From contig NZ_JACSPN010000016.1 in the NCBI RefSeq assembly GCF_015142735.1, positions 1-61,905 on the forward strand: a stretch of DNA of 61,905 nt, written 5' to 3'. The translations under genes and the position numbers were made by a program. Under the pieces are notes generated by a model. It was not told the origin of the DNA and made no database searches. It worked only from the letters and a program-made list of their open reading frames with translations. Origin of the DNA: Oerskovia douganii. GTDB taxonomy: Bacteria > Actinomycetota > Actinomycetes > Actinomycetales > Cellulomonadaceae. Positions 1-61,905 of the stretch are shown here, one piece after another (position 1 is the stretch's first letter; every line of letters begins with the position of its first letter).

Positions 1-95
1 CTCGTATTCGATGGGTGTCAGTCGACCGAGGCGGGCTTGCCTGCGGCGGCGGTGGTAGGTCCGTTCGATCCAGGTGAGGATCGCCAGGCGCAGGG
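1..95 (-). mobile_element. 3' fragment of IS3-like transposase
   Basis: Read on the minus strand, bases 1 to about 95 are open and encode the typical C-terminal end of an IS3/IS481-type DDE transposase: WIERTYHRRRRQ, then ARLGRLTPIEYE. In this family the tail sits after the last catalytic Glu and has the pattern W-I-E-x-x-Y-x-R-R-R, then L-x-P-x-x-Y-E. The 3' end of the gene would lie to the left of the window. The 5' part is missing, because the frame runs into DUF1016 nuclease sequence at about base 95. It is therefore a truncated remnant, or the edge of an element cut by rearrangement. No terminal inverted repeat is recognisable in these few bases. Confidence 0.7.
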
Positions 96-482
96 GTCTG
101 CTGCACGGATGTACGTTCCGAGCTGGCCCAGGTGGGCGGGCTCAAACGAAGCGATCTTGAGCTCGACCACGACGTAGCGCAGCTGCTCGACGTGGAAGTA
201 CAGCAGGTCGACGTAGAAGTCATCCACGCGGTCCGACGAGTCATCCGGCACGCTCAGGCGGACCTGCCGGCCGACGAACGCCATGCCACCGACCTCGAGC
301 ATCGTGTATTGCAGCCTGTCCAGGAGTGCGTGCTCGCCATCGCGTCCCGCGACCCGCTCGACCATTGCCAGGTGTTCGGACACGTACGGGTCCTTGACCA
401 GTTGCTGCGCGAGTTCAGAGTCCGGCACCTCGAGCGCGGCCGCGAAGTTCGTCGGTGCCGCACCGAGCGCCGTCTGTGTCCA
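96..482 (-). pseudogene. DUF1016 (YhcG-type) PD-(D/E)XK nuclease, truncated at both ends
   Basis: The minus-strand frame keeps the C-terminal nuclease half of the DUF1016/YhcG family. It shows PTNFA, then PDSELAQQLVKDPYV, FVGRQ, DDFYVDLLYFHV and VVVELKIASFEP. The D in the YVDLL motif and the E-x-K in VELK are the nuclease residues of the fold. Homology starts near base 482, upstream of any convincing start codon, so the usual N-terminal domain is missing. It ends abruptly at GTYIRAADP (about base 96), where the frame enters the IS3-like remnant. Full-length homologues have roughly 300-380 residues, and about 125 remain here. An internal GTG at 428 could serve as a start, but a functional product is unlikely. 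YhcG-like proteins are often linked to defence or restriction islands, which fits a decayed accessory locus. Confidence 0.7.
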
Positions 483-496
483 GCGCGAAGAACGGC

Positions 497-961
497 CTAG
501 TCCAGGCCCAGCGCTGCTCGCGCTGACTCGTCAACAACTCCCGCCAAGGACTTCTCTCGGAGTTTTTCGCCGAACGCCAATAGGAGCGACTCCGCAGCCG
601 GGTTTACCCAGATCTGCTCCAATCCGCCATGCCAGCTGATGTCTAGCGAGTCAACGCTATACGGCACGCGATGCTGTGCTATGTGCTCGATGTCGTCGAG
701 CTGAAATATGCGCGCTTCGCGCCCCAGGAATACTTTCCTTAGTTCGCCGTCCGAGAGGGCGAGATATGACGTTCTTTCCTGAATGATCAGGTAAATCAGA
801 GCGGCGCCCGCTAGGGCCCAGCCAATCTTTTGCGCAAGACCGTGGAGCGCAACCCAAGACGCGACGGCAACGAGTATCGCCACAGGTGCGGCGAAGTTCG
901 GGCCGCTGTTCCGAAGTCGCACTTCACGACGCTTGTTCAATGAACTCCTCTTCTCCTGCAT
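497..961 (-). CDS. small PH-like membrane protein
   Basis: A 154-residue protein with two close hydrophobic segments (about residues 25-42 and 46-62), followed by a soluble beta-rich stretch that begins YLALSDGELRKVFLG. That arrangement resembles small bacterial PH-like membrane proteins; the function is not known. The start is well supported: a near-perfect Shine-Dalgarno GGAGGTGAT lies 7 bases before ATG 961. Base composition is visibly less GC-rich than the rest of the window (several TTT, ATA-like and AGT codons), and the gene abuts the truncated DUF1016 gene, so it may belong to the same acquired segment. It is the only apparently intact gene in the first 1.6 kb. Confidence 0.6.
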   Translation of the reverse strand: MQEKRSSLNKRREVRLRNSGPNFAAPVAILVAVASWVALHGLAQKIGWALAGAALIYLIIQERTSYLALSDGELRKVFLGREARIFQLDDIEHIAQHRVPYSVDSLDISWHGGLEQIWVNPAAESLLLAFGEKLREKSLAGVVDESARAALGLD

Positions 962-1646
962 TCCGAAATCACCTCCGCTGCTGATCGTGCCATCCCATGC
1001 TGAGCGTGTTCGACAGGTACCAGTGTGAGACTACTGTCCCCCGGACAGCGCAGGCGCGTCGTTTAGGCAGCTTGCGGGCCGCGCTCCACGCCGTTCCGCT
1101 GATTCCGTTCTGCGCATACGAAAGCCCTCTATTGATCGACTGCCTCACCTTGGTGAACTTACACCCCTCTACCGCAAGGCGGAGAGCCTTTCCTCCAACG
1201 CTGCCCACGCAACGCTCACGGCAGTGTCCTTGAGGGCGTTGACCGCTGCTTTGCGATTGCCGCCGCGGCGCACGACGCCGCGGACAGTGGACCGAGCTCA
1301 CGTCCGAGTGCTTCTCCCGCGCCATGCTCCGAGACCTGTACGACCAGGGGCCCTCCCGCCGGACGCATGGAACGGCGGCGACGGGTGGAGGGACTACGAC
1401 CTCCTGCTGAAGATGTTCGACAAGCGCGACAGGGATGCCATCACGAACGGGCAGAACAGAAGATCGGGGTCCTGCGGAGCAACACCAGGACGCTCGTGCT
1501 TGCCGATGAGCGCCTGAACTTGGGCTGACGGGCGGTGGAAATGCCTGACCGCCAGGCGTGTACTGACCGACCACGCGGCGCTACCCGCCTCGGTCTGAGC
1601 GGGTTTACTCACGGCAGCGCGGTGGTGGCGAGTCCCCCGGTCCGGT
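962..1646. other. about 680 bp without a convincing gene; possible decayed coding remnants
   Basis: No frame here shows a recognisable domain or sustained coding bias. Two short stretches look like broken coding sequence. On the plus strand around 1385-1527, a frame reading YDLLLKMFDKRDRD appears to continue after a shift into EQKIGVLRSNTRTLVLAD and then a TGA. On the minus strand around 1180-1270, a frame reads AAVNALKDTAVSVAWAAL and then ends in TAG. Neither matches a family I know, so they are noted only as likely debris beside the IS/DUF1016 scar. Confidence 0.35.
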
Positions 1647-2324
1647 CTACCGTGCCGGCCGCTTCCCCTCGAAGAACCGGTCGAGGTCCGCCCGGCGCAG
1701 CGCGCCGTCGACGCCTCCGGCGGTCAGCTCGGCGACGAGTCGCCGCGAGAGGTCGCGGAGGGGTTCGTTGGACACGCTCGAGTGGTGGCACATGAGGTCG
1801 AACGCCTCGTTGGCGGGCAGCCCGTAGATCGCCATGACGGCGCCCTTGGCCTGCTCGATCGTCGACCGGCTCGCGGACGACGCCCGGATCGCGGCGGTGG
1901 CCTCCCGTTGGGCGAGGTCGCGCTGCGTCGTCGTGAGGTCGATGAAGTACCCGGAGACGTGCGTGGTCTCGCCCGTGCGGCGGTCGATCCGACCGCGTCC
2001 GACCACGCCGAGCGTCCGCGTCCTGCCCTGCGCGTCGACGATGCGGTGGACGGAGCTGAAGGGTTCGCCGGTCGCGACGGCGTTCAGCAGGACCTCCTCG
2101 ACCCGTTCGCGGTCCTCGGGGTGCTTGTGCGCGAGCATGAGCGCGGTCGTGGGCATGACCTCGCCGGGCCGGAAGCCGTGCATGGCGTAGAGCTCGTCGG
2201 ACCACCACCAGCCGTGGTCGGACAGGTCGAGGATGAACTGCCCCACCGCTTGCGGCGTGCCGCGCAGCAGCGCGTCGGCGAGCTCCGGGTCGAATCGGCG
2301 AGACGCGTTGTACGAAGTGGTCAA
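1647..2324 (-). CDS. PAS and ANTAR domain protein (putative RNA-binding antiterminator)
   Basis: A 225-residue cytoplasmic protein. Residues about 30-130 form a PAS-like sensor (GWWWSDELYAMHGF, then HPEDRERV, then a VVGRGRID strand), as in PAS folds that bind small ligands or flavin. Residues about 150-205 form an ANTAR domain with the signature IEQAKGAVMAIYGL and the following three-helix pattern to LSRRLV. ANTAR domains bind paired RNA hairpins and prevent transcription termination. This is a one-component PAS-ANTAR protein; no histidine kinase or ANTAR target leader is evident next to it. It appears monocistronic. The specific signal and targets cannot be read from the sequence. Confidence 0.85.
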   Translation of the reverse strand: MTTSYNASRRFDPELADALLRGTPQAVGQFILDLSDHGWWWSDELYAMHGFRPGEVMPTTALMLAHKHPEDRERVEEVLLNAVATGEPFSSVHRIVDAQGRTRTLGVVGRGRIDRRTGETTHVSGYFIDLTTTQRDLAQREATAAIRASSASRSTIEQAKGAVMAIYGLPANEAFDLMCHHSSVSNEPLRDLSRRLVAELTAGGVDGALRRADLDRFFEGKRPAR

Positions 2325-2659
2325 GTAGGCCCCCAGGGCATGGGAAAGGAGCGGGCCTACTTCCAGACTCCTCGGTGATACTAGCCCGGATCTGCTCCCT
2401 CACCTGCGAGGACGGCAGCCCGACGGCGGAGCACCGGCCGGAGGTCACCGCGCCGTCGCGGTCCGTCCGGCACGACGAAGCCCCCGTCGGCCGTGGCCGT
2501 ACGGGGGCTTCGTGAAACGTTAGGTGGTGGCGCGATGCAGGGGGTACTTCGCGCCACCGAGGAAGAGAATACCTCCTCCTTGCGGGGGTTGACGAACCGC
2601 TCTCGGATGGCGGGCGATCGGACACCTTCCTTCCGTTTCACCCGGATCCGGACGGCCCG
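2325..2659. other. intergenic region with one strong hairpin
   Basis: These 335 bases separate the PAS-ANTAR gene from the upstream alkyl sulfatase gene; both are on the minus strand. The region holds the hairpin listed at 2475-2513 and presumably the PAS-ANTAR promoter. A minus-strand frame at 2381-2641 has no recognisable domain and is not called. Confidence 0.5.
2475..2513 (-). terminator. hairpin downstream of the alkyl sulfatase gene
   Basis: A perfect 13-bp stem, ACGAAGCCCCCGT paired with ACGGGGGCTTCGT, closes a 13-base loop. It lies about 150 bases past the alkyl sulfatase stop on the minus strand. There is no U-tract, as is common for terminators in high-GC actinobacteria. Confidence 0.6.
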
Positions 2660-4546
2660 CTACGGCAGCACGATCTCGAACGACGGGTCGACGTCGTCGA
2701 GGAACCCGAGCAGCCGGCCCCACGCCCCGGCGTCGCCCTCGACCTGGAGGGAGCCCGCGTCCACGAGGTCGCCGAGGGCCTGGGGGGCGACGACGGAGTG
2801 GAGGAAGACGGGCTTGGCGGCCATGAACGTCGCCTCGGCCGGCGCGGTGTCGTACTCGCTCGGGATCTGGTGGGTGAGCACCCCGTTGGCGAGGCGCACG
2901 CGGTGCCGCACGCCGTCGACGACCCAGTCCAGGAGGACGGTCTCAACGCCCGCTCGCGGGCCGTCGATGCGGATCGCGATCGAGTCGAACGCCTGCTCGA
3001 CCGACAGTGCCGCCAGGATGTCGGGCGCGACGGACGCCGTCGGGGTCCCGAAGTTCCCCTCGCGCAGCTCCAGGGCGCCCGAGAGGTAGAAGTTGCGCCA
3101 GGTGCCGTTCTCGCTGCCGTAGCCGAGCTGGGTGTAGGCGGCTGCCTGGAGCTCGCGCGCTCCGGCGTGCGTGGGGTCGGCGAACAGCACGTGGTTGAGG
3201 ACCGTGACGACCCACCGCAGGTCCCCCGCCTCGAACGACGCGCGCGCCTTGGCGACCGTCGCGTCGGCGCCACCCATGAACTCGACGTAGCGGCGCGCCT
3301 CCTCGACCGGCGGGTGCTCCCACAGGTGGGCGGGGTTGCCGTCGAACCACCCCATGTACCGCTGGTAGATCGCCTTGACGTTGTGGCTCACGCTCCCGTA
3401 GTAGCCCCGGGCGTTCCACGCCTGCTCGAGCGAGGGGGGCAGGACCATCTGCTCGGCGATCTCCTTGCCGACCAGGCCCTGGTTGATGCCGCGCAGCGTC
3501 TGGTCGTGCAGGTAGGCGTAGAGGTCGCGCTGGGTCGAGAGGAACTCGATCAGCTCGTCGCGTCCCCACGTGGGCCAGTGGTGGGAGGCGAACACGACGT
3601 CGGCCCGGTGGGCGTAGAGGCTGATCGCCTCGGTCAGGTACTCGGCCCACACGTGCGGGTCGCGCACGAGCGCACCGCGCAGGGTGAGCGTGTTGTGCAG
3701 CGTGTGCGTCGCGTTCTCGGCCATGCACAGGGCGGCGTGGTCGGGGAAGAAGAAGTTCATCTCGCTGGGCGCCTCGGTGCCGGGCGTGAGCTGGAAGTCG
3801 ATCGTGACGCCGTCGAGCACCTCCCGCTGGCCCGTGTCGGTGACGTACAGCGTGGGCAGGACGAGGGAGACCGTCCCCGTGCTCGTCGTCTGCCCCAGAC
3901 CCGCTCCGACCCCTCCGGCGGGTCCCTTGGGGAGCGCCGCGCCGTACATGTAGCCCGCTCGTCGTGCCATGGCGGTGCCCGCGTAGACGTTCTCCGACAC
4001 GGCGTGCTCGACGAACCCGGAGGGTGCGAGGACGGGCACGGTCCCGGCGTCGACCTCCTGCTGCGTCGTGACGCCCTTGACCCCGCCGAAGTGGTCGACG
4101 TGCGAGTGCGAGTAGATCACCGCGGTCACGGGGCGCTCGCCCCGCTCGCTGCGGTAGAGGGCGAGTGCGGCCGCGGCCGTCTCGGTCGAGATGAGCGGGT
4201 CGATCACGATCACGCCGCGCTCCCCCTCGACGAACGTGATGTTCGACAGGTCGAAGCCGCGGACCTGGTAGATGCCGGGGACGACCTCGAACAGACCGGC
4301 CTGCGCGACGAGCCCGCTCTGCCGCCACAGGCTGGGGTGGACCGTGCCGGGCGCCGGGCCGTCGAGGAAGCCGTACCCCTCGGTGTCCCACACGACGCCG
4401 CCCGCGTCGTCCAGGACCAGGGGCCGGGCAGGTCCGGCCAGCAGGCCGCGCTGTGCCGCGTCCATGTCTCGGGTGTCGCCGAAGGGCAGGGATTCCTGGG
4501 CGGCGCGGAAGGACGCCGTGACGCTCTCGACTACCGGGTCGGACAT
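2660..4546 (-). CDS. alkyl sulfatase (linear primary-alkylsulfatase, SdsA-like)
   Basis: A 628-residue metallo-beta-lactamase-fold hydrolase that would cleave primary alkyl sulfates such as dodecyl sulfate to alcohol and sulfate. The binuclear zinc motif SHSHVDH is at residues 146-152. Further zinc-site signatures follow (MAENATHTLHN, SHHWPTWG). The middle third is the helical dimerisation domain characteristic of SdsA1 (YGSVSHNVKAIYQRYMGWF), and the last about 125 residues are SCP2-like, thought to recruit the lipid substrate. Length matches the family. The start is ATG 4546, with AGGAG 8-9 bases upstream; an in-frame upstream GTG lacks such a site. No export signal is seen, whereas Pseudomonas SdsA1 is secreted, so a cytoplasmic role is inferred. 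It appears monocistronic. Confidence 0.93.
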   Translation of the reverse strand: MSDPVVESVTASFRAAQESLPFGDTRDMDAAQRGLLAGPARPLVLDDAGGVVWDTEGYGFLDGPAPGTVHPSLWRQSGLVAQAGLFEVVPGIYQVRGFDLSNITFVEGERGVIVIDPLISTETAAAALALYRSERGERPVTAVIYSHSHVDHFGGVKGVTTQQEVDAGTVPVLAPSGFVEHAVSENVYAGTAMARRAGYMYGAALPKGPAGGVGAGLGQTTSTGTVSLVLPTLYVTDTGQREVLDGVTIDFQLTPGTEAPSEMNFFFPDHAALCMAENATHTLHNTLTLRGALVRDPHVWAEYLTEAISLYAHRADVVFASHHWPTWGRDELIEFLSTQRDLYAYLHDQTLRGINQGLVGKEIAEQMVLPPSLEQAWNARGYYGSVSHNVKAIYQRYMGWFDGNPAHLWEHPPVEEARRYVEFMGGADATVAKARASFEAGDLRWVVTVLNHVLFADPTHAGARELQAAAYTQLGYGSENGTWRNFYLSGALELREGNFGTPTASVAPDILAALSVEQAFDSIAIRIDGPRAGVETVLLDWVVDGVRHRVRLANGVLTHQIPSEYDTAPAEATFMAAKPVFLHSVVAPQALGDLVDAGSLQVEGDAGAWGRLLGFLDDVDPSFEIVLP

Positions 4547-4871
4547 GGAGGCTCCTCTGAACGGGTCGGGCTGCTCGTCGTCGAGCGGCACGTCTCACGC
4601 TAGGTGGGCCGCGCGGCGAACGCGCGGGGTGGCTTCCCCGACCGCACCGCCCCGCCCCACACCCACCCCGCACCAGGTCCGCGACCCGACCCCGTGCACG
4701 GATGACGACTGACCCGCACGTCCCATGCATAGACGTGGTGTCGTCCCACTCAGTGAGCGCGGTCAGGATTCCCAGGATCGGCACCTAGGGTTCTCAGCGC
4801 GCCCGCCCCCTGTGTGGCATAAAACACCACGTTCCGGGAGGTTCTTCGAATTGCGGGCAGCAGCCTCCTAT
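4547..4871. other. divergent intergenic region
   Basis: About 325 bases between the alkyl sulfatase gene (minus) and a small membrane gene (plus). It should hold both promoters. I see no convincing operator, RNA gene or additional coding sequence. Confidence 0.4.
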
Positions 4872-5084
4872 GTGCAGAGTGGAACTATCGTCTGGGTTTG
4901 GGTTGGCCTCGTTCTGGTGGTGCTCGGCGTCCTGCTCGCCGGGCGCGCCGCGTGGGCCGTTCGTGCCGGTGAGCAGCGCGGGCGCGCCGGCACCGGCGGT
5001 CACGGCATGGGGATCGCCGTCGGCGCGGGCGTCGCGTTCTGGGGCGCCGTGGTGACCGTCATCGCCCTCGTCGTCAACGGCTGA
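4872..5084 (+). CDS. small two-segment membrane protein
   Basis: A 70-residue protein from GTG 4872. Two hydrophobic helices (about residues 5-23, IVWVWVGLVLVVLGVLLAG, and 45-68, IAVGAGVAFWGAVVTVIALVV) flank a short basic, Gly-rich linker with RAGEQRGRAG. The open frame continues upstream to ATG 4725, but that extension is low-complexity and not coding-like, so the shorter start was chosen. No strong ribosome site is visible. Small two-helix proteins of this kind are common in actinobacteria and have no assigned function. Confidence 0.45.
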   Translation: MQSGTIVWVWVGLVLVVLGVLLAGRAAWAVRAGEQRGRAGTGGHGMGIAVGAGVAFWGAVVTVIALVVNG

Positions 5085-5144
5085 CCCCCGGTCCGACCGG
5101 TCCGACCGCACGAAGAACCTCCCCCACCTGTCAGGATCGTCAGC

Positions 5145-5906
5145 ATGCAGCGATCCTTCGACGACCTCGTCTCCGAGGCCTCGACCGTCCCGGTCGACGG
5201 CTGGGACTTCTCCTGGCTCGACGGGCGGGCGACCGAGCAGCGCCCGTCCTGGGGCTACGCCCGGTCGATGGCCGAGCGCATGGCCACCGCGAGCGCGGCC
5301 CTCGACCTCCAGACGGGGGGCGGCGAGGTCCTCGCCTCGGTCCCCCGGTTCCCTCGACTGACCGTCGCGACCGAGGGGTGGCCCCCGAACGTCATCCAGG
5401 CGACCCGCCTCCTGCACCCGCTCGGCGTCGCGGTCGTCGCCGACCCGGACGAGCCGCCGCTGCCGTTCGCGGACGAGGCCTTCGACCTCGTGGTCAGCCG
5501 GCACCCGGTCCGCCCGTGGTGGCAGGAGATCGCGCGTGTCCTCGCACCGGGCGGCACCTACTTCGCGCAGCACGTCGGGCCGTACAGCGTGTTCGAGCTC
5601 GTCGAGCACTTCCTGGGCCCGCAGCCCGAGGACATCCGCAACGGCCGCCACCCCGACGGCGACCGGGCTGCCGCCGAGGCGGCCGGGCTCGAGGTCGTCG
5701 ACCTGCGGTTCGAGGAGCTGCGCACCGAGTTCTTCGACGTCGGCGCGGTGGTCTACTTCCTGCGCAAGGTGGTGTGGATGGTCCCGGGGTTCACCGTGGA
5801 GGAGTACCGCCCGCAGCTCGCCGCGCTGCACGAGAAGATCCAGGAGGAGGGCCCGTTCGTCGCGACGACGACGCGCTTCCTCATCGAGGCGCGCAAACCC
5901 GTCTGA
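5145..5906 (+). CDS. class I SAM-dependent methyltransferase
   Basis: A 253-residue cytoplasmic protein with a Rossmann methyltransferase layout. A glycine-rich motif I region (LDLQTGGGEVL) is followed by an acidic strand end (VVADPDEPPLPF), then motif IV (FDLVVSRHPV) and the post-motif LAPGGTYFAQHVG, typical of methyltransferase type 11/25 proteins. The second half carries a substrate-side helix bundle (WMVPGFTVEEY) and ends in TTTRFLIEARKP. The substrate is unknown. The start lacks a strong Shine-Dalgarno but has CAGGAT 7 bases before the ATG, compatible with leaderless transcription. The gene appears monocistronic and converges on the next minus-strand gene. Confidence 0.85.
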   Translation: MQRSFDDLVSEASTVPVDGWDFSWLDGRATEQRPSWGYARSMAERMATASAALDLQTGGGEVLASVPRFPRLTVATEGWPPNVIQATRLLHPLGVAVVADPDEPPLPFADEAFDLVVSRHPVRPWWQEIARVLAPGGTYFAQHVGPYSVFELVEHFLGPQPEDIRNGRHPDGDRAAAEAAGLEVVDLRFEELRTEFFDVGAVVYFLRKVVWMVPGFTVEEYRPQLAALHEKIQEEGPFVATTTRFLIEARKPV

Positions 5907-5994
5907 CCTGCGGCCCGCGACGGTCGGCGGACGGAGCGCTGCCGGGACCGTGGGTGCGGTGTCGCCGTTGACACCACCGGCACCGGTGCCGGCA

Positions 5995-6016
5995 GGGTCG
6001 GCGACTGCGCCGACCC
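5995..6016. terminator. bidirectional hairpin between convergent genes
   Basis: A 9-bp perfect stem, GGGTCGGCG paired with CGCCGACCC, with a 4-base loop. It sits between the methyltransferase stop (plus) and the stop of the small minus-strand gene at 6028, so it can serve both. Confidence 0.6.
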
Positions 6017-6027
6017 ACGTTCGGTGA

Positions 6028-6261
6028 TCAGTCCCGCAGGCCTCGCGTCAGGTCTCCGAGGGCCGCGAGCGCCCGGCGCTTGCGGTCGGCGGGGTCGATG
6101 GTGCGCTCGTCTCCCGGGTTGGCGCGGCGCACGGGCTTGCCCGCGCCGCCTGCGGCGTCGACGACGCGGGGCAGGGCGCCCGGGCCGCCCGCCGCCCGGG
6201 TCGACCGCGACCGCCGACGCTGGGTGCTCGGGGCGAGGAAGTAGGGGCGTTGCGTGCTCAT
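6028..6261 (-). CDS. small basic hypothetical protein
   Basis: A 77-residue protein, Arg-rich (QRRRSRSTR near the N-terminus), ending in DRKRRALAALGDLTRGLRD. No domain or membrane segment is recognisable. The start ATG 6261 is preceded by GAGGAGAGCC, a good ribosome site, and the flanking terminator supports a real transcription unit. It may be a small nucleic-acid-binding or intrinsically disordered protein; that is only a guess from composition. Confidence 0.5.
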   Translation of the reverse strand: MSTQRPYFLAPSTQRRRSRSTRAAGGPGALPRVVDAAGGAGKPVRRANPGDERTIDPADRKRRALAALGDLTRGLRD

Positions 6262-6418
6262 GGGCTCTCCTCAGGCTCGTCGCTGCCCCGTCGCCGAGGC
6301 TGTGGTTCTCGATCCTGGGGCACGGTCGTTTCGGGCGTGTTGCGAGCGCAGGACGACGACGTGTCTTTCGCGGTCTCGTGGGGCGGACCGGCCCCGTACC
6401 GGCCAGTAGCCTCCTTGC

Positions 6419-7399
6419 ATGACGCACGAGCGCGAGATCACGGCCCCGGTCGACCTGTGCCTGCCGAACGGGCGCCTGAACCCGGACGCGGTCGGGTGGA
6501 CCCGCACCCCGCTGCACCGCGCCACCCTGCGCGGGTGGGGCCGGACCAAGCGGTGGGAGTACTGGGGGGTCGTGACGCCCTCGCACGTGATCGGCGTCGT
6601 GGCCTCCTCGATCGACTACGCGGGGGTCCACGGCCTGTACGTCCTGGACCGGGCGACGGGCGCGGAGACGGTGAGCGACGTCGTCGTGCCCGTGGCCCGG
6701 GGCGTCGTCATGCCGGACCGCAGCGGTACCGGCCGTGTCGAGGCCCGCGCGAAGAAGCTCGCGATCCTCATCGACCAGGACCCGGGCGGTTCCCGGATCC
6801 GGGCCGCGTCCCCGGACGTGAGCCTGGACCTGACCGTCCCGCTCCCGCCCGGGCACGAGTCGTTGGGCGTCGTGGTCCCGTGGAGCGACCGGCAGTTCCA
6901 GTACACGGTCAAGGACGTGGCCCGCCCGGTCCACGGTTCGCTCACGGTCCACGGCACCCGGCACGAGGTCGGCGCCGAGGACTCGTTCGCGGTGCTCGAC
7001 CACGGGCGCGGACGCTGGCCCTACGCGATGACGTGGAACTGGGCAGCGGGCAGCGGGCACGGCCGTGGCATCCAGCTCGGTGGCAGGTGGACCGCGGGCA
7101 CGGGCAGCACGGAGAACGCGCTCCTGGTCGAGGGGCGCCTGCACAAGATCGGTGAGGAGCTCACCTGGGAATACGACCGCGCCGACCGGCTCGCCCCGTG
7201 GCGCATCACGGGCGAGCGCGTCGAGGCCCTGTTCACGCCGTTCCACGAGCGGGTCGCGCGCACCGAGCTGCTCGTCGTGGGCAGCGAGACGCACCAGTGC
7301 TTCGGGACGTGGTCGGGCCGCGCCCGCACCGACGACGGGACGTGGGTGGACCTGGACGGGCTGGTCGGCTGGGCCGAGGAGGCGCGGCAGCGCTGGTAG
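6419..7399 (+). CDS. DUF2804 family protein
   Basis: A 326-residue protein matching DUF2804 along its length: REITAPVDLCLPNGRLNPDAVGW at the N-terminus, the RWEYWGVVTP segment, the central VVPWSDRQFQYTVKD, and WPYAMTWNWAAGSG followed by GIQLGGRWT in the second half. The family is widespread in actinobacteria and other bacteria. Its beta-rich pattern resembles lipocalin-like or AttH-like folds, but no reaction is established. There is no signal peptide. The start lacks a Shine-Dalgarno; TAGCCT lies 6 bases before the ATG, which fits a leaderless promoter. A PPOX-fold gene follows 91 bases downstream on the same strand, but with its own apparent promoter. Confidence 0.85.
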   Translation: MTHEREITAPVDLCLPNGRLNPDAVGWTRTPLHRATLRGWGRTKRWEYWGVVTPSHVIGVVASSIDYAGVHGLYVLDRATGAETVSDVVVPVARGVVMPDRSGTGRVEARAKKLAILIDQDPGGSRIRAASPDVSLDLTVPLPPGHESLGVVVPWSDRQFQYTVKDVARPVHGSLTVHGTRHEVGAEDSFAVLDHGRGRWPYAMTWNWAAGSGHGRGIQLGGRWTAGTGSTENALLVEGRLHKIGEELTWEYDRADRLAPWRITGERVEALFTPFHERVARTELLVVGSETHQCFGTWSGRARTDDGTWVDLDGLVGWAEEARQRW

Positions 7400-7490
7400 C
7401 CTCACGGTCCCGGTGCTGCCCGACGGCGTCACGCACCTGCGGGATGGACGGCGCCTCCGCGCGGCGCGCCCCGGTGCCACACTGGGCACC

Positions 7491-8057
7491 ATGGCGACCG
7501 TCCACGACGAGATCACTCCCCGGCTCTCCCGCTTCGCGCTGTCCCAGCCCGTGTTCTTCGTGGGCACGGCCCCTCTCGCGGGGGACGGGCACGTCAACGT
7601 CTCGCCCAAGGGCATGGGCGGCACGTTCGTGGTGCTCGACCCGCACCGGGTCGCGTACCTGGACTACACGGGGTCGGGCGCGGAGTCCGCGGCGCACCTG
7701 CAGGAGAACGGACGCATCGTCGTCATGTTCTGCGCGTTCGAGGGACCGCCCAACATCGTGCGCTTCCACGGCCGTGGCCGGTACGTGCTCGCCCGGACGC
7801 CCGAGTTCGACGAGCTGCGCCCCTCGTTCTCCAAGGAGCGCGAGATCGGCCAGCGCGGCATCGTCGTGGTCGACGTGGACCGGGTCTCGGACTCGTGCGG
7901 GTACTCGGTGCCGTTCATGGACTTCGTGGGCGACCGCGACGTGCTGGACCGCGCGCACGAGCGGCGGGAGCCGGAGTACTTCGACGCGTACTGGCAGCAG
8001 AAGAACGCGACCAGCATCGACGGGCTCCCCGGGGTGGACATCACCCCGCTGTCCTAG
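7491..8057 (+). CDS. pyridoxamine 5'-phosphate oxidase-fold protein
   Basis: A 188-residue split-barrel flavin-binding protein. The N-terminal strand VFFVGTAPLAGDGHVNVSPKGMGG is the classic entry of the PPOX family, in which the S-P-K/R segment contacts the flavin phosphate. RVAYLDYTGSGAESAAHLQENGRIVVMF and RFHGRGRYVL form the barrel core. The C-terminal half (DSCGYSVPFMDFVGDR) matches a subgroup often annotated as pyridoxamine 5'-phosphate oxidase family. These proteins usually bind FMN or F420 and reduce or oxidise unknown small molecules. The ATG at 7491 has a CACACT hexamer 9 bases upstream rather than a Shine-Dalgarno. Substrate unknown. Confidence 0.85.
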   Translation: MATVHDEITPRLSRFALSQPVFFVGTAPLAGDGHVNVSPKGMGGTFVVLDPHRVAYLDYTGSGAESAAHLQENGRIVVMFCAFEGPPNIVRFHGRGRYVLARTPEFDELRPSFSKEREIGQRGIVVVDVDRVSDSCGYSVPFMDFVGDRDVLDRAHERREPEYFDAYWQQKNATSIDGLPGVDITPLS

Positions 8058-8068
8058 GGGCACGGGCG

Positions 8069-8097
8069 CCCGGGCCCGGCGGTCCGGCAGGCCCGGG
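8069..8097. terminator. bidirectional hairpin between convergent genes
   Basis: CCCGGGCC pairs with GGCCCGGG around a 13-base loop, 12 bases after the PPOX-fold stop and 27 bases past the stop of the convergent gene. Confidence 0.5.
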
Positions 8098-8123
8098 AGC
8101 ACCCCGGCGACGCCGGACCGCGG

Positions 8124-8741
8124 TCAGCACCTGCTGACCCCGAGGGCCCTGCCGACGGTCGAGCCGTCCTCCAGGACGCCGAGCAGACAGGCTGCGAGAT
8201 CACCGCGAGGGATCGACCCGAAGCCCTTCGCGCCCTTGGTCACCTCGGTCGCCCGCCAGCCACCCGTGGGCTGCCCGTTCGTCAGGCCTGCGGGGCGGAC
8301 GATCGTCCAGTCGAGACCCGAGCCCACCACGGCCGACTCCTGCTCGTCGTGGTCGGCGAGGGCACCGGCGAGCATGACGCGGGTCAGGACCCGCACGACC
8401 ACCGGCATCTCCCGCGCGGAGTCCCCTGCCCCGAGCGAGGACTGCACGACCAGCCGACGAACCCCCGCCTGCTGCATCGCCGCGACGACGCTCCGTGTCA
8501 CGGCAGCACGCTGGCGGGCGACCCCCTTGGCTCCACCGACCGTGACCACCACGGCGTCCGCCCCGGCGACCGCGCGGGCCGCGACGCCCGGGTCCGCGGC
8601 ATCTCCGGCCTCGGTCCGGACCCCCGGGGCGGGGGCGGCGCCGGTCCGGGACAGGACCGTCACGTCGTGGCCTGCCTCGTGCGCGAGCACGGCCAGGCGC
8701 GCCCCGGTCCCTCGCGAGCCACCGACGATGACGATCTTCAC
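8124..8741 (-). CDS. NAD(P)-binding (NmrA/SDR-like) protein
   Basis: A 205-residue atypical short-chain dehydrogenase. The N-terminus has the dinucleotide-binding loop IVIGGSRGTGARL (GGSRGTG, residues 7-13), an acidic position after beta-3 (AGDAAD), and the VVVQSS-type strand LVVQSSLGAG. The SDWTIVRPAGLTNG-like block near residue 150 is typical of the NAD(P)H-binding family related to NmrA and to divinyl reductase/epimerase-like proteins. The usual SDR YxxxK active site is absent, so it is more likely a redox sensor or an atypical reductase. The start is GTG 8741, with GAAGAGAAG upstream. Monocistronic. Confidence 0.8.
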   Translation of the reverse strand: MKIVIVGGSRGTGARLAVLAHEAGHDVTVLSRTGAAPAPGVRTEAGDAADPGVAARAVAGADAVVVTVGGAKGVARQRAAVTRSVVAAMQQAGVRRLVVQSSLGAGDSAREMPVVVRVLTRVMLAGALADHDEQESAVVGSGLDWTIVRPAGLTNGQPTGGWRATEVTKGAKGFGSIPRGDLAACLLGVLEDGSTVGRALGVSRC

Positions 8742-8786
8742 AGGCTTCTCTTCTCGTCGCGCAGCACTTCCGATGGCCCCGGAAGC

Positions 8787-9380
8787 CTAGTCCCCTCCCG
8801 TCGCGCCGAGGTACGCCCGCCCCCGCGGAGAGATGCGGTACCCCACGGGCAGGCTCTCGGTGAGGCCGAGCTCCTTGAGCCGGCGGACGCGGATCTTGAA
8901 GTAGTCGCGCTCGACGCCGAGCGACGCGGCGAGCTCGCGCGCCACGACCTCGGGCCGCGCGACGATCAGCTCCAGGTAGGGCCGGGTCCACGGCTCGGGC
9001 GCCGCGCGGTCCATGCGCGCGAGCCGCGCACGCAACCCCTCGACCTCCTCGGGCGACAGGTCGGCGTCCTGGCGCAGCGCGATGCGCGGGTCCTCCCCCA
9101 CGCGCCGCAGCCCGATCCGGTACAGGTCGCCCTCGCCCTTGGCGGCGACCCAGGCGAGCGCCGCGTCGGCCGAGCGGAACCCCGCGGCGCGCGCGTCGTC
9201 GTCGGGCACGTCAGGCATCCCGTCCACGTCCGGGACCCGGTCGATCGACGTGACCTCCACGACCCCGATCCGCGTCCGCATCCGCCCGCCCACGCGCACG
9301 CGCGGCGCGAGCCAGCGACGGTACGCGAGGGTGACCGTGCCGTCCTCGAGCCCGCTGAGCGTCTGCCGGGTCAGCAGCAT
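8787..9380 (-). CDS. ASCH-like domain fused to a winged helix
   Basis: A 197-residue protein from ATG 9380. The first about 70 residues (LLTRQTLSGLEDGTVTLAYR, then W and a basic barrel segment RVGGRMRTRIGVVEV) resemble the ASCH/PUA-like beta-barrel found in RNA-associated proteins. The C-terminal about 70 residues have a winged-helix pattern (VVARELAASLGVERDYFKIRVRRLKELGLTES) ending in YRISPRGRAYLGA. Such a combination could couple nucleic-acid binding to transcription or RNA modification; the ligand is unknown. An in-frame upstream GTG would add 20 residues unlike the family, so the internal ATG is preferred. It lies 69 bases downstream of the GH2 gene on the same strand and could be the last gene of that operon. 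Confidence 0.7.
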   Translation of the reverse strand: MLLTRQTLSGLEDGTVTLAYRRWLAPRVRVGGRMRTRIGVVEVTSIDRVPDVDGMPDVPDDDARAAGFRSADAALAWVAAKGEGDLYRIGLRRVGEDPRIALRQDADLSPEEVEGLRARLARMDRAAPEPWTRPYLELIVARPEVVARELAASLGVERDYFKIRVRRLKELGLTESLPVGYRISPRGRAYLGATGGD

Positions 9381-9449
9381 GCCCCCAGCGTACGGAGCCA
9401 CGGACCGGGCGGCACCAGGACAAGAACCCGCCACGCGCACCCGGCGTCC

Positions 9450-11279
9450 TCACCCCAGCCGCAGCTCCGCGTTGACCGCCCGCACCAGCCCGGCCGGCAG
9501 CTTGGCGACCTCCCGGTCGTAGGTGAGCAACCCGTTGGTCTCGTCCTCGACGTCCGAGAGCTGGGTGTAGACCGTCGCCGACAGGCCGCGGGCGACGGCG
9601 GGCACGATCTGCTCGCGGTGCAGGGCCTCGAAGGCCTGCCCCAGCGCCTCGGCGTCGGCGTACGTCTTGTAGCCGAAGTCCTTCTCGCCCGCGGAGTGCC
9701 CCTCGACCCGCAGGTTGTAGCCGCCGTACTCCGACAGGACGAGCGCACGGCGGTCGCGCCCGCGCCGCGGCACCCGGAACGGCTTGAAGTACACGTGCAG
9801 GCTCCGAAAGTTCCCCGCGCCCTGGTCGTGCCAGCCGCTCGCGTGGTCCACCGACCGCGTCGGGTCGAGCGCCTTGACGCGGGCCGCGACCTCGGCCGCG
9901 TCGAACTGCCCCCAGCCCTCGTTGAACGGCACCCAGACGGCGAGGCTCACGACGTCGCGCAGGTGCTCGACGGTCGCATCGACCTCGCGGAGGAACTCGG
10001 CCCGCCCGGCCGGGTCCTTGCGGGAGAACAGGCCGTGGTGCCGGTCGGAGAACCACAGCGGGACGACCGCGTGGGGGACGGTCACGATCGGCCGGTAACG
10101 GTCACCGCCGTTGACCATGTCCTGCCACACCAGCATGCCGAGCCGGTCGCAGTGGTGGTACCAGCGCAGCGGCTCGATCTTGATGTGCTTGCGCAGCATC
10201 GTGAACCCGAGGTCCTTCATGGTCGCGATGTCGTGCACCATGGCCTCGTCCGACGGTGGGGTGAGCAGACCGTCCGACCAGTACCCCTGGTCCAGGACGC
10301 CGACGTGGAAGTGCGGTTCGCCGTTGAGCAGGAGCCGCGGCACCCCCTGGGCGGCGGGCCCGACGCCGAACGACCGCATCCCGGCGTAGCTGCGCACCTC
10401 GTCGTCGCCGAGGGTCACGGTCACGTCGTACAGGTGCGGGTCCTCAGGGCTCCACGGGCGCGCGTCCGGGACCGGGACCCGGGCGACCACGCCGACGGGC
10501 GTGTCGACCTGCGCGACGATCGCTGCGCCGTCGTGCACCTGGATGCGCGCCACGGGCGCGTCCTGCCCGACGGCGCCACCCGCCACCGCGGCCCCCTCGC
10601 CGAGGTGGACGGTCACCTCGAGACAGCCGCCCGGGAGGTCGGGCACGAGGGTCAGGCGCCCGACGTGCAGGGCCGGGACGGCCTCGACCCACACGGTCTG
10701 CCAGATGCCCGACTGCGCGGTGTACCAGATCCCGCCGCGGTCGAGCTTCTGCTTGCCGCGCGCGTGGTACCCGGTGTCGCTCAGGTCGGTGACCTCGACG
10801 AGCAGCTCGTGCGTCGCACCCGGGTCGCCCGCGAGGGCGTCCGTGACGTCGCACGCGAACGGCAGGAAGCCGCCGACGTGGCGCCCGACCTCGACGCCGT
10901 CCAGCAGGACGCGGCACGCCTGGTCGACCGCACCGAGGTGCAGCAGGACCCGCCCGCCCGGCGGCACGAACCCCTCGGGCAGCGTCAGGTCGCGGCGGTA
11001 CCAGAGCGCCTCGTCGGGCTGGAGCTGGCGGCCCACGCCGGACAGCGGCGACTCGGGCGAGAACGGCACGACGATCTCGCCGTCGAACACCGCGGGCGCG
11101 GGCCCGCCCAGCGAACCCACCGGCCCCGGGCCCTGCGCCGTGAACGCGTGCTCCCACACCCCGTTGAGGTTGAGATAGCTGTCCCGGACGAGCTGCGGGC
11201 GCGGGTACTCGGGCAGCGGCGCGTCACGGTCGAGCGTCGCGGTCCACCGCGTGGGCAGGCTGGGCAGGTCGGCGCTCAC
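9450..11279 (-). CDS. glycoside hydrolase family 2 (beta-galactosidase/glucuronidase-like)
   Basis: A 609-residue enzyme that would release terminal beta-linked sugar residues. It has the three GH2 parts: a jelly-roll sugar-binding domain (about 30-200, with LNLNGVWEH and GIWYTAQSGIWQTVWVE), an immunoglobulin-like domain (about 205-310) and a TIM barrel (about 315-609). The proposed acid/base is Glu454 in PFNEGWGQ and the nucleophile Glu517 in SEYGGYN. It lacks the extra C-terminal domains of E. coli LacZ, so it is the short GH2 form. There is no signal peptide, so it probably acts on imported oligosaccharides. GTG 11279 overlaps the TGA of the upstream methyltransferase gene by 4 bases, so the two are translationally coupled. 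Exact sugar specificity is unknown. Confidence 0.92.
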   Translation of the reverse strand: MSADLPSLPTRWTATLDRDAPLPEYPRPQLVRDSYLNLNGVWEHAFTAQGPGPVGSLGGPAPAVFDGEIVVPFSPESPLSGVGRQLQPDEALWYRRDLTLPEGFVPPGGRVLLHLGAVDQACRVLLDGVEVGRHVGGFLPFACDVTDALAGDPGATHELLVEVTDLSDTGYHARGKQKLDRGGIWYTAQSGIWQTVWVEAVPALHVGRLTLVPDLPGGCLEVTVHLGEGAAVAGGAVGQDAPVARIQVHDGAAIVAQVDTPVGVVARVPVPDARPWSPEDPHLYDVTVTLGDDEVRSYAGMRSFGVGPAAQGVPRLLLNGEPHFHVGVLDQGYWSDGLLTPPSDEAMVHDIATMKDLGFTMLRKHIKIEPLRWYHHCDRLGMLVWQDMVNGGDRYRPIVTVPHAVVPLWFSDRHHGLFSRKDPAGRAEFLREVDATVEHLRDVVSLAVWVPFNEGWGQFDAAEVAARVKALDPTRSVDHASGWHDQGAGNFRSLHVYFKPFRVPRRGRDRRALVLSEYGGYNLRVEGHSAGEKDFGYKTYADAEALGQAFEALHREQIVPAVARGLSATVYTQLSDVEDETNGLLTYDREVAKLPAGLVRAVNAELRLG

Positions 11280-12901
11280 GCGCGGTTCCTCGATCCGCCG
11301 GCCGAGACCGGGTCGAGCTCGGGTCGGCGCGCGACCGTCAGGACGTGCGTGTCGGGCCAGTCGACGGTCTCCCCCGTGACCGCGTCCGTCAGGGACGCGA
11401 CGGGCGCGAACGAGTGCTCGACGAGCCACTCGTTCCGCCATGCCCCGCTCTCGGGGCCGAGCTCGAACCCCGCGTCGCCCAGCAGGTCGGCCCACGCTTC
11501 CCCGTCGAGGTCGCAGAACCGTTCGTGGCACTCGGACAGCCAGTTGTCGGCGTAGTCCTTGGTCGTGAGGAACTCCATGGCGTCGCGCAGCGTGACCCGG
11601 AACGTCCCCGGGGCGACCTCGTCGACGTCGAGCTTCGCGCCCGACAGCCGCGGGAAGTCGTACGCGAACTGGCGCAGGCGCGCGGCCGTCGACAGACCGC
11701 GGACGTGCGCGGCGACGTCGGGCCGTGCCCACGTGTCGAGGTCCGTCACGACCCCGGGGCGCGCCCCGTCGTCGTCGCGGAGCGTGAGGTGCACCGTCCG
11801 GTCGCCGTCCGCGGGGCCGCACACGTCGCTGTTGATCCACACGCCGCCGGGGCGGGTGTGGGCGAGCACGCGGCGCGCGAACCGCTCGACGTCGACCACG
11901 CCGTCGCCGTACGACGAGATCTCGTGCGTGAGCGCGATCGTGACCGTGGTGTCGACGCTGCGCTCCGGCATGACCGAGCCGCGCAGGATGTTGGCCTGCA
12001 CGAACCAGACGTTCGGGTTCGCGAACACCCCCTGCGTCTTCTTGTGCTCGGCCTCGGCCACGAGGTGCCGTGCCACGTCGACGCCGAACAGGTCCGACTC
12101 GTGCAGGCGCAGCTCGGCCGCGACGAGCTCCAGGAGCCCTCCCGTCGCGCACCCGATGTCGACGATCCGGCCCGGCCGCACGTAGGGCCGCACCTGCTCC
12201 CACTTGCGGCGCGACGCGTCCTCGAACGCCGCGGCGTACGTTCGGTAGTCGCGCGTCGCGGTCAGGTCGCCGTCGCCCGAGACGACGGGGTCGGCGAAGA
12301 CCTGGGCGACCTGCGCCTCGAGCCCGTAGCGCCGGAAGAAGCCCGGCACCGCGGGGTGGGCGACGTCGGTCCACGTCGGGTCGCCGGCGGCGAGGAGCCC
12401 GACGGCGTCCCACGGACGGGCCGGCGGCTCACCGTGCGCGTCGGTCGCGTCGAGCTCGACGCCCACGACCCGGAACCCGAGGTCCTGGTAGGCCGCGATG
12501 ACCTCGGGGGTCGAGCAGGCCACGACCGTGTCGCGCGGGTCGAGGGTCACGGCGTGCCCGGTCGCGGTCTCGACCGTGGTGGTCACCAGGTGCGCGAACC
12601 GCGGGTGCGGGGCCACGTCCGGGACCGGGACGACGATGCTCGGCAGGTGCTCGACCGCGGTCACGTGCTCGATGAGCGCCTCGCGCCGGTGCCCCGGGAC
12701 CGGGTTGCGGCGCGTACCAGCGTGGTTCGCGGACGTCACGGCCCACACCACGACCGCGTCCGGGGAGCAGCGGACGGGGACCCCGTCGAGGTCGGACACG
12801 AGCCCGGCGCGCAGCGCCCGCAGGTAGTCGACCTGGAAACGGGTCACGAGGTGGTGGCGCCCCGGGAACAGGACATGGCGGACGAGCAGGTCAGGAGGCA
12901 C
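11276..12901 (-). CDS. nucleotidyltransferase-like domain fused to a SAM methyltransferase
   Basis: A 541-residue protein from GTG 12901 (GAAGG 7 bases upstream). The first about 110 residues resemble the HxGH nucleotidyltransferase fold: an FPGR opening, paired His (HHLVT) where family members carry H-x-G-H, and AVTSANHAGTRRNPVPGHRR, which parallels the SxxxxxTxxNPFTxxER region of NMN adenylyltransferases. The middle and C-terminal parts are a class I methyltransferase: motif I VDIGCATGG, acidic strand end FGVDVA, FVQANIL, and motif IV VDTTVTIALTHEI followed by HTRPGGVWINSDV. The C-terminus (WLVEHSFAP) is methyltransferase-like. I know no characterised protein with this pairing; function unknown. 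It is the first gene of a unit with the GH2 enzyme, which suggests a role with a glycosylated or nucleotide-linked small molecule (inference). Confidence 0.7.
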   Translation of the reverse strand: MPPDLLVRHVLFPGRHHLVTRFQVDYLRALRAGLVSDLDGVPVRCSPDAVVVWAVTSANHAGTRRNPVPGHRREALIEHVTAVEHLPSIVVPVPDVAPHPRFAHLVTTTVETATGHAVTLDPRDTVVACSTPEVIAAYQDLGFRVVGVELDATDAHGEPPARPWDAVGLLAAGDPTWTDVAHPAVPGFFRRYGLEAQVAQVFADPVVSGDGDLTATRDYRTYAAAFEDASRRKWEQVRPYVRPGRIVDIGCATGGLLELVAAELRLHESDLFGVDVARHLVAEAEHKKTQGVFANPNVWFVQANILRGSVMPERSVDTTVTIALTHEISSYGDGVVDVERFARRVLAHTRPGGVWINSDVCGPADGDRTVHLTLRDDDGARPGVVTDLDTWARPDVAAHVRGLSTAARLRQFAYDFPRLSGAKLDVDEVAPGTFRVTLRDAMEFLTTKDYADNWLSECHERFCDLDGEAWADLLGDAGFELGPESGAWRNEWLVEHSFAPVASLTDAVTGETVDWPDTHVLTVARRPELDPVSAGGSRNRA

Positions 12902-13073
12902 CCGGGTACCTTCGCCTGCCGACGGGGTGCGTCGCAACCGGGAGCAGCCCACCTCGGGGCCGCGTCGACCGGTGGCCCGTCGCTCCCCTCGTCACCGCCC
13001 GCGTTCCGTGCCATCGTGGAAGAGGCGCCGACGACGCCGGCCCTGTGGATCTGCCGTGGACAAGGAGTACCCG

Positions 13074-13448
13074 ATGGTCTCGACGAGCAACGTATTCAGC
13101 AGCTACTCGGTGAACGACCTGGACGCCGCACAGTCGTTCTACGGCGATGTGGTGGGCCTCGAGGTCGACCGGACCCCGATGGGCCTCGACCTGCACCTCG
13201 AGTCGGGCGGCCACGTGTTCCTCTACCCCAAGAAGGCGCACGTCGCCGCGTCGTACACGGTCCTCAACTTCGGGGTCGACGACGTCGAGGCGGCGGTCGA
13301 CGAGCTCGTCGGGAAGGGCGTGCAGTTCGAGCGCTACGTGGGGTTCGACCAGGACGCCAAGGGGATCTCCCGCAGTCCCGACGGTCCGGCGATCGCCTGG
13401 TTCAAGGACCCGGCGCGCAACGTCCTCGCGATCCTGAGCAACCCGTGA
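13074..13448 (+). CDS. VOC (glyoxalase/bleomycin resistance-like) protein
   Basis: A 124-residue single VOC module with two beta-alpha-beta-beta-beta repeats: SNVFSSYSVNDLDAAQSFY at the start and VLNFGVDDVEAAVDELVGKG in the second half. It ends in AWFKDPARNVLAIL, the typical strand that supplies a metal-ligand or ligand-binding position. Family members dimerise and act as glyoxalases, isomerases, dioxygenases or drug-sequestering proteins; the specific role is not visible. The start is ATG 13074 behind AAGGAG. Its TGA overlaps the GTG of the next gene by 4 bases, so the pair is co-translated. Confidence 0.85.
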   Translation: MVSTSNVFSSYSVNDLDAAQSFYGDVVGLEVDRTPMGLDLHLESGGHVFLYPKKAHVAASYTVLNFGVDDVEAAVDELVGKGVQFERYVGFDQDAKGISRSPDGPAIAWFKDPARNVLAILSNP

Positions 13449-14032
13449 GCAGCGCGGTCTCGTCGCACGAGCACGTGCTCGCGGCGCACGGCGACGCCAT
13501 CGGGGCGTTCGACCACCTGGTCCGGCGGGTGCAGGACGACCAGTGGGGCCTGCCCACTCCCGACGACGAGTGGAGCGTCCACGACCTCGTCAACCACCTG
13601 GTCTCCGAGCAGCTCTGGGCTCCGGAGCTGCTCGCGGGCCGGACGGTCGCCGACGTCGGCGACGTGTTCGACGGCGACGTCCTGGGCGACGACCCGATCG
13701 ACGCGTGGATCGACGCCTCGACCCAGTCCCGCGAGGCGTTCCTCGCCCCGGGTGCCCTGGACCGCGCGGTCCACCTGTCGTACGGCGACGCCCCGGCGAC
13801 CGAGTACGCGCACCAGATGACGTTCGACCTCACGGTCCACGCGTGGGACCTGGCCCAGGCCCTGGGCGTCGACCCCGACCTGGGACCGGAGCTCGTGTCG
13901 TTCGTGCTGGCCTACGCGCAGCGTCGCAAGGGCATGTTCGCGGCGAGCCGGCTCTTCGCGGGTCCGCTCCCCGTGGCCGACGACGCCCCCGAGCTCACCA
14001 GGCTCCTCGCCCTCGCGGGGCGTCGGGCCTGA
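13445..14032 (+). CDS. TIGR03086-type / mycothiol-dependent maleylpyruvate isomerase-like protein
   Basis: A 195-residue DinB-like four-helix protein. The first helix pair carries WSVHDLVNHLVSEQLWAPEL and the third carries HQMTFDLTVHAWDLAQALG. Those His residues (H of VNHLV and the H-x-x-x-F-D-L-x-x-H-x-W-D pattern) are the metal site of mycothiol-dependent maleylpyruvate isomerase-like proteins. The family includes enzymes and thiol-dependent detoxification proteins in mycothiol-producing actinobacteria. It is translationally coupled to the VOC gene, so both may act on the same electrophilic compound (inference). Confidence 0.8.
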   Translation: MSSAVSSHEHVLAAHGDAIGAFDHLVRRVQDDQWGLPTPDDEWSVHDLVNHLVSEQLWAPELLAGRTVADVGDVFDGDVLGDDPIDAWIDASTQSREAFLAPGALDRAVHLSYGDAPATEYAHQMTFDLTVHAWDLAQALGVDPDLGPELVSFVLAYAQRRKGMFAASRLFAGPLPVADDAPELTRLLALAGRRA

Positions 14033-14068
14033 GGTCTGCTGGGCGCCCGTGCGCGGTGTCCCGGGACG

Positions 14069-14108
14069 ACGACGGCGCCCCCACCCGGGGGGGGGGGGGC
14101 GCCGTCGT
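14069..14108. terminator. bidirectional hairpin containing a 13-G run
   Basis: A 14-bp stem, ACGACGGCGCCCCC with GGGGGCGCCGTCGT, lies between the stop of the TIGR03086-like gene and the convergent reductase gene. The right half contains 13 consecutive G (14087-14099), so its exact length should be read with caution. Confidence 0.7.
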
Positions 14109-14128
14109 GCCGTGCACGGGTCAGGCGC

Positions 14129-15568
14129 TCAGAGCGCGTCGTCCCCCGCAGCGGCCTGCGTCTGACGGCGAGCGATGCGGAGCATCTCCTCACGCGGCAC
14201 GACCTTCACGCGCTCACGCCCGTGCGGCTCGCCCAACGAACGCTCGTGAGCGTCCAGGACCTCCCAGTCCGCCCACTGCACCACGTCCACCCCGCGCTCG
14301 GCCAAGAACTCCAGGATCGCCTCGGGTGACCCGTGCGGCGCGATGCGCCCCGCGTCGAGGTCACCCTCGACGGGCTCGCCGCCATCACGCGCCGGGACAG
14401 CACCCGTGACGTCCTCGACGAGGTGGCGCACGGTCTCGGACGCGTCGGACTTGGTGTGCCCGATCAACCCGACCGGCCCCCGCTTGATCCACCCCGTGGC
14501 ATACACCCCCGGGATCTGCTCACCATCGATGTCGATCACCCGACCCTCACGGTTGGGGATCACACCCTTGAGATCATCGAACGGGATCTCCGGCAACGGC
14601 GACCCGAAGTACCCCACCGCCCGATACACCGCCTGCACCGGCCACTCGTGGAACTCCCCCGTCCCACTGACCGTCCCGTCCCCGTTCAACCGCGTCCGCT
14701 CGGTACGCAACCCCTCGACCCTGCCCTGACCCAGCACCGCGACCGGCGCATGCAAGAAATGCAGGTGCAACCGCCGCGAAGCCGTGAACTGCGACGGATC
14801 CTTCAACGTCCAGTCCGTCAACGTCTTGACGACCTGCTTCGTCTGGTTCGACGAGTTGATCGCGGCCATCGACCCCTCGTCGAACTCGAAGTCCTCCGGA
14901 TACACGATCACGTCCACGTCCGGCACATGCCCCAGCTCACGCAGCTCCAACGGCGAGAACTTCGCCTGCGCCGGCCCACGACGCGCGAACACGTGCACAT
15001 CCGTGACCGGAGAGTTCTTCAGGCCCTGATAGACGTTGTCCGGGATCTCCGTGGGCAACAAGTCGTCAGCGTGCTTGGCCAGCACCCGCGCCACGTCCAA
15101 CGCCACGTTCCCCGCCCCCAGCACCGCAACCTGCCGAGCCTCCAACGGCCACGTCCGCGGCACATCCGGATGCCCGTCATACCACGACACGAAATCAGCC
15201 GCCCCGAACGACCCCGGCAGATCGATCCCCTCGATCGCCAACGCCGCATCCCGGATCGACCCCGTCGAGAAGATCACCGCGTCATAGAACTGCCGCAGAT
15301 CATCCAGCTTCAGATCAACCCCGTACTCCACGTTCGCCAACAACCGCACATCACCACGCGCCAACACCTTGTGCAACGCCACGATGATCGCCTTGATCCG
15401 CGGATGATCCGGCGCCACCCCATACCGCACCAACCCGAACGGCGCCGGCAACCGCTCGAACAGATCGATACTCACCGCCACATCCGTCTTCGACAGAATG
15501 TCCGCCGCATAGATCCCAGCCGGACCAGCACCGACGATAGCCACACGCAAAGGACGAGAGCTGCTCAC
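14129..15568 (-). CDS. ferredoxin/adrenodoxin-type NADP+ reductase (FprA-like)
   Basis: A 479-residue FAD- and NADP-binding reductase that shuttles electrons between NADPH and ferredoxin or a similar carrier. FAD motif: VAIVGAGPAGIYAADIL near residue 10. The next segment, FERLPAPFGLVRYGVAPDHP, is diagnostic for the adrenodoxin reductase family. NADP motif: VAVLGAGNVALDVARVL near residue 155. A C-terminal GWIKRGPVGLIGHTKSDA closes the FAD site. Length and motifs match mycobacterial FprA. The start is GTG 15568; a longer frame upstream is not homologous. Synonymous codon choice differs from neighbours (more third-position A and C mixtures such as CCA, ACA, ATA-context codons), which may reflect transfer or relaxed selection. 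Appears monocistronic. Confidence 0.93.
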   Translation of the reverse strand: MSSSRPLRVAIVGAGPAGIYAADILSKTDVAVSIDLFERLPAPFGLVRYGVAPDHPRIKAIIVALHKVLARGDVRLLANVEYGVDLKLDDLRQFYDAVIFSTGSIRDAALAIEGIDLPGSFGAADFVSWYDGHPDVPRTWPLEARQVAVLGAGNVALDVARVLAKHADDLLPTEIPDNVYQGLKNSPVTDVHVFARRGPAQAKFSPLELRELGHVPDVDVIVYPEDFEFDEGSMAAINSSNQTKQVVKTLTDWTLKDPSQFTASRRLHLHFLHAPVAVLGQGRVEGLRTERTRLNGDGTVSGTGEFHEWPVQAVYRAVGYFGSPLPEIPFDDLKGVIPNREGRVIDIDGEQIPGVYATGWIKRGPVGLIGHTKSDASETVRHLVEDVTGAVPARDGGEPVEGDLDAGRIAPHGSPEAILEFLAERGVDVVQWADWEVLDAHERSLGEPHGRERVKVVPREEMLRIARRQTQAAAGDDAL

Positions 15569-15733
15569 AAGAAAGAACGCCTTCCGGTCGAGGAGGGAGG
15601 GGGCGGTCCACACCGGGGTCGGCAGCCGCACGCTTCGACGGTACGGCCTCAACCGGGGTTGAGGTCAAGGTGCACGGTGGAGACGGCGAGGAGGACCTGA
15701 GGACACGCGCTCCGACGGCTTGCGTACCGACCC

Positions 15734-16498
15734 TCAGGGCTCGTAGCCCTCGACGAAGTCGCGGATCTCCTTGCGCAGCACGTCCTCACCCAGGGGCTGC
15801 CGGGGCGAGGTCCCGATCGTGAACCCGTAGCCCTCGATCGGACCGTTCGTCCAGGAGAAGTCGTACACCCCCGGGTCGTGGGGCCTGTCGTTGACCGTGA
15901 AGGCCTGACCGTCGACCGTCAGGTGCCACACCTGAGCGGCCGTTCGAGGCGCAGCGCCGACCCGGCTCTGCAGCCGCTCGATCCGCGGCCTCAGGAGCGC
16001 GTCCATCGCCGCGGGGTCCTCCCACGTGCGGACGCTCACGAGCAGCCGGTGCGGGCCGAGGTCCCGGTGCCATGCACCGTCCACGGGGACGAGCTCGACG
16101 TCGTAGACCACCGGGATGTCCGGGTCGCCGACCGGCTCCAGGACGTAGCCGGCAGGGAGGTCGGCCTCCGAGAAGAAGAAGTTCGGTCGCACCGTCTCCT
16201 CCTCCCACGCCCGCGCCTCGTCCACGACGGTGTCGAAGACCGTGGCCAGCCGCTCCGGAGCGGGCCGGACGACGCGCCCGGTGGGCACCTCGGTCAACCG
16301 GTTCCACCACTCTCGCCACTCGGCCGCGAGCGCCGCGGCCTCGTCGCCCGGCAGGGCCTCGACGGCGATGCGGGGAGCGAGCGTCGGGACGTCGTCCGCC
16401 ACGGGGAGCGCGAGGCGGTCGCGGACGTACAGCGCGACCGTGAAGCCGGTGCCGCGCCCCACGTTGATGTTCCGCAGGTCCTGGGGTTCGTGCGTCAT
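15734..16498 (-). CDS. hypothetical protein
   Basis: A 254-residue soluble protein with no domain I recognise. Features: NINVGRGTGFTVALYVRDRL at the N-terminus, Trp-rich helix EWREWWNRLTEVPTG, a strand-rich middle (YVLEPVGDPDIPVVYDVELV) and a C-terminal block SWTNGPIEGYGFTIG. No signal peptide or membrane helix. The start ATG 16498 has GAGGTGA just upstream. It is divergent from the importer operon, and the PHO-box-like repeats at 16608-16640 lie in the shared promoter region, so it might be co-regulated (inference). Confidence 0.6.
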   Translation of the reverse strand: MTHEPQDLRNINVGRGTGFTVALYVRDRLALPVADDVPTLAPRIAVEALPGDEAAALAAEWREWWNRLTEVPTGRVVRPAPERLATVFDTVVDEARAWEEETVRPNFFFSEADLPAGYVLEPVGDPDIPVVYDVELVPVDGAWHRDLGPHRLLVSVRTWEDPAAMDALLRPRIERLQSRVGAAPRTAAQVWHLTVDGQAFTVNDRPHDPGVYDFSWTNGPIEGYGFTIGTSPRQPLGEDVLRKEIRDFVEGYEP

Positions 16499-16607
16499 CG
16501 CTCACCTCGTCGTCGGGCCGGCAGGAGCCGGACCGCCCATGCTAGGCCCGCTCCGCCGACACCCCGGGAGATGGCCTTCCGGAGTCCCCGATGACCTCGC
16601 GTCGAGG

Positions 16608-16640
16608 CGCCGATGAACGCCTCGGGAACGTTCGGGGAAC
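16608..16640 (-). promoter_or_regulatory. PHO-box-like array of three 11-bp direct repeats
   Basis: On the minus strand the sequence reads GTTCCCCGAAC, GTTCCCGAGGC, GTTCATCGGCG: three exact 11-base periods, each starting GTTC (plus-strand GAAC at 16615, 16626 and 16637). The PhoP box of streptomycetes is built from 11-nt direct-repeat units beginning G(G/T)TCA, and the third unit fits that pattern closely. It lies 82 bases before the importer operon that contains a GDPD gene, a plausible phosphate-regulon member. Confidence 0.45.
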
Positions 16641-16721
16641 GGAGCCGCCGGGGCCACTTTCCGGTCACTTCGCCCTCCTAGGGTGACGGCGTCCACCCGC
16701 TCGTGACTGGAGCCCCACCCC

Positions 16722-17699
16722 ATGACCTCCGTGTCATCCCCCGTGCGCCCCGCGCCACCCGAACGCCGCCGGACGATCCCCGGCCGGGCCCCCGCCGGCC
16801 GGGCCCGCTTCACCCGCCCGTCCCCCCGCGCCCTGCGCACCTGGCTCGCGTTCCTGCTGCTCGCGGGCCCGAACGTGGTCCTGCTGCTCGTGTTCGTCTA
16901 CCGTCCGCTGCTGCAGAGCTTCTACTACTCGACGTTGCAGTGGAACATGGGTTCGCCCACGGCCCGCTCGGTCGGCCTCGGCAACTACGTCGAGTGGTTC
17001 CAGGACCCGACGACGGCGGACGTCATGGTCACGACGGGCGTCTTCATGGTCGCGACCGTGGGCGGCTCGCTCGTCCTGGGCCTGGGCCTGGCCCTCCTGC
17101 TGAACCGGCGCCTCAAGGGTCGGGGCTTCGCGCGGACCGTGGCGTTCGCGCCGTACGTCCTGTCGGGCGTCGCGGTGGGCATGCTGTGGCTGTTCATCTT
17201 CGACCCGCGCTACGGCCTGCTGTCGGCGGGCCTGCGCGCGATCGGCCTGGATTCCCCCGACTGGTACACGACCTCGCCCTGGGCGCTCGTCATGATCATC
17301 GTGGTCTACCTGTGGAAGAACGTCGGGTACGTCGCCCTCATCTACCTGGCCGGTCTCCAGGCCGTCCCGCTCGAGCTCAAGCAGGCCGCGGCCCTCGACG
17401 GCGCGTCGTCGGCCCGTACGTTCCGCTCGATCGTGCTGCCGCTGCTCGCGCCCACGACCTTCTTCCTCACGGTCACGACGCTGCTCAGCTCCCTGCAGTC
17501 GTTCGACATCATCCAGGCCATGACCAAGGGCGGGCCGCTCGGCTCGACCACGACCCTCATGTACCAGATCTACGAGGAGGGCTTCGTGACCGGCCGGGCC
17601 GGCTACGCGTCGGCCGTCGCCACGATCCTCTTCCTCCTGCTGCTGGTCGTCACGGTCGTCCAGCTGCGCTTCGTCGAGAAGAAGGTGCACTACGCATGA
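16722..17699 (+). CDS. carbohydrate/glycerol-phosphate ABC importer permease (UgpA-like)
   Basis: A 325-residue inner-membrane permease of the CUT1 class (MalF/UgpA type). After a basic Pro-rich N-terminus, a first helix (about 38-60, LAFLLLAGPNVVLLLVFVYRP) is followed by five more. The cytoplasmic EAA loop reads EL-KQAAALDGASSARTFRSIVLPLL around residues 215-240, the docking site for an ATPase. Homologues transport sugars or sn-glycerol-3-phosphate and its diesters. The start ATG 16722 has TGGAG upstream. The gene overlaps the next permease as ATGA. The partner ATPase is not encoded nearby, so it is probably a shared MsiK/UgpC-like protein elsewhere. Confidence 0.9.
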   Translation: MTSVSSPVRPAPPERRRTIPGRAPAGRARFTRPSPRALRTWLAFLLLAGPNVVLLLVFVYRPLLQSFYYSTLQWNMGSPTARSVGLGNYVEWFQDPTTADVMVTTGVFMVATVGGSLVLGLGLALLLNRRLKGRGFARTVAFAPYVLSGVAVGMLWLFIFDPRYGLLSAGLRAIGLDSPDWYTTSPWALVMIIVVYLWKNVGYVALIYLAGLQAVPLELKQAAALDGASSARTFRSIVLPLLAPTTFFLTVTTLLSSLQSFDIIQAMTKGGPLGSTTTLMYQIYEEGFVTGRAGYASAVATILFLLLLVVTVVQLRFVEKKVHYA

Positions 17700-18691
17700 G
17701 CGTCCAGAACCCGGTGCGGAAGTCCCCGGCCGCCGCGCCGCACCAGCCCTCGACCGCAGCGCCGGGCGCGTCCAGCGCTCAGCACCCCGGGTCACCCGTG
17801 GACGCACCACCGGCCCCCGGCGGTGCCGACCACCGCCCGGGCGGCGGCCGACCGCCCGAGCGGAAGCGCCGCCGTCGGCCCCTGCACCTGGGCGCGTACG
17901 CGACCCTCCTGGTCGCGACCGTCGTCATGGCCCTGCCCCTCGTGTGGATGGTGCTCGCGAGCTTCAAGCGCCCCGACGAGCTGTACTCGATCCCGCTCCG
18001 GTGGCTCCCGCAGAGCCTCGACCTCGCGAACTACGTCCAGACGACGCAGAGCATCCCCGTCGGGCAGCTGTTCCTCAACTCCGTGGGCCTGACGGTCGTG
18101 GGCTCGACGCTCAAGCTGCTGCTGGGCCTGTGCTGCGCGTACGCGCTCGTGTTCCTCGACTTCCCGTTCAAGCGGGCCGTGTTCGTCCTGGTCCTGTTCA
18201 CGCTGCTCATCCCGCAGCAGATCACGATCATCCCCAACTACACGCTCGTCGCCCAGCTCGGGTGGCTCAACACCTACCAGGGCATCCTCGTGCCGGGCCT
18301 GGCGAGCGCGTTCGGGACCTTCCTGTTCCGTCAGCACTTCCTGTCGCTGCCGGTCTCGATCCTCGAGGCCGCCGAGCTCGACGGCGCAGGCCACTGGCGC
18401 AAGCTGTGGCGGTTCGTCGTGCCGCTGTCGTACCCCACGATCGCGGCCGTCGCGCTCGTGTCCGTGGTCGCGGAGTGGAACGACTACCTGTGGCCGTTCC
18501 TCGTGACCGACGACGCCGAGAAGATGACGCTCCCCGTGGGCCTCACGCTCCTGCAGAGCGTCGACGGCATGAACAACTGGGGCGTCCTCATGGCAGCGAC
18601 CGTGCTCGTGACGCTCCCCGTCCTCGTCGTCTTCCTGTTCCTCCAGCGCCGGCTCGTCGCCGGGCTCACCGCCGGAGCCGTGACCGGCTGA
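17696..18691 (+). CDS. carbohydrate/glycerol-phosphate ABC importer permease (UgpE-like)
   Basis: A 331-residue second permease of the same importer (MalG/UgpE type). It has an unusually long disordered, Pro/Ala-rich N-terminal tail (about 60 residues with APPAPGGADHRPGGG) before the first helix (TLLVATVVMALPLVWMVLAS). The EAA loop SILEAAELDGAGHWRKLWRFVVPLS lies near residues 218-243. The C-terminus FLQRRLVAGLTAGAVTG is the conserved end of this family. It starts at ATG 17696, overlapping the upstream TGA by 4 bases, and together with the first permease forms the membrane channel. Confidence 0.9.
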   Translation: MSVQNPVRKSPAAAPHQPSTAAPGASSAQHPGSPVDAPPAPGGADHRPGGGRPPERKRRRRPLHLGAYATLLVATVVMALPLVWMVLASFKRPDELYSIPLRWLPQSLDLANYVQTTQSIPVGQLFLNSVGLTVVGSTLKLLLGLCCAYALVFLDFPFKRAVFVLVLFTLLIPQQITIIPNYTLVAQLGWLNTYQGILVPGLASAFGTFLFRQHFLSLPVSILEAAELDGAGHWRKLWRFVVPLSYPTIAAVALVSVVAEWNDYLWPFLVTDDAEKMTLPVGLTLLQSVDGMNNWGVLMAATVLVTLPVLVVFLFLQRRLVAGLTAGAVTG

Positions 18692-18758
18692 CGCCGGTCC
18701 TCCCCTGTCCCCCCCGGCGCCTGCCGGGTCGCTGTTCCCCACCCCAAGGAGCATCACC

Positions 18759-20126
18759 GTGAACCAGCCCCTGCCCGCCCAGTGGTCCCCGTCGCGACGC
18801 GACGTGCTGCGCCTCGGCGGCCTCGGCGCCCTCGCCCTGTCCCTCGCCGCGTGCGCGGGACCGACCGTCGGCGGCGGCTCGTCCGCCCCGTCCGCCTCGG
18901 CGGGCACCGACTGGTCCAAGATCACGCCCGCCTCGCAGATCACGTGGTGGAGCAACCACCCCGGCGCCTCCAAGGCGATCGAGGAGGAGCTCATCCGCCG
19001 CTTCAACGCCGAGCACCCCGACATCGCGGTCAAGCTCGTGACCGCGGGCGCCGGGTACGACGAGGTCGCACAGCGCTTCCAGGCCGCGTCGTCGTCGAAC
19101 AACCTGCCCGACCTCGTCATCGCGAGCGACGTGTGGTGGTTCCGCTACTACCTCAACGGCCAGGTCATGCCCCTCGACGACGTGTTCGCGCACCTCGACG
19201 TCGACGTCGCCGACTACAACCCCACCCTCTACGGCGACTACGCGTACGACTCGCGGCACTGGGCCGTGCCGTACGCGCGCTCGACCCCGCTCTTCTACTA
19301 CAACAAGACCATGTGGGCCGCGGCGGGCCTGCCGGACCGCGGGCCCGGCACGTGGGCCGAGCTCGCCGAGTGGGCGCCCGCCCTGCGCGGCCAGGTCCCG
19401 ACCGACGGCGCCCCGCTGGGCCTCGCGACCGGCACGTCGTGGGCCGCGTGGTGGTTCGAGAACATGCTCTGGGGCCACGGCGGGCAGTACAGCGACGAGT
19501 TCACGGTCACGCTCGACACCCCGCAGGCCCTCGCCGCCGGCGACTTCCTGCACGACCTGTTCCACGGCTCGAAGGTCGCGGGCATCGGGACCGACACCGG
19601 GGCCGACTTCGCCGCGGGCGTCTTCGCGTCGACGATCGGGTCCACGGGCAGCCTCACGGGCCTGCTCGAGGCCGCGACGTTCGAGGTCGGCACGGCCTAC
19701 CTTCCCGACGGGCCGTCGGGCTCCGGGACGCCCACGGGCGGCACAGGCCTGGCCATCCCGGCCTCGCGCACGCCCGAGCAGCAGCTCGCTGCCGCGATGT
19801 TCCTCTCCTTCCTCACCGACCCCGAGAACACCGCATACTTCTCCCAGAACACCGGGTACATGCCGGTGCGCACGTCCGCGGTCGAGGGAGAGACCATGAG
19901 CAGCATCTACGCGGCCACGCCGCAGTTCCGCACGGCCGTGGACCAGCTCGCGGAGAAGTCGCGCTCGCAGGACTGGGTCCGCGTGTTCGTGCCCGGCGGC
20001 GACCAGATCCTCACCGAGGGGATCGAGCAGATCGTCCTCAAGGGCACGCCCGCGGCCGAGGCGTTCGCGTCGATCGCACCGCGCCTCGAGAAGGCGTACC
20101 AGGAGAACGTGGAGCCCAGCCTGTGA
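18759..20126 (+). CDS. extracellular solute-binding lipoprotein of the importer (UgpB-like, Tat-exported)
   Basis: A 455-residue family 1 solute-binding protein. The signal region has a twin-arginine motif SRRDVLRLGG and a lipobox LAAC (Cys at about residue 33), so it should be exported folded through Tat and lipid-anchored. The mature part begins ITWWSNHPGASKAIEEELIR, the standard family 1 entry, and contains FYYNKTMW and WWFENMLWGHGGQY ligand-cleft blocks. FTVTLDTPQALAAGDF and VFASTIGSTGSL are similar to glycerol-3-phosphate-binding UgpB. The start is GTG 18759, with AAGGAG 7 bases upstream. Substrate, by association with the next gene, is likely a glycerophosphodiester or glycerol-3-phosphate. 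Confidence 0.9.
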   Translation: MNQPLPAQWSPSRRDVLRLGGLGALALSLAACAGPTVGGGSSAPSASAGTDWSKITPASQITWWSNHPGASKAIEEELIRRFNAEHPDIAVKLVTAGAGYDEVAQRFQAASSSNNLPDLVIASDVWWFRYYLNGQVMPLDDVFAHLDVDVADYNPTLYGDYAYDSRHWAVPYARSTPLFYYNKTMWAAAGLPDRGPGTWAELAEWAPALRGQVPTDGAPLGLATGTSWAAWWFENMLWGHGGQYSDEFTVTLDTPQALAAGDFLHDLFHGSKVAGIGTDTGADFAAGVFASTIGSTGSLTGLLEAATFEVGTAYLPDGPSGSGTPTGGTGLAIPASRTPEQQLAAAMFLSFLTDPENTAYFSQNTGYMPVRTSAVEGETMSSIYAATPQFRTAVDQLAEKSRSQDWVRVFVPGGDQILTEGIEQIVLKGTPAAEAFASIAPRLEKAYQENVEPSL

Positions 20127-20860
20127 CGGGCACCGTGCGTGTGGTCGCGCACCGGGGGAACTCGTCGGTCGCGCCGCAGAACACTCTCGCGGCGTTCGAG
20201 GCCGCGTGGCGCGCGGGCGCCGACAGCATCGAGATCGACGTCCAGCTCACCGGGGACGGCGAGGTCGTCGTGATCCACGACGACACCCTCGACGCGACGA
20301 CGGACGGGCGTGGGCGGGTCGACGCGCACTCCCTCGCCGAGGTCCGGACCGTCGACGCCGGCTCGTGGTTCTCCCCCGCCTACGCCGGGCAGCGCGTCCC
20401 GACGTTCGCGGAGGTCGTGGACTTCCTCGTGACGCACCCGGGCATCGACCTCCTGCTGGAGGTCAAGGGCGACTGGGGTCCCGACGACGTCCGCAAGGTC
20501 ACCGAGCCCCTCCAGCGCGCCGGGCTCACGGACCGCGTGATCGGTCAGAGCTTCTGGCCCTCGACGGTCTCCTCCCTGCAGGAGGTCGCGCCGGGGCTGC
20601 GCCGGGGGCTCCTGGTCGAGCGGCCCTCCGCCGACCTGCTCACGACGTGCGCGGAGCTGGGCGTCATGACGTGCAACCCGGCGGGCACCGTGCTGGTCGA
20701 GCAGCCCTCGCTCGTGGCGGACCTGCACGCCGCCGGGCTCGAGGTCCAGGTCTGGACCCTGGACGAGCCCGAGCAGTGGGCGCTGGCCCTCGAGACGGGC
20801 GTCGACGCGGTCATCACCGACCGCCCCGACCGTCTGCGCGGGTGGCTCGCGGGCCGCTGA
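20123..20860 (+). CDS. glycerophosphodiester phosphodiesterase
   Basis: A 245-residue GDPD-family TIM-barrel enzyme that hydrolyses glycerophosphodiesters to sn-glycerol-3-phosphate and an alcohol. Catalytic signature: VVAHRGNSSVAPQNTLAAF (HRG and the later His), then the metal-binding E-x-D in SIEIDVQLT and IHDDTLDATTDG. A C-terminal VWTLDEPEQW and GVDAVITDRPD complete the family pattern. No export signal is present, so it acts in the cytoplasm on imported diesters. GTG 20123 overlaps the binding-protein TGA by 4 bases, which directly ties enzyme and importer together. Confidence 0.93.
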   Translation: MTGTVRVVAHRGNSSVAPQNTLAAFEAAWRAGADSIEIDVQLTGDGEVVVIHDDTLDATTDGRGRVDAHSLAEVRTVDAGSWFSPAYAGQRVPTFAEVVDFLVTHPGIDLLLEVKGDWGPDDVRKVTEPLQRAGLTDRVIGQSFWPSTVSSLQEVAPGLRRGLLVERPSADLLTTCAELGVMTCNPAGTVLVEQPSLVADLHAAGLEVQVWTLDEPEQWALALETGVDAVITDRPDRLRGWLAGR

Positions 20861-20889
20861 CCCGGCACCCGGTCCAGCGGCAGCGCGCG

Positions 20890-20921
20890 GACGCCCCAGC
20901 ACCGAGCGGTGCGGGGGCGTC
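20890..20921 (+). terminator. terminator of the importer-GDPD operon
   Basis: GACGCCCC-x-GCACC pairs with GGTGC-x-GGGGCGTC around a 4-base loop, 29 bases after the GDPD stop. One A-G mismatch interrupts the 13-pair stem. It can also serve the convergent regulator gene. Confidence 0.65.
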
Positions 20922-20958
20922 TGCGCACGTCCCCGGAGGGGCCGGCGAGGGGCCCGGC

Positions 20959-21267
20959 TCAGCCCTGGGCGATCTCCGCGAGCGCCGCGAGATGCGCCTC
21001 GACGGCGCGCCGCCCGGGCGGGGTGAGCTCGACCCACGTGAGGCGCCGCGCGTCCGAGCGGTCGGGCGAGCTCTCCTTGGTCGCCGTGACGAAGCCCGCG
21101 TCGGCGAGCACCCGCAGGTTCTTCGAGAGGTTCGCATCGGTCAGGCCCAGCGTGTCGCGGAGCACCGCGAACTCGAGCTGCGCCCCTCGCCGGAGCACCC
21201 CGCAGATGCGTAGGCGCGTGGGCGAGTGGATGACCTCGCTGAACACGGGGACGACGTCGGCGCTCAT
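20959..21267 (-). CDS. winged-helix transcriptional regulator (ArsR/MarR-like, DNA-binding HTH_27 type)
   Basis: A 102-residue regulator: FSEVIHSPTRLRICGVLRRG, then HTH LRDTLGLTDANLSKNLRVLADAGFV and the wing TKESSPDRSDARRLTWVELTP. This matches small winged-helix proteins often annotated as transcriptional regulator next to a membrane protein. There is no metal-binding Cys motif. The start ATG 21267 overlaps the TGA of the upstream membrane gene by 4 bases, so it is co-translated with it and probably regulates that unit. Confidence 0.85.
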   Translation of the reverse strand: MSADVVPVFSEVIHSPTRLRICGVLRRGAQLEFAVLRDTLGLTDANLSKNLRVLADAGFVTATKESSPDRSDARRLTWVELTPPGRRAVEAHLAALAEIAQG

Positions 21268-21779
21268 GCGCCCTGGCCGTCGGTCGCGGTCGCCGCCCCG
21301 GTGAGCTCCCGGCGGAAGAGGTCGTCGTACCGGGGGCCGAGCACCATGGGGGCGACGAGCCCGACCGCCGCGGGGAGGAGCACCCACCCGTACGCGACCG
21401 GGGTGACCTTGACGACCACCATGGCCGCGAAGCAGGCCACGACGATCGCGAGCAGGATCCGGTAGACGCGCCTCGAGCGCGGCCCCGCCGGCAGGCTGAA
21501 CCACAGCCCGTAGCGCCGCCGGTACACGACCACGAGCGCCGGCAGCGCGAAGAGTGCGACGGGCAGCAGGATCAGCGACGCCGGGGACGGCAGCGCCTGC
21601 GAGGTGATGACGAGGGCCACGATCACGCCGAGCGACGGGTGGTACCACCGCGGGGTGACGAGCCGTTCCGCGAGGTTCGCGTCGTCGGCGCGCAGGCTCG
21701 CCAACGTCTCGCGCGCCTGTGCGGCGGAGGGGCGCTGCGGCGCGTCGTGGGGGCGGCCGGTCGGCATGTCGTCTTCCAT
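21264..21779 (-). CDS. membrane protein coupled to a winged-helix regulator
   Basis: A 171-residue protein with a hydrophilic N-terminus (about 45 residues) and four predicted membrane helices: SLGVIVALVITSQALPSPA, ILLPVALFALPALVVVYR, YRILLAIVVACFAAMVVV and WVLLPAAVGLVAPMVLG. It resembles the membrane partner of the small winged-helix regulators described for stress or antibiotic response; no transport motif is visible. The start ATG 21779 was chosen over the later ATG 21767; both lack a strong Shine-Dalgarno. It overlaps the downstream regulator. Confidence 0.65.
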   Translation of the reverse strand: MEDDMPTGRPHDAPQRPSAAQARETLASLRADDANLAERLVTPRWYHPSLGVIVALVITSQALPSPASLILLPVALFALPALVVVYRRRYGLWFSLPAGPRSRRVYRILLAIVVACFAAMVVVKVTPVAYGWVLLPAAVGLVAPMVLGPRYDDLFRRELTGAATATDGQGA

Positions 21780-21866
21780 GACGGCAAACCTATGGGTGAC
21801 TTGCGCCTTTGGCAAGAGACTCGTGCGGCCGGCACGTCCCGCCCCACCGAGCGCGCCCACCCTCCG

Positions 21867-23012
21867 TCAGCCCCGTGCGTCGACGATCCGGGCCCCCGAC
21901 ACGACCCCCGACAGCCCGCGCCGGTCCCGCGTGAGCAGGACCGAGACGACCGCCACGAAGGCGACGAGTCCTCCGAGGGGAGCGGCGACGTCGCGCACCG
22001 GACCGCCACCCGGGACCTCCGCCAGGATCAGGCACGCTCCCCACAGCCCCCCCGACGTGAAGCCGCGCACCGCACGACGGACCGTCGTCCCCCGGCCCAG
22101 GCCGTCGGGACCGACCACCCCCTCGGCGGCGTCCGCCGTCCAGCGCGGCTCGAGCCACGTGGCCCGCTGCCCCCAGGACGCCCCGCTGCCGAGGAACGGC
22201 GGCACGAACAGGACCAGCGCCACGGGCACCACCGTGCCGAGCGCGACGTCGATCCCGTCCGACCCCAGCGGGACCTCCTGCCCCGTCGCGACCAGCACGA
22301 CCCGGTAGAACAGGACCAGCACCGTCCCGACCACCGACACCAGCACCGCGTCGATCAGCATGCCCAGCCAGCGCCGCCACACCGTGACCGGCCTCGGGAC
22401 CCCACGCTGCGCCGCCAGGTCCGTCGACCGCGGCATCCAGCGCAGGACCACGGGCGCGACCAGCGCACCGACCAGCCCCCCGAGCGTGTTCGTCAACAGG
22501 TCGTCGACGTCGGCCAGCCGGTACGAGCACGGGACGAGCCCGAAGATGCCCGTGCCCTGCGTCGTCTCGATGAGCAGCGACGCCGCGAACGCGGAGAGCA
22601 CCGTGAGCGGGAGCCGCCACCCGAAGAACCGCCGCACCAGCACGCCCCACGGGACGAACAGCACGACGTTGAACACCGTCTGCAGCACGGCCGGGCTGCG
22701 CAGCCGCTGCGCAGCGCTCATGCCCGCGGTGTCGCGGCGGACGTCCTCCACGAACTGGAACGGGTTCAGCTGCGGCCCCGAGAACCCGTGCTGCGCGCAC
22801 CACTGCGCCAGGTCCCCCGACGGAAGGGGCAGGAGCGTGTACGCGACGAGCGCGACCCCGTACACCGCGACCGCGGCCGACCCCAGGAGGCGCAGACCGC
22901 TGAGCCGCCCGTACCTCCGGTACTGCCACACCACGACGGGAAGCAGGATCAGCAGGAAGACGAGGGCCCCGCCGATCACCCCCACGTACGCGGGCCAGGT
23001 CCACATGCTCAC
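21867..23012 (-). CDS. VanZ-like and RDD-domain membrane fusion
   Basis: A 381-residue polytopic membrane protein. The first about 210 residues are VanZ-like: AYTLLPLPSGD, NPFQFVED, NVVLFVPWGVLVRRFFGW, and ASLLIETTQGTGIFGLVPCSYRLADVDDLLTNTLGGLVGA, which is the hallmark block of the family. The C-terminal about 150 residues resemble an RDD membrane domain (VWRRWLGMLIDAVLVSVVG, LGSGASWGQRAT, and DRRGLSGVVSGARIVDARG). VanZ-like proteins give low-level teicoplanin resistance in enterococci, but most homologues have unknown envelope functions. The start is GTG 23012, with an alternative ATG 23006. Monocistronic. Confidence 0.85.
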   Translation of the reverse strand: MSMWTWPAYVGVIGGALVFLLILLPVVVWQYRRYGRLSGLRLLGSAAVAVYGVALVAYTLLPLPSGDLAQWCAQHGFSGPQLNPFQFVEDVRRDTAGMSAAQRLRSPAVLQTVFNVVLFVPWGVLVRRFFGWRLPLTVLSAFAASLLIETTQGTGIFGLVPCSYRLADVDDLLTNTLGGLVGALVAPVVLRWMPRSTDLAAQRGVPRPVTVWRRWLGMLIDAVLVSVVGTVLVLFYRVVLVATGQEVPLGSDGIDVALGTVVPVALVLFVPPFLGSGASWGQRATWLEPRWTADAAEGVVGPDGLGRGTTVRRAVRGFTSGGLWGACLILAEVPGGGPVRDVAAPLGGLVAFVAVVSVLLTRDRRGLSGVVSGARIVDARG

Positions 23013-23141
23013 GACCAGACCCTAACCAGGAGGTGCGGCCAGGGCGCGGCGGGCGCGCGCCGTCCGCGTCGACCCGACGGGCGGGGCCGTCACCCCCGGC
23101 CCACGGACGCCGTCACCCCGGCGGCGTCCCGCACCCTCGCG

Positions 23142-24842
23142 TCAGCCGTCGCCGTCGTGCCCCGCGTCCCCGTGGGACTCGCCCCGCCCCAGGTCCCGGG
23201 TGCGGTCGAGGTCACCGTCGCCGACGCGAGCGGTCCGCCGGTCGCCCTCGGAGGAACCGGCCGCCGGCTCGGCGTCGTCGTGCGGCGTCTCCGACGCGTC
23301 CTCGGACGCGTCGCGCTCGTCCTCCACCCGGTTCCGCTCGGCCGTCTCCTCGCGCTCGTCGATGACGTCCTGCCCCGGACCCGCGAACGCCTGCGCCCGC
23401 TCGACCGCCTCCGCGGTGCCGCTGAAGAACGCCGACTCGGCAGCGCCACCGGGCAGGTCCTCGGGTCCGATCTCCCCGGTCGTGCCCGCGTCCGGCGCCG
23501 CCGCGAGCCCGGCCTCGACGGGGTCCATGAGGCGCGTCTCGACGACGTCCTGCGGGGCGCTGACCTGACCGATGACCCGGGTCGCGTCGCGGACGGAGAC
23601 CCGTCGCGTGGCCGGGCGCGTGGTGAGGGGCGGCTGCCCCGGGATGCCCGGACCGACGGGGATCGCGGGCGGCAGGCGGACCTCGGGCTTCGCGGGCGGC
23701 GGGAGCCGCGGCGGGGCCGTGGGTGCGGCCGCGACCGCCCCGTCCTCCTGCGCGACGCGCCCCGGTGCGACGTCGGGGGCCTCGCTGATGCTCCCCTCCT
23801 CGACCCCCTCGAAGCGTGTGCGGGGCAACGAGTCGGCGCTCGAGCGCTGGAGCCACTCGACGAGCCCCTCGCGCACGAAGCACCGCAGGTCGAACAGCGT
23901 CGGGGCGTCGCGTGCGCTGACGAGCGCGCGCACGCGGACGACCCCGTTGATCGCGTCGGTCACCTGCAGGATGCCGACGCGCTGGTCCCACAGGTCCGTG
24001 TGCGCGAGGAGCCGCTTGAGCTCGGCCCGCATCGCGCCGAACGGTACCCGGAAGTCGAGGTCGACCTCGACCGTGCCGAGCAGGTCCGCGGCTCGCCGCG
24101 TCCAGTTCTGGAACGGGGTCGTCGTGAAGTACGTGCACGGCATGATGAGGCGCCGGTCGTCCCACAGGTGCACCACGACGTACGTCATGGTGATCTCCTC
24201 GATCCGGCCCCACTCGCCCTCCAGCACCACGACGTCGTCGACCCGGATCCCGTCCGTGAACGCGATCTGCATGCCCGCGAAAACGTTCGCGAGGGACGTC
24301 TGCGCCGCGAGGCCCGCGACGATCGAGATGACGCCGGCCGACGCCAGGATGCTCGCCCCCGCGGCACGCGCCGCGGGGAACGTGAGGAGGACCGCGGCGA
24401 TCGCGCAGATGACGATGATCGCGACCGTGAGCCGCCGCACCACGATGATCTGCGTGCGGACGCGCCGGGCGTGCCGGTTGTCGACCACGTCGACCCGGAA
24501 CCGCTTGAGCGCGCTGTCCTCGAGCACGAACGCGAGCGCCCCGACCCACCACGCCCCGGCCGCGATGAGGGCGATGAGCAGCGCGTGCTCGACCGCGGGC
24601 CGCCAGCCGACCGACGCGTCGGTCGTGACGCGCACCGCGATCCACACTGCGACGACCATGAGGACGGCGCGGTCCGGGCGGCGCAGCCGCTTGGAGATGT
24701 GTCGCGCGAGCTCGCTGCGCCTCCCCAGGCGGTTCGCGACGGCCGAGATGATCGTGCCCAGCACGAACGCGACCACGAGCGCTCCCGCGACGGCGGCCAG
24801 GGTCAGAGCGACGTCCGTCGCGTTCTCTATCTCGTCGTCCAT
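23142..24842 (-). CDS. MscS-family mechanosensitive channel with long acidic tail
   Basis: A 566-residue membrane channel that would release osmolytes on hypo-osmotic shock. Five predicted helices (about 12-35, 57-75, 84-106, 134-155, 160-187). The pore helix AGVISIVAGLAAQTSLANVFAG holds the Gly/Ala packing pattern of TM3 of MscS. The beta domain follows (FTDGIRVDDVVVLEGEWGRIEEIT, TYVVVHLWDDRRLIMPC and FQNW). After about residue 340, an approximately 220-residue Pro/Glu/Asp-rich disordered C-terminus extends beyond the normal fold; its role is unknown. The start is ATG 24842. Monocistronic. Confidence 0.9.
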   Translation of the reverse strand: MDDEIENATDVALTLAAVAGALVVAFVLGTIISAVANRLGRRSELARHISKRLRRPDRAVLMVVAVWIAVRVTTDASVGWRPAVEHALLIALIAAGAWWVGALAFVLEDSALKRFRVDVVDNRHARRVRTQIIVVRRLTVAIIVICAIAAVLLTFPAARAAGASILASAGVISIVAGLAAQTSLANVFAGMQIAFTDGIRVDDVVVLEGEWGRIEEITMTYVVVHLWDDRRLIMPCTYFTTTPFQNWTRRAADLLGTVEVDLDFRVPFGAMRAELKRLLAHTDLWDQRVGILQVTDAINGVVRVRALVSARDAPTLFDLRCFVREGLVEWLQRSSADSLPRTRFEGVEEGSISEAPDVAPGRVAQEDGAVAAAPTAPPRLPPPAKPEVRLPPAIPVGPGIPGQPPLTTRPATRRVSVRDATRVIGQVSAPQDVVETRLMDPVEAGLAAAPDAGTTGEIGPEDLPGGAAESAFFSGTAEAVERAQAFAGPGQDVIDEREETAERNRVEDERDASEDASETPHDDAEPAAGSSEGDRRTARVGDGDLDRTRDLGRGESHGDAGHDGDG

Positions 24843-24922
24843 CCGTCCACGCTAGGCGCGGACGGATGGACGCGCCCGGACAGGGGCCGGATGAGACGGT
24901 CCTCACACGTCGGGCGGTCGCC

Positions 24923-25519
24923 TCAGCGCGCGAGCCACGGTGCCAGACGGCGGGTCACCCACGGCAGGACGGCGTACGTCATGATCGGGGTCAGCACGAG
25001 CGTCGTCACGAGCACCCTGGGGAGCACGGGCAGCTCACCGAAGCTCGGGACGGCCCAGGACATGAGGAGCGTGAACGCGAGGTTCACGGGGAAGAACCCC
25101 AGCCAGATGCTCACCGACTGCTTCCACCGCGCCGGTGCGCGCTCGCCGCTGACCTGCGGCTCGTCGACCCGCGCGGGGACGTCGAACCAGCCCTCGATGC
25201 CCGTGCGGCGCTCGACGCGCTGGTCCTCCACGAGGCCCTGCCCCTCCTGGAGCCACGCGACCCGCTCGGGCGAGGAGTCCCAGGCGTCGAGCGTCGCCTC
25301 GTCGGCGAAGCGGTAGAGCATGTGCCAGTCGTGCGAGTCCTGCGCGGCACGCACCCAGCCCGACCCGAGGAACCCTGGGTACGTGTTGGCCATGTTGACG
25401 CCGGCCTGGACCCAGCGCGTCGCGTCCGGCACCAGGTCGGGGTGGATGCGGCGGTGGATGGAGACGGTGACGGGTCGGTCCGGGGATCGCCCGGCCGTGC
25501 CCGTGGGAGGAACGGTCAT
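24923..25519 (-). CDS. antibiotic biosynthesis monooxygenase (ABM)-like protein with membrane tail
   Basis: A 198-residue protein. Residues about 15-110 form an ABM ferredoxin-like fold (VTVSIHRRIHPDLVPDATRWVQAG, then DWHMLYRFADEATLDAWDSS and RVAWLQEGQGLVED). After a linker RRTGIEGWFDVP, two hydrophobic helices follow (WLGFFPVNLAFTLLMSW and VLVTTLVLTPIMTYAVLPWV). This arrangement is a recurring family of ABM proteins anchored to the membrane; the substrate is not known. The start ATG 25519 is preceded by GGAGGAACG, a good ribosome site. Confidence 0.8.
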   Translation of the reverse strand: MTVPPTGTAGRSPDRPVTVSIHRRIHPDLVPDATRWVQAGVNMANTYPGFLGSGWVRAAQDSHDWHMLYRFADEATLDAWDSSPERVAWLQEGQGLVEDQRVERRTGIEGWFDVPARVDEPQVSGERAPARWKQSVSIWLGFFPVNLAFTLLMSWAVPSFGELPVLPRVLVTTLVLTPIMTYAVLPWVTRRLAPWLAR

Positions 25520-25560
25520 GGGCCGAGTACACGGGGCCCAGGTTTCCGCCGTGTGACGCC

Positions 25561-25582
25561 CGCGCCGCCGTGGGACGGCGCG
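25561..25582 (-). terminator. hairpin downstream of the DUF1801 gene
   Basis: CGCGCCG pairs with CGGCGCG around an 8-base loop, 49 bases past the DUF1801 stop on the minus strand. Short stem without a U-tract. Confidence 0.4.
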
Positions 25583-25630
25583 TCCCGCCTGGTGGGCACG
25601 CTCGAGGCGCTCGCCCACCCGGCCGGAGCG

Positions 25631-25990
25631 CTACGCCGACGCCTGGTGCTGGGCGAGCAGGTGGCGCGCGACCGTCTCGATCACGCCGTACGGGACCGGC
25701 TCGGACAGCAGGAACTTGAGCGTCCCCTTGGAGGCCCGGTACGGGGCGACGAGACGCTCGAAGTCGTCGTCGCCGTCGAGCACGGGATACAGGCTCACGT
25801 GGTGCTTCCAGCCCGCGAAGTACACCACGACCTTGCCCCCGATGGTCACGGCCGGGATCTGGTAGCTGATCTTCTCGCCGGCGTCCGGCACGACCCGGTG
25901 GATGGTCCGGCGCATCTCCTGCAGGACCGCCTGGGTCTCGGGCGGGAACGAGCCGATGTAGTCGTCGACGGTCGCGAACGTCGCGGTCAT
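25631..25990 (-). CDS. DUF1801 (YdhG/iron-chaperone-like) protein
   Basis: A 119-residue single-domain protein: TVDDYIGSFPPETQAVLQEMRR, GEKISYQIPAVTIGGKVVVYFAGWKHHVSLYP, and a C-terminal KGTLKFLLSEPVPYGVIETV. All three are characteristic DUF1801 blocks. The fold is similar to eukaryotic frataxin-like iron chaperones and is abundant in soil bacteria; function unproven. The start ATG 25990 has GGGGAGG upstream. The gene is divergent from the plus-strand gene at 26157. Confidence 0.88.
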   Translation of the reverse strand: MTATFATVDDYIGSFPPETQAVLQEMRRTIHRVVPDAGEKISYQIPAVTIGGKVVVYFAGWKHHVSLYPVLDGDDDFERLVAPYRASKGTLKFLLSEPVPYGVIETVARHLLAQHQASA

Positions 25991-26156
25991 GCCGACCTCC
26001 CCGTGGTCGGGCCCCGCAGGATGCGGAGGTCTCTCCTCCTACTGTCTCGCGCGAGCGGCCCGGGGGCCTGCGGGAGCGTCCCCCGGCCGGACGGGCCGTG
26101 CACGAGACGCTCGCCCTCGGCAGGCCGGGGTGGGCCACCGCGGCCATACTGACCAG

Positions 26157-26621
26157 ATGATCTCCTGGGACCTGGCGCTGGCCCTCCGCGAGGCCGGGGT
26201 GCGCTGGCGGCCCGCGTCCGGCGACAGGTTCCGGCTCCTGCGCACCGGCGCGTCGGGCGACCTCTTCACCGTGAGCGACATGACCATCGAGCCTCACGAG
26301 TTCGACACGGGCGTCGTCCTCGGCTTCAACGGCACGACCGAGTGGGCGCTCGACTCCGTGGCCATCGAAGACGCGCTCTGGCACCCGCTCGAGCCCCAGC
26401 TCCGCGCGCTGCTCGGGGGCACGTTCCGCTGGCTCCGGCGCTTCGTCGAGGACGACGACGTCGCCGCGTACCTCGTGGAGATCGAGGTCGGTGGGCGCCC
26501 GCTCGCCTTCCGGGCGTACGACCCGGCCGACGCCTACGGCGAGGCGCTCCTGCACCTGGTCGCGGCGTCGTCGGACGGCTCGCCGGGCGCCTCGCCTCCC
26601 CGGCGCGGGGTGACGTCCTGA
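26157..26621 (+). CDS. conserved hypothetical protein, probably co-transcribed with the ThrE-type exporter
   Basis: A 154-residue soluble protein: MISWDLALALREAGVRWRPASG at the N-terminus, then FTVSDMTIEPHEFDTGVVLGFNGTTEWALDSV, then GTFRWLRRFVEDDDVAAYLVEI. Similar proteins occur across Micrococcales and Streptomyces, in some cases labelled pilus assembly protein CpaE, a name not supported by any ATPase motif here. Function unknown. It lacks a Shine-Dalgarno; CATACT lies 6 bases before the ATG, consistent with a leaderless transcript. The stop TGA overlaps a CTG that may start the next gene. Confidence 0.7.
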   Translation: MISWDLALALREAGVRWRPASGDRFRLLRTGASGDLFTVSDMTIEPHEFDTGVVLGFNGTTEWALDSVAIEDALWHPLEPQLRALLGGTFRWLRRFVEDDDVAAYLVEIEVGGRPLAFRAYDPADAYGEALLHLVAASSDGSPGASPPRRGVTS

Positions 26622-28132
26622 GCACCGACGGCGCCGCCGCGGGCCCGCCCCCCGAGCCGGACGCGGCACCCGACGACGACGCCGTGGCCACCCCGCACGA
26701 GGACACCGCGGCCGCGAGCGCCACCGCACCGGCCGCTGAGCCGGAAGCGGAGCCGGAAGCGGAGCCCGAGCTGGCGCCGGGGCACGAGCAGTCTCCCCGC
26801 GCAGCCCGCCGGTTCCCCCTCCTGGCCGGGCTGCGCCACGCGCCCTCGACCGTCCGACGGGTCCTCCAGGCGCTCGGCAACGAGGCCACCCCGGAGGACG
26901 AACCGGACGTGCCGGAGATCTCCCCGGACCTGGTGCCGCTGCTGCGCACGCTCGGGCGGGCGATGCTCGACTCGGGCCAGTCCGTCAACGACGCCCAGGA
27001 CGTCCTCAAGCAGGTCGCCGACCTGCACGGGGCGCACACCGTGCAGACCCTGGTGCTGCCGACGTGCGTGTTCATCCGGGTGCAGACCCGTTCCGGGGTC
27101 GTCACCGACTTCACCGACGCCGCGGGCAGCGGCCTGAACCTCGACCAGATCGGGGCCCTCTACTCGGTGATCCGCAGGCTGCGGAACCAGACGCTCTCGC
27201 TCGCCGACGCGCGCGCCGAGCTCCGGGAGATGCGCCGGCGCCCGCCCCGGTTCGGCGCGGTGCTCACGATCGTCGGGCACGCGATCCTGACGCTGGGGTT
27301 CGGGCTGATCCTCAACCCGACCCTGGACCTGCTGCCGGTCTTCGTGGTGCTGGGCCTCGGCGTCGGGGTCCTGCGCTGGCTCGCGGCGCGCTGGCCCACG
27401 CTCGGCACGGCGCTGCCCGTGGTCGCGGCCTTCCTGGTGACGGTGGTCGCGATCCAGGTGGTCCAGCCGTGGCTCGGCGACAGCCCGCTGCAGGTCCTCG
27501 TGCCACCGATCATCAGCTTCCTGCCCGGGTCCGTGCTCACGGTCGCGGCGATCGAGCTCACGAGCAACCAGATCGTCTCCGGTGCGAGCCGGCTCCTCTA
27601 CGGGGTGGCACAGCTCCTGCTGCTGGCGTTCGGCGTCGTCGCGGGGGCCGCGGTCGCGGGGAACCTCCTGCACGGCAGCGCGGGCGAGCACCTGGGGTGG
27701 TGGGCCCCGTGGGTGGGGGTCGTGACAGTGGGCATCGGGCAGATGTTCTTCTCCTCGACCCCGCGCCGGAGCCTGCCCTGGGTGCTCGTCGTCCTCTTCG
27801 CGGCCTACGCCGCGCAGCTGCTGGGGTCGTTCGTCGCCCCGGAGATCTCGGGCTTCTTCGGGGCGCTCGTGATCGTGCCGCTCGCGACCCTCATCGAACG
27901 CACGCGCACGGGCCCGCCGGCGGCCGTCACGACCCTCCCGGCCTTCTGGCTCCTGGTGCCGGGAGCCCTGAGCTTCCTCGGGCTCTCGGAGCTCGTGGCC
28001 GGCGACACGGGCTCGGTGACCGACCTCGCCAACGCGGTCGTCGCGGTCTTCGCGATCGCGCTGGGCATTCTGGTGGGTACGGCGCTGACTCGCGACGCGA
28101 GACGCGTCGGTCGTACCTTCTTCACGGAATAG
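26618..28132 (+). CDS. threonine/serine exporter family membrane protein (ThrE-like)
   Basis: A roughly 504-residue protein. A disordered acidic N-terminus (to about residue 55) with repeats of AEPEAEP precedes the cytoplasmic DUF1212 domain (LLRTLGRAMLDSGQSVNDAQDVLKQVADLHG, HTVQTLVLPTCVFI). About ten membrane helices follow from residue 205, in two groups (DUF1212 and DUF3815): LPVFVVLGLGVGVLRWLAA, PIISFLPGSVLTVAAIELTSNQIVSG and PALWLLVPGALSFLGL-like segments. ThrE of Corynebacterium exports threonine and serine. Start is uncertain: CTG 26618 overlaps the upstream TGA exactly as ATGA starts do here, while GTG 26684 is the first conventional start. The gene is otherwise intact. Confidence 0.85.
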   Translation: MSTDGAAAGPPPEPDAAPDDDAVATPHEDTAAASATAPAAEPEAEPEAEPELAPGHEQSPRAARRFPLLAGLRHAPSTVRRVLQALGNEATPEDEPDVPEISPDLVPLLRTLGRAMLDSGQSVNDAQDVLKQVADLHGAHTVQTLVLPTCVFIRVQTRSGVVTDFTDAAGSGLNLDQIGALYSVIRRLRNQTLSLADARAELREMRRRPPRFGAVLTIVGHAILTLGFGLILNPTLDLLPVFVVLGLGVGVLRWLAARWPTLGTALPVVAAFLVTVVAIQVVQPWLGDSPLQVLVPPIISFLPGSVLTVAAIELTSNQIVSGASRLLYGVAQLLLLAFGVVAGAAVAGNLLHGSAGEHLGWWAPWVGVVTVGIGQMFFSSTPRRSLPWVLVVLFAAYAAQLLGSFVAPEISGFFGALVIVPLATLIERTRTGPPAAVTTLPAFWLLVPGALSFLGLSELVAGDTGSVTDLANAVVAVFAIALGILVGTALTRDARRVGRTFFTE

Positions 28133-28556
28133 GCCCGCTCCCGGCACACCATCACCAGCGGATCCTTGCTCGTCAGGGCCAGACCGGTCACAAACATAGT
28201 TGAAGATGGAACGAGTTGGCAGGCACCGAGGACCGTCCTCGCATCCCGCTGCCGACGCCCCGCGGCTCCCACGTCATCCAGACGCGCCGCGACTCGAGCC
28301 GCTGAGGCCCACGAACGATCACCGTCACCGCGACGGCACGGCACGGCGCCGGGCATCCGCCCAGCAGCCGCAGTGCGCACGCGGTCCCGGCCTCGGCCCG
28401 ACGAACGGAACATCGGAACACCGTGACAACTGCACTCTGCTCTGCCACGCCCACGTGGCGCCGCCCGCTCCTGGGCATCGACCCCACCACCTCGCACGCC
28501 CACCCCCTCCAGCGCGCCGCCGTCCGGCGGGGCGTCAGCCCGAAGGGGGGATGCTG
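28133..28556. other. 424-bp intergenic leader of the secreted peptidase
   Basis: No gene or RNA is recognisable. It contains an AT-richer patch around 28185-28215 (CACAAACATAGTTGAAGATGG) that may be a promoter region. A long leader before a cell-wall enzyme prompted a look for the actinobacterial c-di-AMP (ydaO) riboswitch; its conserved core blocks were not found. Confidence 0.4.
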
Positions 28557-29870
28557 ATGGGTAAGCACTCCCAGCGTCGCTTCGCCGCGACCCTTCCCGG
28601 CCGTTCCCTGCGCCGCAGGTCGCCCTACGCCGTGATGGCCGCGCTCGCCACGGTCGCCGTGACCGCCACGGCGGGGGCCGCCAGCATGACCACGTCTCCG
28701 ACCGGCTCCCACACGTCGGCGTCCTCGGCGTCCGCGCCGACCACGAGCGCGGCCGGTCCCACCGCGTCGACCCCTGAGGAGCAGGCCGCGCTCGACGCAG
28801 CGAGCACCCAGCTCGTCCGCGCCGAGTACCTGGCGAGCGAGGGGGCGTCCTCGCTGACGCCCGACCAGCTCGCGCAGATCACCTCGACGCGTGACCAGCT
28901 CCGGCAGCTCATGAACGTCGCTACCACGGCCACGTCCGCGGCCGACGCGACGACTGCCACCCTCGACGCGACGACCGACACCGCGCTCGTCGCCGACACC
29001 GCCCTGGACGCCGGCGCGACCCTCGACACGAGCGCCACCCTCGACGACGCGACGCCCCTCGCCGCCGACGAGACGCTCGACGGCCGCGACACGTACCGCG
29101 CGAGCCGCGCCGGGGCCGACGGTCGTGAACCCCTCACGACGGACGGCACCACCGAGGCCTCCGAGACCGCGGCCGACGCCGCAGCCACCTCGGAGGAGAC
29201 CGCGGCGGCGGACGCGACCGCCGACCAGGCAGCAGCCGACGCGACCGCCGACCAGGCAGCAGCCGACCAGGCGCAGGTCGCGCCGACGACCACGGAGATC
29301 GGGGCTGCTACCGAGGCGCTGCGCACGGTGCTCGACGCCGCTGCCGTCACGGTCTCGGTCCAGCCCGCTCCGACGGCTGAGGAGATCGCCGCCCAGCAGG
29401 CCGCCGAGGAGGCTGCCCGGCAGGCCGCCATGGCGGCCCAGCTCGAGGCGTGGGCCAACAGCACCGCGGGCTACTCGAACGGCACCATCCCGGAGAGCCT
29501 CCTGTGCTCGCCGAGCTTCGCGCCCGGCCACCTCGTGCGCTGCGACGCGGCGTACCAGCTCGAGCAGCTCAACGTGGCCTACCGGGCGGCGTTCGGCACG
29601 GACATCTCCGTGACGTCGTCCTACCGGTCGTTCGCCTCGCAGGTCGCGGTCAAGGCCTCGAAGGGCTACCTCGCGGCGGCCCCCGGGACGTCGAACCACG
29701 GCATGGGCCAGGCCCTCGACCTGGGTGGCGGCATCAGCAGCTTCGGGAGCGCGCAGTACGCCTGGATGCGTGCCAACGCCCCCGCCTACGGGTGGGACAA
29801 CCCCGAGTGGGCCCGCCAGGGCGGTTCCAAGCCCGAGGCGTGGCACTGGGAGTACGGCACGACGTACTGA
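28557..29870 (+). CDS. secreted D-alanyl-D-alanine carboxypeptidase (VanY-type)
   Basis: A 437-residue exported peptidoglycan peptidase. The signal peptide is RRRSPYAVMAALATVAVTATAGAAS. A long Ala/Thr/Asp-rich linker (about 60-270) includes a tandem repeat. The C-terminal peptidase M15 (VanY) domain starts near residue 310 and holds the active-site blocks: VTSSYRSFASQVA, APGTSNHGMGQALDLGGG (S-x-H-G-x-G-x-A-x-D, with the zinc His and Asp) and EAWHWEYG (E-x-x-H). It would trim the D-Ala terminus of stem peptides outside the membrane. Start ATG 28557 follows AAGGGGGG at proper distance; ATG 28551 is too close to it. It is monocistronic and ends at a strong terminator. Confidence 0.92.
   Translation: MGKHSQRRFAATLPGRSLRRRSPYAVMAALATVAVTATAGAASMTTSPTGSHTSASSASAPTTSAAGPTASTPEEQAALDAASTQLVRAEYLASEGASSLTPDQLAQITSTRDQLRQLMNVATTATSAADATTATLDATTDTALVADTALDAGATLDTSATLDDATPLAADETLDGRDTYRASRAGADGREPLTTDGTTEASETAADAAATSEETAAADATADQAAADATADQAAADQAQVAPTTTEIGAATEALRTVLDAAAVTVSVQPAPTAEEIAAQQAAEEAARQAAMAAQLEAWANSTAGYSNGTIPESLLCSPSFAPGHLVRCDAAYQLEQLNVAYRAAFGTDISVTSSYRSFASQVAVKASKGYLAAAPGTSNHGMGQALDLGGGISSFGSAQYAWMRANAPAYGWDNPEWARQGGSKPEAWHWEYGTTY
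29211..29264 (+). repeat. two perfect 27-bp tandem repeats
   Basis: The 27-base unit at 29211-29237 is repeated exactly at 29238-29264 and partially again after that. It encodes two copies of DATADQAAA inside the disordered linker of the VanY-type peptidase, so linker length may vary between strains. Confidence 0.85.
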
Positions 29871-29889
29871 CGCACGACGAGCACCACCG

Positions 29890-29925
29890 CGGAGGGCGGG
29901 CACCCGGAAGGGGGCCCGCCCTCCG
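29890..29925. terminator. bidirectional terminator between vanY-like and carotenoid genes
   Basis: CGGAGGGCGGGC pairs with GCCCGCCCTCCG (12 bp) around a 12-base loop. It lies 19 bases after the peptidase stop and 40 bases past the stop of crtEb on the other strand. Confidence 0.75.
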
Positions 29926-29965
29926 TCGTCCGCCCCTCCGTCCGTCGCCGGGCACCGGGCGTCCC

Positions 29966-30886
29966 TCAGCCCCAGGCGCCGGCGATGAGCAGCATCGTCA
30001 CGAGGAAACCGGTCACCAGGTTGAGCCACAGGAAGCGGCGCCACCCCGCGTTCGCCCGTTCGCAGTCGTCGTCACGGACCGACCAGAACGACGCGACGTT
30101 GACCAGGTATGGCAGGGGCAGCAGCGCGGCGAGCCAGCCCGGCCAGGGGAGCAGGGCCAGCAGCAGCGCGGCGACGAGGTACGCGCCGGCTGCGGCGACG
30201 ACGGTCCGGTGCGCACCGATCACGGTCGCGACCGAACCGATCCCGCCCTCCCGGTCGGCCCGGACGTCCTGCACGGCACCGAACGCGTGCGACGCGGCCC
30301 CCCACAGCACGAAGGCCGCGAGCACGGGCCACACGGTGCGCGCACCGACGTCGGCCCCCACGAGCACGAGCGAGTACAGCAGCGGCCCGACGAAGTGCAT
30401 GGCCGAGGTGAACGAGTCGAGGAACGGGCGCTCCTTGAAGCGCAGCACGGGCGCGGAGTAGGCCACGACGAGGAAGACCACGACGGCGAGCGTCATGTTC
30501 GCGGCGGCGTCGCCCTGCAGGAGCAGCCACGCGAGGAACGGGGCGTTCGTGAGGACGCACGCCCACAGGATCCGTCGGTGGGTGCGTCGAGCCGTCGCGG
30601 GGTCCGCGAGCGCCCCCTCGATCCCGCCCTTGCGCGGGTTGCGCAGGTCGGAGGCGTAGTCGAACACGTCGTTCACGCCGTACATGAGCAGGTTGTACGG
30701 GATCAGGAAGTACAGGGTCCCGACGACGAGCACCGCGTCGACCCTCCCGCCCGTGGCGACGAGGTAGCCCGCCGCGAAGGGGTAGGCGGTGTTGATCCAG
30801 GAGAACGGTCGCGAGGCGGCGGCGATCTCGCGGAGGGTGGCGACCGGTCCCGGCGCCGCCCCGGGCTCCACCACGACCCCGGTCAC
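29966..30886 (-). CDS. crtEb: lycopene elongase (UbiA-family prenyltransferase)
   Basis: A 306-residue polytopic UbiA-type prenyltransferase. It would add C5 units to the ends of C40 lycopene, giving acyclic C50 flavuxanthin-type products before cyclisation. The first Asp-rich motif is NDVFDYASD, followed by the RNPRKGG tag found in lycopene elongases, and the second is DVRADREGG. About eight hydrophobic helices are visible (VVGTLYFLIPYNLLMY, LAVVVFLVVAYSAPVL and others). GTG 30886 overlaps the TGA of crtYf by 4 bases. Last gene of the carotenoid operon. Corynebacterium CrtEb and Micrococcus CrtE2 are the known relatives; the assignment to elongase is strong from context and motif. Confidence 0.92.
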   Translation of the reverse strand: MTGVVVEPGAAPGPVATLREIAAASRPFSWINTAYPFAAGYLVATGGRVDAVLVVGTLYFLIPYNLLMYGVNDVFDYASDLRNPRKGGIEGALADPATARRTHRRILWACVLTNAPFLAWLLLQGDAAANMTLAVVVFLVVAYSAPVLRFKERPFLDSFTSAMHFVGPLLYSLVLVGADVGARTVWPVLAAFVLWGAASHAFGAVQDVRADREGGIGSVATVIGAHRTVVAAAGAYLVAALLLALLPWPGWLAALLPLPYLVNVASFWSVRDDDCERANAGWRRFLWLNLVTGFLVTMLLIAGAWG

Positions 30887-31197
30887 GACTGCCCGCCCGC
30901 GTGCCGGCGTCGGCGGCCGTCCCCGACCCAGGTCCAGACCGCGGGCAGCAGCAGGACCGCCGCGAGCGGGTAGGCGAAGTCCTCGAGGGGTGCTCCGGCG
31001 AGGTAGATGCCCAGGATCTTGTCGGGGGCGTACGTGTAGAGCCCGACGGCGATCATGATCGTGTCGAACACGAGCGTCAGCAGCACCATGACGGCGGCGG
31101 TCCACAGCAGCGGCCCGGCCCGGTGCCTGCGCAGCGTCCAGGCCGTGGCGCCCGCGACGACCGCCAGGACCACGAGGTTCAGCACGATGTTGGTCAT
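30883..31197 (-). CDS. crtYf: C50 carotenoid epsilon/gamma-cyclase subunit (CrtYf-type)
   Basis: A 104-residue membrane subunit with three helices (LNLVVLAVVAGATAWTL, WTAAVMVLLTLVFDTIMIAVG and YPLAAVLLLPAVWTWVG) of the heterodimeric lycopene cyclase family. The signature PLEDF in GAPLEDFAYP and the Y-x-Y-x-x-x-K-I-L-G pattern (YTYAPDKILGIY) are typical. It pairs with the next subunit upstream to cyclise C50 ends. ATG 31197 overlaps the preceding TGA by 4 bases. Whether the ring is epsilon (decaprenoxanthin type) or gamma (sarcinaxanthin type) cannot be read from sequence by eye. Confidence 0.88.
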   Translation of the reverse strand: MTNIVLNLVVLAVVAGATAWTLRRHRAGPLLWTAAVMVLLTLVFDTIMIAVGLYTYAPDKILGIYLAGAPLEDFAYPLAAVLLLPAVWTWVGDGRRRRHAGGQS

Positions 31198-31571
31198 GCG
31201 TCCGCTCCGCTCCGGGGTCCGTCGGCCCGCTCGTGCACCGGGTCCCGCCCTGGGGCGCGTCGTCGGACCCGCAGGTCGAGGAACCGCCACACCAGCAGCG
31301 TGTTGTAGCAGAGCAGCGTGAGGAAGACGGCTTCCTCGACGGGGAGCTCGGGGGCGAGCTGGAGCCCGGTCATGTGGGGCGAGTCTCCGCGCGCGAAGAT
31401 CCCGAGCACGAGGCCCGCGACGTCCCACGCGAGGAAGAACAGCACACCGACCACGAGCGTGATCGCGGTCCGGACCGGGTCCGCCCAGAACGCGAGCCGG
31501 AACCGGCGGTCCAGGACGGCGAGCCCGCCGAGCGAGAGCGCGAGCGCCCCGAGGTACGCGAACCCGATCAC
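31194..31571 (-). CDS. crtYe: C50 carotenoid epsilon/gamma-cyclase subunit (CrtYe-type)
   Basis: A 125-residue membrane subunit with three helices (FAYLGALALSLGGLAVLD, TAITLVVGVLFFLAWDVAG and VFLTLLCYNTLLVWRFL). The conserved block PVEEAVFLTLLCY (P-x-E-E) is the cyclase signature of this subunit, and AWDVAGLVLGIFARGDSPHMTG is the typical second helix and loop. GTG 31571 overlaps the crtI TGA by 4 bases; the downstream subunit overlaps in turn. Both subunits would be needed for activity. Confidence 0.88.
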   Translation of the reverse strand: MIGFAYLGALALSLGGLAVLDRRFRLAFWADPVRTAITLVVGVLFFLAWDVAGLVLGIFARGDSPHMTGLQLAPELPVEEAVFLTLLCYNTLLVWRFLDLRVRRRAPGRDPVHERADGPRSGADA

Positions 31572-33319
31572 GAGGCTGCTCCGCGGAGCCGCTCGGGCCG
31601 ACGGCTCGCCGCGAGGAATCCGGGGCGCAGCGGTGTCGGCAGGGGCCGGGACGACGTCTCGCCCAGGAGCCGCTTGGCGACCAGCTCGGCGCTGATGAGG
31701 CACATCGGCAGCCCGACGCCGGGGGCCGTGCCCGCGCCCGCGAAGTACAGGTTGGCGACCTTCCGCGAGGCGCCCGGGGGCCGGAACATGGCGCTCTGCG
31801 CGAGCGTGTGCTCCATCCCCAGGGCCGTCCCGCGCCACGACGAGAACTCGGTCGCGAAGTGTGCGGGGCCCAGGACCTGCCGGGTCACGACGCGACCGCG
31901 CAGGTCCTCGATCCCTGCCCACGCGCCGACCTGGTCGAGGTACCCGTCGGCGAGCTCCTCGAGCGCGGCCTGCGAGGCGGGTGTGCCGCCGAGCCCGGGG
32001 TCGGCGGGGAAGGGGACGAGGACGAAGAGGTTCTCGTGGCCGGGCGGTGCCGCAGGGTGGTCGACCGTCGCGTCGTCGGTCGCGGAGGTCCGCGAGACGT
32101 AGAGCGAGGCCGGGGTGGGTACGCGCAGCGTGCCGACCTCGCTCGACGGCCCGTGCCCCAGCACGTCCGCGAAGTTGCCCTGCCAGTCCTCGGTGAAGAA
32201 GAGCGAGTGGTGCGCGAGCTCGGGCAGGTCGCCGCGGACGCCCGCGAGGATCAGCAGAGCCGAGATCCCGGGGCCTCGGTCCTCCCAGGTCGACGCGGGC
32301 AGGTCGGCGTACGTCGGGGGCAGGAGCGCGGTCTGGGTGTGGTGCAGGTCGGCGGCCGACACCACGACGTCCGCGGGGACGACCTCGCCGTCCCGCAGCC
32401 GCACACCGGTCGCGACGCCCTGCGTGCGCCGTCGGGACGCCCCGGCCCCCGCGCGGGGCGAGGTGCGGCCGTCGGGCGAGACGGCGGCGGGCGAGACCTC
32501 GATCCCGACGACGTCGCTCGCCGTGCGGATCGTCACGCCCTCCGAGCGGGCGATCTTCTCCATGGCCTCGACGATCGTGTACATCCCGCCGCGCGGGAAC
32601 CGTACGCCCTCGACCAGGTCGAGGTGGCTCATGAGCGAGTACAGCGCGGGCACGCGATAGGGCGAGGAGCCGAGGAAGACGGCGTGGTAGCCCAGGACCT
32701 GGCGCAGGCGGGGGTCGCGGACCCGGCGCTCGACGCGGTCGGCGAGCGAGCGCCCCAGCAGGGCCGCGAGCCGAGGCAGGCGCCGGAGCACCGACGCGTC
32801 GACAGCCCGGTCGGGCCGCTCGAACGTCGTGTACAGGAAGTGGTCGAGCGCGAGCCGGTAGGCCTCGCTGGACTCCGCGGCGTAGGCGCGCAGGCGTTCC
32901 CCGTCGCCCGGCGAGAGCGCGTCGAAACGCGCCCAGTTGGCCTCCGCGTCGCGGGTGACGTCGAGGACGGTCCGGGCGCGCGCAGGGTGGGAGGCGCCGT
33001 CGGGCTGTCCCGTGGGCGTGCCGCGCTCGAAGAAGACGCGGTACGACGGGTCGAGCGGCACCAGGTCCAGGTGGTCCTCGACGCGCTCGCCCAGGAGCGC
33101 GAACCAGTGCTCGAAGACCTCGGGCATGAAGTACCAGGAGGGACCGGTGTCGAACCGGAACCCGTCGACGTCGAGCGTCCCTGCCCGACCGCCCACCCGC
33201 TCGTGGCGTTCGAGGAGCGTCACGCGCGCACCGCCCCGGGCCAGGAGCGCGGCCGTGGCCAGGCCGCCGATCCCCCCGCCCACGACGACGACGTGCGGCA
33301 GGGGTGGTGCGTCGGTCAC
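31568..33319 (-). CDS. crtI: phytoene desaturase (lycopene-forming)
   Basis: A 583-residue FAD-dependent desaturase converting phytoene through four desaturations to lycopene. N-terminal FAD motif: VVVVGGGIGGLATAALLARGG (GxGxxG), followed by LLERHERVGGRAGTLDVDGF. Middle: DTGPSWYFMPEVFEHWF. C-terminal carotenoid-desaturase signature: NLYFAGAGTAPGVGLPMCLISAELVAKRLLG, including the Bacterial-type phytoene dehydrogenase pattern NLYxxGxGTxPGxGxP. It is about 40-60 residues longer than typical CrtI, partly from an inserted Ser/Arg-rich loop (PDGRTSPRAGAGASRRRTQG). GTG 33319 overlaps the crtB TGA by 4 bases. Confidence 0.95.
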   Translation of the reverse strand: MTDAPPLPHVVVVGGGIGGLATAALLARGGARVTLLERHERVGGRAGTLDVDGFRFDTGPSWYFMPEVFEHWFALLGERVEDHLDLVPLDPSYRVFFERGTPTGQPDGASHPARARTVLDVTRDAEANWARFDALSPGDGERLRAYAAESSEAYRLALDHFLYTTFERPDRAVDASVLRRLPRLAALLGRSLADRVERRVRDPRLRQVLGYHAVFLGSSPYRVPALYSLMSHLDLVEGVRFPRGGMYTIVEAMEKIARSEGVTIRTASDVVGIEVSPAAVSPDGRTSPRAGAGASRRRTQGVATGVRLRDGEVVPADVVVSAADLHHTQTALLPPTYADLPASTWEDRGPGISALLILAGVRGDLPELAHHSLFFTEDWQGNFADVLGHGPSSEVGTLRVPTPASLYVSRTSATDDATVDHPAAPPGHENLFVLVPFPADPGLGGTPASQAALEELADGYLDQVGAWAGIEDLRGRVVTRQVLGPAHFATEFSSWRGTALGMEHTLAQSAMFRPPGASRKVANLYFAGAGTAPGVGLPMCLISAELVAKRLLGETSSRPLPTPLRPGFLAASRRPERLRGAAS

Positions 33320-34269
33320 AGGACTCCTCGGGGGTCGGTGAAGCGGGTCGTGCGGGTGGTCGGCAGGTCGCGCCGCAGGGACTCGCGCGCCACCGCGCGG
33401 GCCGCGACCACGAGCTTGACGGGGTCCGGGACGCGGACCCGGGCGCGGAGCAGGTCCGCGGGCGGGGTCGCGGCGAGCCTGCCGAGCAGGGAGTCGTAGA
33501 GCGCGAGCGTCGCGGCGACGGCCATGCGTGCGCGGCGCGGGAGCGCGGGCAGGGCTGCGCGGGCGGCGTCGAGGTCGACGCCGATCTCCGCGAGGATCGC
33601 GTCGACGTCCTCCTGCGTGAGGTCGGCCGGGGTGATCCCGGGGAAGTAGCTGCGACCCAGGTCCTCGTGGTCCGCGCGCAGGTCGCGCAGGAAGTTGATC
33701 TTCTGGAACGCCGCCCCGAGACCGCGGGCGCCGTGCACGACGGCGTCGCTCGCCCGCACGACCGGCTCGCCCGGCCGGCGGCCCGCGTTGAGGAACACGG
33801 CGAGGCACATGAGCCCGACGACCTCGGCCGAGCCGTAGACGTACTGCTCGTAGCTCGCCTTGTCGTGCTCCTGGACCGTGAGGTCCATGCGCATCGAGGC
33901 GAAGAACGGGTCGATCTCCGGGTGCCCGATCCCGGTACGGCGCGCCGTGCGCGCGAACGAGTGGACGACGAGGTTGGTCGAGTACCCGCTCGCCAGGGCG
34001 CGGGCCGTCTCGTCCTCGAGCCGGGTGAGCAGGTCGTCGGCCCCCGCGCCGCGACGCGTGTCGACGACCTCGTCCGCGACCCGCACCAGGCCGTAGACCG
34101 CGTCGATGTCGCGGCGTGCGACGCTTCCCAGCAGCCGGGACCCGAGCCCGAAGGACGTCGAGTACCCGGTCAGCACCGCTCGGCTCGCGCGAGCGGCGGT
34201 GCGGTCGTACAGCATCTGCGACACGAGGGCCTCCCCGGTGATGGTCTCGGACTTCCGGCCGACCGGCAT
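33316..34269 (-). CDS. crtB: phytoene synthase
   Basis: A 317-residue all-helical enzyme that condenses two geranylgeranyl diphosphates to phytoene. First Asp-rich motif DEVVD (in VRVADEVVDTRRG) and second motif DLRADHEDLGRSYFP, both characteristic of squalene/phytoene synthases. The N-terminal STSFGLGSRLL and YGLVRVADE complete the substrate pocket. ATG 34269 lies one base after the crtE stop, so translation is coupled. Its TGA overlaps the crtI GTG by 4 bases. Confidence 0.95.
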   Translation of the reverse strand: MPVGRKSETITGEALVSQMLYDRTAARASRAVLTGYSTSFGLGSRLLGSVARRDIDAVYGLVRVADEVVDTRRGAGADDLLTRLEDETARALASGYSTNLVVHSFARTARRTGIGHPEIDPFFASMRMDLTVQEHDKASYEQYVYGSAEVVGLMCLAVFLNAGRRPGEPVVRASDAVVHGARGLGAAFQKINFLRDLRADHEDLGRSYFPGITPADLTQEDVDAILAEIGVDLDAARAALPALPRRARMAVAATLALYDSLLGRLAATPPADLLRARVRVPDPVKLVVAARAVARESLRRDLPTTRTTRFTDPRGVL

Positions 34270-34270
34270 C

Positions 34271-35437
34271 TCAGGCGACCCGCTCGGCGAACGAGTCGGC
34301 GAGGCCGGTCAGGTACCGGCCCAGCGGTCCGGGCAGCCCGGCCGCCCCCGCGCGCGCCTCGTCGAGGTACCGGGTGACGCTCCCGCGGACGGCCTCGGGG
34401 GCGCCCGTGCGCCGCATGATCTCCCGCACGACGGCGGCGTCCCTCTCGGTGAGGTCGGCCCGTCCGACGTGCTGGTCGAGCAGCACGACGTCGGCGGGAG
34501 CGGCCCGCCGGTACGTGGCGGCCAGCAGCAGCGTGCGCTTTCCCTCGCGCAGGTCGGAGACCGCGGACTTCCCGGTGACCCGCGGATCGCCGAAGACCCC
34601 GAGCAGGTCGTCGACGAGCTGGAAGGCGATCCCCAGCGCGCGACCGCACTCCTCGAGGCGGGCTCGGACCGAGCGGTCCGCGCCCGCGAGGATCGCGCCC
34701 GAGACCAGGGGCACGACGCACGTGTACGTCGCGGTCTTGAGCTCGGCGACCTGCGCGGGGTCGACGTCGAGGGGCGCGCGGAGCTGGCCGGAGACGTCGA
34801 GGACCTCGCCCGCGACGGCCGCCTGGACGGCGCGCACGAGCTGTCGGGTGACCTCGATGCGGTCGCGCGGGTGAGCGGTCGAGGCGAGCACGAGCTCGAA
34901 CGCGCCGCTGATCGCCAGGTCGCCGCCCAGGAGGGCTGCGGCCTGCACCTGGACCTCGGCGCGGGCACCGCCGATCCCCGAGCCCGCGAGACGTGAGCGC
35001 GTGGTCCCGGCGAGGTTCGGACGCCCGCGGCGGGACTCGTCGTGGTCCAGGAGGTCGTCGTGGACGAGCATCGCGGTGTGGAGCAGCTCCTGCGCCGCGG
35101 CCACGGGGACCACGGCGCCGAGGTCGTGGCCGCCCAGGCCCAGGTACGCAGCGAGCGCCAGGCGCGGCCGGACGAGCTTTCCCCCGGCCTGGTCCCCCAG
35201 GTCCTGCCAGAGGTCGACGACCTGTGGCCCCGCGCTGCCGGCACGGGCTGCGGAGCTCGCGAGGTACTGCGCGAGCGTGCCGCGCGTGGCCGTGACCGCG
35301 CGGTCGAGGGCGGCTGCGAACCGGGCGTCGGCGGCGTCCTCGGTGGTGGTCCCCTCGGCGACGGGCGGCGAGGCGGCGAGGCGGCCGGCGGCCGACCGTT
35401 CGGCGACGTCGTCGATGGTCGTGCTCGTTCCGGACAT
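34271..35437 (-). CDS. crtE: geranylgeranyl diphosphate synthase
   Basis: A 388-residue trans-isoprenyl diphosphate synthase supplying GGPP. First Asp-rich motif HDDLLDHDESRRG (DDxxD), second FQLVDDLLGVFGD. Catalytic Lys/Arg around GGKLVRPRLALAAYLGLGG. The N-terminus has a short non-conserved extension. Start ATG 35437 was chosen because AAGGGG lies 7 bases upstream and the conserved MSGTSTT sequence begins there; an in-frame ATG 15 bases earlier has no such site. It heads the six-gene carotenoid operon, whose promoter carries the operators listed at 35454-35489. Confidence 0.93.
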   Translation of the reverse strand: MSGTSTTIDDVAERSAAGRLAASPPVAEGTTTEDAADARFAAALDRAVTATRGTLAQYLASSAARAGSAGPQVVDLWQDLGDQAGGKLVRPRLALAAYLGLGGHDLGAVVPVAAAQELLHTAMLVHDDLLDHDESRRGRPNLAGTTRSRLAGSGIGGARAEVQVQAAALLGGDLAISGAFELVLASTAHPRDRIEVTRQLVRAVQAAVAGEVLDVSGQLRAPLDVDPAQVAELKTATYTCVVPLVSGAILAGADRSVRARLEECGRALGIAFQLVDDLLGVFGDPRVTGKSAVSDLREGKRTLLLAATYRRAAPADVVLLDQHVGRADLTERDAAVVREIMRRTGAPEAVRGSVTRYLDEARAGAAGLPGPLGRYLTGLADSFAERVA

Positions 35438-35453
35438 GGCACACCCCTTCATC

Positions 35454-35467
35454 CTCAGCGTGCTGAG
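35454..35467. promoter_or_regulatory. crt operator 1 (palindrome)
   Basis: CTCAG-CGTG-CTGAG, a 14-bp dyad between the putative transcription start and the crtE ribosome site. It matches the second operator in both half-sites. Confidence 0.65.
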
Positions 35468-35475
35468 TAATTTTG

Positions 35476-35489
35476 CTCAGCATACTGAG
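35476..35489. promoter_or_regulatory. crt operator 2 (palindrome overlapping the -10)
   Basis: CTCAG-CATA-CTGAG, the same dyad as operator 1 centred exactly 22 bp away, i.e. on the same helix face. It covers the -10 hexamer of the predicted crt promoter, the classic placement for a repressor of the MarR or TetR type. No regulator gene is adjacent. Confidence 0.65.
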
Positions 35490-35507
35490 GATCTGACCCG
35501 ATGTCAG
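35479..35507 (-). promoter_or_regulatory. predicted crtE promoter
   Basis: On the minus strand CTGACA (35507-35502) and TATGCT (35484-35479) are separated by 17 bases, a 5/6 match to TTGACA and a good actinobacterial -10. The predicted start near 35472 leaves an approximately 35-base leader before ATG 35437. Confidence 0.6.
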
Positions 35508-35520
35508 CGAAGGACACGGA

Positions 35521-35555
35521 AGAGGGCCTCCCCGCACCAGGCGGGAAGGCCCTCT
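35521..35555 (-). terminator. terminator of galE
   Basis: AGAGGGCCT pairs with AGGCCCTCT, extended inside by CCCGC with GCGGG, for an approximately 14-bp stem. It is 50 bases past the galE stop and isolates the crt promoter from galE transcription. Confidence 0.7.
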
Positions 35556-35572
35556 CACCGGGCGCGACGCCC

Positions 35573-35593
35573 GACCCGCCCGACGGGCGGGTC
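35573..35593 (-). terminator. second hairpin after galE
   Basis: A perfect dyad, GACCCGCCCG with CGGGCGGGTC around one base, starting 12 bases past the galE stop. It may act in tandem with the hairpin at 35521-35555. Confidence 0.45.
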
Positions 35594-35604
35594 GAGCGTC
35601 CGGC

Positions 35605-36588
35605 TCAGACGTCGATGCGCCGCGGCCCCGACTGCCAGGCCTCCCAGGCCGAGGCGATGATCTCCTCGAGCCCCTGGGTGCCGCTCCACCCGAGCACCTT
35701 GTTGATGCGCTCGGGCGAGGCCACGAGCTGCGGCGGGTCGCCCGCCCGACGGGGGAGGATCTCCGGGGTCACGTCCAGGCCGGAGACCTTGCCGATCTCG
35801 TCGATGACCTCGCGGACCGAGGAGCCGGTGCCCGTGCCGACGTTGAAGACGTCGTACGCGCGCTCGTCCTCGTCCAGGTAGCCGAGCGCCGCGAGGTGCG
35901 CCTCGGCGAGGTCCAGGACGTGGATGTAGTCGCGGATGCACGTCCCGTCCGGCGTCGGGTAGTCGTCGCCGAAGATCTTGGGCTGCTCGCCGCGCTCCAG
36001 GCGGTCGAGGACCATGGGGACCAGGTTGAGGACCGCGGGGTCTCCCAGGTCCGGCCATCCGGCACCGGCGACGTTGAAGTAGCGGAGCGCCACGAACCGC
36101 AGGCCCCAGGCTCGCCCCGCCGCACGACCGAGCCACTCGCCGATCAGCTTGGTCTCGCCGTACGGGTTGATGGGCTCGGCGTGCAGCTTCTCCTCGACCA
36201 GCGACACCGACGGCATGCCGTAGGTCGCCGCCGACGACGAGAAGACCAACCGGTCGACCCCTGCAGCCTCCATGGCCGTGACGAGGTTCGTGAACCCGCC
36301 GACGTTCTGCTGGTAGTACCAGGCCGGCTTCTCGACGGACTCCCCGACCTGCTTGCGCGCCGCGAAGTGCACCACGGCCGTGACCTCGTGCTCCCTGAGG
36401 GTCCGGGTCAGCACCTCGACCGCCTCCGCGCTCGAGACGTCGAGCCGCACGAGCGGCGCCCCACCGACGCGACCCTCCTGCCCGGTGCTCAGGTCGTCCA
36501 CGACGACGACCTTCTCCCCTCGTCCCTGCAGCAGCCGCACCACGTGCGCGCCGATGTACCCCGCTCCGCCTGTCACCAGAATCGTCAT
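35605..36588 (-). CDS. galE: UDP-glucose 4-epimerase
   Basis: A 327-residue short-chain dehydrogenase-type epimerase interconverting UDP-glucose and UDP-galactose with bound NAD. NAD motif TILVTGGAGYIGAHVVRLL (GxxGxxG) at the N-terminus, DDLSTGQEG after beta-2, the catalytic S and YxxxK in FSSSAATYG and INPYGETKLIGEW, then VALRYFNVAGA. The C-terminus DGTCIRDYIHVLDLAEAHLAAL is the GalE substrate block. Start ATG 36588. It could supply UDP-galactose for polysaccharides. Monocistronic, with tandem hairpins downstream. Confidence 0.95.
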   Translation of the reverse strand: MTILVTGGAGYIGAHVVRLLQGRGEKVVVVDDLSTGQEGRVGGAPLVRLDVSSAEAVEVLTRTLREHEVTAVVHFAARKQVGESVEKPAWYYQQNVGGFTNLVTAMEAAGVDRLVFSSSAATYGMPSVSLVEEKLHAEPINPYGETKLIGEWLGRAAGRAWGLRFVALRYFNVAGAGWPDLGDPAVLNLVPMVLDRLERGEQPKIFGDDYPTPDGTCIRDYIHVLDLAEAHLAALGYLDEDERAYDVFNVGTGTGSSVREVIDEIGKVSGLDVTPEILPRRAGDPPQLVASPERINKVLGWSGTQGLEEIIASAWEAWQSGPRRIDV

Positions 36589-36652
36589 GGGACGAGCGTA
36601 GTTCGGCGCGGTTGCACTTCTCGACACACCCGGCCACCGGGACCGCAGGGCC

Positions 36653-37579
36653 TCAGTGGTGGACCGAGGACTCCGTCTCCTGCATCTCGGGCGGCTCGAT
36701 CTGGAACGTGCAGTGGTCGACGTCGAAGTGCCCACCCAGGCACTCCTTGAGCCTGAGCAGCACCTCGGTCCCTCCCCCGCGCGCGATGAGCCCTTCCTCG
36801 ACGACGACGTGGGCGGACATGACCGGGACTCCCGAGGTGATGGTCCAGGCGTGCAGGTCGTGGACCCCCACGACGCCGGGGATCCCCTCCATGTGCGTGC
36901 GCACCTTCTCGAGGTCGACCCCCGCGGGTGTCGACTCGAGGAGAACTGCCGCGACCTCGCGGAGGAGCATGAAGGCACGGGGAAGGATCATGAGGCCGAT
37001 CGCGACGGACGCGAGCCCGTCCGCCCCCGTGAAGCCGACCGCGACGAGGATGCCGGCCACGATCACCGCGACCGACCCGAGCAGGTCGCCGAGCACCTCG
37101 AGGTACGCGCCCCGGACGTTGAGGCTCTCGGCCTGCCCGGCGGACAGCAGGCGCAGGCCGACCGCGTTGGCGACGAGACCGACGACCGCGACGCCGATCA
37201 TGAGTCCGGCCTGGATCTCCGGGTCCGGCGAACGGAACCGCGAGACCCCCTCGACGATCGCGAGCACGGCGACGGTCCCCAGGATGAGCGCGTTGGTCAG
37301 GGCCGCGAGGATCTCGGCGCGCTGCCACCCGAAGGTCCGGGTCGGCGACGCGGGGCGGGTCGCGAGCCAGCTCGCGAAGAGCGCGATCCCGATCCCGGTC
37401 GCGTCCGTGAGCATGTGCCCGGCGTCGGCGAGCAGGGCGAGCGACCCCGAGACCACCGCACCCACGACCTCGAGAGCCATGACGCCGAGCGTGATGCACA
37501 GGACGATCACGAGCCGACGGCGGTGCGCGCCCGTGGCGGTCGCCGCGCCGTGGGAGTGGGAGTGGGAGTGGCCGGTCAT
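36653..37579 (-). CDS. cation diffusion facilitator (zinc-type efflux, CzcD/ZitB-like)
   Basis: A 308-residue inner-membrane divalent cation/proton antiporter. The N-terminal metal-binding tail reads TGHSHSHSHG. Six helices follow. TM2 has the transport-site pattern LLADAGHMLTDATGIGIALF (HxxxD). TM5 reads YLEVLGDLLGSVAVIVAGI, where most CzcD/ZitB members have HxxxD and this one has ExxxD. The C-terminal cytoplasmic domain (GVHDLHAWTITSGVPVMSAHVV) is the copper-chaperone-like fold with its zinc His residues. ATG 37579 overlaps the ArsR-type regulator's TGA by 4 bases, so exporter and sensor form one autoregulated unit. Confidence 0.92.
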   Translation of the reverse strand: MTGHSHSHSHGAATATGAHRRRLVIVLCITLGVMALEVVGAVVSGSLALLADAGHMLTDATGIGIALFASWLATRPASPTRTFGWQRAEILAALTNALILGTVAVLAIVEGVSRFRSPDPEIQAGLMIGVAVVGLVANAVGLRLLSAGQAESLNVRGAYLEVLGDLLGSVAVIVAGILVAVGFTGADGLASVAIGLMILPRAFMLLREVAAVLLESTPAGVDLEKVRTHMEGIPGVVGVHDLHAWTITSGVPVMSAHVVVEEGLIARGGGTEVLLRLKECLGGHFDVDHCTFQIEPPEMQETESSVHH

Positions 37580-37989
37580 CGTGCGCCTCGCGTCGCCTCG
37601 ACGACCCTCTCCGCGTCGGCCAGGATGTGCGCGACCTCAGGACGGGCGAGCCGGTACCAGGACGACCGTCCTTCGCGACGCGTCTCGACGAGGCCCGCCT
37701 CGCGCAGGGTGGCGAGGTGGACGGACACCGTGGACTGGGCGAGCCCGAGCTCGCGGGTCAGGTCGACCACCCGGTGCTCGGCGACCGCGAGGAGATGGAC
37801 GACCGAGAGCCGGTGCGGCTCGGCGAGGGCGTGCAGGAGCCGGGCGACCGCGGTGTGGTCGTGCCCGACGACGGGCGGCGTGCACGGCTGCTGCGGGTGC
37901 TCGGACGCGACCTGGTCGGCGAGACCGTCGGCCGCCGGGCGTCGCGCCCGGAGATGGGTGCGGGTGCTCGTCTCCCTTTTCATCGTCAT
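37576..37989 (-). CDS. ArsR/SmtB-family metal-responsive repressor
   Basis: A 137-residue winged-helix regulator controlling the downstream exporter. Core: LLHALAEPHRLSVVHLLAVAEHRVVDLTRELGLAQSTVSVHLATLREAGL, with recognition helix QSTVSVHLATL. The wing is VETRREGRSSWYRLA. A C-terminal alpha-5-like helix (EVAHILADAERVVEA) and His residues in the N-terminal arm (VVGHDHTAVARLLHALAE) could form the alpha-5 or alpha-3N metal site; the DxHxxx(10)HxxE alpha-5 pattern is not exact. ATG 37989 has no Shine-Dalgarno and lies inside a 37-bp dyad, so it is probably a leaderless message with an operator over its own start. ATG 37983 is an alternative. Confidence 0.9.
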   Translation of the reverse strand: MTMKRETSTRTHLRARRPAADGLADQVASEHPQQPCTPPVVGHDHTAVARLLHALAEPHRLSVVHLLAVAEHRVVDLTRELGLAQSTVSVHLATLREAGLVETRREGRSSWYRLARPEVAHILADAERVVEATRGAR

Positions 37990-38017
37990 GTGGCGATGTT
38001 ATCGCCTTCTGACGATG
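37981..38017. promoter_or_regulatory. 37-bp dyad over the ArsR-type start codon
   Basis: CATCGTCA-tgt-GGCGAT-gtt-ATCGCC-ttc-TGACGATG is symmetrical about base 37999: outer arms of 8 bp and inner arms of 6 bp match perfectly. The ATG of the regulator (37989-37987) lies in the left half. The dyad contains GATAAC 8 bases before the ATG, a candidate -10. Autorepression is inferred. Confidence 0.7.
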
Positions 38018-38021
38018 ACTG

Positions 38022-38375
38022 CTAGCCCCAGCCCAGCTCGTGCAGCCGGTCGTCGTCGATGCCGAAGTGGTGCGCGATCTCGTGGACGACCGTGACCACC
38101 ACCTCCTCGACCACCTCCTCACGCGACTCGCAGATCGCCAGCGTGGGGTTGCGGTAGATCGTGATCCGGTCCGGCAGCGCTCCGGCGGCCCACATCAGGT
38201 CGCGCTCCGTCAGCGGCACCCCCTCGTACAGACCCAGCAGCTCGGGGTCGTCGGCGGGCGCGTCGTCCTCCACCAGGACGACCACGTTGTCCATCTGGTC
38301 CGCCAGCTCCTGCGGGATCTCGTCGAGCGCGTCGCGCACCGCGTCCTCGAAGTCCTCGCGCGTCATCTCCACCAC
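38022..38375 (-). CDS. zincin-like metallopeptidase family protein
   Basis: A 117-residue protein of the widespread small metallopeptidase family (DUF1025-like). Zinc motif HEIAHHFGI (HExxH) near the C-terminus, preceded by VVEEVVVTVVHE, with DRITIYRNPTL and LLGLYEGVPLTERDL as family blocks. Homologues of this size are peptidase-like, but no substrate is known. The start is GTG 38375, with GAGAGGA 8 bases upstream; ATG 38366 is an alternative. It is upstream of, and separated from, the ArsR-type gene by 32 bases on the same strand. Confidence 0.85.
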   Translation of the reverse strand: MVEMTREDFEDAVRDALDEIPQELADQMDNVVVLVEDDAPADDPELLGLYEGVPLTERDLMWAAGALPDRITIYRNPTLAICESREEVVEEVVVTVVHEIAHHFGIDDDRLHELGWG

Positions 38376-38613
38376 GGGATCATCCTCTCCCGCCGGGCCC
38401 GCCCACCGGCACCAGGGCCACCCCGGCGGACCCGTCCGGCGCGTGCTCGACGCCGTGCACGACGCCGTGCTCGACGCCGTCCGACCCGTCGCTCTACCGG
38501 GCCCACCCGTCCCCTCCGGGCCGTTTTGCACCGCGCCACCAGTTCCCCGTATGCTGACGGAGGTCTCTCGGCGACTCGTGCCCCGCAGGCGGTACGGGTG
38601 TCCAGGAAACTAG

Positions 38614-38686
38614 GCCCCCATCGTTTAGCGGCCTAGGACGCCGCCCTTTCACGGCGGTAGCACGGGTTCGAATCCCGTTGGGGGTA
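38614..38686 (+). tRNA. tRNA-Glu (anticodon TTC)
   Basis: 73 bases with a complete cloverleaf: acceptor GCCCCCA with TGGGGGT, anticodon stem CCGCC/GGCGG with loop CTTTCAC (TTC at 38648-38650), T-arm with GTTCGAA. The CCA end is not encoded. It is the first of three plus-strand tRNA genes. Confidence 0.95.
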
Positions 38687-38774
38687 CTCGGAAGGATCCG
38701 ATTAACGGATTCGCCCGGCAGTGAGATACGATTCTCGAGGTTCGAACGGCCCCGGCCGGGAGAAACTCACGCAA

Positions 38775-38848
38775 GGCCCTGTAGCGCAGTTGGTTAGCGC
38801 GCCGCCCTGTCACGGCGGAGGTCGCGGGTTCAAGTCCCGTCAGGGTCG
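38775..38848 (+). tRNA. tRNA-Asp (anticodon GTC)
   Basis: 74 bases: acceptor GGCCCTG with CAGGGTC, anticodon stem CCGCC/GGCGG with loop CTGTCAC (GTC at 38809-38811), T-loop TTCAAGT. Discriminator G; CCA not encoded. Confidence 0.95.
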
Positions 38849-38893
38849 CTCGACAGCGACTGCCCGGTCTACACGACCGGGCTTTCGTGTCAA

Positions 38894-38966
38894 GGCTCTG
38901 TAGCTCAGTTGGTAGAGCGTTCGACTGAAAATCGAAAGGTCACCGGATCGACGCCGGTCGGAGCCA
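38894..38966 (+). tRNA. tRNA-Phe (anticodon GAA)
   Basis: 73 bases: acceptor GGCTCTG with CGGAGCC, anticodon stem TTCGA/TCGAA with loop CTGAAAA (GAA at 38927-38929). The T-loop reads ATCGACG, so position 54 is A instead of the usual T; the stem ACCGG/CCGGT is perfect. Discriminator A; CCA not encoded. Confidence 0.93.
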
Positions 38967-38971
38967 CTTCC

Positions 38972-39010
38972 ACGAAGCCCCACCTCGTATCGCACGAGGT
39001 GGGGCTTCGT
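38972..39010 (+). terminator. terminator of the tRNA cluster
   Basis: A perfect 17-bp stem, ACGAAGCCCCACCTCGT with ACGAGGTGGGGCTTCGT and a 5-base loop, starting 5 bases after tRNA-Phe. Followed by CGTTCCC rather than a T-tract. Confidence 0.85.
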
Positions 39011-39248
39011 CGTTCCCATCGCCCGGCCCCACCCCACCTGGCCAGGCCCGTACCGGGCGGGACCGTCCGGCGCCCGCCTCACCCGCCTCCTCCGCAGCAC
39101 ACCCGAGCCCCACTCGCACCTTCGGCGCGTGGAATTGCCCTGGGGCCGGTTGACCGGTTGAGTGGGACATGAAGAACGACTCTTCGGGGCGCGGGCGAGC
39201 CCCGCGCGCATCGGCGTCCCCCCGGGGACCGCCAGGAAGGTGACCACC

Positions 39249-39671
39249 ATGAGCGACTGGGACGACGGGCACACCCCTCCCCCGAACCCGAAGCCATCGA
39301 TCGGCAAGCTCGTCGAGCAGATGTCCGAGCAGGCCACGCGCCTCGTCCGGACGGAGATCGCGCTCGCCAAGAAGGAGCTGACGACCAAGGCTGCCCGGTC
39401 GGGCATCGGGATCGGGATGTTCGTCGTGGCCGGCGTGCTCTCGCTCTACGGTCTCGGCTTCGCCCTGCACTCCGCGATGGTCGGTCTCGCTCACGCCGTG
39501 CCGCTGTGGCTCGCGGCCCTCATCGTCGGTGTCGCCCTGTTCCTGATCGCAGGCCTTCTCGCGTTCGTCGGCAGCAAGCAGCTCAAGAAGGGCATGCCCC
39601 CGACGCCGGACACGGCGATCGCCGGCATCAAGGAAGACGTCGCCACCGTGAAGGAAGGACTGCGCCCGTGA
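39249..39671 (+). CDS. phage holin-like / YqjE-type (DUF1469) membrane protein
   Basis: A 140-residue two-helix membrane protein. The N-terminal amphipathic segment SIGKLVEQMSEQATRLVRTEIALAKKEL matches the YqjE/holin-superfamily III motif. Helices follow at about 51-73 (IGIGMFVVAGVLSLYGLGFALH) and 84-106 (LWLAALIVGVALFLIAGLLAFVG), with a basic end. Such proteins are usually chromosomal and not phage holins. Start ATG 39249 behind GGAAGG. It overlaps the DUF3618 gene as GTGA, a conserved actinobacterial pair of unknown envelope function. Confidence 0.85.
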   Translation: MSDWDDGHTPPPNPKPSIGKLVEQMSEQATRLVRTEIALAKKELTTKAARSGIGIGMFVVAGVLSLYGLGFALHSAMVGLAHAVPLWLAALIVGVALFLIAGLLAFVGSKQLKKGMPPTPDTAIAGIKEDVATVKEGLRP

Positions 39672-39985
39672 GCACCGAACCGACCAGGACCGAAGGGGCC
39701 AAGCCCGTGCCCACCCAGGCCGAGCTGGAAGCCGAGATCGCCCGGACCCGGGCCGAGCTCGCGAGCACCATCGACGAGCTCACGACCCGCCTCGACCCTC
39801 GGACGCAGGCCGCGCACGTCGCGCAGCAGACCAAGCAGGCGGCCGCCGACACGGGCAGCTTCTTCACGGGCGGCGGCCTCCCCGAGCACGACCCGGCACG
39901 GGCACGGAACGTCAAGATCCTCGTCGGCGGCACGGTCGCGGCGATCGCGCTCGTCGCAGCGGCGATCCTCAGGCGTCGTTCCTGA
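39668..39985 (+). CDS. DUF3618 protein
   Basis: A 105-residue protein. The DUF3618 hallmark is TQAELEAEIARTRAELASTIDELTTRLDPR, a predicted coiled-coil, followed by a flexible linker and one C-terminal membrane helix (NVKILVGGTVAAIALVAAAIL) with a basic RRRS end, so it is tail-anchored. GTG 39668 overlaps the upstream TGA by 4 bases. Together with the holin-like protein it may shape a membrane complex; function unknown. Confidence 0.88.
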   Translation: MSTEPTRTEGAKPVPTQAELEAEIARTRAELASTIDELTTRLDPRTQAAHVAQQTKQAAADTGSFFTGGGLPEHDPARARNVKILVGGTVAAIALVAAAILRRRS

Positions 39986-40197
39986 GGTCTCCCGACGCAA
40001 CCGCCCCGGACGCCCCTGCCGCATCGCGGCGGACCTCCCCGGGAACGACCGAGCCCGGCGCCACAGGCGCCGGGCTTTCGGCTGGTCGATGTGAAGTGGG
40101 GGTCGGACGCGACGGGGAGCTCCGGGCAACGGGTCCCGGGGCTCCTCAACGGACCGACCGTGAAGGCTGGGCGCGGGAACGTCCACCGCGCCGTCGG

Positions 40198-40410
40198 TCA
40201 GCCCTTGTCGACGCCCTCGGCGTTCTCGCTCGCAGCACCCAGGAGTGCGCGAACCTCGGACTCGCGATAGCGACGATGCCCCCCGAGGGTCCGGATCGAC
40301 GACAGCTTGCCGGCCTTGGCCCAGCGAGTGACGGTCTTGGGATCGACGCGGAACAGGCTCGCGACCTCGGCCGGTGTGAGCAGAACTTCGGACTCTCCAT
40401 GGACGGACAT
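40198..40410 (-). CDS. bldC: BldC-type MerR-like DNA-binding protein
   Basis: A 70-residue helix-turn-helix protein nearly identical in layout to streptomycete BldC: LLTPAEVASLFRVDPKTVTRWAKAGKLSSIRTLGGHRRYRESEVRALL. BldC binds head-to-tail on direct repeats and controls the switch from vegetative growth to development in Streptomyces; in other actinobacteria its role is less clear. The start ATG 40410 follows AGGAGG; a GTG one codon earlier is possible. It is divergent from the DUF3073 gene across a 438-bp region, an arrangement often seen beside purine genes. Confidence 0.9.
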   Translation of the reverse strand: MSVHGESEVLLTPAEVASLFRVDPKTVTRWAKAGKLSSIRTLGGHRRYRESEVRALLGAASENAEGVDKG

Positions 40411-40848
40411 CACTGCACCTCCTCCTAGCGACTGGCTGGTCCGACGGTGACGTCGGAACGCGACGACAGCGCTGCGCTAGCCCTTCCATTGTCGCAGCAT
40501 GATGATTTTGGGCGACTTGGCGGACAGGGTGAATTAGGCGGGGTATGGGTGGTACAGGTGTTTAGGACCAGATTTCTCGCGGCTCGACGCCCTCCGCGGA
40601 CCTCTCCGGACCACCCCTCGGGACGGCCCGTCGGCGCGCCGCGACGACCCCCCGGGCTACCCCTCGGCACCGCCCGCCGCACCCCGTTGTGTGGAGACAC
40701 TGTGACAAGGGACCCGTTCGGGGGACCCGAGTGGCTGGAATGCCTGCGGAGCATGTACCGTTGGACTCTGAACAGACGAAACAACACTCCCGGGGCCGCA
40801 CGTCTGAGTACGTTGCCGCCCCGCTTCTACGTTGAGGGGGTCGGAGCC
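40411..40848. other. divergent intergenic region between bldC and the DUF3073 gene
   Basis: About 438 bases. An AT-richer patch near 40485-40520 (TTGTCGCAGCATGATGATTTT) probably includes the bldC promoter. The segment 40700-40800 probably includes the promoter and leader of the DUF3073 gene. No operator or RNA could be assigned with confidence. Confidence 0.35.
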
Positions 40849-41061
40849 ATGGGCCGCGGCCGTCAGAAGGCTAAGCAGACCAAGGTCGCTCGCGCGCTGA
40901 AGTACTACAGCCCCGAGACGAACTACCAAGCTCTCGAACAAGAGCTCACTGGTCACAGCCACACGGATCTCGCGACAGATCCTCGCTACGGAGCGAGGTC
41001 TTCCGAGGACAACACGGGAGACTACGACCAGCCGTTCGCCGGCTGGTCCGACGACCGCTGA
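40849..41061 (+). CDS. DUF3073 protein
   Basis: A 70-residue protein matching DUF3073 throughout: MGRGRQKAKQTKVARALKYYSP, then NYQALEQEL and a hydrophilic acidic tail ending DQPFAGW. The family is nearly universal in actinobacteria, basic at the N-terminus and disordered after; function unknown. Start ATG 40849 with GGAG 4-5 bases upstream. It ends 95 bases before the large hairpin at 41156-41224. Confidence 0.9.
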   Translation: MGRGRQKAKQTKVARALKYYSPETNYQALEQELTGHSHTDLATDPRYGARSSEDNTGDYDQPFAGWSDDR

Positions 41062-41155
41062 CACGACCTCACCCCACCTGCGACCTTCGGGCCCCAGGTC
41101 CGTGAGTCGACAGGTCGCGAGTCCGTCCACCGACGACAGCCCGCGTCTGTTCCTC

Positions 41156-41224
41156 GTACGACGAAGGCGCGTCCTGCGTCTCCTGCCCTCAGGGCACGAG
41201 ACGCAGGACGCGCCTTCGTCGTAC
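41156..41224. terminator. perfect 27-bp hairpin, bidirectional terminator
   Basis: Bases 41156-41182 are exactly complementary to 41198-41224 (27 bp), and the 15-base loop contains a further TGCCCT/AGGGCA hairpin. It ends one base before the purM stop codon. It separates convergent DUF3073 and purM genes. Confidence 0.85.
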
Positions 41225-41225
41225 G

Positions 41226-42341
41226 TCAGCCCCGGTAGTCCCCCGTGAGGCGCACGGCGCCCGCGTGCACGCCCTTGGTGCCGACCACCAGGTCCTCGCC
41301 ACCCGCCTGCGCCGACGCGTCGTCGAGCACGTCGACCGTGCCCAGGACCCATGCCGGCAGTCCCAGCTCCGCACACCGTGCGAGCGCGGCGTCGGCCCCG
41401 TCCGCGCCCACGATCGCGATCATGCCGACACCCAGGTTGAGCGTGTTCTCCAGGTCGCGGCGCGGCACGTTGCCCAGGTCGCGGACCACGGTGAAGACCG
41501 GGGGGAGGTCCCACGAGCCGCGGTCGACGGTTCCGACGAGCCCGGCGGGGAGCACCCTGGCCAGGTTCGCGGCGAGCCCGCCACCGGTGACGTGCGTGAA
41601 GGCGTGGACCTGGGCGGCGTCGTCGTGCGCCAGGGCGAGGCAGTCGCTCGCGTAGACGCGCGTGGGCTCGAGCAGCTCCTCGCCGAGCGTGCGGCCGAAC
41701 TCCTCGACCGCGCGGTCGAGCTCCCAGCCCGCGTGCCGCACGACCGCGCGGACCAGCGAGTAACCGTTGGAGTGCAGGCCCGACGAGCCCAGGGCGATGA
41801 GGACGTCGCCCTCGCGCACGCGCTCGGGTCCCAGCAGGCGGTCGGCCTCGACCACACCGGTCGCGGCCCCCGCGACGTCGTACTCGTCCTCGCCCAGGAG
41901 GCCCGGGTGCTCGGCCGTCTCGCCGCCCACGAGGGCCGTGCCGGCGACCTCGCACGCCGCCGCGATCCCCCGGACGATCCCCGCGATGCGCTCGGGCACG
42001 ACCTTGCCGCACGCGATGTAGTCCGTCATGAAGAGCGGCTTGGCCCCCACCACGACGATGTCGTCGACGACCATGCCCACCAGGTCGAACCCGATCGTGT
42101 CGTGCACGTCCATGGCCTGCGCGATCGCGACCTTGGTCCCCACGCCGTCGGTCGAGGTCGCCAGCAGGGGCTTGGTGTACGTCGCGACCTCGCTGAAGTC
42201 GTAGAGCCCGGCGAACCCACCCACTCCCCCGAGGACCTGCGGGCCGTGCGTACGGCGCACGGCGTCCTTCATCAGCTCGACGGCCTTGTCGCCCGCCTCG
42301 GTGTCGACACCGGCTGCGGCGTAGGTGAGACCTTCAGACAC
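41226..42341 (-). CDS. purM: phosphoribosylformylglycinamidine cyclo-ligase (AIR synthetase)
   Basis: A 371-residue cytoplasmic enzyme closing the imidazole ring in purine synthesis (FGAM + ATP to AIR). AIRS family blocks: GLYDFSEVATYTKPLLATSTDGVGTKV (ATP/phosphate motif DGVGTK), FDLVGMVVDDIVVVGAKPLFMTDYIA, LVGGETAEHPG, ALGSSGLHSNGYSLVR and HVTGGGLAANLARVLP. Length is normal. The start ATG 42341 is 54 bases after the purF stop; both are on the minus strand and should form one operon. Confidence 0.97.
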   Translation of the reverse strand: MSEGLTYAAAGVDTEAGDKAVELMKDAVRRTHGPQVLGGVGGFAGLYDFSEVATYTKPLLATSTDGVGTKVAIAQAMDVHDTIGFDLVGMVVDDIVVVGAKPLFMTDYIACGKVVPERIAGIVRGIAAACEVAGTALVGGETAEHPGLLGEDEYDVAGAATGVVEADRLLGPERVREGDVLIALGSSGLHSNGYSLVRAVVRHAGWELDRAVEEFGRTLGEELLEPTRVYASDCLALAHDDAAQVHAFTHVTGGGLAANLARVLPAGLVGTVDRGSWDLPPVFTVVRDLGNVPRRDLENTLNLGVGMIAIVGADGADAALARCAELGLPAWVLGTVDVLDDASAQAGGEDLVVGTKGVHAGAVRLTGDYRG

Positions 42342-42395
42342 GAATGAACTCCTGGTGATCTGCGGCGCGCCCGAGAGGGCGTACGTCGTACGGGG

Positions 42396-43943
42396 TCAGG
42401 GGTGGTCGAGGGCGGTCCCGCCGCCGACCCCCACGGAGAGGCTGCGCAGCCCGTCCTCCGGGGCGCCCAGCGGCAGCTCGGCCTGCTCGAGCAGGTGCTT
42501 GCCGAGCTGGTCGTCCGGGGGCAGCTCGATGGGGTACTTCCCGGTGAAGCAGGCCGTGCAGAGCTGCGAGGCCGACTGCTCGGTCGCCGCGATCATGCCC
42601 TCCTCGGAGATGTACCCGAGCGTGTCGGCACCGAGCGAGGCGCCCACCTCCTCAGGTGACAGCCCGTTCGCGATGAGCTCGGCCCGCGAGGCGAAGTCGA
42701 TGCCGTAGAAGCACGGCCACTTGACCGGCGGCGAGCTGATGCGGACGTGGACCTCGGCGGCCCCCGCCTCGCGGAGCATCCGGATCAGGGCGCGCTGCGT
42801 GTTGCCGCGCACGATCGAGTCGTCGACCACGACCAGCCGCTTGCCGCGGATCACGTCACGCAGCGGGTTGAGCTTGAGCCGGATGCCGAGCTGGCGCAGC
42901 GTGTCCGACGGCTGGATGAACGTGCGGCCGACGTACGCGTTCTTCGTCAGGCCCTGCCCGAACGGGATCCCGGACTCCTGGGCGTACCCCACGGCGGCGG
43001 GGGTCCCGGACTCGGGCACCGGGATCACGAGGTCCGCGTCGATACCGTGCTCACGCGCGAGCTGACGGCCCATCTCGACGCGCGCGGCGTGCACGGAGCG
43101 ACCGTTGATCGACGTGTCGGGACGGGCGAGGTAGACGTACTCGAAGACGCAGCCCGCGCGCTCGACCGGTGCGAAGCGCTGCGAGCGCAGACCGTCGCCG
43201 TCGATCGCGATGAGCTCGCCCGGCTCGACCTCGCGGACGAACGAGGCGCCCACGATGTCCAGGGCAGGGGTCTCGCTCGCGACGACCCAGCCACGCTCGA
43301 GGCGCCCCAGCACGAGGGGCCGCACTCCCTGCGGGTCGCGCGCCGCGTAGAGCGTCTTCTCGTCCATGAACACGAGGCTGAACGCGCCGCGAAGACGCGG
43401 GAGGACCTCCATCGCGGTGTCCTCGAGCGAGTGGTCCGCGTCGCCCGCGAAGAGCGCCGTGATGAGCGCCGTGTCGGTCGTGTTGCCGCGCGCGAGCTCG
43501 CCGCGGCGCTGCGCGCCGTAGCGCTCGGCGACGAGGTTCACGAGCTCGGCGGAGTTCGTCAGGTTGCCGTTGTGCCCCAGCGCCACCGTGCCCGACGACG
43601 TCGCGCCGAGCGTGGGCTGAGCGTTCTCCCAGGTCACCCCACCCGTCGTGGAGTACCGGCAGTGCCCGACGGCGATGTGGCCGGTCAGGGCGTTGAGCGC
43701 CGTCTCGTCGAAGACCTGGGAGACGAGTCCCATGTCCTTGTAGACGAGGATCTGCTCACCATTGCTGGTCGCGATCCCGGCAGACTCCTGACCGCGGTGC
43801 TGCAACGAGTACAGACCGAAGTAGGCGAGCTTGGCGACCTCTTCGCCGGGCGCCCAGACACCGAAGACGCCGCAAGCGTCCTGGGGGCCTTTCTCGCCGG
43901 GCATGAGGTCGTGGTTGAGAAGTCCATCTCCGCGGGGGGCCAC
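42396..43943 (-). CDS. purF: amidophosphoribosyltransferase
   Basis: A 515-residue enzyme for the first committed step of purine synthesis (PRPP + Gln to phosphoribosylamine). A 23-residue propeptide precedes the nucleophile Cys24 in QDACGVFGVWAP, so it should be processed. Glutaminase domain: GLYSLQHRGQESAGIA and the CRYSTTGG block. Phosphoribosyl domain: KRLVVVDDSIVRGNT (PRPP loop). Cys residues in GCVFEY, WPCFYGID and CTACFTGKYP are those that bind the [4Fe-4S] cluster in the Bacillus-type enzyme. GTG 43943 has TGGAG upstream. Upstream of purM in the same orientation. Confidence 0.97.
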   Translation of the reverse strand: MAPRGDGLLNHDLMPGEKGPQDACGVFGVWAPGEEVAKLAYFGLYSLQHRGQESAGIATSNGEQILVYKDMGLVSQVFDETALNALTGHIAVGHCRYSTTGGVTWENAQPTLGATSSGTVALGHNGNLTNSAELVNLVAERYGAQRRGELARGNTTDTALITALFAGDADHSLEDTAMEVLPRLRGAFSLVFMDEKTLYAARDPQGVRPLVLGRLERGWVVASETPALDIVGASFVREVEPGELIAIDGDGLRSQRFAPVERAGCVFEYVYLARPDTSINGRSVHAARVEMGRQLAREHGIDADLVIPVPESGTPAAVGYAQESGIPFGQGLTKNAYVGRTFIQPSDTLRQLGIRLKLNPLRDVIRGKRLVVVDDSIVRGNTQRALIRMLREAGAAEVHVRISSPPVKWPCFYGIDFASRAELIANGLSPEEVGASLGADTLGYISEEGMIAATEQSASQLCTACFTGKYPIELPPDDQLGKHLLEQAELPLGAPEDGLRSLSVGVGGGTALDHP

Positions 43944-44069
43944 GGCTCCAGTGTCCCATACGCTCGCGGGCTCACCGAAGTCGCGACCAGGGGATGGACC
44001 CCGGGGTGCGACGACGGGTCGTCCTGCCGAGCGCGCTCTCCCTCGGCCCGTGGCCGACGGGTCAGCGGG

Positions 44070-44474
44070 TCAGCGGCGCAGGCTCCGCTTGTCGGCCCAG
44101 ATCGCCAGGGCCCCCGCGACGAGAGTCGTGAGCGTGGTCGTCCCGAGGACCACCACCGTGAGATAGACGCCGGGCTTCAGGACGCCGCTGGACGCCGGCG
44201 ACCCGAGCCAGGTGATCCCGATGCACAGCCCCACGACGATCCCGACCAGCGCGCCGGTCGTGAAGAACGCCTTGTACCGGGGGGCGCGGCGGATCGTCGC
44301 CGGGTCGATCACCGACTCGATCTCGACCTCGTCGCCGCGGACGCCGTCGTTCGCGGCGCCGGGCGACGCGGCAGGGGTCCCGGACGCAGCAGGTGCGTCG
44401 AGGGTCGGTGACTCGGCCGGGCCGGGGGTGCTCGGGGGCTCGTTCACGTCAGGGGTGGGGGTGCTGGGGCTCAC
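44070..44474 (-). CDS. small membrane protein with Pro-rich N-terminus
   Basis: A 134-residue protein. The first about 60 residues are Pro/Ala-rich and disordered, with an acidic patch (GDEVEIESVID). Two helices follow at about 69-92 (KAFFTTGALVGIVVGLCIGITWLG) and 101-126 (VYLTVVVLGTTTLTTLVAGALAIWAD), ending in a basic RSLRR. A protein of this kind often lies beside purF in actinobacteria; function unknown. GTG 44474 start, no strong ribosome site. Confidence 0.65.
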   Translation of the reverse strand: MSPSTPTPDVNEPPSTPGPAESPTLDAPAASGTPAASPGAANDGVRGDEVEIESVIDPATIRRAPRYKAFFTTGALVGIVVGLCIGITWLGSPASSGVLKPGVYLTVVVLGTTTLTTLVAGALAIWADKRSLRR

Positions 44475-44595
44475 GCGGCCGAGACTACCCGGTGGGGCTG
44501 GGAATCCCCTGTGCCGCCCGACGGGCGCGACGAGGGCCAGCAGCGCCCGTGCCGCCCCCTCGAGAGCTGCACCGGCGCAACCGGGCGCGAGACGC

Positions 44596-44635
44596 CGTCG
44601 GGCCTGCTCCCCCCGGGAGGGCAGCAGGCCCGACG
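44596..44635 (-). terminator. terminator of the nuclease/nucleotidase gene
   Basis: A 13-bp perfect stem, CGTCGGGCCTGCT with AGCAGGCCCGACG and a 14-base loop, 28 bases past the stop at 44664. Confidence 0.75.
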
Positions 44636-44663
44636 ACGACCAGGCGATCAGGCGATCAGTGCG

Positions 44664-47600
44664 TCAGCCGCACGTGACCGCCGGGTAGGCCACCTCGTAG
44701 GTCTCGGTCAGCTGACCGCCCTTCGAGGTCGAGGCCACGACCTCGACCGTGCCGGCCGGGATCGACGTCGCACGCGTGTTGAACGACTGCGCCGCGATCT
44801 TGCCGGCCTTCAGGTTCGGGAACGTCTTGCTCCCGTACGCGGTCGTGTAGGCCACGTCGATCGGGCCCGACTCGCCGTTCACACCCTTGACCGCCAGGTG
44901 CACCCGACCGCCCACGCACTGGCCCTTGGCCGAGAGGTCGGTCATGACGACGTCGGGCACGTCCACGCCCTCGACCGTGAGCGCCAGGCGCGTGACCGTC
45001 CCGCTCGGGGCCGCGACGACGTACAGGCCGTACTCGCCGCCCGCCGTCTCCGCCGGGACCGCCACCCCGAGGCTCGCGGCCCCGTTCGTGACCGTGCCCG
45101 TCGCCACGGCCGTGCCCGGGTTCGCCGGGTCGAACGCCGTGCCAGCCGGCACGAGGTACGCCGAGACCCCCGTGTTGGCCGGGCTGCCGAGAGACGTCAG
45201 GTTCAGGCGGGAGACCGTCGCCGTGACGGACTCGCCAGCGGTGACCGTGCCCAGGCCGTCCGCGACCACGCCGCGACGGGCGAAGTCAGGGGCGAGGTCC
45301 GGGTGGGCCTGCAGGTAGGAGATCCACGCGTCACGGTCGATCAGACCCGAGTCGCGCGCGTCCGTGCCCTGCGAGAAGACCCGGAAGTTGTCACCACCCG
45401 TCGCGAGGAACGAGAACGTCGCGACCCGGTAGACCTTCGCCGGGTCGAGGGGCTCGCCGTTGACGAGGACCGACGTGATGTTGTCACCCGGGGTGGCGTT
45501 CACGTCCGCGGTCCTCGCGGTGTAGCTGACGTTGTCCGACAGACCCAGCGCCAGGTACGGGCGCGACGGGCGCGTGCCGTCCGCGTTGGTCTGCCACTGC
45601 TGCTCGAGCATCGTCTCGACCTGCGCGCCCGTGAGGGACACGGTCCACAGGTTGTTGACGAACGGCAGGACCGCGTTCGCCTCGGCGTACGTGATGACAC
45701 CGTCCGCACCGAAGTAGAGCTCGTTGCGGAGACCACCCGGGTTGACGACACCGATGTCGGCACCGCCACGGGCCGGGTCGGCCAGCGTGTCGCGCAGCGA
45801 GTTCGCGACGAGGTTGCCGAGCGTCGACTCCGACGCGCGGTCGTCACGCCCCGTGGACGGCAGCGGGCCGGAGCCCGTGTACTTCCCGTCCACGAACGAG
45901 CCGCCCAGGTAGGCGGTCGTGATGTCGGCCGTGACCGAGCCGACCGGCTGGGCGCCGATGACCTCGGCCTGCGCGAGCGCCGCGTCGACGATCGTCTTGA
46001 CCTCCGCCACGCGGGGGTAGGTCGCGACGAGCTCGCCGGCAGGCGTCGTGGTGCGCTTGACGTTCTGCACCGAGTACTCGGTGACCAGGTCGGTCGCGGT
46101 GTCGAACGACAGGCTCACGTGCCCGATGTTCTCGCCGTAGCTGCCGGTCTGCAGGACAGGACGGGTCCGGTCGGTCCCGGGGATGAGTGCCTCCCACGCG
46201 TACTGCTTGTGGGTGTGGCCCGTGAAGATCGCCGAGACGCGGGCGTCCGTGTCGTTGACGATCTGCTCGAACGCGCCCTGGTGGGCGAGCTCCTGCTCGA
46301 GCGTCGAGCCGTCGGGCGTGCCCGCGCTCGCGCCCTCGTGGTAGAGCGCGACCAGGAGGTCGGCCTCACCGTTCGCGTCGTCGCCGTCGCGCAGCTGCGC
46401 GGCGACGCGGTTCACGGCCTCGACGGGGTCGCCGAAGTCGAGGTCCGCGACCCCGGACGGCGTCACGAGCGTCGGGGTCTCCTCGGTCACGGCGCCGATC
46501 ACGCCGACCGTGACGCCGTCGACGTCGATCACCGCGTACTCCGGCAGGGCCGGGTTCGTGGTGCCCTTGGCGTAGACGTTGGCGCCCAGGTAGGACCAGT
46601 CGGCCGCGTCGCTGACGCGCCCGGTCAGGTCCGCGAAGCCCTTGTCGAACTCGTGGTTGCCCACCGCGGAGGCGGACAGGTCCAGGGCGTTGAGCACGTC
46701 GATCGTCGGCTGGTCGTCCTGCAGCGCCGACGCGAACAGCGACGCACCGATGTTGTCGCCGACCGAGAGGAACGCGGTGCCCTCCGGGTTGGCGGCACGC
46801 AGCTGCTCGACGGTCCCGGCGAACGCGACCGTGTTCGCGTCGATCCGACCGTGGAAGTCGTTGATCGCGAGCAGGTCGATCTCCTTGACCCCACCCGGCT
46901 CCTCACCGCCCAGCTCGAGGCCGACGACGATCGGGTCGTGGTCGGACGAGCGGAACGCCGTGGTGTCGTACAGGTTCGACACGTTGTAGTTGTAGCGGCT
47001 GTACTCGTTCGCGATGGGCTCGACCGAGTTGATGTTCCAGATGTCGGTGTCCGTGACCGCAGCGGCGGCACCGGGCGAGGCCAGCACGTGGTCGAGCGAG
47101 CCGACGAGACCGTCGAACAGGTACGTCTCCTTGCCCGTGGTGGGGCCGAGGTCCACGTAGCCGACGTCCGTGAGGACCTTGATCGGGTCCTCCTGGGCGT
47201 AGGCGTTGAAGTCGCCCGCGAGCAGCACCTTGTCCGTGCCCGCGGCCGTCGACACCTGGTCCGCGAACGCGGCGAGCGCCGTCGCCTGCTTGACGCGCGA
47301 GGCGTTCGAGGCGCCCTGCCCGTCGCCCTGGTCGGCGTCCGCCCCCGAGCCCGAGCCCTTGGACTTGAAGTGGTTCGCGATGACGACGAAGTCCGTCGAG
47401 GCGTCTGCCCCGGCGACCCGGAAGGTCTGGGCGAGCGGCTCACGGGCGTTGTCGAAGGCCGCGACGTCGTGGATGACCGAGGCCCCCACGGTCTCGACGG
47501 CCGCCGGACGGTAGATGAAGGCCGTCCGGATGACGTCCTCCGAGGCGGGCAGCGCGGCCGGGGAGGGCACGAACGCCCAGGTCCCGGCGCCGGCCGCGGC

Positions 47601-49406
47601 GTTGAGGCGGTCCGTGAGCGTCGAGAGCGCGGCGTCGCGGTTCTTGCCGAACACCTTCGAGTTCTCGATCTCCTGGATCGAGACCACGTCCGCGTCGAGA
47701 GCGTTGATCGCCGCGACGATCTTGGTCTCCTGGCGCTGCAGGTTCGCCGCGTTCGCGGCGCCGCGGGCGTCGCAGCCCGTGCGCACCGTGATCGGGTTGC
47801 CCTCGCGGTCCGTGTAGAACTGGCACCCGCTGAGCTGGTCGCCCGTCGTGGTGAAGTAGTTCAGGACGTTGAACGCGGCCACGGTCACGTCGCCGCCCAC
47901 GGCCTCCGGGGCTGCGGTGCGCGTGTCCGCGAACGTCGCGGGCTGGACCGCGGCCGCGTTGGCGGGGGTCAGCTCCGTGACGGGCTGGAAGTTCCAGCCG
48001 TCGAACCGGTAGTCGAGGACCACGGGCGAGGTGAACGTCGCGAGCGCCCCGACGCGCACCGGGGCGCCGCCGGTCAGGTACGGCAACGGCTTGGCCTTGT
48101 TGGCGGCGTTGTTGAAGTTCGTCGTCGCGCCGTCGTCGAGGTTGATCCGGCGGGCGTTCGCGTCGGCGACCGCGGCCGCGGCCTCCGCGCTGCCCGGGCG
48201 ACCGACCGACGTCGGCTGGCGCAGCGGCTCGGTGCCGCTCGCCAGGACGACCGACCCGTAGTAGTTCGTGTCGTAGTTGTCGGCGACGACGTAGTCACCG
48301 GCGGGCTGGACCAGCATGCCCTCGAGCTTCTCGCGGTCCGCGGCGGTCGCGGGGTAGGCGACGTTCGCGGGCTTGGCGACCTCGGCCGGTTCCGTCAGGA
48401 CCTTCCAGCCGGTCGCCGCGGGCGTGACCTGGGTCAGCCCGAAGTACTCCGAGACGACGCCCGTGACCTCGACGTGCTGGCCGACCTGCAGCGCGGACGC
48501 CGCGGCCTTCGAGTACACGAAGAGGCCGTCCGACGCGGTGTGCGTCGCGAGGTCCAGGTCTCCCCCCGACCCCGCGGTCTGGATGTAGAGGCCGTCGAAG
48601 CCGCCCGTGGGGTACGTGGCGGTCACGACGCCGCGCGTCGTGACGGTCTGGCCCACGAAGGGGCTCGCGTCGCCCGTGCCCTGGATCTCGGCGATGGTCC
48701 TGGCCGTGCCCGGCTCGGGGTCCGGGCCGGGACCCGAGCCGCCACCGCTGTTCTGGGGCGTGACCGTGGTGCTGACCGCGAAGTCCTTGGAGTTGTCGTC
48801 CGTGTCGCCGCCCGATGCGCGGTTGAGCGAGCTCGGCACGTTGTTGGCCGTGCCCGCAGGGGCCGCGGCGGTCTCGAACGTGTTGGACGTGCCGTAGCCC
48901 AGGAGGTCCACGACCTGCGGGTTCCCCACGACCGAGCCCGGCGTGAGCGTGATCGCCGAGGCAGACCTGACCAGCGCCAGCGTCCCGTTCTGCCCCTGCG
49001 GCGCGATGGTCCCCGTCGCGTCGGGCGTCGGGAGCGCGGCACCGTTGGCGCCGTTCGAGGCCCCCTGCACCAGGTAGTAGCCCCCGGCCTTGATGGTCCC
49101 CGTGAGCGGTACGACGCCGTTCGAGGCACCTGTGCCCGTCGCGGAGCGGTACTGGACGGACCAGCCCGTGAGGTCGATGTCGGCCGACGTCGGGTTGTAC
49201 AGCTCGACGAACTTGTTGAGGTACGGGGCGTTGGCGCTGCCGCCGTTGAGGTAGGCCTCGTTGATGACGACGGACGACCCGTCGACCGCAGCAGATGCCG
49301 TCCCCGCGGCGACCGTGCTGAGCGCCGCCGTGGCGACGAGCGACGCCGACAGGGTGGCCGCGACCACGCCTCTCCTGCGTCGGGACTGATGGTGACTACC
49401 GATCAC
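44664..49406 (-). CDS. giant secreted nuclease/5'-nucleotidase (LTD + EEP nuclease + UshA-like)
   Basis: A 1580-residue secreted protein that probably degrades extracellular DNA/RNA and releases phosphate. Signal peptide about residues 10-40 (ending TASAA). A lamin-tail domain (about 42-150, NEAYLNGGSANAPYLNKFVELYNP) is followed by an OB-fold (about 220-320, IAEIQGTGDASPFVG). An endonuclease/exonuclease/phosphatase domain (about 430-800) has VAAFNVLNYF, DVVSIQEIENS, the AGDFNAY and SSDHDPIVVG blocks, as in ExeM/NucH nucleases. A 5'-nucleotidase (about 815-1330) has LLAINDFHGRID, FLSVGDNIGAS and AVGNHEFDKG, then its C-terminal domain. Ig-like beta sheets end the protein, without a sortase motif. 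GTG 49406 follows AAGGAG at 5 bases. Presumably co-regulated with phosphate starvation. Confidence 0.9.
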   Translation of the reverse strand: MIGSHHQSRRRRGVVAATLSASLVATAALSTVAAGTASAAVDGSSVVINEAYLNGGSANAPYLNKFVELYNPTSADIDLTGWSVQYRSATGTGASNGVVPLTGTIKAGGYYLVQGASNGANGAALPTPDATGTIAPQGQNGTLALVRSASAITLTPGSVVGNPQVVDLLGYGTSNTFETAAAPAGTANNVPSSLNRASGGDTDDNSKDFAVSTTVTPQNSGGGSGPGPDPEPGTARTIAEIQGTGDASPFVGQTVTTRGVVTATYPTGGFDGLYIQTAGSGGDLDLATHTASDGLFVYSKAAASALQVGQHVEVTGVVSEYFGLTQVTPAATGWKVLTEPAEVAKPANVAYPATAADREKLEGMLVQPAGDYVVADNYDTNYYGSVVLASGTEPLRQPTSVGRPGSAEAAAAVADANARRINLDDGATTNFNNAANKAKPLPYLTGGAPVRVGALATFTSPVVLDYRFDGWNFQPVTELTPANAAAVQPATFADTRTAAPEAVGGDVTVAAFNVLNYFTTTGDQLSGCQFYTDREGNPITVRTGCDARGAANAANLQRQETKIVAAINALDADVVSIQEIENSKVFGKNRDAALSTLTDRLNAAAGAGTWAFVPSPAALPASEDVIRTAFIYRPAAVETVGASVIHDVAAFDNAREPLAQTFRVAGADASTDFVVIANHFKSKGSGSGADADQGDGQGASNASRVKQATALAAFADQVSTAAGTDKVLLAGDFNAYAQEDPIKVLTDVGYVDLGPTTGKETYLFDGLVGSLDHVLASPGAAAAVTDTDIWNINSVEPIANEYSRYNYNVSNLYDTTAFRSSDHDPIVVGLELGGEEPGGVKEIDLLAINDFHGRIDANTVAFAGTVEQLRAANPEGTAFLSVGDNIGASLFASALQDDQPTIDVLNALDLSASAVGNHEFDKGFADLTGRVSDAADWSYLGANVYAKGTTNPALPEYAVIDVDGVTVGVIGAVTEETPTLVTPSGVADLDFGDPVEAVNRVAAQLRDGDDANGEADLLVALYHEGASAGTPDGSTLEQELAHQGAFEQIVNDTDARVSAIFTGHTHKQYAWEALIPGTDRTRPVLQTGSYGENIGHVSLSFDTATDLVTEYSVQNVKRTTTPAGELVATYPRVAEVKTIVDAALAQAEVIGAQPVGSVTADITTAYLGGSFVDGKYTGSGPLPSTGRDDRASESTLGNLVANSLRDTLADPARGGADIGVVNPGGLRNELYFGADGVITYAEANAVLPFVNNLWTVSLTGAQVETMLEQQWQTNADGTRPSRPYLALGLSDNVSYTARTADVNATPGDNITSVLVNGEPLDPAKVYRVATFSFLATGGDNFRVFSQGTDARDSGLIDRDAWISYLQAHPDLAPDFARRGVVADGLGTVTAGESVTATVSRLNLTSLGSPANTGVSAYLVPAGTAFDPANPGTAVATGTVTNGAASLGVAVPAETAGGEYGLYVVAAPSGTVTRLALTVEGVDVPDVVMTDLSAKGQCVGGRVHLAVKGVNGESGPIDVAYTTAYGSKTFPNLKAGKIAAQSFNTRATSIPAGTVEVVASTSKGGQLTETYEVAYPAVTCG

Positions 49407-49499
49407 GCTGACTCCTTCGTGTCGTGGCCGGGTTCCCGGCGCGCCCGCCTCGGCGCGGGTGGCGCAGGTGCAGGCTCTGGAATCCAACAGCAGGCTGAT

Positions 49500-49558
49500 G
49501 AACGCGTGGTGTCCGGCCGGTCTCCACCGGTCGAACGGCCACGTCCCCCCTGACGAAC
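49500..49558 (-). promoter_or_regulatory. GTTC repeats in 11-bp phase upstream of the nuclease gene
   Basis: On the minus strand GTTC occurs at 49558, 49536 and 49503, all spaced by multiples of 11 (22 and 33 bp): units GTTCGTCAGGG, GTTCGACCGGT and GTTCATCAGCC. Intermediate positions lack GTTC. This resembles a degenerate PHO box, similar to the more perfect array at 16608-16640. Confidence 0.3.
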
Positions 49559-49682
49559 GGCTCCTGCGGCCGGGGTGCGCGACGTCGTCGTGCGCTGACC
49601 GGTCGGCGGGCACCGTCGCCCGTTCGCCTCGCACGCTATCTCACCCAGCGGACACCGCGAACTTTCCGGGGCGCCCGGGGTC

Positions 49683-50060
49683 CTACCTGTCGCGGCGGCG
49701 CGCGGCCTGCAACGGCAGCAGGTCCGAGATGTCGGACCGCTCGCCCGAGGCGCTGATGCGACCGTCGGCCACGGCCTCGGCCCAGTCGACCGCCCCCGTG
49801 ACGAGGCCGAGCCACGTCTCCGGGTCCGTCTCGACGACGTTGGGCGGGGTACCGCGCGTGTGCCGAGGCCCCTCGACCGCCTGGACCGCGCCGAACGGGG
49901 GCACCCGGACCTCCACGGCGTGGCCCGGTGCGACCTCGGCCAGCTCCTCGAGCGTGAAACGGACGGCGGTCGTGACCTGGGGACGGTCGGCGGCACCGTC
50001 CTGCCAGGCGGCCAGGGCGGTGCGGCCCACGGCCGGGTCGGTGCGGCGGCGAGGAGGCAT
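49683..50060 (-). CDS. SCP2-like sterol carrier family protein
   Basis: A 125-residue protein of the actinobacterial sterol-carrier-like family that is commonly found near purF. After an Arg-rich start come TALAAWQDGAADRPQVTTAVRFTLEELAEVAPGHAVEVRVPPFGAVQAV and a conserved TPPNVVETDPETWLGLVTGAVDWAEAV. The SCP2 fold binds lipids, but no ligand is known. Start ATG 50060 with GGGAGGA 7 bases upstream. Stands between the RNB ribonuclease gene and the secreted nuclease gene, all on the minus strand. Confidence 0.85.
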   Translation of the reverse strand: MPPRRRTDPAVGRTALAAWQDGAADRPQVTTAVRFTLEELAEVAPGHAVEVRVPPFGAVQAVEGPRHTRGTPPNVVETDPETWLGLVTGAVDWAEAVADGRISASGERSDISDLLPLQAARRRDR

Positions 50061-50138
50061 GGGTCCATCCTCCCGCGTCCGCCACCCGGTGCACGACGAC
50101 GCCGCGGCCCTCCCGCGACGATGTCCCCGGCGAGGTGG

Positions 50139-51692
50139 TCAGGCGAGCTCGAACCCGACCCGACGACGCTCGATCGACGCCTCGCGCAGGCGCACCCGGA
50201 CCGCCTCGCCCAACGGCAGCCCGACCCCCTCGACGCCCGCCCGGACCGCCGGGTCCGCGATCACGACCTGGCCGCGGACCACCTCCTGCACCTCCGGCCC
50301 CGGCAGGGCGCCCCCGGCGTCCTTCGCCGCGCGGTCGGCCTCCTTCGCCGCGCGGCGGCGGCGCTCCTCGTCGTTCTCGACGTCGACCACCACGCCGTCG
50401 AACACGTCCCCGACCCGGCCCGCGAGCAGCGCGGCCTCCACGATGTCGACGCTCGCGCGCTCGTACGACCCGGCGCGCTGGCCCGTCCGCGCCATGGTCC
50501 GCGGCAGTCCGGGCAGGGCGTCACGCACCCAGGCGGGCACCTCGTCCCCCGCGCACAGGGCGAGGCAGATCTCGGTCCCGTAGCGGTCGACCAGGCGTCG
50601 CAGCGGTGCGGTCACGTGCGCGTACTCGGCGGCGATCGCGGCGTGCGCGACGTCGTCGGGCACGCCCGCCGGCTGCCCTGTGCCGCCGAACGGCGCGTAC
50701 GACGCCCCCCGGAACAGCGACGTCGCCTCGTTGAGGAAGGCCGCGTGCCGCGAGGTCGCCGAGTCGAGCGTCGCGAGCAGCTCGCCGTAGGACACGTCCT
50801 GCGGCCAGTCGATGCCGAGCGCGCCCGCCGTACGACGCAGGCGTGCCAGGTCGCGCGGGTCCGCGGCCGGCAGCGTGCGGAAGATCCCGACGCCGCCCGA
50901 CCGCATGATCCGCGCCGCCGCGATCCCCGTGAGCAGGGACACCTGGGCGTTCCAGCCCTCGACCGGGAGGGTCGAGCGGAACTCGAGCCCGAACGAACCG
51001 TCCTCGTGCGCGACGACGTCCTGCTCGGGCACGTTCAGCGACACGCCGCCGCGGGCGCGCTCGCGCTCCTCCCGCAGCAGCCCGACCTCGCGCAGCAGGT
51101 CGAGCATCTCGCCCGCCTCCCCCGCGTCGAGCCGCGCCTGGACCTGCTCGTACGTCAGGCGGGCCGTGCTGCGCACGCGCGCACGGGCGACCCGGGCGCG
51201 GGTGATCTCGCCGGTCTCGTCGAGGTCCACGTGCCAGACGGCGGCGGCCCGGTCCACGTCCGGCAGGAGGCTCGCGGCGGCCTCGGACAGCACCGCGGGA
51301 TGCAGGGGCGTGCGCACGTCCGGGCCGTAGAGCGTCATGCCCCGCTCGTTGACCTCGGTGTCGAGCGCCCCGCCCGGTGCCACGAACTCCGCGAGGTCCG
51401 CGATCGCGTACCGCACGAGGTAGCCGCCGGCTGTGCGCTCCAGGTGGACCGCCTGGTCGAGGTCCATCGAACCAGGCGGGTCGATCGTCACGAACGGCAG
51501 GTCACGCAGGTCCTCGCGCCCGTCCGTGACGTCCCGCCGCGCGGCCTCCGCGGCCTCCTCGAGGACTGGCCGCGGGAACTCCGCGGGAATCTCCATCTCG
51601 TCCCGCAGCGCGGTGAGCGCGGCCAGGACGGGGTCGATCGCCGGGGCGACCGGGGCAACGGTGGGCGCGACGCGCAGGTTCCGGGTGGGCAC
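50139..51692 (-). CDS. RNB-domain exoribonuclease (RNase II/R family)
   Basis: A 517-residue 3'-5' exoribonuclease-type protein. The RNB catalytic signature DPPGSMDLDQA near residue 75 holds the Mg-binding Asp residues. Further RNB blocks are YAIADLAEFV, the VNERGMTLYGPDVRTPLHPAVLSE loop, and EEYAHVTAPLRRLVDRY near residue 365. It has a short N-terminal region and no obvious cold-shock or S1 domains, unlike RNase R, so it represents the compact actinobacterial form. GTG 51692 has no Shine-Dalgarno; TAGAGT lies 6 bases upstream, consistent with leaderless expression. Confidence 0.92.
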   Translation of the reverse strand: MPTRNLRVAPTVAPVAPAIDPVLAALTALRDEMEIPAEFPRPVLEEAAEAARRDVTDGREDLRDLPFVTIDPPGSMDLDQAVHLERTAGGYLVRYAIADLAEFVAPGGALDTEVNERGMTLYGPDVRTPLHPAVLSEAAASLLPDVDRAAAVWHVDLDETGEITRARVARARVRSTARLTYEQVQARLDAGEAGEMLDLLREVGLLREERERARGGVSLNVPEQDVVAHEDGSFGLEFRSTLPVEGWNAQVSLLTGIAAARIMRSGGVGIFRTLPAADPRDLARLRRTAGALGIDWPQDVSYGELLATLDSATSRHAAFLNEATSLFRGASYAPFGGTGQPAGVPDDVAHAAIAAEYAHVTAPLRRLVDRYGTEICLALCAGDEVPAWVRDALPGLPRTMARTGQRAGSYERASVDIVEAALLAGRVGDVFDGVVVDVENDEERRRRAAKEADRAAKDAGGALPGPEVQEVVRGQVVIADPAVRAGVEGVGLPLGEAVRVRLREASIERRRVGFELA

Positions 51693-51764
51693 GACCCGAC
51701 TCTAGGGCGTGCCTGCGTCCGCCGGCGGCGTGGCGGCGTCCGGCCGCACACGTTCCCCTGGCGC

Positions 51765-51807
51765 ACGAGTGACGGCCCCAGGTCGTGGACCCGGGGCCGT
51801 CACTCGT
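51765..51807 (-). terminator. terminator of the peptide-type ABC importer operon
   Basis: ACGAGTGACGGCCCC pairs with GGGGCCGTCACTCGT (15 bp) around a 13-base loop, 45 bases past the stop of the last ABC gene. It also precedes the RNB gene start. Confidence 0.8.
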
Positions 51808-51851
51808 CCGTCGGTCGCCTGCTCGCGCCGACACCGCCTGGCGTGGCCGCC

Positions 51852-52739
51852 CTAGAGGCCGGCCGTGCCGAAGCGGTCACGCACCCCGACGGCCTCCCCC
51901 GAGGCGGCCGACGTGGATGCGAGCTCTGAGCGCACCTCGTCGCGCAGCTTGCCCTGGTTCCTGGGGTCAGGCGCGGCAGACAGGAGGAGCTTGGTGTACT
52001 CGTGCTGCGGGTTCAGGATGACGTCGTCCGCCGGTCCCCGCTCCACGATGTTGCCACGGAACATCACGATGATCTCGTCGGAGAAGTGACGCGCCGTCGC
52101 GAGGTCGTGCGTGATGTACAGGACCCCCAGGTTCTCCTCGCGCTGGAGACGCGCGAGCAGGTTGAGCACACCGAGCCGGATCGAGACGTCGAGCATCGAG
52201 ACGGGCTCGTCCGCGATGAGGAAGCGGGCTCCCGGAGCGAGCGCACGGGCGATCGCGACGCGCTGCCGCTGACCGCCCGACATCTCGTGCGGCCGCTTCT
52301 CGGCGAAGATCGCCGCAGGCGTCAGGTTGACGCGTGTGAGGAGCTCCTCGACCGCCCGGTCGAGCTCCGCGTTGGTCTTCGCCCGCCCGTGGATCCGGAG
52401 CGGACGCTCCAGGTGGTGACGGATCGAGTGGAACGGGTTGAGCGAGGCGAACGGGTCCTGGAAGACCATCTGGACGTTGTGCCGGTACTTCGCGAGCGCG
52501 CGGCCGCGGTGGGCGCTCGGGGTGCCGTCGATCAGGATCTCTCCCGACGAGGGCGTCTCGAGCTTGGCGATCATGCGCGCGACCGTGGACTTGCCGGACC
52601 CGGACTCGCCGACGATCGCGATCGTCTTGCCGGGCTCGAGCGTGAACGAGACGTCGTTCACGGCCCGGAGCCGCGACCTCTTGAGCCCGTTGCGGATCGT
52701 GAAGTCCTTGGTCACGTTGCGGACCTCGAGCGTGCCCAT
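51852..52739 (-). CDS. peptide-type ABC importer ATPase (DppF/OppF-like)
   Basis: A 295-residue ABC ATPase of the peptide/nickel/oligosaccharide class. Walker A GESGSGKSTV, Q-loop MVFQDPFASLNPFHSIRHHL, signature MSGGQRQRVAIARAL, Walker B LIADEPVSMLDVS, H-loop THDLATARHFSD, and the C-terminal oligopeptide tail HEYTKLLLSAAPDP. Its ATG 52739 overlaps the TGA of the partner ATPase by one base (TGATG). It is the last gene of a five-gene importer operon. Confidence 0.95.
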   Translation of the reverse strand: MGTLEVRNVTKDFTIRNGLKRSRLRAVNDVSFTLEPGKTIAIVGESGSGKSTVARMIAKLETPSSGEILIDGTPSAHRGRALAKYRHNVQMVFQDPFASLNPFHSIRHHLERPLRIHGRAKTNAELDRAVEELLTRVNLTPAAIFAEKRPHEMSGGQRQRVAIARALAPGARFLIADEPVSMLDVSIRLGVLNLLARLQREENLGVLYITHDLATARHFSDEIIVMFRGNIVERGPADDVILNPQHEYTKLLLSAAPDPRNQGKLRDEVRSELASTSAASGEAVGVRDRFGTAGL

Positions 52740-53656
52740 CAGGCCACCCCTCCCGTGTTGTCTCCCGAGTCCTCGCCGGACCGGACGAACGCCCCGCGTT
52801 CCCCCGTCAGGCTGGGGAACGATGCCAGGAGCTTGCGCGTGTACTCGTGCGCAGGTGCGCGGTAGATCTCCTCGGAGGTGTTCAGCTCGACGATCTCGCC
52901 CTGGAGCATCACCGCGATGCGGTCGCTGATCTCCAGGAGCATGGGCAGGTCGTGCGTGATGAAGACGACCGCGAAGCCGAACTGCTCACGCAGGCGCATG
53001 ATCTCGCGGAGGATCCCGCGCTGGACGACCACGTCGAGAGCGGTCGTGGGCTCGTCCATGATCATGACCTGCGGGTTCAGCGCGAGGGCCATGGCGATCA
53101 TGACGCGCTGGCGCATGCCGCCCGAGAGCTCGTGGGCATAGCTGTTCAGACGGTTCGGGTCCACGCCGACCAGCTCGAGGAGCTCGCGGCTGCGGTCGAG
53201 CTTGTCCTTCTTGGACATCCCCGGACGGTGGGTGTCGAAGACGTCGAAGAGCTGGGACCTGATGCTGATGACCGGGTTCAGGGAGTTCATCGCCCCCTGG
53301 AAGACCATGGAGACCTTGTCCCAGCGGAACGCGCGGAGCGCGTCCCCCGACAGGGCTGCCACGTCGATGTCGTGACCGTCCTTGTCGTGCAGCACGATCT
53401 CGCCGCTCGTGCGGAGCGCGGGCGGCTTGAGGAGCTGGTTGAGGCCGTACGCCAGCGTCGTCTTGCCGCACCCCGACTCTCCGGCAAGACCGAGGATCTC
53501 ACCGCGGTGCAGCGTCAGGGAGACGTCCTTGACGGCCCGGACCACGGGGCTGACCTGGTACTCGATCGAGACGTTGCGTGCCGTCAGGACGGGGACCGCG
53601 TCGGGCGCTGCCCCTGCGTCCCCGGCGGGCTTCGCGGTCAGGGTCGGCGTGCTCAT
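52739..53656 (-). CDS. peptide-type ABC importer ATPase (DppD/OppD-like)
   Basis: A 305-residue ABC ATPase, partner of the previous entry. Walker [15 protein letters not shown]-loop [12 protein letters not shown], signature [15 protein letters not shown], Walker [13 protein letters not shown]-loop [12 protein letters not shown], and C-terminal [15 protein letters not shown]. The N-terminal [17 protein letters not shown] is typical of this class. The start ATG 53656 overlaps the permease stop as ATGA. Confidence 0.95.
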
Positions 53657-54795
53657 GCTTCCACCTTCTCGTCGTGGCGGGCCGAGACCTCGACCTGCGG
53701 GCGCTTCGCCGACGGGGCTGCCCCACCCTTCCCACGCTGCTTCTGTGCGCGCCGGACGTTCTTCACGGCCGCGGGAGCCGTCCGGAGCTTGGGGTTGATG
53801 ATCTCGTCGATGCTGAAGTTGATGAGCGCGAGGCCGCAGCCGAACAGGGCGATCAGGAGGCCCGGCGGCACGAACCACCACCACCGTCCGTAGGCCATCG
53901 CGTTCTGGGTGCTGGCCTCGTTGAGGATCGTGCCCCACGTGACCGACCCCGAGGGGCCCAGGCCCAGGTAGGAGAGCCCGGCCTCGCTCAGGATCGCGAG
54001 GATCACCGCGCCGAGGAAGTTGGCCGCGAGCAGCGGGAGCAGGTTCGGCAGGATCTCGACGAGGATGATGCGGGGGGCCTTCTCGCCCGCGACCTTCGCT
54101 GCGTAGACGTAGTCACGGCTGCGCAGCGACCGAGCCTGGGCGCGGAGCACGATCGCTGCGCCGGCCCACCCCGTGATACCGAGGATCAGGGCGATGAGCA
54201 GGAGCGAGCGGGACTCGAGGTAGGCCGAGATCACGATGATCAGCGGCAGGCCCGGGATCACCAGCATGATGTTCGTGATGAACGAGAGGATCTCGTTGGT
54301 CCAGCCGCCCACGTAGCCGGCGATGATGCCGAACGCCAGGGACAGGACCATCGCGATGACGCCGGCGAGGAGGCCGACGGTCAGCGACCCCATGCCACCG
54401 TGCGCGACCTGGGCGAAGATGTCCGCGCCGATGTTGTTGGTGCCGAGCCAGTGCTCGGAGCTCGGCGGGAGGTACTGCACGTTCTTGGTCGAGGTCGGGC
54501 TCTGGCTGAAGAGCGGAGCCACGACCGAGAAGAGGATGATGCCGAGCGTCAGGACGAGCCCGACGACCAGCTTGCCGGAGCGACGAGGGAGCATGGCCCG
54601 CAGACCGCGCTTGGGCGCTGCGCTCGTCTGGACGGGCTCGCCGGCGACGACCGACTCGGGCGAGGCGATCGGGACGTCCGGCACGAGCCCACGCGTCTCG
54701 CTCTGAGGAGGCAGGCCGTCGACCACGACCGATGAGGCCGGGGCGGCGTCCGCTGCCGGGGTGACGGTCTCGGCGTCACGGATGTCGTCAGCCAT
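53653..54795 (-). CDS. peptide-type ABC importer permease (DppC-like)
   Basis: A 380-residue permease. An about 85-residue charged N-terminal extension precedes the first helix ([22 protein letters not shown]). The periplasmic [20 protein letters not shown] block is typical of DppC, then helices, and the EAA-like loop [28 protein letters not shown]. The start ATG 54795 overlaps the DppB-like stop by 8 bases and has GAGGA upstream. Confidence 0.93.
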
Positions 54796-55783
54796 TGTTG
54801 CGCGTCCTCGGGTCGATGATGCCGTTGATCAGGTCCATCAGGAAGTTCGCGGCGAGCACCACGACGGTGATCACCAGGAACGCTCCCTGCATGAGGGCGT
54901 AGTCCTTGGCCTGGACCGCCGTGAAGAGGAGCTTGCCGATCCCGGGGTAGCTGAACGCCTGCTCCATGACCACGGACCCTGCGACCACGAAGCCCAGCGC
55001 GATACCGAAACCGGTGACCGACGGCAGGACCGCGTTGCGGGTCGCGTACGTGGTGGCGACGCGCAGGGGGCGCAGTCCCTTGGCCTCGGCCGTGGTGACG
55101 TAGTCCTCGGCGAGGGTGGACACCATCATGTTGCGCATCCCGAGGAGCCAGCCGCCCATCGCGGACAGGACGATCGTGATGGCGGGCAGCGTGCCGTGGT
55201 AGATCACGCTGCCGATGAACTCCCACGACCACTCGGGGCCGTTGTCGAACATGAAGATGTCGTAGCCGCCGACGATCGGGAACCAGCCCAGCGACACCGA
55301 GAACACCGAGATGAGGACCAGGGCGAGCCAGAAGTAGGGCACCGCCTGGAGGAAGGTCGACGCGGGGATGATGTGGTCGACCCAGGTCCCGCGCTTCCAG
55401 CCGACCCAGGCGCCGCCTCCGACGCCCAGGAGGAAGGCGATGATCGTCGCCAGCCCGACGAGGCCCACCGTCCAGGGGAGGGCCTCGCCGAGCAGCTGGT
55501 CGACGGTGGCCGGGAAGTAGACCACCGAGGTACCGAAGTCACCCTTGAAGAGGTTCCCCCAGTAGGCGAGGTACTGGTCCCAGAGCGACGCGTCGTCACT
55601 GCCGAAGAGGAGATCGATGCTGTTGAGCATCCCAGGGGTCAGTTCGCCATTCCTCCGCAGAAGCGTATCGATGTAGATCTGCTTCGGGTCGCCGGGTATG
55701 GCCCGGGGAAGAATGAAGTTGAGTGAGACGGCGGCCCAGAGGGTGACCACGTAGAACGTGATCCGCCGTGCGAAGTACCTCAT
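54788..55783 (-). CDS. peptide-type ABC importer permease (DppB-like)
   Basis: A 331-residue permease. First helix RITFYVVTLWAAVSLNFILP and then RAIPGDP, the DppB hallmark. The large periplasmic loop is followed by YFWLALVLISVFSVSLGWFP and the cytoplasmic loop TLAEDYVTTAEAKGLRPLRVATTYATRNAVLPSVT (EAA region). Start ATG 55783 with GAGGAG 9 bases upstream. Forms the channel with the DppC-like subunit. Confidence 0.93.
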   Translation of the reverse strand: MRYFARRITFYVVTLWAAVSLNFILPRAIPGDPKQIYIDTLLRRNGELTPGMLNSIDLLFGSDDASLWDQYLAYWGNLFKGDFGTSVVYFPATVDQLLGEALPWTVGLVGLATIIAFLLGVGGGAWVGWKRGTWVDHIIPASTFLQAVPYFWLALVLISVFSVSLGWFPIVGGYDIFMFDNGPEWSWEFIGSVIYHGTLPAITIVLSAMGGWLLGMRNMMVSTLAEDYVTTAEAKGLRPLRVATTYATRNAVLPSVTGFGIALGFVVAGSVVMEQAFSYPGIGKLLFTAVQAKDYALMQGAFLVITVVVLAANFLMDLINGIIDPRTRNNG

Positions 55784-55829
55784 GCGATTGACTCCTCGTT
55801 GCTCCGAGCTCCTCTTCGGCAGTCCGACA

Positions 55830-57512
55830 TCAGCTGTTGGACTCGAGCTGCGAGAGGATGACGCCGTTGCTGATGGTGGCCCACGACGGCGGGAACGCGT
55901 ACATGTCACCCTCGACGGGCCAGCCCGTGTAGTCCTTCGTGTTGACGAACGACATGGTGGGGTTCACGACCAGCGCGATGTAGGGGAGGTCGCGGACGAT
56001 CTCCTTCTGGACCGTGGCGTACGCCTCCTTCTTGGTCTCCTCGTCGTTCGTCGCAGCGGCCGCGGCGACCGCGTCGTCGACGAGCGGGTTGGAGTAGCGC
56101 GGGAAGTTGAAGCGACCGGCCTCGATCGTCTCGCCCACCGGCGTCGTGTACTCGGTCGTGAGCCACTGGCGGTAGATCGCGAACGGGTCGTCGAGCGAGG
56201 TGCCCGTGATACCGCTGATCATCATCTGGTAGTTGCCGGCCGTACGGGCGTCGGACATCTCCTGCTGCGTGATCTTCACGTGGTTGATCTGGATGCCCGC
56301 GTCGATGCCCTGCTGGGCGATCAGGTCGCCGGCTGCGTTGTGGTCGCTCCAGCCCTCGACGGAGATGAGCTCGATGACGAGCTTCTGGCCGCCCTTCTCG
56401 TAGATGCCGTCCGCAGCCTTGGCGTAGCCGGCGGCCGTGAGGACCTTGTCGGCCTCCGCGACGTTGGCCTCCTGCGGGCTCTCCTTCTCGATCTCGTCCG
56501 AGATCCAGCGGTCGTCACGACCGAGGAGCGCGAGCGAGGGCGATGCCACGGCCGCGTGGCCGGAGAACGCCTTGTCGTTGATCTCACCGCGGTCGAGGAG
56601 CAGGTTGACCGCCTCGCGGACCGCGAGGTCCGTCTGGGGTCCCACGCAGCCGAGCGCGGCGTTCATGCAGGACATGATCGTCGTGGGGTCCTGCGGGTTG
56701 TTGAGGAGGGAGAGCTGACCCTTGTCCGTGATGGGACCGGGGTCGGCGACGAACATCGTCGTCCAGTCGATCTTGCCCGTGGCGAGGAGGTCCTGGGCGC
56801 TCTGGTTCTTGTCGAGAGCCAGGTAGCGGACCTTCTTGAGCTTGGGCGCGCCGCCCCAGTAGTCCTCGTTGGCCACGACGGTGTAGGTCGCGTTCGAGAT
56901 GGTGTCGAGGACGTAGGGTCCGGTGCCGACCGGCTCGTCGTTGGTGAACGTGATCTTGTCGGCGACGTCCTTGTAGATGTGCTCGGGCACCATGAGCGTC
57001 GTGCCGAGGATCTGCACCGCGGTCGTGAACTGCGCGCCGTTGAACGTCAGCTTGACCGTGGACTCGTCGACCTTCTCGGCCGTGTTGAGGTAGTCACGCT
57101 TGGCGGTCTCGTTGGTGAACGAGAAGATGACGTCCTCGACCGTGAAGGGCTCGCCGTCGGTCCACTTGACGCCCTCGCGGATCTTGATCGTGAGCTCGGT
57201 GCCGTCCTCGGACCACTCGTAGGACTCGCCCAGGCGGGGCGACGGGTCGCCGGCCTCTGCCCGGTTGTAGAAGAAGAGCGGCTCGTAGATCGCACCGTTG
57301 GTCACGTGCAGCGGGTTCGGCGCGTAGGGGTTGAAGTTCGCGACCATGGGGGTCTGCGTCCCGGCCCACACGTTGAGGACGCGGCTGCTCTCGCCACCGC
57401 CGCCCTCGTTCTTCTCGCCACCGGAGCTGGAGCAGCCGGCTGCGAACATCGTCACACCGGTCGCCAGGGCGACCACCGTGAGCAGGCGCTTGCGCGCCAT
57501 GCTTCGAATCAT
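55830..57512 (-). CDS. family 5 solute-binding lipoprotein of the peptide-type importer
   Basis: A 560-residue extracellular solute-binding protein. The signal peptide LLTVVALATGVTMFAAGCSSSGG has the lipobox AAGC (Cys at about 27). The mature part has family 5 blocks: FNPYAPNPLHVTNGAIYEPLFFYNRA, LRIREGVKWTDGEPFTVEDVIFSF-type segment, and EPVGTGPYVLD. This family binds oligopeptides, nickel or cello/xylo-oligosaccharides; the aromatic-rich start and absence of peptide-transport genes leave open a beta-glucan oligosaccharide ligand, which would match the GH2 enzyme, but this is a guess. Start ATG 57512 with AGAGGACC upstream. First gene of the importer operon. Confidence 0.93.
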   Translation of the reverse strand: MIRSMARKRLLTVVALATGVTMFAAGCSSSGGEKNEGGGGESSRVLNVWAGTQTPMVANFNPYAPNPLHVTNGAIYEPLFFYNRAEAGDPSPRLGESYEWSEDGTELTIKIREGVKWTDGEPFTVEDVIFSFTNETAKRDYLNTAEKVDESTVKLTFNGAQFTTAVQILGTTLMVPEHIYKDVADKITFTNDEPVGTGPYVLDTISNATYTVVANEDYWGGAPKLKKVRYLALDKNQSAQDLLATGKIDWTTMFVADPGPITDKGQLSLLNNPQDPTTIMSCMNAALGCVGPQTDLAVREAVNLLLDRGEINDKAFSGHAAVASPSLALLGRDDRWISDEIEKESPQEANVAEADKVLTAAGYAKAADGIYEKGGQKLVIELISVEGWSDHNAAGDLIAQQGIDAGIQINHVKITQQEMSDARTAGNYQMMISGITGTSLDDPFAIYRQWLTTEYTTPVGETIEAGRFNFPRYSNPLVDDAVAAAAATNDEETKKEAYATVQKEIVRDLPYIALVVNPTMSFVNTKDYTGWPVEGDMYAFPPSWATISNGVILSQLESNS

Positions 57513-57886
57513 CTTTGGTCCTCTCGAGTCGTCAACGCGTCGTCACGCTGATCAGCCGCTCGCCACCGTGCGAGCTCGTGGCAGGAACACTAACGAATCC
57601 CACCGAGCCTGCCGACCAATACGACAGGAAAGTTACCTAAATGAAATCTCGACGAGGCCGGACCCTCTGATAACCGCAGGATCCCGCCGATTTCGCCTGA
57701 CCGCGCGGCGGGCCGTCGGTGCGCAGTGCACAACGCCGGGCGACCCTCGACGGCCGGTCGTGGGCCGACCGTGGCCTCACGCGGCCGGCCGTCGAGGGCA
57801 CCTCGCACCGGCACGCGGACGGGTGCTCACGTCTGGACGCGTCCCCTCGCGAGGCGCCGCAGGCACGCGCAGGAGGCGCGGTCCGG
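57513..57886. other. 374-bp regulatory region upstream of the peptide-type importer, plus cutC terminator
   Basis: Contains an AT-rich patch at about 57620-57655 whose minus-strand sequence includes TTTCATTTAGGTAACTTTCC, a probable promoter/operator zone, and a candidate TTGGTC/TTAGTG pair nearer the gene. No defined operator could be assigned. The right part holds the hairpin at 57744-57798. Confidence 0.4.
57744..57798 (-). terminator. hairpin downstream of cutC
   Basis: CCCTCGACGGCCGG pairs with CCGGCCGTCGAGGG (14 bp) across a 27-base loop, about 90 bases past the cutC stop. The long loop makes it a weaker candidate. Confidence 0.5.
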
Positions 57887-58639
57887 TCAGCCGGCGGCGC
57901 CCGCCGCGTCGACCGCGGCCCGCGCCGCACGGGCGACCTCCGGGTCCGTGACCTCGTAGCCGGCCCCTCCCCCGCCGCCGGGGCCGCCGTCGTCGGACAG
58001 CGTGCGCTTGGCCGAGAGGTGGACCGCGTCGACACCGGCAGCGACGAGGGCCTCGACGTCCTGCGGTCGCACACCGCCGCCCGCCTGGATCTGCACCCGA
58101 CCGGCGGCGTGGGTCGCCATCGCGCGCAGGCGGTCGACGCCGTCGATGCTGCTCGGGGCACCGCCCGACGTGAGCACCCGGGTCACCCCCAGCGCCGCGA
58201 GCAGGTCGAGCGCTCCCGTGACGTCCTCGACGACGTCGATCGCGCGGTGGAACGTGACGTCGCGCCCGCCGGCGGCGGCGACGAGCGCGCGCACCGCCTC
58301 CGCGTCCACCTGCCCGTCCGGGGTGAGCGCACCGATCACGACCCCGGCGGCGCCGGCCGCGACCACGGCCCGGACGTCCCGGACCTGCACGTCGATCTCG
58401 GCGGCGCTGAACACGAACCCGCCCGGTCGCGGCCGGATCAGGGGGTGCACCTCGAGCGGTGCCGTGCCCACCTCGGCAGCCGCGCGCACCGCGGCCTCGA
58501 CGAGCCCGATGCTCGGCGTCAGCCCACCCGTCGCCCCGAGCGCCGCGCACAGCTCGACCCGCTGGGCGCCGACCTCCGCCGCGACCCGCACGCCGTCGGT
58601 GTCCTGGACTGCGATCTCGAGCGCGACCTCGCGTGCCAT
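57887..58639 (-). CDS. cutC: CutC family protein
   Basis: A 250-residue TIM-barrel protein of the CutC family. N-terminal LEIAVQDTDGVRVAAEVGAQRVELCAALGATGGLTPS is the family signature, followed by PLEVHPLIRPRPGGFVFS, VVIGALTPDGQVD and TFHRAIDVVED, and RVLTSGGAPS. CutC was linked to copper homeostasis in E. coli, but its biochemical role remains disputed. Start ATG 58639 with AAGGAG 8 bases upstream. Monocistronic, same strand as gdhA upstream, which has its own terminator. Confidence 0.93.
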   Translation of the reverse strand: MAREVALEIAVQDTDGVRVAAEVGAQRVELCAALGATGGLTPSIGLVEAAVRAAAEVGTAPLEVHPLIRPRPGGFVFSAAEIDVQVRDVRAVVAAGAAGVVIGALTPDGQVDAEAVRALVAAAGGRDVTFHRAIDVVEDVTGALDLLAALGVTRVLTSGGAPSSIDGVDRLRAMATHAAGRVQIQAGGGVRPQDVEALVAAGVDAVHLSAKRTLSDDGGPGGGGGAGYEVTDPEVARAARAAVDAAGAAG

Positions 58640-58867
58640 GTGCTGCTGCTCCTTGCGTCGGGGGACGGCGCGCTCGTCACGCGCCCGCGGTCAGCGTAGA
58701 CCCAGCGGTCCGGACGGAGGCTCCTCGCCGCCCGGCGCCTCCGCCACCGCGGCCCGACGGCGCCACGTGCGCGCCGTCGTCGGGCCCTTCCCGTCGAGCG
58801 CGCCGCGCGGGCGCCTGCCGGGTGCCCGTCCAGGCCGGGGGCCGTGCCGCCGCGGGGACGACGACGG

Positions 58868-58911
58868 GAGCGGCCCCTCCTCGCACCGTGAGGCACGAGG
58901 AGAGGCCGCTC
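58868..58911 (-). terminator. terminator of gdhA
   Basis: GAGCGGCC pairs with GGCCGCTC, and further inside CTCCTCG with CGAGGAG, around a 12-base loop; one unpaired base pair step interrupts. It is 30 bases past the gdhA stop. Confidence 0.75.
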
Positions 58912-58941
58912 CGGTCGCGGGTTCCGGCCCAGCGGGGTGGG

Positions 58942-61300
<2,359 letters not shown>

Positions 61301-61304
<4 letters not shown>

Positions 61305-61852
61305 CCGCGACCACGCGCTCCGAGCTCGCCGGGCTCGAAGCCCTCCTCCACGAGCAGGACGAGCCGCAGCTCGGCGCGGACGACTACAAGGCCGTGTTCC
61401 GCCGGCACCCGGCGGGGGTCGCGGTCGTCGCGCTCGAGCACGAGGGACGGCCCGTGGGCTTCACGGCGACGTCCGTCATCTCGGTCTCGGCCTCGCCGCC
61501 GCTGCTCGCGTTCTCCCTCGCGTCGACGTCGTCGTCGTGGCCGGCGATCTGCGCGGCCCGCACGCTCACGGTCAGCTTCCTGGCCGACGACCAGGACGAC
61601 GTGTCCGCACGGTTCGCGACGAGCGGCATCGACCGGTTCGCGGGCGGCGGCTGGTCGCGTCTCGCGTCCGGGGAGCCCGTGATCGACGGCGCGCTGTCCT
61701 GGGTGCGGGGTCGGGTCGTGCAGCGCACGCCCGTGGGCGACAGCTACCTGGTCTCGTTGCGCGCCCTGTCCTCGGGGACGCGGGGGGACGCGGCACCGCT
61801 CGTCTACCACGACCGGGCGTACCACCGGATCGGCGACCACTCGGCTCTCTGA
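61301..61852 (+). CDS. flavin reductase family protein
   Basis: A 183-residue split-barrel flavin reductase. FRRHPAGVAVVALEHEGRPVGFTATSVISVSASPPLLAFSLASTSS is the classic family entry. Blocks LTVSFLADDQDDVSARFATSGIDRFAGGGW and ALSWVRGRVVQRTPVGDSYLVSLR follow. It reduces FMN or FAD with NAD(P)H for two-component oxygenases. GTG 61301 overlaps the upstream TGA by 4 bases, so both reductases are co-translated. Ends 53 bases before the window end. Confidence 0.9.
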
Positions 61853-61861
61853 CGCCCGGGC

Positions 61862-61905
61862 GCGGGGGGGGGGGGGGGCCGGGGGGGGGGGGGGGGGGGG
61901 GGGGG
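61862..61905. other. poly-G runs at the end of the window
   Basis: After the flavin reductase gene, GCG is followed by 14-16 G, CC and then G to the end. Such long pure G runs do not occur elsewhere except in the terminator at 14087-14099. They look like a sequencing or assembly end artefact. Confidence 0.6.

Follow-up and report, generated by a model that had tools for sequence, protein, structure and literature searches.

The closest described systems are those of CrtR from Corynebacterium glutamicum and its orthologues. CrtR (PMC5401885, PMC7432914, PMC6739363) is a MarR-type, autoregulated repressor of carotenoid (crt) genes, with mmpL as a partner gene and an operator placed over promoter elements. 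These features have counterparts in Oerskovia douganii, where the repression, autoregulation and operator are predicted. In contrast to CrtR, the MarR protein of Oerskovia belongs to a different subfamily, with a different predicted operator and a gene unlinked to crt. In Mycobacterium kansasii, light induces the crt, mmpL and tspO genes together (PMC9861118), and the same kinds of genes are the targets predicted here, a likeness of described gene kinds rather than of compared proteins. Unlike the arrangement here, crtR of M. kansasii lies within the crt locus, and tspO lies in a photolyase locus (PMC9861118). In other bacteria crt genes are controlled by the LitR/CarH light repressors, which differ from the Oerskovia MarR in being B12-based members of the MerR family (mentioned in PMC6739363). 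Within the literature covered, which left subscription journals mostly outside, we found no description of the CTCAG operator discussed below or of its regulator, including under the exact string CTCAGCATGCTGAG. Our analysis puts forward a specific regulator and operator and a regulon of three targets, all predicted, for carotenoid control in Oerskovia and relatives that have no CrtR beside crt.

The window, by which we mean the whole stretch of 61,905 nucleotides analysed, carries a crt operon on the minus strand. Its first gene, crtE (34271-35437; GGPP synthase type, Pfam polyprenyl_synt), has its start best placed at 35437, and is followed by crtB, encoding phytoene synthase (33316-34269; Pfam SQS_PSY), crtI, encoding phytoene desaturase (31568-33250; assigned from Pfam Amino_oxidase/NAD_binding_8 and position, start not fixed), a probable crtYe (31194-31655; an ORF with no Pfam match, start not fixed), crtYf, encoding a lycopene cyclase subunit (30883-31197; Pfam Lycopene_cyc), and a prenyltransferase gene of the UbiA family (29966-30883; Pfam UbiA). 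From position and general knowledge, we take the 31194-31655 ORF to be the crtYe lycopene cyclase subunit, and the UbiA gene is presumably of the crtEb type. A strong, terminator-like hairpin (35521-35556, minus strand, recognised by fold only) separates the crt promoter from an upstream galE-like gene of the Epimerase family (Pfam), suggesting that the operon probably relies on the crtE promoter; in all seven genomes of the genus the hairpin differs in sequence and is similar in fold. The initial annotation had reported that no regulator lies beside the cluster, and indeed none adjoins crt, with the nuance that an ArsR-type gene (37576-37989) lies about 2 kb away, where it adjoins a cation-efflux gene and not crt. 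This transporter and regulator pair occupies positions 36653-37989, next to the galE-like gene.

Upstream of crtE we located two exact copies of CTCAG-N4-CTGAG, at 35454-35467 (CTCAGCGTGCTGAG) and 35476-35489 (CTCAGCATACTGAG), with the centre-to-centre distance of 22 bp that had been claimed for them. The coordinates also confirm that one copy covers the -10 of a CTGACA-N17-TATGCT promoter, and that the other lies downstream of the predicted start. Along the minus strand, the -35 hexamer CTGACA (35502-35507) is followed after 17 bp by the -10 hexamer TATGCT (35479-35484) within the distal palindrome (CTCAGTATGCTGAG), and after a further 8 bp by the proximal palindrome (CTCAGCACGCTGAG), which lies just 3' of the predicted start, expected near 35472, and precedes the ribosome site and the ATG at 35437. 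Both palindromes are predicted operators. The genome contains seven exact sites, against five for a reversed control pattern; a single site proves little by itself, and single-site counts are uninformative unless conservation is added. A pair this close is expected, by our estimate, about 0.0007 times per genome. The twin arrangement, strictly defined as exact half-sites 4-14 bp apart, was present in all seven genomes of the genus, that of the window included, at a spacing of 21-22 bp, and in none of the 143 other genomes of a 150-genome family sample. No second site with up to two mismatches was found within 60 bp at any of the 23 crtE loci of other genera. The twin palindromes are real, and not a product of chance. 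The supposed conservation of the pair must be divided, as it is the distal site, with the -10 inside it, that is kept across genera, and the twin is confined to the window's genus; of the two copies, the distal one is ancient and the proximal one was added in this genus.

A comparison of crtE upstream regions among relatives had been proposed as a check, and it favoured the operator: among 30 crtE loci, the 27 scoring at least 297 bits all carry the site (26 exact, one with one mismatch), and the three lower-scoring loci do not. With the exact site at a split crtE in genome G074, the site is present at 28/28 operons of the window's type (type A), 27 of them exact. The first central base is T at all 28 crtE sites and C at all 90 marR sites described below. 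The crtE centres read TATG in 23 cases, TACG in four and TAGG in one, giving TATGCT or a near form, and the marR centres read CATG in 89 of 90. An NTGNCN hexamer is found at a distance of exactly 17 bp in 18/27 crtE promoters, against a baseline of 2% and with zero or one occurrence at each of the other spacings from 10 to 25. The invariant T and the -35-like hexamer at an exact spacing suggest that the -10 and the operator at crtE are probably one element. Of the 215 upstream regions scanned for the palindrome, 18 contain the reversed motif with up to one mismatch, and one-mismatch sites are therefore weaker evidence than exact ones. The genome-wide count of seven sites against five is what a reading of the palindromes as chance matches or as a leader RNA hairpin could draw upon. 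That reading is extremely improbable, given that the site is conserved across genera at three promoters while the flanks diverge, that loci of a second crtE type (discussed below) retain it solely if no CrtR-type gene lies adjacent, and that the distal site overlaps the -10 and lies 5' of the predicted start. Three congeners (G073, G085 and G059, at loci L099, L102 and L103) have no crtE at this position; there, the twin operator directly precedes crtB, and the first crtE codons are kept.

The initial annotation had further predicted a regulator acting in trans, of MarR or TetR type, and had proposed a search of the genome for such a gene whose own promoter contains the site. The search identified a marR gene of 150 residues on another contig (C6:10962-11411), unlinked to crt, divergent from an MMPL transporter gene and followed by a lipoyl-ligase-type gene, with an exact palindrome (C6:10918-10931) that ends 30 bp before the GTG start. 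The product is a MarR-family protein by PF12802 (MarR_2; 59.8 bits, cut-off 27) and PF01047 (42.7 bits, cut-off 24.6), ranking first among the genome's matches to the former and ninth for the latter. Its closest named relatives, 93% identical, are from Oerskovia species. The N-terminal region is conserved and rich in Trp and His, and the protein of the window's genome contains no cysteine, which argues against thiol sensing. Within the family sample, 92 of 150 genomes encode this MarR (at least 136 bits), and the site is present in all 90 readable marR upstream regions (79 exact, 11 with one mismatch), the other two being cut by contig ends. It is likewise present at 80/80 named marR loci (72 exact, eight with one mismatch), many of them from the same species and overlapping with the family sample, and an mmpL homologue lies beside marR at 78 of these 80, orientation not counted. 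MarR proteins like the window's also adjoin mmpL at 20/20 loci from other families of the order, where the palindrome occurs with up to one mismatch at 12 and with up to two at 16, compared to zero and three for the reversed motif. The linkage of regulator and operator is thus established at the level of sequence, and the palindromes are very probably operators of this unlinked MarR, which would control crt and a TspO-like gene and, through the mmpL-marR promoter, itself.

Another DNA-binding protein might recognise the palindrome everywhere, with marR merely one of its targets. Sites in a gene's own promoter suggest autoregulation without proving it, and genome G108 has an exact crtE site and no detected marR orthologue. 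We nevertheless consider this highly unlikely, as none of the marR upstream regions examined lacks the site, and as all 25 genomes without marR also lack the site at the TspO-like gene.

A second alternative, to which we give very little credence, is that an orthologue of the known CrtR, a MarR protein released by GGPP, binds the palindromes, which would make this plain CrtR regulation. CrtR represses crt in C. glutamicum and adjoins mmpL in M. luteus and P. chlorophenolicus (PMC7432914), and the marR gene here also faces mmpL, thereby showing the divergence from crt, idi or mmpL that is a trait of CrtR-type genes. We at first assumed identity with CrtR since both face mmpL, and this was overturned by low identity, by the tree and by the mmpL loci of another family, f6. 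For reference we used CrtR of P. chlorophenolicus rather than that of C. glutamicum; its gene, or that of a very near strain, was located with the published primers, of which both promoter primers and the forward primer match, as does the reverse one apart from its stop, and encodes a 176-aa MarR protein (Pfam). The window's MarR shares 26% identity with this CrtR over 87 residues, too little to qualify as its orthologue, and the best CrtR match in its own genome reaches only E 1e-5. In a tree of 66 MarR sequences, midpoint-rooted and with several long branches, 20 rows form a CrtR clade, supported at 100/100, that leaves out the window's MarR; the clade comprises P. chlorophenolicus CrtR, seven mmpL-linked f6 proteins and, from the window's family, the 12 best CrtR-like proteins. 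Order-level rows that group with the window's MarR do not form one clade apart from a peroxiredoxin-linked group. The best order-level matches within f6 were rejected as orthologues, being another MarR group, most of them seen beside a peroxiredoxin-like gene. Divergence from that gene was observed at L401-L405, L407, L409, L411, L414 and L415 (one confirmed by Pfam).

Operator sequences also differ between the two systems. The central TTAA of the 15-bp CrtR motif, as described in PMC7432914, is absent from the operator here, CTCAGYATGCTGAG. The crtR-mmpL intergenic region of P. chlorophenolicus contains the inverted repeat TATCTC-N7-GAGATA, and nothing nearer to the CTCAG palindrome than three mismatches. 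Among the mmpL loci read in f6, seven of ten have a CrtR-like gene, two (L434 and L436) have none, and L435 has a different MarR-like ORF. The repeat is exact in the crtR-mmpL intergenic region of L454 and in three of the seven others, with one mismatch in three and two mismatches in one (L454, L421, L422, L433 and L437-L440 in all), making it a candidate CrtR operator, with clearer symmetry than the published TTAA motif. The regulator proposed for the window is therefore of the MarR type, as a candidate, and the earlier description of it as a MarR- or TetR-type carotenoid regulator needs the correction that its subfamily is distinct from that of CrtR.

Some relatives carry a second crtE type (type B), about 40-45% identical among the matches listed. 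We examined 20 type-B loci of marR-bearing genomes, comprising the 19 highest-scoring of those listed and G072, which was added for its CrtR-type neighbour. A CrtR-type gene lies within the fetched 1.4 kb at 12 of these loci (11 without G072), which have no CTCAG site with up to one mismatch, apart from an isolated one-mismatch match in L475, at a distance of 1.37 kb. The remaining eight have no CrtR-type gene, and carry the site before a NUDIX gene (Pfam; seven exact, one with one mismatch) that we take to be idi. The exclusion between operator and CrtR, 8:0 against 0:12, is established in these loci (Fisher p 7.9e-6, ignoring shared ancestry). A CTAG-N5-CTAG repeat, found at 10 of the 12 CrtR-bearing loci (L467, L470, L473-L475, L478, L479, L483, L484 and L486) and at none of the eight CTCAG loci, is the probable CrtR operator in the window's family. 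No CrtR-type gene was found in the 1.5-kb flanks of 27 type-A crtE genes. According to PMC6739363, crtR adjoins crt in Isoptericola, Sanguibacter, Jonesia and Cellulomonas gilvus, in agreement with the CrtR side of the type-B split, and pigment is light-induced in the first three.

The third predicted target is a TspO-like membrane-protein gene (C44:94649-95482, 278 aa), with an exact site (C44:95501-95514) that begins 18 bp before its start. Orthologues of the protein score 15.9-21.1 bits against PF03073 (cut-off 24) in three of four scanned, with no match in the fourth, and no TspO was among the solved-structure matches of the protein. Across the 95 of 96 genomes with a match that could be counted, one with fragments being left out, the site occurs with up to one mismatch in 44/70 marR-bearing genomes and in 0/25 without marR (Fisher 6.1e-9, ignoring shared ancestry). 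The target is lineage-specific, as 26 of the 70 marR-bearing genomes have no site there. A TspO-like homologue (49% over 178 aa) adjoins the CrtR-type gene in L421 which, together with the light stimulon described for M. kansasii (PMC9861118), suggests that different MarR proteins govern similar kinds of output.

These comparisons are best read as follows: where CrtR is missing, crt is controlled in trans by a second MarR subfamily, which is probably a long-standing mmpL autorepressor. We infer MarR binding, repression and an inducer. If it acts as MarR repressors do, the protein would sit as a dimer on the distal site, over the -10 of the crtE-B-I-Ye-Yf-Eb promoter, and keep RNA polymerase out. 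In the window's genus, a second dimer could bind two helical turns downstream on the same face, strengthening repression. Repression would extend to the TspO-like gene and to the mmpL-marR promoter of the regulator itself, and a signal, plausibly an isoprenoid or light/photosensitiser stress, would release the protein. We would put at about an even chance the broader conjecture that this subfamily, ancestrally an order-wide mmpL autorepressor, replaced CrtR by gain of CTCAG operators at crtE or idi promoters, perhaps several times. If true, this would be a non-orthologous regulator swap in which the output set (crt, MmpL and TspO-like) was left unchanged, and the swapped-in MarR may respond to another signal, for example a tetrapyrrole or membrane isoprenoid bound in its Trp/His-rich N-terminal region. 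The 20-locus exclusion supplies a natural set of promoters on which to test, one at a time, how a regulator is replaced while the pathway stays fixed, and the repeated appearance of mmpL and TspO-like partners suggests that these membrane proteins share a poorly understood role in pigment physiology.

Four of the seven exact genome sites matter here, two at crtE and one each at marR and the TspO-like gene. The other three, on contigs C5, C9 and C11, look like chance or local sequence and may include further targets; two of their 14-mers recur in congeners. Comparison with 11 congener loci gave no match to the C11 site. Next to the C5 site is an inverted repeat, and a single congener locus (L448, flank 92.5% identical) retains the site; the exact C9 site (G000:C9:54374-54387, CTCAGTCCACTGAG) has a 14-mer that recurs in two congeners. 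Elsewhere in the window, a 1656-aa ORF (44664-49634) combines lamin-tail, endonuclease/exonuclease/phosphatase, metallophosphatase and 5'-nucleotidase domains.
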